Positions 1 to 20,458 of a stretch of DNA of 20,458 bases are shown piece by piece; positions within the stretch are counted from its first letter, which is position 1; each line of letters begins with the position of its first letter. The notes below the pieces were generated by a model. It saw nothing but the letters and a program-made list of their open reading frames with translations, had not been told where the DNA came from and searched no databases. Both the position numbers and the translations under genes were made by a program. This stretch comes from a virus. The stretch spans positions 1 through 20,458 of IMG/VR virus record IMGVR_UViG_3300025117_000249; one strand, 5' to 3'.

Positions 1-399
1 AAATGCGCTACCCATCATTCCAGCCCCGTTGATGATGCCGCCATACGTCGATAGCTTATTGTTGCCGGTAAGAACCCCAACCCCCTGCAATGCGCCGCCG
101 ACCAGCGACGCACCAGCAGACAACGTGCCGAGTACAGATGTCGCACCAGCCACGCCCCCGATCATGCCTAGCCCGCCCAACCCGGAAGCGATGCCTCCTC
201 CGGCCATCATCAGTCCGCCGACTTGCTTGGCCTCCTTGATGCCTAGCACAGAGCCTGCTGCCATCACTCCAGCGCCGACCGTGGCGACCGCCGCCGCAGT
301 CGCTGCAAACCCCGTCGCCGCCGCGATCAAGGAAACCTCGCAATACATCGAATAACCGTCATCAGTAATTCGTCCGCGCTTTTTAGAAAAATCTTTCAT
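1..399 (-). CDS. Gly/Ala-rich hydrophobic protein, 5' part only (possible virion ejection or membrane-active protein)
   Basis: The reading frame starts at ATG 397-399 and stays open for 133 codons to the left edge, so the C-terminal part is missing. A GAGGTG ribosome site lies a few bases upstream, and the start is 4 bases past the stop of the cupin-like gene. The first 20 residues are basic and polar. From about residue 23 the protein is dominated by Gly, Ala, Val, Met and Ile with many GxxxG-type spacings (for example around GGLMMAGGGIASGLGGLG), typical of packed hydrophobic helices or glycine zippers. It follows the ejection-like and cupin genes at the tail end of the module, which suggests a virion protein that enters or crosses a membrane. 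That function is inferred from position and composition only; no family is recognised. Confidence 0.75.
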   Translation of the reverse strand, partial: MKDFSKKRGRITDDGYSMYCEVSLIAAATGFAATAAAVATVGAGVMAAGSVLGIKEAKQVGGLMMAGGGIASGLGGLGMIGGVAGATSVLGTLSAGASLVGGALQGVGVLTGNNKLSTYGGIINGAGMMGSAF

Positions 400-403
400 T
401 GCA

Positions 404-919
404 TCACCTCGCTCTCTTCTCGATTGCATCAAATGCCTTGTCAGGGTCGGTTTCGTCCGTCCTGAACACCGCCGCCCATACCGTCTCCTCGTGCGCATAG
501 CCAGCGCGCTTCATTCCGGGGGGGGATACGAAAGTCTGCGGGCCGCAGATACGCTTAAGCCCGACCTCAGTCAATACCGTCATATCTCCGCGCAGCAAGA
601 AATGGATATGCGCCTCGCTATAGATCGAGCCGGTACAGAATGCCCCTGCCGGGATGGTGATTTCTCGGTAATAGATGCCGTTGTTGATGTAGTGATTCAG
701 CGGAATCTCGACTTGCGGCTGCGCCAGCAAGAAGTCCTCCATGCGCAGAATCTTATCGCGGATCGGCTCGATTGCGCAGCTTTCGTACTGAGCCATCAGT
801 TCGTCCAATGTATCGGCCTGACCGAACGAACCCTCTACCGCTCCATACGGCGCAGCCATTAAGTCGATCAGCCACTGCTGGCGCTCACCAGCTTGCGGAA
901 CTGCCATCATATCGTTCAT
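404..919 (-). CDS. Cupin-fold phage protein
   Basis: This 171-aa protein has a helical N-terminal third and a C-terminal region (about residues 80-155) with the alternating beta pattern of a single-domain cupin. The stretch SEAHIHFLLRGDMTVL carries paired histidines (H104, H106) and the turn Gly expected of cupin motif 1, and SPPGMKRAGYAHE with H143 resembles motif 2. Proteins with this GDMTV...SPPG...GYAHE pattern are familiar to me from phage structural modules, where their role is unknown. The ATG at 917-919 has an AAGGTG ribosome site about 6 bases upstream and follows the ejection-like gene by 2 bases. A metal-binding or carbohydrate-related virion role is possible but not shown. The fold call is fairly secure, the function is not. 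Confidence 0.75.
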   Translation of the reverse strand: MNDMMAVPQAGERQQWLIDLMAAPYGAVEGSFGQADTLDELMAQYESCAIEPIRDKILRMEDFLLAQPQVEIPLNHYINNGIYYREITIPAGAFCTGSIYSEAHIHFLLRGDMTVLTEVGLKRICGPQTFVSPPGMKRAGYAHEETVWAAVFRTDETDPDKAFDAIEKRAR

Positions 920-921
920 GG

Positions 922-1707
922 CTACACCTTGAAGTTTAGGACCGGGGTCAGGTTAAGGTTGGCGATAGCCCCATCCAACGTCAATCCTGACTTGAGCAGA
1001 GCTATCTGCTGATCTGTCGAAGCCTTCTTGGTCGCCGCGTCCATCGTTGTGCTCTGCTGAATATTGTTGATCGCTGACATCGTTTGGTTGAACAACTGCC
1101 CAGCACTAGCGTTTGCCTGCATCTCGTTCTGGTATGTTGCTTGAATATCGGCAAGCTGGACTTTGTTGGCTGCATCGAGCTGACTGATGATCGCCAGATT
1201 CTGCTGGCTGGTATTGAACTTTGATGTGTCGGCGGAGAGCTGTGCGCCGGTAGTGGCCATCGCGTTGGTCTGCTGCGCGCCGAACTGGCTGGACTGATTC
1301 GTCATGTCAGCATTGGCGAGGTCAGTAGTCCGGTATGCCGCAGCATCGGCCTGTGCCATCGGCAGCGCGGCATCAAGCATAGCCCCCTCCGCAGCACCGA
1401 CTGCGATGCTAGAGTCCTTTAGGCCGCGCGCATTCATTGCCTGATTGGCGCGCGATGCCGCCTGCTGCATCAGTGGCCCGTTCGCATTGACGATTCCCTG
1501 AACCTGCCCCTGAACGGTATCTGTCGGCTGGTTGATCGAAATTTGCGACGGGTTATATGTCGTTGCTGAAGGCATGACAGATGCCGGGGCTTGTGCGACA
1601 TTCACGGATGTTTTCGCTGTAGGGAGCGCCTTGACCTGTGCGGTAGTTGGCACTTGAGAAGATGCGACAGGTTGCGCAGCAATTAGACCGCCAGTAGTGA
1701 TAGCCAT
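922..1707 (-). CDS. Putative internal virion / DNA ejection protein
   Basis: A 261-aa protein rich in Ala, Gln, Asn, Ser and Thr, with a low-complexity N-terminus (about residues 1-65), then a long helical region and a short hydrophobic tail. The segment around residues 78-115 (PLMQQAASRANQAMNARGLKDS, split here for reading, then SIAVGAAEGAMLDAALPMA) is a pattern I associate with podovirus internal virion proteins encoded after the tail genes. The Gln-rich, repeat-like middle would suit an extended helical protein threaded through the portal. Start ATG 1705-1707 has GAGAGGT upstream. It sits directly after the tailspike and before the cupin and Gly-rich genes. Ejection is inferred from composition and position; no catalytic motif is visible. 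Confidence 0.65.
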   Translation of the reverse strand: MAITTGGLIAAQPVASSQVPTTAQVKALPTAKTSVNVAQAPASVMPSATTYNPSQISINQPTDTVQGQVQGIVNANGPLMQQAASRANQAMNARGLKDSSIAVGAAEGAMLDAALPMAQADAAAYRTTDLANADMTNQSSQFGAQQTNAMATTGAQLSADTSKFNTSQQNLAIISQLDAANKVQLADIQATYQNEMQANASAGQLFNQTMSAINNIQQSTTMDAATKKASTDQQIALLKSGLTLDGAIANLNLTPVLNFKV

Positions 1708-1748
1708 TCGTACCTCTCGTTTGAAAAGTTGTTGTGTCGTTGCGTCGC

Positions 1749-4031
1749 TTAGTTGACCAGATTATTGCCGACCACAGTGTTGACTGCGCTGGCATCGAAC
1801 GAATAATAATTGGCCGAACTGTAGTTCGCACTAGCCACCACATTGTTAGTCATGGCGATCCAATTTGACGTAACAGATTCTGCGAATCTGCCGTCCCCGC
1901 TCGTGGCGTCCCCCATCACGTTCCCGTTGATGGACACATAGGTGCAGGTGTCTAGTGAGATTGTCGGCAGAGTACCACCGAAAGACGTTGACGAATTGGC
2001 GGCAAGGGTATTGCCTACGATGTTCAGATTCAAGCAGCTTGTCGCGCTCACGAACTGCCTGAACGATGCGGCAGAATTGCCAGATACCGTTGCTCGGTTG
2101 CACACATTCAGCACCAGAAGGCTGAACAGCCTGAACTGCGAGAACGAATTCCCGACAAAGGACAACTCGTTTACATAACTCAAATAAACGCAATTCTCAA
2201 CCGCGCCAGTGCCGAAGATTGGGTCGAATTTGTTACCATTAACAACGAGTCCGCGCAATGCGTTGGTCGTCGTGACTCCCGGAACGACATATAGGCACGG
2301 CCCGTAAGAGTAGTAGTTGTTCGCGCCGATGGTGGTCTGGTGCGAGATGATATTGCCGGAGATTACCGAACCCTTCTGGACGCTATCGTCTACCGCCCCA
2401 TCAAACTGGTAATGGATGCCGACGAAGTCGTTCCTGAACCCGGCGACTGTTGACGTATCACCCATCACGGAGATGTTGTTCCCGGTGACGGTATGGCCTA
2501 TCGAATTTTGTAGATAGATCCCGCAGGTTTTAATTGATAAGGCGCCAAATGTAACCTCTGATCCATAGGTGAACTGCGTCATGCCCGTCATGGTGTTAAT
2601 GATATTGTCGGCAATCACGACGCCGTAGCTGCGCCCCGGCGATTCGCCAAGCCGCGCGACGATACCGGCCTTGCAGCAAATGGCTGTATTCCCGACAACC
2701 TTGGTATAATTCGAGTCGTTCTTTACGTCGATGCCGTAATACATTCCGTAAACGGTGTTCCCTTGTAGGGTGGCGTGTCGCTGACCAGAGTCGGCCCCCA
2801 TGCCTTGCGCGATGTTGAATATCAGTGTCCTTGTCGCATCTCCCTTGACGTAATTGTACGCTTGGCAGTTGATGATCTTGTTTCGATTCCCAGAACCGTA
2901 TAGGAAGATGTCGCCATCTCCGCAAGACACGTAAGTGGTACAGCTCTCGATAACATTTTCGCTTCCCGAATAGCAGCCGAAGTGCGTACCGGAGAATGCG
3001 TAATAGGTCGTGTCTTGTTCAGAGATGCACTTGTCTATGCGGCAATCGGTGCAGGAATAAAGCTGCGCACCGGCCCTCATAGAGAGCGACCTAATATCGC
3101 GTATTCTTGAGCTTGTGCAACTCTTCATCGCAACCGCTGCGCCGTTGTATAGGTGCTTAGCCGTCTTCACGCCAGTGCCGACGAAGTACCCATCGGAGAT
3201 AGATACACGGGTCGTCGCGTTGCACAAAAAAGCCGTGCAGTACCCGGCCTCGTCCTGCGGGACGGTAAAGGATGCTCCGCAAAGGTCAATGTCAATCGGC
3301 GCGGTGATGAGGACAGCGTAATAGCTCTGATTTACGCCATCATATGAGAGTATCCCGCCCTGCCGAGATAGCAGGTACGTCTTCGACCCGTCGAACACCA
3401 ACTTTCCGCCGACGGATTGAACGTAAGTCACTGCGGCCTGAATCGCAACGGTGTCATCGGTAACGCCGTCTCCGACAGCGCCGAAGTCACCGACGCTCAC
3501 TCGCTCTTGCAGCTTTGCAAGCATCGTTCGGACGACTGCGCCAACACCTGCTTGCAGAAACGTCAGCCCAACAGAGACGGCAGTTTTAAGATTTGCCCAC
3601 GTCAGCTTGGCTAATCCAAACGCGGCGGCACTGTCACTGAGCGGAAGCTCGTCCGCGTCAACCGGCGTGACTTTGCTAGGTGCGGCGTTGATTAGAGCGG
3701 CAACACTAGCGCCAGTCTCGTCACCGGTATTCGTTCCAGAACTTGAGCCTGTATGCGTACCACTCACTGAGGCGCTGGCCGTGGCGGTCAGTGTTGCGCC
3801 GTCCGCGATGGTCAGCGTTGCGCTGGTTGCAGGCTCGGTGATCGTGACTTTACTGACATCGAGCGCAGTTCCGCCAGTATTAACGCGCACTGTCTTTCCG
3901 CCATTCCCGGTAATCACTGGCATCTTGTCGAAGCCGCCCTGAACCGAGTTGAATTCAGCGCCGATCTCCTGCGCGTCGCCCGGCGTTCCATTCTGCGGAA
4001 CGGATCCATGATTGTAAAAATTGTTTGCCAT
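1749..4031 (-). CDS. Tailspike protein with pectate-lyase-type beta-helix
   Basis: A 760-aa receptor-binding protein. Residues 1-175 form an attachment region with the low-complexity SGTHTGSSSGTNTGDE turn and the block VTPVDADELPLSDSAA followed by LTWANLKT, common in phage tail fibres and spikes. At about residues 178-202 is the pectate-lyase-3 signature VSVGDFGAVGDGVTDDTVAI. The rest is a long series of short beta repeats with NxxxxVxGNxI-like turns, as expected for a right-handed beta-helix spike that binds, and often cleaves, host surface polysaccharide. No catalytic residues can be assigned from sequence alone. The ATG at 4029-4031 has TAGGAG upstream and starts 9 bases after the nozzle-like gene. 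The C-terminus is Asn/Ser-rich and shows no recognisable chaperone domain. Confidence 0.9.
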   Translation of the reverse strand: MANNFYNHGSVPQNGTPGDAQEIGAEFNSVQGGFDKMPVITGNGGKTVRVNTGGTALDVSKVTITEPATSATLTIADGATLTATASASVSGTHTGSSSGTNTGDETGASVAALINAAPSKVTPVDADELPLSDSAAAFGLAKLTWANLKTAVSVGLTFLQAGVGAVVRTMLAKLQERVSVGDFGAVGDGVTDDTVAIQAAVTYVQSVGGKLVFDGSKTYLLSRQGGILSYDGVNQSYYAVLITAPIDIDLCGASFTVPQDEAGYCTAFLCNATTRVSISDGYFVGTGVKTAKHLYNGAAVAMKSCTSSRIRDIRSLSMRAGAQLYSCTDCRIDKCISEQDTTYYAFSGTHFGCYSGSENVIESCTTYVSCGDGDIFLYGSGNRNKIINCQAYNYVKGDATRTLIFNIAQGMGADSGQRHATLQGNTVYGMYYGIDVKNDSNYTKVVGNTAICCKAGIVARLGESPGRSYGVVIADNIINTMTGMTQFTYGSEVTFGALSIKTCGIYLQNSIGHTVTGNNISVMGDTSTVAGFRNDFVGIHYQFDGAVDDSVQKGSVISGNIISHQTTIGANNYYSYGPCLYVVPGVTTTNALRGLVVNGNKFDPIFGTGAVENCVYLSYVNELSFVGNSFSQFRLFSLLVLNVCNRATVSGNSAASFRQFVSATSCLNLNIVGNTLAANSSTSFGGTLPTISLDTCTYVSINGNVMGDATSGDGRFAESVTSNWIAMTNNVVASANYSSANYYSFDASAVNTVVGNNLVN

Positions 4032-4039
4032 ATCTGCTC

Positions 4040-6097
4040 CTAGCGCAACGCTCTGCGCGGCAAGTAGTGAATGATTGCGGTGTTTAACGTGAACGGCTGG
4101 AAGTAGTTGCCGTCACTGTAAAAGGCTAGCGCGACGTTCTCGGCAGTCCCATCCATAGCACATTCGGATGGAAGCAGGGAGCGTCCGCCCCAATAGAAAT
4201 TCCCCCATGTGAAACTGCCCCAATACGGGACGTTGAAGTTTGTCCCGTATGTCGTATTTTGAGGCTGCGCAATTTCAGCAGAGTCGTATCCCAAGCTGTA
4301 GCCGAATCTGAACTCTGCATAGCTACCGCCTTGAACTTCAACGGCGGCTTTTCGGTACGACTTCAATACACGCGAATTCCCACTCGCGGCATAATTTAGG
4401 GTCATGTACGCATAGATGTTTGAGCCATCGAATGATGTACCCTTGTCTATTTGGTACACGAACCCGTCAGCGCCGCCGAAGAATGAAGCCTCTGTTCCGT
4501 CAGAGAACTTGTCCTCAATCGAGCAATACGGGATGTGCCTGAAGAACACTGGCATCGAGCCGACCCACTGTCCGTTTACGATGGTTATGTAGAGGCCAAA
4601 CCCATCACTAAAGAACAGCCTGTACTGGCCTTTACTGCGATTGAGCGACGAGCAGCTTAGTCTAGTGCGGCGAGCGTCGATGAAAGGGCGGATGTTGTGC
4701 GTCAGCGTGGCCTGATCGAAGTTGCCGTAGTTGAGCGATGTCTGCAACATCAGCGCGCCACGATCGTCCATTGCCAGCGTCTGCGCCATGTTCTGCACGC
4801 TGTAGTCGATCGCTCCTGTGCCGGTGTTGTATCGCACAAGGTTGAAGTCTGAAACAGAAGTGCCGTACAGAATGGATGTATTGCTACGTCCGAAAATGAA
4901 CAGCGCGGCGGAAGTCTGCGATCCGGGCGCAGAAATCATCCCAGTCACTGTATCACCCATGGCAAACTCAGCCGCGCCGTTGATCGTCGTGTAACAGAAC
5001 GGCCACCCCGGAGCAGACTTGACCACGGACGTTTGAACCGCAAGGAATAGCGCCCCCTTGTGTGCGTAGATATGCTTTGGCTTGTCGTCTACCCCAAGGC
5101 CGGTCGAGATCGGCGATAGAATAGTTCCGTCGAACTCCCAAGCTCGGTTTGCTCCGTCGCAGCCGTACACCCTGAACGTACCAAGCCCGCCCGAGAAGTT
5201 CTCCTTCACCGTCTCGAACTTCCCTCCAGTTGCCAAGGCTATCGCCGTCTGCACCCCGGACAGCGTGACTGTCGTGGTCGCGCCTGCCGTAGCCGCCCCG
5301 GCTGCGAAGTTCCCCCCTGCCGGGGCTGTAATGACAAATCGCCCGGTAGCCGTACCAGCCGCCCATGCGCCAGTTGAGACGTTAAAGTTTGACTCGGTAC
5401 AGACTCGCTTTATCGTTGCCGTTACTCCGCCCTGCGTCAGCGTATCGCCCTCTGCCGGAGCATTCGTTCCCGCAGTAAAGCTCACCTCGTAGAAGTACGG
5501 CACATTCACCCAGCCAGCCGCAGATGACTTGTAGAGATCGACCGCCGTTGCCCCCGCGTTGTCGCGGAAGGCATAGATGATGTCGTTGAATATGAACACG
5601 CCGCGCACAGGGCCAGAGCCGGGGACTGCTGCGATGTCAGCGCGATAGGTGTCTGCCGCCAGCGCCGCGTGAAGTGCATTTTCCTGCGCACTGATCGGGC
5701 CGGTCGAGGCTGTAACAGTTCCTATGTTGGTAGCCCCGACCATCGCCATCTCGCCTAGCGTAAAGGTCAATGACTGCTTGGTGATGACAAGATAGCCGTT
5801 CTCTATGGAGCATATTACGCCGGTTGCGCCGGAGGTTGCTCCTGTCAGCGTGTCGCCAAGAACTGGCGTGGCTAGTCTATTTGCGATGAACACCATTGTA
5901 TTGGTGGCCGCACTAGGCGATGGCCGCCCGTTATAGCGCTCATACCCTTGGATTCGGGTATATCCACCATAGACAGAGCATTCGAAGTTGCTGGCTATCT
6001 TGCATACGCCGGGCTTCAGCGACAAGGTTGGCGTTACCTGATCCAGTCCACCCGAAAGCGAGATGGCATCAAAACGGGCCTGCGGCAGACTAATCAT
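4040..6097 (-). CDS. Large tail protein, probably tail nozzle (hub) of a short-tailed phage
   Basis: The start chosen is ATG 6095-6097, which overlaps the adaptor stop in an ATGA and has GGGGAGG upstream; an upstream GTG at 6115 would add six residues but ignores this coupling. The 685-aa product begins ISLPQARFDAISLSGGLDQ, with GGYTRIQGYERYNGRP about 45 residues further, an N-terminus I recognise from large podovirus tail proteins encoded right after the adaptor. Several short beta-rich insertions (for example DTLTGATSGATGVI and DTLTQGGVTATI) look like repeated small domains, and the rest is beta-rich with many Tyr and Gly, as in propeller-like nozzle proteins. The order adaptor, this gene, tailspike supports a nozzle role. 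The family assignment is by pattern and context, so the exact label is moderate. Confidence 0.7.
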   Translation of the reverse strand: MISLPQARFDAISLSGGLDQVTPTLSLKPGVCKIASNFECSVYGGYTRIQGYERYNGRPSPSAATNTMVFIANRLATPVLGDTLTGATSGATGVICSIENGYLVITKQSLTFTLGEMAMVGATNIGTVTASTGPISAQENALHAALAADTYRADIAAVPGSGPVRGVFIFNDIIYAFRDNAGATAVDLYKSSAAGWVNVPYFYEVSFTAGTNAPAEGDTLTQGGVTATIKRVCTESNFNVSTGAWAAGTATGRFVITAPAGGNFAAGAATAGATTTVTLSGVQTAIALATGGKFETVKENFSGGLGTFRVYGCDGANRAWEFDGTILSPISTGLGVDDKPKHIYAHKGALFLAVQTSVVKSAPGWPFCYTTINGAAEFAMGDTVTGMISAPGSQTSAALFIFGRSNTSILYGTSVSDFNLVRYNTGTGAIDYSVQNMAQTLAMDDRGALMLQTSLNYGNFDQATLTHNIRPFIDARRTRLSCSSLNRSKGQYRLFFSDGFGLYITIVNGQWVGSMPVFFRHIPYCSIEDKFSDGTEASFFGGADGFVYQIDKGTSFDGSNIYAYMTLNYAASGNSRVLKSYRKAAVEVQGGSYAEFRFGYSLGYDSAEIAQPQNTTYGTNFNVPYWGSFTWGNFYWGGRSLLPSECAMDGTAENVALAFYSDGNYFQPFTLNTAIIHYLPRRALR

Positions 6098-6777
6098 GCG
6101 AGAGTGCCTCCCCACAGCATGTCCGGCAACCTGTCCGAAGTCATGCGCAGCATCAGCTTGGCGAATTCAATCTCGCCGCGCTGATATACCTCGGTTGCAC
6201 CGTAGTACGCGCCATAGTGCATCATGGCGCGGTACACGATGGCCAGATGGTATTGCGTCGGCAGCACTGGGATATTCGCGTCGGCGCTCATCTCGGTGGG
6301 GATCTTGTAGTAGTCACCAACGATGGAGTAGCCAGCCGCAGTTATCGGGCCGAACCCCAGAGAGTTATTGGGCGCAACCGTCACGATGGTCGGACGGCTG
6401 GTCGTTGACCGTAGCGCTCCAATCAGGAAGCTATCGCGCCACAGGTCATACGGCATGTAGGTCAGCGGCGTTTCAGAGCCGATGCCTGCCGCCGTGTCGT
6501 ACACCCGGAACGAATCTCTGTCCCACATGCCGAAATCTGTCAGCGACAGATCGGTCGTGGGCGCGTAGGTTTGCTGCCCAGCCACCGTGGCGAACGGGGT
6601 AAGCGAAGTACGCAACCAGTCCCAGTCGCGGTGCGCAGACTGAATGTCCAGCCAAGCCGCATTTGTCCAGTTGACCAGCCGTTCCATGTCGCCGGTCTGG
6701 CTGACTACGGTGGTTGGCCCAGTTCCAGATACGCCACACTCCGAGCGCAGACGCTGAACCAGTTGCAGGAATGTCAT
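6094..6777 (-). CDS. Head-to-tail adaptor protein (SU10-like phage adaptor)
   Basis: A 227-aa protein. Its N-terminus has the recurring adaptor pattern: LVQRLRSECGVSG near residues 5-17, then QTGDMERLVNWTNAAWLDIQ and HRDWDWLR at about residues 27-56, with the characteristic aromatic and Trp spacing. The middle is beta-rich and the C-terminal part (about residues 175-215) is helical, with many Tyr and Met (IVYRAMMHYGAYYGATEVYQ). Proteins of this type sit under the portal as a dodecameric ring that connects to the nozzle. The gene lies between a small virion gene and the nozzle-like gene, and its stop overlaps the next start (ATGA). The ribosome site before ATG 6777 is weak, so translation may depend on the preceding gene, which ends 3 bases upstream. 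Confidence 0.85.
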   Translation of the reverse strand: MTFLQLVQRLRSECGVSGTGPTTVVSQTGDMERLVNWTNAAWLDIQSAHRDWDWLRTSLTPFATVAGQQTYAPTTDLSLTDFGMWDRDSFRVYDTAAGIGSETPLTYMPYDLWRDSFLIGALRSTTSRPTIVTVAPNNSLGFGPITAAGYSIVGDYYKIPTEMSADANIPVLPTQYHLAIVYRAMMHYGAYYGATEVYQRGEIEFAKLMLRMTSDRLPDMLWGGTLA

Positions 6778-6780
6778 GGC

Positions 6781-7278
6781 TTACAGTTCCGCACGGATGC
6801 GCCGCATCCACTCCATGCCCTTGCCCTGCGCCGGATCGCGCAAGATGCTCATCGGATACTTCGCGCGAGTGTTGCGAATGATGCGGTTATTGATGATCTT
6901 CGCACCAATGTCTTCGTGTTCTGTGCGCACCGAAACGGGCTTGGAGCGCATCAGCACTTCGACAAACTTGCGCTTCAGGCTGACGTTCTGTCCGACCATG
7001 ATCCAGACTGTTTCGCCATTAACGGACACGTCGATGACCATGGGCGCATTCTCTTCAGAAGAAGGCTCAAGCAGAATCTCCAGCACGTCCTCGTTGAACT
7101 TCAGCGCATCGACATAGTTGCGATCAAGTGCCGTTGCATCGGCTGGCACGAGCACCTCGCTCTGGCGGTTAAGTGCGCCCGAGTCTGGAATATGGATTGC
7201 CGCTGGCTGTGCCAGATCAAAATCTTCTGTATGCACTCCGCCCCTTGGGGTGACTGGGTTGTTCCTAGCTGTTCTCAT
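6781..7278 (-). CDS. Conserved-looking phage protein, likely virion-associated
   Basis: A 165-aa protein with a polar N-terminus, an acidic central beta region (EDVLEILLEPSSEENAPMVI), and a basic, Arg/Lys-rich C-terminus. The middle, VSVNGETVWIMVGQNVSLKR followed by KFVEVLMRSKP, resembles small phage proteins in which a beta hairpin is followed by a helix that places the next gene product. I cannot name a family. The start at ATG 7276-7278 is preceded by GAGGTG and, further upstream, by a terminator-like hairpin. It lies between the two beta-rich virion candidates and the adaptor, so a head-completion or tail-interface role is plausible but inferred only from position. Confidence 0.65.
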   Translation of the reverse strand: MRTARNNPVTPRGGVHTEDFDLAQPAAIHIPDSGALNRQSEVLVPADATALDRNYVDALKFNEDVLEILLEPSSEENAPMVIDVSVNGETVWIMVGQNVSLKRKFVEVLMRSKPVSVRTEHEDIGAKIINNRIIRNTRAKYPMSILRDPAQGKGMEWMRRIRAEL

Positions 7279-7304
7279 TGATGCACCTCGTATAGGTTGA
7301 AACG

Positions 7305-7331
7305 AAAAGGCCCGACATCTCTGCCGGGCCT
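7305..7331 (-). terminator. Rho-independent terminator-like hairpin between virion genes
   Basis: Perfect 7-bp stem AGGCCCG (7308-7314) with CGGGCCT (7325-7331) around a 10-base loop. In minus-strand reading it is followed by a T-run (7305-7308), interrupted and then continuing. It lies after the stop of the 7355 gene and about 27 bases before the ATG at 7278. It is one of six similarly placed hairpins in the window. Confidence 0.7.
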
Positions 7332-7354
7332 AGCTTGCTGCGCTTGCTTCTTGG

Positions 7355-7846
7355 TTAGACCAGTTGATCCGGCATACCCAGCGCAAAGTCGGTACGGGCA
7401 TAGGTGATGCCGGTAACAGCCGCTTGGTTGCTAGTACCCTGTATCCAGCCAGTCACCGCATCGGCGGTCGCCCCGGCCAGAATGGTCAGAGCGCCGAACG
7501 GGCAGAAGTCATCCGGCAGAGCGGGCAGTTGCGGCTTTTGCTTCCACGCATAGGTACTGGAAATGTCCAAGGCAATGACCTCACCTTGAGCGCACAGCAG
7601 CGTACCAGCCGCATTGTAGCCGTACACGAACACCGAGCCGAAGCCAGCCTTGACTCCGAGAAAGCCTACGCCAGTATTGGCGTCGGTCGTCGGAGTGGCT
7701 TGGTTTGTCAGCGCCGCATGGCTATACGCCATGCCACGGATGGCGAAAGGCAGCGTGCCAGTGGTGGAAATGGTTGAGGTAGTACCGGCAGCCAGAGTTG
7801 CTTTGCCAAGTGCGCCGGTCAGCGAGGTTTGTTGAAGACGATCCAT
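7355..7846 (-). CDS. Putative virion structural protein (decoration or head-fibre type)
   Basis: A 163-aa beta-rich protein with high Ala, Gly and Thr and few charged residues, as in surface proteins of phage heads. The N-terminal region (LTGALGKATLAAGTTSTIST) leads into a jelly-roll-like pattern with VFVYGYNAAG and, later, PALPDDFCPFGALTI and GWIQGTSNQAAVTGITY. It shares an architectural pattern with the neighbour at 7859-8377 (see findings). The start ATG 7844-7846 has AAGGAG about 8 bases upstream and follows that neighbour by 12 bases, so the two are probably co-translated at similar levels. Its position just after the major capsid gene supports a head surface role. No known family is named with confidence. 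Confidence 0.6.
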   Translation of the reverse strand: MDRLQQTSLTGALGKATLAAGTTSTISTTGTLPFAIRGMAYSHAALTNQATPTTDANTGVGFLGVKAGFGSVFVYGYNAAGTLLCAQGEVIALDISSTYAWKQKPQLPALPDDFCPFGALTILAGATADAVTGWIQGTSNQAAVTGITYARTDFALGMPDQLV

Positions 7847-7858
7847 AGTTGATTCTCC

Positions 7859-8377
7859 TTAAGCAGTGAGTACGGTGGGGTCGAACGGGCCTGTGCAATT
7901 CACATAGACGGCGTTCGGGATAACGGTGGCATCATCGAGTGCGGTTGTTCCGCCCACGAAGTTGCCCGTCCCGGTTGGGTTGATGATGACGAAGCCCAGC
8001 AGCGCCTTGCCTTCCGGGATAACCGGGAAAACAACGGCTGGCAAAGTCGCAGCACCTACGCCCATTGCGCTCGTACCAGTACCTGCCGCATCTACGAAAA
8101 AGGCATAGACGTTGAAGGTGGCGTTGAGCACAGTGCCGGATAGTGCGGCTTGGTCAGTCGCAGCGCCGATTGACTGCAACTTGCCCTTGACGGACACGAT
8201 GCAGGCCGCAGCCCCGGTCTTGACGATTGCAGAAGCCCCTGCCTTGATTGCCAGTCCAGCAGTGGTTAAGGCGTGGGTAGAAATGCGGTCGCCAATCGGG
8301 TCAAGCACCTTTTGCAGTGCGTAACTCGTCTGCGATGGCGCAATACTAGCCAGCCATTGACGGATAGTTCCGATCAT
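7859..8377 (-). CDS. Putative virion structural protein following the major capsid gene
   Basis: A 172-aa protein. After a short basic, helical start (IGTIRQWLASIAPSQ) the remainder is beta-rich and Ala/Gly/Thr-rich, with VYAFFVDAAGTGTSAMGV and PVIPEGKALLGFVIINPTG as the most recognisable stretches. Small beta-rich proteins encoded immediately after an N4 gp56-like capsid gene are often head-decoration or head-fibre proteins. The start ATG 8375-8377 has AAGGAG 7 bases upstream, downstream of a hairpin and T-run cassette. It is probably distantly related to the next gene. The role is inferred from context; no domain is named. Confidence 0.6.
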   Translation of the reverse strand: MIGTIRQWLASIAPSQTSYALQKVLDPIGDRISTHALTTAGLAIKAGASAIVKTGAAACIVSVKGKLQSIGAATDQAALSGTVLNATFNVYAFFVDAAGTGTSAMGVGAATLPAVVFPVIPEGKALLGFVIINPTGTGNFVGGTTALDDATVIPNAVYVNCTGPFDPTVLTA

Positions 8378-8390
8378 GTTTTTTCTCCTT

Positions 8391-8418
8391 AAAAGACGAG
8401 GCCGCGATGGGCGGCCTC
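8391..8418 (-). terminator. Terminator-like hairpin after the major capsid gene
   Basis: Perfect 8-bp stem GAGGCCGC (8398-8405) with GCGGCCTC (8411-8418) and a 5-base loop. In minus reading it is followed by GTC then TTTT (8391-8394). The offset T-run is short, so it may be leaky. The next ribosome site (AAGGAG) begins directly after the T-run. Confidence 0.65.
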
Positions 8419-8427
8419 ATTCACTGG

Positions 8428-9501
8428 TTACAGGAACTTAACGCCAACATTCCCGATTGCCGTCCACCCCGAGTTCTCCAGCATTGCCGCCTTGTACCAG
8501 ATTGCACCGGCATAGCCGCGTTGACCCAGAGGATCAGACTTGTCCTTCTGATTTGGCGCGATGAAGGTGATGTCAATCGCGTCCTTGCCACGGATACTGA
8601 TCTGCGAGAAGGCATCCTTTGCCAGCACGACGAACTGATACACGTCCATGCTTACGCCTGTGGTGGAGAAGGCAGAGCCAGTACCGGCCCAAGTGCCGAT
8701 AGCCGCACCAGCGTCTTGAATGCTCGGCAAGTCAGGCGACAGCACGAATCGGAACTCTTCGCACTTACCGATCTCGTTCGGAACTGGCGTACCGGATGCG
8801 TATTTCTCGATAGGGGTAAAGTTCGGCAGATCGCGGATGTCTGCGGCCAAGTCGGTATGACCATATACGAAGAAGCCAGCGCCGACCGAATCCGTGCCGT
8901 AGAGGTTCGAAGCCTTCAGCAACGTAGTTACCGCCATGCCGTGATTGGCGCGCATCGAGCGTACCATCTTGCGGATCATGTTCAGCGAGATCGGGCCGTT
9001 CACCGTGGCGCGCGATGTGCCAGTACCGCCATAGAACTGGTTGGTGGATGCCTTCAGTTCACCGTAAATGACCTGCTCGTTGACCAGCGTAACGCGCTCG
9101 CCGATCTGTTCCTTCATGGCGCTAGGGGCGTCATCTTCGTACAGGTCGGTCATCTGGTCGGTCAGGCCGTACAGGCAAGAGTATTGTTTCATCACCACCG
9201 TTACATCCTGCGGCACGATGGACTCGGGGGCGCGGGTTACGCCTTCCGAAGTCTGGTGTGCTTGGATCAGCGCATTGGTGCGGTCAACCGTTGTTGCGTT
9301 CTGGAAGAACTGGTTGGGGTTGGCGGTGGTCGCGCCGTAGGGCAACCAGCGACGAGCGACATAAGTCTTGCTGGAATTCTTCGGCATCTTCTCTTGACGA
9401 CCTGCGCGGCCAAGGGTTTCTTGCGGGATTGCATGGGACAAAATCCGGCCCTTGTACTTGTCGATACGCGCGGGAGTTAAGGCGTAGGTTTGCATAGCCA
9501 T
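8428..9501 (-). CDS. Major capsid protein, N4 gp56-like family
   Basis: The 357-aa length and overall pattern match N4 gp56-like major capsid proteins (HK97 fold). Useful landmarks are AIPQETLGRAGRQEKMPKNS near the N-terminus, VTVVMKQYSCLYGLTDQMTD near residues 100-120 followed by a long spine-like helix (MKEQIGERVTLVNEQVIYGE), the YGHTDLAADIRDLPNF segment, and the C-terminal GRKGKD-like turn SIRGKDAIDITFIAPNQ before the hydrophobic end. It follows the scaffold gene directly, as expected for a procapsid cassette. The ATG at 9499-9501 has AAAGGAG upstream. Hairpins stand on both sides of the gene, so its mRNA may be a separately tuned unit. An equally long open frame on the opposite strand is a shadow. 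Confidence 0.93.
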   Translation of the reverse strand: MAMQTYALTPARIDKYKGRILSHAIPQETLGRAGRQEKMPKNSSKTYVARRWLPYGATTANPNQFFQNATTVDRTNALIQAHQTSEGVTRAPESIVPQDVTVVMKQYSCLYGLTDQMTDLYEDDAPSAMKEQIGERVTLVNEQVIYGELKASTNQFYGGTGTSRATVNGPISLNMIRKMVRSMRANHGMAVTTLLKASNLYGTDSVGAGFFVYGHTDLAADIRDLPNFTPIEKYASGTPVPNEIGKCEEFRFVLSPDLPSIQDAGAAIGTWAGTGSAFSTTGVSMDVYQFVVLAKDAFSQISIRGKDAIDITFIAPNQKDKSDPLGQRGYAGAIWYKAAMLENSGWTAIGNVGVKFL

Positions 9502-9521
9502 GGTGTTGCTCCTTTAAATGG

Positions 9522-9541
9522 AAAACCCGCACTAGGCGGGT
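9522..9541 (-). terminator. Terminator-like hairpin between scaffold and capsid genes
   Basis: Perfect 6-bp stem ACCCGC (9525-9530) with GCGGGT (9536-9541), 5-base loop, followed in minus reading by a run of four T, then CC and ATTTAAAGGAG. The hairpin ends about 20 bases before the capsid ATG, which leaves no room for a promoter between them. Confidence 0.65.
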
Positions 9542-9549
9542 CGATTGTC

Positions 9550-10398
9550 TTATCTGCCGTTGAATCCGGCGTTGAATGCGTCGTTGTCATCGGGCGGCGG
9601 CTCGTGGCCTCCATCTCCCTTTGGCGTGACGGCTTCTTCGAAACGATTGCGCCTTTCGGCTTTTTTCTTGAGCGATGCCTGATGCTCACCGAACTTATCA
9701 ATAGCCCTCCCAATCACCACTGGATTCATGGTCGCGTTCAGGCGATCTTGATATTCCTGTGGCTGCGTTGAGAACCAGTCGATAAATTCCTTGCTGGCAG
9801 GCTTGCTCTCCAAGCTGTTGCCGACAATAGACTCCCATTGTGGATGAGTCTCGGTCAGCGTCTCCTTGGCGTTGTGTGCCGCCAGCTCTTGCCGGATGCT
9901 TGCAACCAAAGTCGGCGTGGCTTTTTCAAGCAGCGGCTGGATGGTGCTTTCGTCAAAGCCACCAGTGCCGCGCATCTTGCTTGCCACACGTTGCAGAGCC
10001 TTCAGTTGCGGGCCTACCAGCTCCGGGAACTCGTCGCGCAGCTCGGCAAAATCTTCCTCAGTGATTTCCACTGCGGATCCGGCTGGCGTCTGTTCCTGAT
10101 ACTGCTTCAGCACGCGCTCAAGCCCGCCCATCTTTCCGAATGCGGTGTCAAATTGCTTCCCTACCGTGGCCCTCAGCTCATCGACTGCGGCGGCGGCGGA
10201 ACTCAACTTGCTGTATTCGTCTTCGGTGATTTGCCGGTACTTAGGCTGCTCTTGTTCCTGCTGGGCATCCTGCTCATGGCTGGATTCATGCGGTGTTGCG
10301 TCGTTCTGCTCCGGCGTTGCCGTGGGAGTGCCGGAATATCCGGCGTCGAAATCCGCGCTACCTTCGTCGTCCAGTACATCGTCCAGTACATCGCTCAT
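9550..10398 (-). CDS. Capsid scaffolding protein
   Basis: A 282-aa hydrophilic, mostly helical protein directly upstream of the major capsid gene. The first 50 residues are acidic and Gln/Glu-rich (starting SDVLDDVLDDEGSADFDAG), the middle (about 55-230) is helical with heptad-like patterns and a long charged region, and the C-terminal part is basic (HQASLKKKAERRNRFEEA) before a Gly/Pro/Asp tail ending DNDAFNAGFNGR. The acidic body with a basic helix near the end is the usual layout of scaffold proteins, the basic helix contacting the capsid protein. The ATG at 10396-10398 has CAGGAG upstream, after a hairpin cassette. No protease domain is visible, so if the scaffold is removed proteolytically the enzyme is encoded elsewhere. 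Confidence 0.85.
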   Translation of the reverse strand: MSDVLDDVLDDEGSADFDAGYSGTPTATPEQNDATPHESSHEQDAQQEQEQPKYRQITEDEYSKLSSAAAAVDELRATVGKQFDTAFGKMGGLERVLKQYQEQTPAGSAVEITEEDFAELRDEFPELVGPQLKALQRVASKMRGTGGFDESTIQPLLEKATPTLVASIRQELAAHNAKETLTETHPQWESIVGNSLESKPASKEFIDWFSTQPQEYQDRLNATMNPVVIGRAIDKFGEHQASLKKKAERRNRFEEAVTPKGDGGHEPPPDDNDAFNAGFNGR

Positions 10399-10411
10399 TA
10401 CTTGCTCCTGT

Positions 10412-10438
10412 AAAACAAAAACCCGCTGGTGAGCGGGT
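10412..10438 (-). terminator. Strong terminator-like hairpin upstream of the scaffold gene
   Basis: Perfect 7-bp stem ACCCGCT (10421-10427) with AGCGGGT (10432-10438) and a 4-base loop, followed in minus reading by TTTTTGTTTTA (10411-10421). This is among the best terminators in the window by stem and T-run. CAGGAG for the scaffold start begins right after it. Confidence 0.75.
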
Positions 10439-10473
10439 CGGGTTTCATCCGGCGTTTCCGTGGGATGGGTTAC

Positions 10474-10566
10474 TTATTGCCGTCGCGTGGGCGGCGAAGA
10501 TGTAATTCGGCTGGATGCTGTTTGGTTGATCAGACCTGTCGTTGTGCCACACGACACAACATCCAT
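10474..10566 (-). other. Candidate 30-codon ORF in the 176-base gap before the scaffold gene
   Basis: The gap 10399-10574 holds the hairpin at 10412-10438 and one short open frame from ATG 10564-10566 to TAA 10474-10476. Its product starts MDVVSCGTTTGLINQ and is Ser/Thr-rich with a basic end. It lies 8 bases after the stop of the 66-aa gene. No Shine-Dalgarno is visible, so translation would need re-initiation. The region also contains a GTTGTG/CACAAC inverted pair (around 10540-10560) inside this frame. It may be untranslated leader rather than a gene. Confidence 0.25.
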
Positions 10567-10574
10567 GCGAATAA

Positions 10575-10775
10575 CTACTTCGGTATTACGAAATCCTCTT
10601 TCTCCATACTCAACAGCTTGCGCAAGCGCATGATCTCTCCGCGCAGCAGCAACGATTGCTCATGCGTGATCTGCGGAGATTCCAGCTTGTTGCGCGCCGA
10701 CTCCAGCTCTTCCTGCAAGTGCTTCTTCAGCTTGATCCAGAACGGCGTCTGCCTTTCGCCTTCAGTCAGCTTCAT
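10575..10775 (-). CDS. Small coiled-coil phage protein, function unknown
   Basis: A 66-aa, highly charged helical protein. After MKLTEGERQTPFWIKLKKHL there is a heptad-like stretch (about residues 15-58) with regularly spaced Leu, ending LRKLLSMEKEDFVIPK. Small proteins of this type, with an aromatic near a WxKLKxHL start and an LRGEI..L.LL helix, are frequent next to portal and scaffold genes in phages. I do not know a demonstrated role. The start overlaps the previous stop by four bases (ATGA at 10772-10775), so it is translated with the Dps-like gene. A coiled-coil adaptor or chaperone is a guess. Confidence 0.7.
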   Translation of the reverse strand: MKLTEGERQTPFWIKLKKHLQEELESARNKLESPQITHEQSLLLRGEIMRLRKLLSMEKEDFVIPK

Positions 10776-11125
10776 TTCAAGTTCTCAAGCTTGTACGCGG
10801 CTTTCAGATAAACCGCGGTCAGGTTATCCAGCAGGTTGCCGATAGCCCCCACTCCGCTGCTCAACAGATCGCGGTTTGTCTCCATCCAGTCAGCTTCTTC
10901 TCGGAGGAATGCGGCCATGTCCGTCTCTTTCCCGCCCTTGGTAGGCTCCGGGTCAATCAGCCCAAACATCCCTTGGTGCGCCTCTACAATCACATCCAGC
11001 GCCGGGATGATCTCTTCATACAGGTCACCTAGAGCGATGTGCTGCGCGTAGCTTGTGGTCTTCCAGTGCGCCTTGTGCGCCATGTCTCGGATTGCGAATG
11101 CGCGCGGGATAAGTTGTTCGATCAT
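10772..11125 (-). CDS. Dps/ferritin-like four-helix protein (DUF5856-like)
   Basis: The start chosen is ATG 11123-11125, which overlaps the preceding TGA as TGATG and has GGAG about 8 bases upstream; a TTG one codon earlier is less likely. The 117-aa product contains HW at residues 20-21, H29, D44 and E48. Aligned with my recollection of E. coli Dps, these match H51, H63, D78 and E82 of the ferroxidase site, with the H29-D44-E48 spacing identical (15 and 4) and a three-residue shorter link after the HW. The equivalent of D67 falls on Gly33, next to D34. The second half is two more helices (ETDMAAFLREEADWMETNRD and a Leu/Ala-rich end). It looks like a short Dps-fold protein; iron or DNA binding is an inference. 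Confidence 0.7.
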   Translation of the reverse strand: MIEQLIPRAFAIRDMAHKAHWKTTSYAQHIALGDLYEEIIPALDVIVEAHQGMFGLIDPEPTKGGKETDMAAFLREEADWMETNRDLLSSGVGAIGNLLDNLTAVYLKAAYKLENLK

Positions 11126-11316
11126 CAATACATCTCCGCGCCCATCATCAGGGCGTTAGCCGCCTTAATCGCGACCGCGCCAGCCAGAGCGGTCGCAAAC
11201 AGCGCGGGTTTGTCTTTGTGCCAATTGATGAGCGTCTGCACGCTCACCCCGCTGATCTTTGCAAGCTCGGCAAGGCTTTTCAGCCCTGCCGCTTTGCATT
11301 GTTCGCTTGGGGTCAT
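11125..11316 (-). CDS. Small HTH DNA-binding protein, possible local regulator
   Basis: The start chosen is ATG 11314-11316, which forms an ATGA overlap with the preceding gene; an upstream start at 11355 would add an Arg-rich stretch that lies in the other gene and is unlikely. The 63-aa product has a helix-turn-helix pattern at about residues 12-33: LKSLAELAKISGVSVQTLIN followed by WHKDKPALF, close to YdaS/Cro-like phage regulators in which SGVSxxTLxNW forms the turn and recognition helix. The C-terminal third is Ala-rich and hydrophobic (ATALAGAVAIKAANALMMG), perhaps for dimerisation. It lies in an operon whose promoter carries a palindrome, so auto-regulation is a reasonable hypothesis. 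No target is proven. Confidence 0.7.
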   Translation of the reverse strand: MTPSEQCKAAGLKSLAELAKISGVSVQTLINWHKDKPALFATALAGAVAIKAANALMMGAEMY

Positions 11317-11552
11317 TGCTGGCTTAAGCGAAGCTCTTCTTCTGCGGCGTCCCAATCCGCGTACGCGGTCACCATTTCTTCGGTAGCGTCAAAAACTGCC
11401 TTGCGCGCAGCTTTCGCTTTCTCGGCATCAAATGTGCCGCGAGTCTTTGCAATTTCGGTTTCCTCAAAGAGTGCCATATTTGCATCACCAAGCGCATCCA
11501 TTGCTGCCATTGCGCGGTTGTATGCTGCTGTTGTTTTTGCGTTTGTTTTCAT
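11313..11552 (-). CDS. Ala-rich helical small protein, first gene after an internal promoter
   Basis: The start chosen is ATG 11550-11552, preceded by AAGGAG, rather than an ATG at 11600 that would lie upstream of the likely transcript start. The 79-aa product is helical throughout and rich in Ala, Lys and Glu (for example YNRAMAAMDALGDANMALFE and GTFDAEKAKAARKAVFDATE), with repeated small/charged spacing suggesting a helical hairpin or coiled-coil. I recognise no family. Its stop overlaps the start of the HTH gene (ATGA), so it leads a coupled chain of four genes. Confidence 0.7.
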   Translation of the reverse strand: MKTNAKTTAAYNRAMAAMDALGDANMALFEETEIAKTRGTFDAEKAKAARKAVFDATEEMVTAYADWDAAEEELRLSQQ

Positions 11553-11567
11553 GATCCAGCTCCTTTT

Positions 11568-11598
11568 GTTTACCCGGCATTTCATGCACCGTGTAAAC
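11568..11598. repeat. Inverted repeat at the start of the internal transcript
   Basis: GTTTAC (11568-11573) and GTAAAC (11593-11598) form a perfect 6-bp inverted pair around a 19-base spacer that itself carries GCAT/ATGC-like complementarity. It begins at the -10 box and covers the predicted transcript start and 5' leader, so it could be an operator arm pair or a leader hairpin. Confidence 0.55.
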
Positions 11599-11627
11599 AT
11601 AATACTAAAACTGCTTTAGTTTGTCAA
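11599..11627 (-). promoter_or_regulatory. Sigma70-type promoter inside the late operon
   Basis: In minus reading the -35 TTGACA (11622-11627) is a perfect consensus, separated by exactly 17 bases from a -10 TATTAT (11599-11604; one mismatch to TATAAT). An A/T-rich stretch upstream (11631-11650) could act as an UP-like element. The predicted transcript start is near 11592, about 40 bases before ATG 11552 and its AAGGAG. It is the clearest promoter in the window. Confidence 0.8.
11604..11620. promoter_or_regulatory. Palindrome filling the promoter spacer (likely operator)
   Basis: ACTAAA (11604-11609) and TTTAGT (11615-11620) are perfect inverted arms around a 5-base centre. They occupy nearly the whole spacer between the -35 and -10 boxes, the usual place for a repressor site. 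A related TAGTTTTAG sequence lies at 11642-11650. The binding protein is unknown; the HTH product of this same operon is a candidate. Confidence 0.6.
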
Positions 11628-11680
11628 GCGTTTTAATAAAATAGTTTTAGCTTTGAGCGCGTGCGGCTAACCCGTCATTC

Positions 11681-11711
11681 CAGCGGAGTCCGCAAAAGCG
11701 CGGCCCCGCTG
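11681..11711. other. GC-rich imperfect hairpin downstream of the 34-aa gene
   Basis: CAGCGG (11681-11686) pairs with CCGCTG (11706-11711), with an inner CGC/GCG stem around AAAA. It starts 3 bases after the stop of the 34-aa gene in minus reading and lacks a following T-run, so it is not a canonical terminator. It may end or protect the upstream portal transcript just before the internal promoter. The gap 11628-11680 otherwise shows nothing but A/T-rich sequence. Confidence 0.5.
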
Positions 11712-11714
11712 AAT

Positions 11715-11819
11715 TCAGGCGATAGCAACATCATTGTCTGCGAACTTCAGCTCACTGAAGAACAGATCGCCGCAATCATCCTGCGCAACCACTTCCTTGT
11801 ATGCCAAAAATGCCCTCAT
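11715..11819 (-). CDS. 34-aa acidic microprotein coupled to the preceding gene
   Basis: ATG 11817-11819 overlaps the stop of the previous gene in ATGA, and the frame runs to TGA 11715-11717. The product starts MRAFLAYKEVVAQDD and continues CGDLFFSELKFADNDVAIA, an acidic, partly amphipathic peptide with no Pro and a balanced composition, unlike a random read-through of this DNA. It is preceded by GAGG-like sequence inside the upstream gene. Function unknown. The coupling overlap, the same style as true neighbours, is the main support. It is too short for confident family assignment. Confidence 0.5.
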   Translation of the reverse strand: MRAFLAYKEVVAQDDCGDLFFSELKFADNDVAIA

Positions 11820-12079
11820 TTGCGCCCCTCTGCCAGCCGCCTTCTTTCGTTTTCAACATGATCGTTTTGCAGCGTTGCGACAGCAAGCATGAAAATATCA
11901 TCCTCTGACTTGGCTTCAAAATGTCTTGCCTCGACACCAACCCGCATCATGCGTTCCTGTGCCGCGCTATCATTAAAATTAAGGCGCGGGAATTTGTTCG
12001 CTTTCGGATTTTGTTCGCAAAACTCGCGCAGCGCTCTATCGCTTGCGTTCACGAACTTCATCAATTTGCTCTGTTCCAT
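11816..12079 (-). CDS. Small phage protein, function unknown
   Basis: Two in-frame ATGs exist, at 12085 and 12079. The second is chosen because TAAGGA, which includes the portal stop, lies 5 bases before it, whereas the first has no spacing from that site. The 87-aa product is charged, with LMKFVNASDRALREFCEQNP, a middle NDSAAQERMMRVGVEARHFE, and EDDIFMLAVATLQNDHVENE leading into a basic end. It looks helical and soluble. No family is recognised. Its start lies 8 bases after the portal stop and its end overlaps the 34-aa gene, so it belongs to the portal transcription unit. Confidence 0.65.
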   Translation of the reverse strand: MEQSKLMKFVNASDRALREFCEQNPKANKFPRLNFNDSAAQERMMRVGVEARHFEAKSEDDIFMLAVATLQNDHVENERRRLAEGRK

Positions 12080-12087
12080 TGCCATCC

Positions 12088-14319
12088 TTATTTCTGAAAG
12101 CTCTGCCCATCCGGCGCACGACCGGGCGGCTCAATCGGCGGCGTAGGCAAAGCGCTGGCTGGCGCACCAATTGCTGCCAGCTCCTTCGTGGTGCGCAGCT
12201 TCATTGCATCCCGCGCCAACTGCGTCTTGAGCGTGTCCAGCGTGATCTGGTGCTTATTGGCGTAGTCCAGCATAGCCAGTTCGCGCTTCAGTTGCAGCTC
12301 GGCAAAACGGCTTTCTGCCATCGACTGCGCATTATCGCGCAACTGCTGGACGTATGCAGAATCTCTATCGGTGTCCATGCGCATCTTCTCGACCGCCGCC
12401 TGAGAGCGCATCTGCTCCTTCTGCAATTCGGCGTTCGCCCGAATCTCGGCAGCCTCGACCTGCGGTGCTTTCGGCTGCGGCTGTTGCTGCATCGCCTGCT
12501 TCTTCTCGTCGTCAAGCTGCGCGTCCCTCGGGTCGATGCGCTTGGTCTTTAGCCACATCGCGTAGACCTTCTCGGGGTCTGCGCCGAAGGCTGGATTGAG
12601 ACTCAATTGCAGAGCTTGAGTGATGGTCAGCTCTTGGATGGCCTTCTCGACCAGCGCAGACGTTCCGTGCGCGTTGATCTTGAAGTCGCCCTTTTCCTCA
12701 ATTGGCACATCAGGGTCAAGCAGCAGCCACTCGTAGAACATCAGTACCAGCGGCTCGGTGATCGAGTCATCCAGCATCGCGCCACGCTCACGTAGGAACG
12801 ATAGGGCGTTATTGTTTTGCAGCTCGGCCTGTCCGTATGTCTGCGGACTTGCGCCATCAGCATAGTTACCCTGCGTCACCAGCGGGATCGAACTGTGCTG
12901 CTCGGCCAGACTCAGCGCATACTGAATGATTGGCATCAGAGATGCCTGTACGTTCGGAATCTCGAAGATGTGGAATGCCTTGCGCACATCGTCCATCACT
13001 GCGTCAGCAGCCTTCCACCATATCTTGTTGCGGGTGATGGCCCATTGCTGGTCAGCCGGGACGACCAGCCCGCGATCCATTAGAATCTGCACCCCTGAAG
13101 ATATACCGGCGTTCTCCAGCACGGCGCGTGTGGCTGCATTAACCATGCGCTGCGGCATAGATACCTGCTCACCCACCCCGACACCGGCCCAATGTCCAGC
13201 CCGGCGACTCCACGAAAATACATGGTACGGGAACTTGCCAGAGTCCAGCGGATTCATAATGCAGCGCACGATGGACTCGTTCACCAGCGTGACTATGGCA
13301 TGAGCCTCATCCACATCTTCCGGCAGGCCATCTATTCCGCAAGCCTCAAGCTCTTCGCGCGTCAACATGCCGTAGAACTGCCACATCTCGTAGCGGCGAC
13401 GCCGGGACTTCTCCTCTTGTTGTCCGTCTTCCCGATAGCACTTGCCCGGCCCTTCGATGAGCACCTTGTCTATCTGCGCGCCGCTCCAGCCCTTGCGCTT
13501 GGCTAACTCGCGCAGACGCTTACCGGAGATGTAATCGCGCTCGAATACATAGTCGCCGTCGTGGATGTTCTCGCCGCAAGCCGGATCAGGAAATAGATTC
13601 TGCGGATCAATGTGGCGCGTCACCGGGACGGTATTTTCCTCGATCACCAGCGAAATCACATCACCATCGCGGCTCACCGCCTGCGACTTGCTCTTGTCCG
13701 GGATCGGGCCTTTCAGCACGCCAACGCCAAGACGGGCAGAGTCGTGGATGACCTTGCGCAACTCAGCCGTATGGCGGCACTCTACCATCCAGTCGAAGAT
13801 TCGCATCTCTGCCTTCTTCGCGGCATCGCGTGCCTGCTCAAGCATCTGAGCGATGATGGTCTTAGCCGGGACTTGTACAGGGTTGCCGCTCTGATCCATC
13901 GCAGCAACCGGCGTTTCGTCCTTCATTCGATTCACCAGATCAGGGATCGGTGTAGGATCAAACGCGAATGCCTTGTCGTCTATCGGTAGAGCGATCTCGG
14001 ACAGCTTGGACGAGGCAAAATCAACGTAGCGGCTGGTGAGGCGGACGAATGCTGTTGAGCGCGTATCGTCCTGCTGCATGTCGCTGGTCGATACCGGGCC
14101 ATCGATGGAACGAGACTTGGCCCACTTCGCGCCCTGGAACTCATGCCGATTCGCGTCGTCGATGCCGAGGTAAGCATCCTCGCACTTCTGCCAGATGTCC
14201 TCAATGCCAGATTCCTTGCGCGCCTGTACCGCCTCGTCACGCTTCTTGGCAATAATCAGGCTGATAGCATCCAGCCGCCCCTGCTGATCCTTCTCGGAGG
14301 CTTTGCGACGGATCGCCAT
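12088..14319 (-). CDS. Portal protein (podovirus type)
   Basis: A 743-aa protein, the size range of large P22-like and related podovirus portals. The N-terminus is helical (KKRDEAVQARKESGIEDIWQ) and leads to DDTRSTAFVRLTSRYVDFAS and a long body including RHIDPQNLFPDPACGENIHD, a portal-typical turn, and GKFPYHVFSWSRRAGHWAGV followed by a helix that would line the channel (SMPQRMVNAATRAVLENAGI). The last 150 residues are Gln- and Ala-rich coiled-coil (EIRANAELQKEQMRSQAAVE and beyond), consistent with a C-terminal barrel or core-facing extension, ending in a Pro-rich tail. It stands between the terminase and scaffold modules, as usual. The ribosome site before ATG 14319 is weak and the upstream stop is only 3 bases away, so coupling to the preceding gene is likely. 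Confidence 0.9.
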   Translation of the reverse strand: MAIRRKASEKDQQGRLDAISLIIAKKRDEAVQARKESGIEDIWQKCEDAYLGIDDANRHEFQGAKWAKSRSIDGPVSTSDMQQDDTRSTAFVRLTSRYVDFASSKLSEIALPIDDKAFAFDPTPIPDLVNRMKDETPVAAMDQSGNPVQVPAKTIIAQMLEQARDAAKKAEMRIFDWMVECRHTAELRKVIHDSARLGVGVLKGPIPDKSKSQAVSRDGDVISLVIEENTVPVTRHIDPQNLFPDPACGENIHDGDYVFERDYISGKRLRELAKRKGWSGAQIDKVLIEGPGKCYREDGQQEEKSRRRRYEMWQFYGMLTREELEACGIDGLPEDVDEAHAIVTLVNESIVRCIMNPLDSGKFPYHVFSWSRRAGHWAGVGVGEQVSMPQRMVNAATRAVLENAGISSGVQILMDRGLVVPADQQWAITRNKIWWKAADAVMDDVRKAFHIFEIPNVQASLMPIIQYALSLAEQHSSIPLVTQGNYADGASPQTYGQAELQNNNALSFLRERGAMLDDSITEPLVLMFYEWLLLDPDVPIEEKGDFKINAHGTSALVEKAIQELTITQALQLSLNPAFGADPEKVYAMWLKTKRIDPRDAQLDDEKKQAMQQQPQPKAPQVEAAEIRANAELQKEQMRSQAAVEKMRMDTDRDSAYVQQLRDNAQSMAESRFAELQLKRELAMLDYANKHQITLDTLKTQLARDAMKLRTTKELAAIGAPASALPTPPIEPPGRAPDGQSFQK

Positions 14320-14322
14320 CGC

Positions 14323-14922
14323 TTAGTCGCGCCCGTTCGGTTGCAGGAAGGTTGCCGTAACCGCGCCGGCCGCGGTGAACTGCACCGCCATTGCCCGCAC
14401 CGGTACAACCTGCTGACCACCAAAGTTAGCCGTCTTGCCGGCGATGGTGCCGTGTGCGATCCATGCGGAACGGTCGTAGCTCACCACCACGCCAAAGTTG
14501 GGGGAACCTGAAACCACCGTACAGCCGATGCCAACATTGAACTCGCCGCCGCTGTTCAGGTCTGGCTGGAACCACGCGCCGCGCGAGCCAGCCGCCCAGC
14601 CGATGTCAAAAGTATCCGCGCCGATGGTGGCTGAAGGTGTCGCGCTGGTCAGTGTCTTGAAATACTTGGTCGATGTGACGGTTGCGGACGTGCCGGGGGC
14701 CGCAATTGTCTCTGTCTGCACGTTGCCGTTCTCGTCTGTGCCGACCAGCGCAATCGTCTTGGCAGAATGATCTGTGGCGGTATTGTTCAGCACCGTCACC
14801 AGATGGCCGAGTCCGTCAGATGTAGCCGTAGTTGCCATGGCAAACGTCGCACCCGTCACGCCAGCAGCAAAGCCTGCCGTCGCAGCAGCGGCGCTATCCA
14901 TCACTTGTATGGTCGATTTCAT
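14323..14922 (-). CDS. Putative virion protein between terminase and portal
   Basis: A 199-aa beta-rich protein with few charges and high Ala, Gly, Thr and Val. Landmarks are a short helical N-terminus (STIQVMDSAAAATAGFAAG), SDGLGHLVTVLNNTATDHSA near residues 35-55, a strand-rich middle (TIALVGTDENGNVQTETIAA) and FQPDLNSGGEFNVGIGCTVV further on. This Thr/Ala-rich, strand-turn-strand style is common in phage surface or decoration proteins. Its position between terL and the portal is unusual for a decoration gene, so a neck or head accessory role is also possible. The ATG at 14920-14922 has GGAG upstream after a hairpin and T-run cassette, suggesting separate tuning from the terminase genes. 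Confidence 0.6.
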   Translation of the reverse strand: MKSTIQVMDSAAAATAGFAAGVTGATFAMATTATSDGLGHLVTVLNNTATDHSAKTIALVGTDENGNVQTETIAAPGTSATVTSTKYFKTLTSATPSATIGADTFDIGWAAGSRGAWFQPDLNSGGEFNVGIGCTVVSGSPNFGVVVSYDRSAWIAHGTIAGKTANFGGQQVVPVRAMAVQFTAAGAVTATFLQPNGRD

Positions 14923-14937
14923 TGTTCGGCTCCAAAT

Positions 14938-14957
14938 AAAAAACCGCCCGGAGGCGG
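14938..14957 (-). terminator. Terminator-like hairpin after the terminase nuclease gene
   Basis: Stem CCGCC (14944-14948) with GGCGG (14953-14957), 4-base loop, followed in minus reading by six T (14938-14943) and ATTT. It starts 2 bases after the terL-C stop and ends about 15 bases before ATG 14922, with GGAG directly after the T-run. Confidence 0.75.
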
Positions 14958-14959
14958 CG

Positions 14960-15724
14960 TTACAGCCCCATGCCGGGGACGGTTGTTCTGTAGGTCGGGA
15001 TGTTCACTGTGTTCTGCGGCGTATGCACCTTGGCATAACGCTTCATCATCAGCCCGTAGCGCGAGGCAGAAATCAGGTCATCGAATTCCTTGATAACCTT
15101 CCCGTCCTTGCGGTGGTACAGTCGGAACTCATCGAACCATTCCGGAACAGTCGAGAATACCTTGAGGCGTCCTGTTTCCATGCGCTCAAGCATGTCCATC
15201 AGCCCAGCCTCTACGCCGTTCGTACCATCCTCGAAGGTCGCGCGCTCCGGCAGCATGTTCAGCCCTGCGGACTTGTACTGCCGCGCCAACTGCTCACCGG
15301 AACCCTTGTCGTGCTGCAAACCGTCATGCGGCCAAGCCACCGGCACCCATGCGCCCCACGGCTTGACCGCTGCGGAGACGATGGCCGGGATAGCCTCGCT
15401 CTTCTTGTACCCATGCGTCACATAAAATACATCGTTGTCACGATCCCATGCGCACCCAGCTACAGCGGTCGGGTGATCCCATCCGAAATCCAGCCCGTTG
15501 ATGCGCGGCCAGAAGTTCGGAATCTGGAACGGAGATACCTTGATCGACTCTTCATCCACCGGGAAGATTGCCCCGCTGCCCAAGGTCGGGATACCCTTGG
15601 AGCGGGCATCGCGCAGGTGCACAGGCGTTGATGCCCGCAATTCTCTCTTGGTCGTCGCGGTCAAATGCGGGACATCATCCCAGCCCGCCATCACCAGGTA
15701 TTTCGATTCGCTTATCTGCGGCAT
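14960..15724 (-). CDS. terL: Terminase large subunit, C-terminal nuclease part (split gene)
   Basis: The start chosen is ATG 15722-15724, overlapping the stop of the ATPase cistron as TAATG, with GGGAAGG about 10 bases upstream in that gene. The 254-aa product begins MPQISESKYLVMAGWDDVPH, the segment that in intact large terminases follows the ATPase domain directly, and then carries the RuvC-like nuclease signature: GLDFGWDHPTAVAG (D79), PHDGLQHDKGSG (D134) and FDDLISASRYGLM (D215/D216). It would cut concatemeric DNA during packaging. All three acidic positions are present, so it looks functional. The frame is also open upstream to 15838, but that stretch overlaps the ATPase cistron and has unrelated composition. 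Confidence 0.85.
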   Translation of the reverse strand: MPQISESKYLVMAGWDDVPHLTATTKRELRASTPVHLRDARSKGIPTLGSGAIFPVDEESIKVSPFQIPNFWPRINGLDFGWDHPTAVAGCAWDRDNDVFYVTHGYKKSEAIPAIVSAAVKPWGAWVPVAWPHDGLQHDKGSGEQLARQYKSAGLNMLPERATFEDGTNGVEAGLMDMLERMETGRLKVFSTVPEWFDEFRLYHRKDGKVIKEFDDLISASRYGLMMKRYAKVHTPQNTVNIPTYRTTVPGMGL

Positions 15725-16467
15725 TATTTCGGCACCTTCCCGCCCGGCAGGAACGACAGCGCCGTGGGCGTCATCCCATCCAGCGGGGTAAACGTGATGT
15801 AGATCAGCCCGTCCGTGGTCGCGGTACGGATAAGGCACTCGCCGTATATCTCCAGCGGCGGCTCTTCGTCCAGCCAGATGCCATCCTGCTCGGTTCCCTC
15901 AAACGCGCCTCGCCCTTGCTGGTAACTCTTCAGCCCAAGCACCGACCAACCATCAAACTCGCCATTGGTGTAGTGCTTTACCTTGATCGTGTCGATCAGG
16001 TCTTGCACACCCTGCTTCCATGTGATGCTGCCGATGTCATCGCCCGGAACCAGCCCAGTACCGGAAACGCCCTTGCGCGGGCCGTCGAACTCGATGGCCC
16101 CGAACAGCTTGGCCTGCACGATGTCGCGCGTCGTCTCGTTGGTCTTGCCTGCGGCCCAAAACTTCACCGGAGCGTCGTAGATCGAACCTTCCCACCAGCC
16201 AGGATACCGTCCTGTCAGGTGTAAAGCTGTTTCATACCCGCCCGCGCCCTCTGTCTTGCCGATTCGATTGGCCGCCATGAAGCACCGCTCGCGGTACGTC
16301 GCGCCAACTCTGAAAAACTCCATGTGCTTCGGATACAGCTCGCGTCGGAGCGATCCGGTTTCAGGGTAATAGTCGAATAGCTTGCTTCGTTTTAACTTCA
16401 GCGCCGCCTCTTTTCGCAGCGCATCGCGCGCAGACTCGGGCAGGCTATCAAGCCAGCTCAAATCCAT
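15724..16467 (-). CDS. terL: Terminase large subunit, N-terminal ATPase part (split gene)
   Basis: A 247-aa protein with all ATPase motifs of a large terminase: Walker A AANRIGKT (residues 65-72) in the T7/P22-like deviant form, Walker B GIWLDEEP (196-203) with the catalytic Glu, and the coupling motif YITFTP (223-228). It then stops at TAA 15724-15726, just after SFLPGGKVPK, where an intact protein would continue into the nuclease domain. Together with the next cistron (254 aa) the total is about 500 residues, a normal full length. ATG 16467 overlaps the terS stop as TGATG. The split could be a natural two-subunit arrangement, a frameshift mutation or a sequencing error; see findings. Confidence 0.88.
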   Translation of the reverse strand: MDLSWLDSLPESARDALRKEAALKLKRSKLFDYYPETGSLRRELYPKHMEFFRVGATYRERCFMAANRIGKTEGAGGYETALHLTGRYPGWWEGSIYDAPVKFWAAGKTNETTRDIVQAKLFGAIEFDGPRKGVSGTGLVPGDDIGSITWKQGVQDLIDTIKVKHYTNGEFDGWSVLGLKSYQQGRGAFEGTEQDGIWLDEEPPLEIYGECLIRTATTDGLIYITFTPLDGMTPTALSFLPGGKVPK

Positions 16468-17051
16468 CAGTTCTTTGCACTCAATCGATCAACAATCGCA
16501 ACCAACATCTCGCGTGGCAGCGCGTCAAGAGGGTTCACCTTCTGCTCGTTGTCCTTCTCGAACATGCCCAAGTGCTTCATGGCTTGCTCGCGCGCCCCCT
16601 GGCGTTGCGCCCACTTGTACTTGCGCACGAATACCGGAGCGTCCTGGCTGCCTAGCTGCTCGAACTCGACCGAGGCCAGCGCCATGCGTGTATCCTCGTC
16701 AAGCTCGGTGATGTCCTTGAGCTGACCTCCAGCAGCGTACAACTTTGCCGGATCGAACGTCAGCTCCTGCACGATGCTCTTGACCACCAAATCAGTCGTC
16801 AGCTCGTACTTTTTTGCCACAGATTTCGAGCGGTCAGCAATTGAACGCTGAATTTCAACATTCTTCAACAAGCGCCCACCTTGACTATACGCTGTCTTGG
16901 CGCTGTATCCGGCTGTCTTGGCGGCCTCTGTAGCATTACCACCATTGGCGATATATGCCTCAACAAAGTTTGCCTTACGCGCCTTTGCTGCATCCTGTGA
17001 GTTGCCTTGCTTTGACTTCTTCGCAGTCGGCTTCTTTGCCTTTGCGGTCAC
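16467..17051 (-). CDS. terS: Terminase small subunit
   Basis: A 194-aa protein with the Terminase_2 pattern: a Lys-rich N-terminus (residues 1-25), then FVEAYIANGGNATEAAKTAG with YSAKTAYSQGGRLLKN (about 29-64), the helix-turn-helix that recognises packaging DNA, then a helical oligomerisation region and a charged C-terminus. The start is a GTG at 17049-17051 that overlaps the stop of the 48-aa gene (GTGA); no better ATG is near. The first bases of this gene lie in the 128-bp repeat shared with 17381-17508. Its end is coupled to the ATPase cistron (TGATG). Confidence 0.88.
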   Translation of the reverse strand: MTAKAKKPTAKKSKQGNSQDAAKARKANFVEAYIANGGNATEAAKTAGYSAKTAYSQGGRLLKNVEIQRSIADRSKSVAKKYELTTDLVVKSIVQELTFDPAKLYAAGGQLKDITELDEDTRMALASVEFEQLGSQDAPVFVRKYKWAQRQGAREQAMKHLGMFEKDNEQKVNPLDALPREMLVAIVDRLSAKN

Positions 17052-17150
17052 GCTGCTACCTCTTCATCCTCCACGATGTTCTCGCGGATGCTGGCCTTGA
17101 TCTCGGCCAGCGTGATGTCCACGCCCTCCGGTGGTACGGTACCATCCGGC
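17023..17150. repeat. 128-bp direct repeat, copy A (terS start and 48-aa gene end)
   Basis: This copy matches 17381-17508 with about eight mismatches and no gap, at a constant offset of 358 bases. It covers the first ten or so codons of terS and the 3' half of the 48-aa gene. In the 28 codons before the stop the four differences are all silent (GGC/GGT, ACG/ACC, GCC/GCT, GCA/GCG). Confidence 0.9.
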
Positions 17151-17194
17151 CCCATAGCTGGCATTTTCTTGTCAGGCTTCTTCTTGGCTACCAT
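17048..17194 (-). CDS. 48-aa truncated duplicate of the 90-aa gene, coupled to terS
   Basis: ATG 17192-17194 to TGA 17048-17050. The first 20 residues (MVAKKKPDKKMPAMGPDGTV) are unique, basic and unlike the 90-aa gene, while the last 28 (PPEGVDITLAEIKASIREN and on to VEDEEVAA) are identical in protein to the end of the 90-aa product. GAGG lies upstream of the ATG, inside the end of the 70-aa gene. The stop overlaps the terS GTG. It appears to be a duplication remnant that keeps the conserved acidic tail and probably serves, at least, to couple translation into terS. Function unknown. Confidence 0.75.
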   Translation of the reverse strand: MVAKKKPDKKMPAMGPDGTVPPEGVDITLAEIKASIRENIVEDEEVAA

Positions 17195-17196
17195 GA

Positions 17197-17409
17197 TTAA
17201 ACCTCTGAAAACCCTACGTCATTTTTGCCTTCGATGTGCCATATCCGCATCGTTCCGCCTTGATATGCAAAATCGTTTGCTGTTATTGATTCTCCGTACC
17301 GGTTGAATTCAGCAACAATCTCTTCGGTAGGACGCATTTTGCCGCCATCCCCCTTTACCCATTTACGCCATTGTTTGCTTGCAGCCGACTTCTTTGCCTT
17401 TGCGGTCAC
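17197..17409 (-). CDS. 70-aa chimeric ORF whose start is a copy of the terS start
   Basis: It starts with GTG 17407-17409 overlapping the stop of the 90-aa gene (GTGA). The first seven residues, MTAKAKK, are the same as the terS start because they lie in the direct repeat. The rest (KQWRKWVKGDGGKMRPTEEI, later ANDFAYQGGTMRIWHIEGKN) has no resemblance to terS and none to a family I know. It ends 3 bases before the next ATG. The likely history is that a foreign sequence became fused to a duplicated terS start. An internal ATG at MRPTEEI could be an alternative start, but the coupled GTG is more likely. Confidence 0.65.
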   Translation of the reverse strand: MTAKAKKSAASKQWRKWVKGDGGKMRPTEEIVAEFNRYGESITANDFAYQGGTMRIWHIEGKNDVGFSEV

Positions 17410-17508
17410 GCCGCTACCTCTTCATCCTCCACGATGTTCTCGCGGATGCTGGCCTTGATCTCAGCCAGGGTGATGTCCACACCCTCCGGTGGTACGGCAT
17501 CATCCGGC
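17381..17508. repeat. 128-bp direct repeat, copy B (70-aa start and 90-aa gene end)
   Basis: Partner of 17023-17150. It includes the 3' end of the 90-aa gene and the first codons of the 70-aa ORF. Homology ends sharply on both sides. The unit between the copies carries the 70-aa ORF and the unique start of the 48-aa gene. Confidence 0.9.
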
Positions 17509-17678
17509 AAGCCCAACAGGTACTCGGCGCGCTCTTGGACGGCCTTCACCATCCCGGCACGATCTTCATCCGAGATAGGCAGAGGTGCGAATACGCCCGT
17601 GTACTCCCCGGCATTCATGCCAATGAATTTCCCGTCCGGCGTCTCGAACTCATGGACGCTGATCTTCAGCTTCAGCAC
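17406..17678 (-). CDS. Small acidic phage protein (90 aa), parent of the duplicated tail
   Basis: The start is GTG 17676-17678 directly after the TAA of the 98-aa gene, with GAGGGCGAG just upstream. The 90-aa product begins MLKLKISVHEFETPDGKFIG, a beta-like N-terminus, then helical sequence (DRAGMVKAVQERAEYLLGLP) and the acidic tail PPEGVDITLAEIKASIRENI followed by VEDEEVAA that is duplicated in the 48-aa gene. Silent-only differences between the copies suggest that the tail is under selection. No family is recognised. It is one of a cluster of small genes before terS and could be a packaging or lysis accessory; this is inference from position. Confidence 0.65.
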   Translation of the reverse strand: MLKLKISVHEFETPDGKFIGMNAGEYTGVFAPLPISDEDRAGMVKAVQERAEYLLGLPDDAVPPEGVDITLAEIKASIRENIVEDEEVAA

Positions 17679-17975
17679 TTACTCGCCCTCGCGGGTGCGC
17701 ACCAGCATGGGGGATGGCGCAGGCTTGCCGTACCCCTCGTTGAATGCCTCATCTCCTGTGCCTCCACCTTGGGCATACAGGTCTTTGGCCTTCGCCAGCG
17801 CGGCGTCGATGCTTTCCACGGGAATGCCTTCCTCGCCGCTCTCATCCGCATCTAGCGGGCCTGACTCTACGGTGATCTTGCCTTCTGCGCTCACGCAGAT
17901 TTCAATGCAAAATCCACCTGGCGTATCAGCGCCATCGTCCATCCCTGCCATCCCTGCCATCATATTGCCGTCCAT
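17679..17975 (-). CDS. Small acidic Gly/Met-rich phage protein
   Basis: A 98-aa protein. A Met/Gly-rich start (MDGNMMAGMAGMDDGADTPG) is followed by a short strand region (GFCIEICVSAEGKITVESGP), an acidic linker, a helix (VESIDAALAKAKDLYAQGGG) and a polar tail. Proteins with this IEICV...ITV...A.A..L pattern occur as unannotated small proteins near phage terminase and lysis genes. ATG 17973-17975 has GAGGGGTGAGG upstream. It ends exactly where the 90-aa GTG begins, so the two are probably translated together. Function unknown. Confidence 0.65.
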   Translation of the reverse strand: MDGNMMAGMAGMDDGADTPGGFCIEICVSAEGKITVESGPLDADESGEEGIPVESIDAALAKAKDLYAQGGGTGDEAFNEGYGKPAPSPMLVRTREGE

Positions 17976-17992
17976 GCCTCACCCCTCGTTGA

Positions 17993-18424
17993 TTACTTCA
18001 TCACCAGATGCAGCACAGCCGCACCCAAAATTCCCATGATCCCAGTCACTCCAGCGAGTACCCAGCCGCGCACCATCTTTAGCGACTGCATCTCTGATTC
18101 GATGGCGGATATCTTCTCGCCATGCTTGTCGGCGATCTCCTTCTGTGCGTCTCTGCACATATGGCAATCAGATTCTTTTACGCGAGTATCTTCAAGCGCT
18201 TTGACTCGGATATTACTAAGCGAATCAATCTTGAGATCGCATTTTTCAATTGCGATAAATGCGCGAGTCACGCCTGCGCGCGTTTCCTCGTGGTGCGCCT
18301 CTAGCCTAGTCAGCGTATTTAGCGACTCGGCGATGCTCTCAACTGCGGCAGACACTCGCTCAAAGCCGCGCTCAAGATTGGTTACGCGGTGGTCGAGTAC
18401 CGCATTGTTGTTGCATTCGTTCAT
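17993..18424 (-). CDS. Coiled-coil protein with C-terminal membrane anchor, lysis-linked (XhlA-like topology)
   Basis: A 143-aa protein. Residues 10-118 are mostly helical and charged with heptad-like spacing (for example VSAAVESIAESLNTLTRLEA), and residues 120-140 are one hydrophobic span (GWVLAGVTGIMGILGAAVLH) followed by VMK. This coiled-coil plus C-terminal TM layout resembles XhlA-type holin accessory proteins; an N-in spanin normally has its anchor at the N-terminus, so it is a poor match to an i-spanin. CHMC at 87-90 is a CxxC. The start overlaps the holin stop (ATGA), so it is made with the holin. A role in lysis is inferred from coupling and topology. Confidence 0.6.
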   Translation of the reverse strand: MNECNNNAVLDHRVTNLERGFERVSAAVESIAESLNTLTRLEAHHEETRAGVTRAFIAIEKCDLKIDSLSNIRVKALEDTRVKESDCHMCRDAQKEIADKHGEKISAIESEMQSLKMVRGWVLAGVTGIMGILGAAVLHLVMK

Positions 18425-18993
18425 CTTGCGCCGAGCCCCTTGACTGCCTGCGCCATCGCATCAGACTTATCCTTGCTTCCTTGGCTGCTCCCAAAAAAAT
18501 AGCCAATCACCTGCTGCGCATTAGCGGCCATGTATCCGATCACCGTACCGACAAAGGTCGCCACCGCAGCCACCGTCCCGGCATCGACACCGCTCAATCC
18601 CTTAGTGAGCAATTGGTAGCACCCGTACAGTGCAAGCGCCGACAATAAGGCAAAGGCCAGCAGCACCACTACACCAAGCCAAAACACGCGCTCATTCTGG
18701 CCAAAGGTGTGCCGCGCATCTCCGGTATCTGCCACGAATACCTTTTCCTCGTCGATTTGCAATTTGCGCATCTCGATTTCCTGCGCCATCATTGCCTTGC
18801 GGTACTGCAACATTAGCTCGGGATTATCCTCCAGCGCCGTGATAGCCAGCTCGCCGGTAGGCGCGCCTGTAATGCCTTTGGCGATGTCGATGGCCGTCTG
18901 CGCTACCTGCTCTGCCTTATCGCTGCCGGTGATCCACTTAGCTATCTGCGGCACAAATTGCGCTAGCCCCATGGCGATTGTGATTGGATTCAT
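18421..18993 (-). CDS. Holin, GTA-type three-TM family
   Basis: The start chosen is ATG 18991-18993 because an upstream ATG at 19062 would place a terminator inside the gene. The 190-aa product has an amphipathic start (MNPITIAMGLAQFVPQIAKW), a helical charged middle including a DNPELMLQYRKAMMAQEIEM-type stretch, then TM segments at about 103-129 (VFWLGVVVLLAFALLSALAL) and 138-158, and the conserved end QVIGYFFGSSQGSKDKSDAM at about 161-180. This matches GTA_holin_3TM-type holins. It would permeabilise the inner membrane to release endolysin. The ribosome site is weak, and a hairpin precedes it. Confidence 0.85.
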   Translation of the reverse strand: MNPITIAMGLAQFVPQIAKWITGSDKAEQVAQTAIDIAKGITGAPTGELAITALEDNPELMLQYRKAMMAQEIEMRKLQIDEEKVFVADTGDARHTFGQNERVFWLGVVVLLAFALLSALALYGCYQLLTKGLSGVDAGTVAAVATFVGTVIGYMAANAQQVIGYFFGSSQGSKDKSDAMAQAVKGLGAR

Positions 18994-19008
18994 CTCTGAT
19001 GCCCAAGT

Positions 19009-19032
19009 AAAAAAGCCCGCATTAGCGGGCTT
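19009..19032 (-). terminator. Terminator upstream of the holin gene
   Basis: Perfect 8-bp stem AAGCCCGC (19013-19020) with GCGGGCTT (19025-19032), 4-base loop, then TTTT in minus reading (19009-19012). On the plus side a T-run also follows (19038-19045), so it may work in both directions. A second GCTGCG/CGCAGC hairpin (19048-19071) stands just upstream in the transcript. The gap 18994-19086 holds these two structures and nothing else visible. Confidence 0.8.
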
Positions 19033-19086
19033 GGTGTGTTTTTTTGCGCTGCGACGAAACAAAACCGCAGCTTACAAAAAACGATG

Positions 19087-19284
19087 CTACAGCATAACCA
19101 TCACAAATACAACTGCGATGTTGTTGAGTTTTTTTAGGCCTATGCTTGCAGTCAGGACGCGCAATTCTTCCAAATATTCCCTACCCTCTTGGAAGGTTTC
19201 AAGTTCGCTCTCTGTTATGGCTAGCCCGTAATCAGCTACCGTTTCAGGCTTTTTTAGCCGTCGCCACTTTTCTTCCTGTGTCAT
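19087..19284 (-). CDS. 65-aa protein with hydrophobic C-terminus, unknown
   Basis: ATG 19282-19284 overlaps the stop of the 188-aa gene (ATGA). The first half is charged and helical (MTQEEKWRRLKKPETVADYG), then ITESELETFQEGREYLEELR, and the end (NNIAVVFVMVML) is hydrophobic but only about 9-10 residues, too short for a normal membrane span. The gene stops at TAG 19087-19089. It lies just before the terminator and the holin. Any lysis role is unproven. Confidence 0.55.
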   Translation of the reverse strand: MTQEEKWRRLKKPETVADYGLAITESELETFQEGREYLEELRVLTASIGLKKLNNIAVVFVMVML

Positions 19285-19847
19285 GTGAAATCCACGTCCA
19301 GCAACCCATGCTCAAGCATGGCCTCCTCCAGCCTCGCAGACACTCCCGTTCCGATCCGATCCAGCGCATCGTAAGCCTGCTTCCGGTATTCCGGTATCGC
19401 ACTTAGGCGGCACTTAAGATCAGCGCGTAGAGAGTGCATCCCGATAGGCTGCCCGAAGTAGCTGCGCACTAGCCCTGCATAGCCTCGGCGAGAGTGCATC
19501 CCGGTAGGCAGCGCAGCGATCACCGCGACAGTCAGCGCCTCCGCCACGGCGTTTGACATCATCACGCGCGAACGCTGCTCCTCCCGCAACTCTGCGCGCA
19601 CAATCACGTCGCGGCAATCCAGCGCGTGGCAATACCGAGCCATAACATAGGCACGTCCGACGACCTCAGAGTCGAGGGTGCGATCCACCAGTGACCAGAT
19701 GAGCGCAGCCTGCCCGCGCTTATCGAGCGCGCTCATTTCCACCTTCCCACCGCCAGCCATCATCCCGAACACCGACGACCCCTTGACTACCGGGATACTC
19801 GATACCTGCGACGCCCACCGGATGGCATGATCTACCGACCTAAACAT
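19281..19847 (-). CDS. Unidentified phage protein, possibly regulatory
   Basis: A 188-aa mostly helical protein. The start (FRSVDHAIRWASQVSSIPVV) and DKRGQAALIWSLVDRTLDSE followed by GRAYVMARY (about 42-70) resemble proteins in phages that I have seen annotated as regulators or antiterminator-like, but no diagnostic residue is visible. Residues about 113-140 hold two copies of GMHS(R/L)R exactly 20 residues apart, encoded by a 19-bp near-repeat. The C-terminal part is helical (AYDALDRIGTGVSARLEEAM). GGGGAGG precedes ATG 19847 inside the end of the small basic gene, so translation is coupled. Function unknown. Confidence 0.6.
   Translation of the reverse strand: MFRSVDHAIRWASQVSSIPVVKGSSVFGMMAGGGKVEMSALDKRGQAALIWSLVDRTLDSEVVGRAYVMARYCHALDCRDVIVRAELREEQRSRVMMSNAVAEALTVAVIAALPTGMHSRRGYAGLVRSYFGQPIGMHSLRADLKCRLSAIPEYRKQAYDALDRIGTGVSARLEEAMLEHGLLDVDFT
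19431..19509. repeat. Short in-gene direct repeat, 19 bp, 60 bases apart
   Basis: Copies at 19431-19449 and 19491-19509 agree at 18 of 19 bases with a 60-base period, so they encode the same peptide in frame (GMHS motif). Sequence between them is not repeated. This could be a local slippage or duplication remnant. Confidence 0.7.
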
Positions 19848-20009
19848 TTACCGCCTCCCCTGTTTTGCCAATTTAACCTGCCGCCTGTGTCGGCGTGATT
19901 TTTTCTGCCGTTCGCGCTCTGCCAACCTCTTTTCGATCTCGCTACGCTTGCGCAGATAGTCTACGCAGTTTGCCGGATCGCCATAGAGCATTGATGGGAG
20001 CAAGACCAT
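19848..20009 (-). CDS. Small very basic protein (53 aa)
   Basis: ATG 20007-20009 to TAA 19848-19850. The product starts MVLLPSMLYGDPANCVDYLR and is strongly basic in its second half (KRLAERERQKKSRRHRRQ and on), with Arg and Lys making up about a third of residues. It may bind nucleic acid, but composition alone is weak support. No Shine-Dalgarno stands out, only TAAG before ATG; a second ATG at 19991 lacks one too. Its end is directly next to the 188-aa start (TAAATG), so it likely provides translational coupling. It follows the endolysin by 56 bases. Confidence 0.55.
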   Translation of the reverse strand: MVLLPSMLYGDPANCVDYLRKRSEIEKRLAERERQKKSRRHRRQVKLAKQGRR

Positions 20010-20065
20010 TACTTATCAGATTGCAAACAAAATGGTTCTTGACTTGAAAACCTGCATGGCTAATC

Positions 20066-20458
20066 TCATTTGATTGATAGGCACAATTTATGAAACAACT
20101 CCCGCTCCTTCATCCCGTTAATCCCGCCGTTGATGCGCCTCGTGATGCGCACGAAGTCGCCAGAGTCGGCCAACTCATTGAGGCCATGCCGCCCCCAGAA
20201 CCATGCGGCAGATATTGCGGCATTGATGGGTGCTTCCAGCAGCTCAGGGAAGCCGATCAAGTCAAGGCCAAGCGCATCACCGGTTGACTTGTAGTTCGCT
20301 CGTCCTGTGATCTGGATCAGCCCGCGCCCCCTGAATCTAAATCCGTCTCCCTGCTCAATATTGCCAAGGTCTGCGCGGCCTTCATATTTTGCTTGCGCTG
20401 GAGTCGGCCCCCATAGCTCTTTGACGTAGGCTAAGCGGCCCGACTCATGCATGATTTG
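20066..20458 (-). CDS. Endolysin, GH19 chitinase-like lysozyme, 5' end missing
   Basis: The frame continues past the right edge; reading from the edge gives QIMHESGRLAYVKELWGPT, so an ATG at 20452 is internal, not the start. HESG carries the GH19 catalytic acid Glu, and the family signature GFRFRGRGLIQITGRANY follows about 35 residues later, with KYEGRADLGN between. The C-terminal part includes SAAWFWGRHGLNELADSGDF and TRRINGG, also typical of phage GH19 endolysins. It would cleave peptidoglycan glycan strands. There is no visible binding domain after the catalytic domain. It heads the lysis module; the holin lies about 1 kb further along the transcript. Confidence 0.9.
   Translation of the reverse strand, partial: QIMHESGRLAYVKELWGPTPAQAKYEGRADLGNIEQGDGFRFRGRGLIQITGRANYKSTGDALGLDLIGFPELLEAPINAAISAAWFWGRHGLNELADSGDFVRITRRINGGINGMKERELFHKLCLSIK

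Follow-up and report, generated by a model that had tools for sequence, protein, structure and literature searches.

A direct repeat upstream of terS suggests junction duplication with gene insertion in a phage packaging operon

Introduction

Phage morons are accessory genes inserted between conserved operon genes; the classical ones carry a promoter and terminator of their own. Translationally coupled overlapping genes, on the other hand, are joined by ATGA or GTGA overlaps. In phage T4, tandem amplification arises via recombination at microhomologies of 6-10 bp, for example at the dmd-tifA locus (PMC9391042).

Here, we describe a locus upstream of the terminase small subunit gene, terS, in IMG/VR virus record IMGVR_UViG_3300025117_000249, of which the whole stretch of 20,458 nucleotides analysed is referred to as the window. 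Like segmental amplification in T4, this locus appears to hold a local head-to-tail duplication that made new gene-gene joints. However, the T4 events are freshly selected, cover a whole locus and use 6-10-bp microhomology, whereas the repeat in the window is 128 bp long, is 6% diverged and has DNA of foreign composition between its copies. In line with morons, the 70-aa ORF p70 is a small, AT-richer ORF of foreign composition that lies between conserved late genes and is absent from relatives; unlike them, p70 starts by overlap with the preceding 90-aa gene, p90, and would borrow the terS start signal through duplication of the junction. Finally, the locus resembles coupled overlapping genes in that each of the two joints has a GTGA overlap whose SD lies within the preceding coding sequence, yet here the coupling unit itself seems to have been copied, with coupling apparently surviving the insertion.

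Results

All genes of the operon lie on the minus strand, and the transcription order is p98-p90-p70-p48-terS, followed by terL, which consists of two ORFs. The features are given below in window coordinates; L002 denotes the relative IMG/VR 3300013232_000120 (loci L022 and L024 are the same record).

17679..17975, minus strand: p98, gene for a small acidic protein, 38% identical to L002 p100; opens the conserved p98-p90-terS order
17406..17678, minus strand: p90, 90-aa gene with its final 29 codons duplicated; 58% identical to an L002 116-aa protein
17381..17508, minus strand: repeat copy A, with the p90 tail, SD-like GAAGAGG, GTGA overlap and p70 start
17197..17409, minus strand: p70, 70-aa ORF with duplicated terS start codons and a body of foreign composition
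17151..17380, minus strand: unique 230-bp segment that separates the copies and holds the p70 body and p48 head, GC 0.46-0.47
17048..17194, minus strand: p48, 48-aa ORF with a new head and the p90 tail, GTGA overlap into terS
17023..17150, minus strand: repeat copy B, with the p48 tail, SD-like GAAGAGG, GTGA overlap and terS start
16467..17051, minus strand: terS, terminase small subunit (Pfam Terminase_2 PF03592, E 1.3e-25; PHROG 51)
15724..16467, minus strand: terL N-terminal half (ATPase), a separate gene outside the repeat (Terminase_6N PF03237, E 5e-13; phrog_31467, E 5e-79)
14960..15724, minus strand: terL C-terminal half (nuclease), outside the repeat (Terminase_6C PF17289, E 1.3e-27)

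The assignment of terS reaches 91 bits against Terminase_2, for which the Pfam cut-off is 26.1. Proteins similar to p98 occur in other terS-bearing contigs, often directly ahead of terS; for p98 itself, PHROGs (searched to E 0.1) and Pfam and NCBIfam (both to E 1) gave no match. Small acidic p98-like proteins were seen near terS in L014, L038, L055, L056 and L066.

A repeat search recovered the direct repeat of 128 nt at exactly the coordinates given in a preliminary description of this DNA, with 94% identity between the copies and a spacing of 358; the runner-up repeats in 14000-20458 are 31-32 nt long with 72-81% identity. The copies mismatch at 8 positions and share an exact run of 50 nt. 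Simulating the window 20 times with a first-order Markov model gives 12-18 nt as the longest exact direct repeat, and the window minus one copy gives 15 nt, so chance is excluded as the source of the repeat. The block spans approximately 30 last codons of p90, the SD-like stretch, the GTGA overlap and approximately 10 first codons of terS, in agreement with the earlier claim that one copy duplicates the 3' end of the 90-aa gene together with the start of terS. Among the relatives and loci searched, no other record carries the 358-base unit.

The gene ends match accordingly. Specifically, p90 and p48 have 29 codons plus the stop in common at their 3' ends, and p70 and terS begin with 7 identical codons (GTGACCGCAAAGGCAAAGAAG), after which Ser/Pro and Ala/Thr differ, in agreement with the view that the 70-aa ORF uses the duplicated terS start and the 48-aa gene the duplicated tail. 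In both copies, SD-like GAAGAGG stands seven bases ahead of the GTG start (of p70 and of terS), and the GTGA overlaps that had been described are present at both p90/p70 and p48/terS. Additionally, p48 has its own SD-like CAGAGG seven bases ahead of its ATG, within the end of p70. These ordinary signals suggest that, in vivo, coupling links each gene of the chain p90-p70-p48-terS to the next. Within the shared 29 codons, four differences are found (GGT/GGC, ACC/ACG, GCT/GCC and GCG/GCA), all of them synonymous, which has a probability of 0.003-0.007 under random substitution; in the two codons immediately 5' of the shared p90/p48 stretch, the differences are non-synonymous. The structure predicted for p90 (AF2, pLDDT 85) places the duplicated tail in a helix (71-79) and a strand (82-84), and a fold search of viral structures and the PDB gave no match with E below 0.1. 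RNA folding of the copies is more stable than that of shuffles (z -3.2 for copy B and -2.1 for copy A). An RNA element in the repeat was considered and rejected: judged by eye, L002 retains the protein but not the first hairpin, and there is no Rfam match.

The DNA between the copies differs from its surroundings in composition, as had been proposed for the 70-aa ORF. The 230 bp segment is AT-richer, with a GC content of 0.46-0.47 compared with approximately 0.60 on the p90 side, and the p70 body has a codon score of -0.15, the lowest of the ORFs tested (the others range from 0.00 to +0.26, and the neighbouring phage genes from +0.07 to +0.26), its own frame being its best. By contrast with this low value, p48 scores +0.15 in frame, and p48 and p90 both score as phage-like coding sequence. 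Searches of phages, plasmids, viral contigs and sampled genomes turned up confident relatives of neither p70 nor the p48 head and identified no source for the inserted segment, and p70 is absent from L001-L003 and from every other locus fetched. Since neither a source nor another phage carrying it was found, the p70-p48 insert could be a short-lived variant. A reading of the p70 body as a captured piece of a polyprenyl-phosphate sugar transferase is no more than a weak lead. The plasmid and genome matches of p70 fall mostly in a sugar transferase family with the same alignment (one other match is a thymidylate synthase by sequence), with E 0.067 against NCBIfam undeca_RfbP and a single genome match at E 1.2e-6; Pfam, searched to E 10, gave none. 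From four p70 matches a profile was made that beat 100,000 shuffles, but it had been picked from those same matches. The predicted structure of p70 alone was set aside (pLDDT 66). The most likely identity of p70 is that of a moron-type accessory gene.

In L002, the order is p98-p90-terS with no repeat, no p70, no p48 and nothing in between, and the identities to the window are 78% for terS (best segment), 38% for p98 and 58% for p90. This order supports an uninserted ancestral state. Among all loci fetched, a p90 relative was found in L002 only, and searches of viral contigs with p90, p70, p98 and tail patterns likewise returned L002 as the sole relative. Because the C-terminal end of p90 is conserved between the window and L002 (LAEIxxSIRENIVE), the tail appears to be native to p90 and the p48 copy derived from it. 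The nearest relative by terS, L001 (86%), is without p98 and p90 upstream of terS; since L002 alone shows the uninserted order, with p90 at only 58%, no close sister displays the state before insertion. It had been pointed out that relatives with the four-gene order and unrelated sequence in the shared region would speak against a duplication; what the relatives provide instead is the uninserted order of L002, and a duplication is the origin of the repeat that the sequences support. In L003, a free-standing 49-aa ORF with CPDCDGSGKC lies just before terS (384-533), and its end aligns with that of the p90-like protein in L002 (24 aa, 83%, E 9e-11), while no p90 head was found upstream. The C-terminal stretch of this ORF was seen fused to the p90-like protein in L002 (3591-3941).

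Next to the repeat, terL of the window consists of two ORFs: the ATPase half (16467-15724) ends in TAATG, and the nuclease half runs from that ATG to 14960, both on the minus strand. L001 has the same TAATG junction, near which the N-frame protein is the same, whereas conservation is lower in the other frame ahead of the ATG. In the viral loci closest to the N half (L119-L198), the TerL halves are in separate ORFs in 70 of the 79 loci and in one ORF in the other 9, a count that comprises only loci with both halves found and includes some near-duplicates. The junctions vary, being TAATG, an 8-base overlap (ATGCCTGA), ATGA, or gaps of up to 3.8 kb with other ORFs. ORFs that look HNH-like by eye lie between the halves in L121 (5655-6197), L133 (1345-1887) and L155 (6055-6639). 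Rfam intron families were absent from the 13 loci checked, which are mostly gapped ones and include those with HNH-like ORFs. On a tree of 90 non-identical TerL N halves (58 split and 32 fused), at least 7 state changes are needed compared with 21 or more when shuffled, which argues that the split is inherited rather than a random sequencing error. The GenBank phages examined have a single terL. Interruption of terL by inteins (PMC7156551) and by group I introns (PMC12363816) has been reported, and we found no description of a two-gene TerL in the open-access papers searched. Additionally, the N half of the window TerL is 58% identical to the L014 type and 45% to L002, whereas the C half is 59% identical to the L002 type and 44% to the other, with the affinity switching near residues 270-330; the window TerL therefore looks recombinant by sequence.

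Discussion

We propose that the locus probably arose when the p90/terS junction of an ancestral p98-p90-terS operon, as in L002, underwent duplication with insertion, coupling being preserved. In this event, the p90 tail, the terS RBS, the GTGA overlap and the first terS codons would have been copied, with approximately 230 bp of foreign-composition DNA coming to lie between the copies. Copy A would leave p90 whole while its terS start signal serves the new small gene p70; copy B would retain the original terS start signal, reached via the short ORF p48, which ends in the p90 tail and GTGA. The operon would thus gain a gene and stay translationally coupled all the way from p90, via p70 and p48, to terS. 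We think that the p48 tail is retained mainly as the carrier of the terS RBS and the stop-start overlap, and perhaps also as a small protein.

The preliminary description went further and took both tails as seemingly kept as protein. Such a reading, in which the p90 C-terminal helix is separable and p48 is a functional free copy, for instance a partner or decoy of p90, draws on the silent differences, on conservation of the tail at the protein level in L002 (SIRENIVE), and on L003, where the ORF that matches the tail has no p90 head upstream, so a p90-type tail can stand alone. All four differences did prove silent, in a stretch of 29 rather than 28 codons, but the pattern does not prove that both tails act as proteins: the differences number four, p48 is without an orthologue, the DNA of the tail doubles as carrier of the terS start signal and coupling overlap, so that constraint on the DNA would account for part of the conservation, and divergence in two lineages or separate phages may have come before the copies were joined. 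Retention as protein is thus not established, and we hold this reading to be possible but somewhat unlikely. A bolder extension would make the p90 tail and terS start a portable coupling cassette that, when copied, lets genes slip in at the start of the packaging operon with TerS supply maintained, the p90 C-terminal helix being a mobile module that is fused in L002, duplicated in the window and alone in L003; this idea is quite doubtful.

Two further readings were weighed. The window is a single-contig IMG/VR-type virus record, probably metagenomic, and the 50-nt exact core falls in the range of short assembler k-mers, so two strain variants might have been joined via the 50-bp identical core, or the 358-bp units miscounted. 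Copy-specific variants, however, flank the core on both sides in both copies, both ORF joints are clean and coupled, and an assembly error would alter the number of units more than the attachment of p70-p48 to the repeat; we judge an artefact improbable. Genes for terS are often near packaging sites, which raises the thought that the copies are remains of genome ends, that is, of a direct terminal repeat, with captured DNA as filler at the join. A repeat-filler-repeat arrangement beside terS is the geometry expected of end joining, and the filler is foreign in composition, but the copies are 6% diverged, no terminal repeat is known from the present data for this phage or its relatives, and the logic of the gene junction alone fits the repeat borders well, which makes such an origin highly improbable.

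Duplication of the p90/terS junction with insertion is an ordinary kind of phage genome change, tidy in its details. The repeat itself is of moderate interest, and the adjoining two-gene TerL matters more: its presence in a whole phage group would bear on whether the ATPase and nuclease need a covalent link for packaging. As for the operon, the locus illustrates compactly, in a natural setting, how tightly overlapping phage genes may admit a new one while translation of an essential gene downstream is kept intact: the overlap and RBS would be copied along with the insert.
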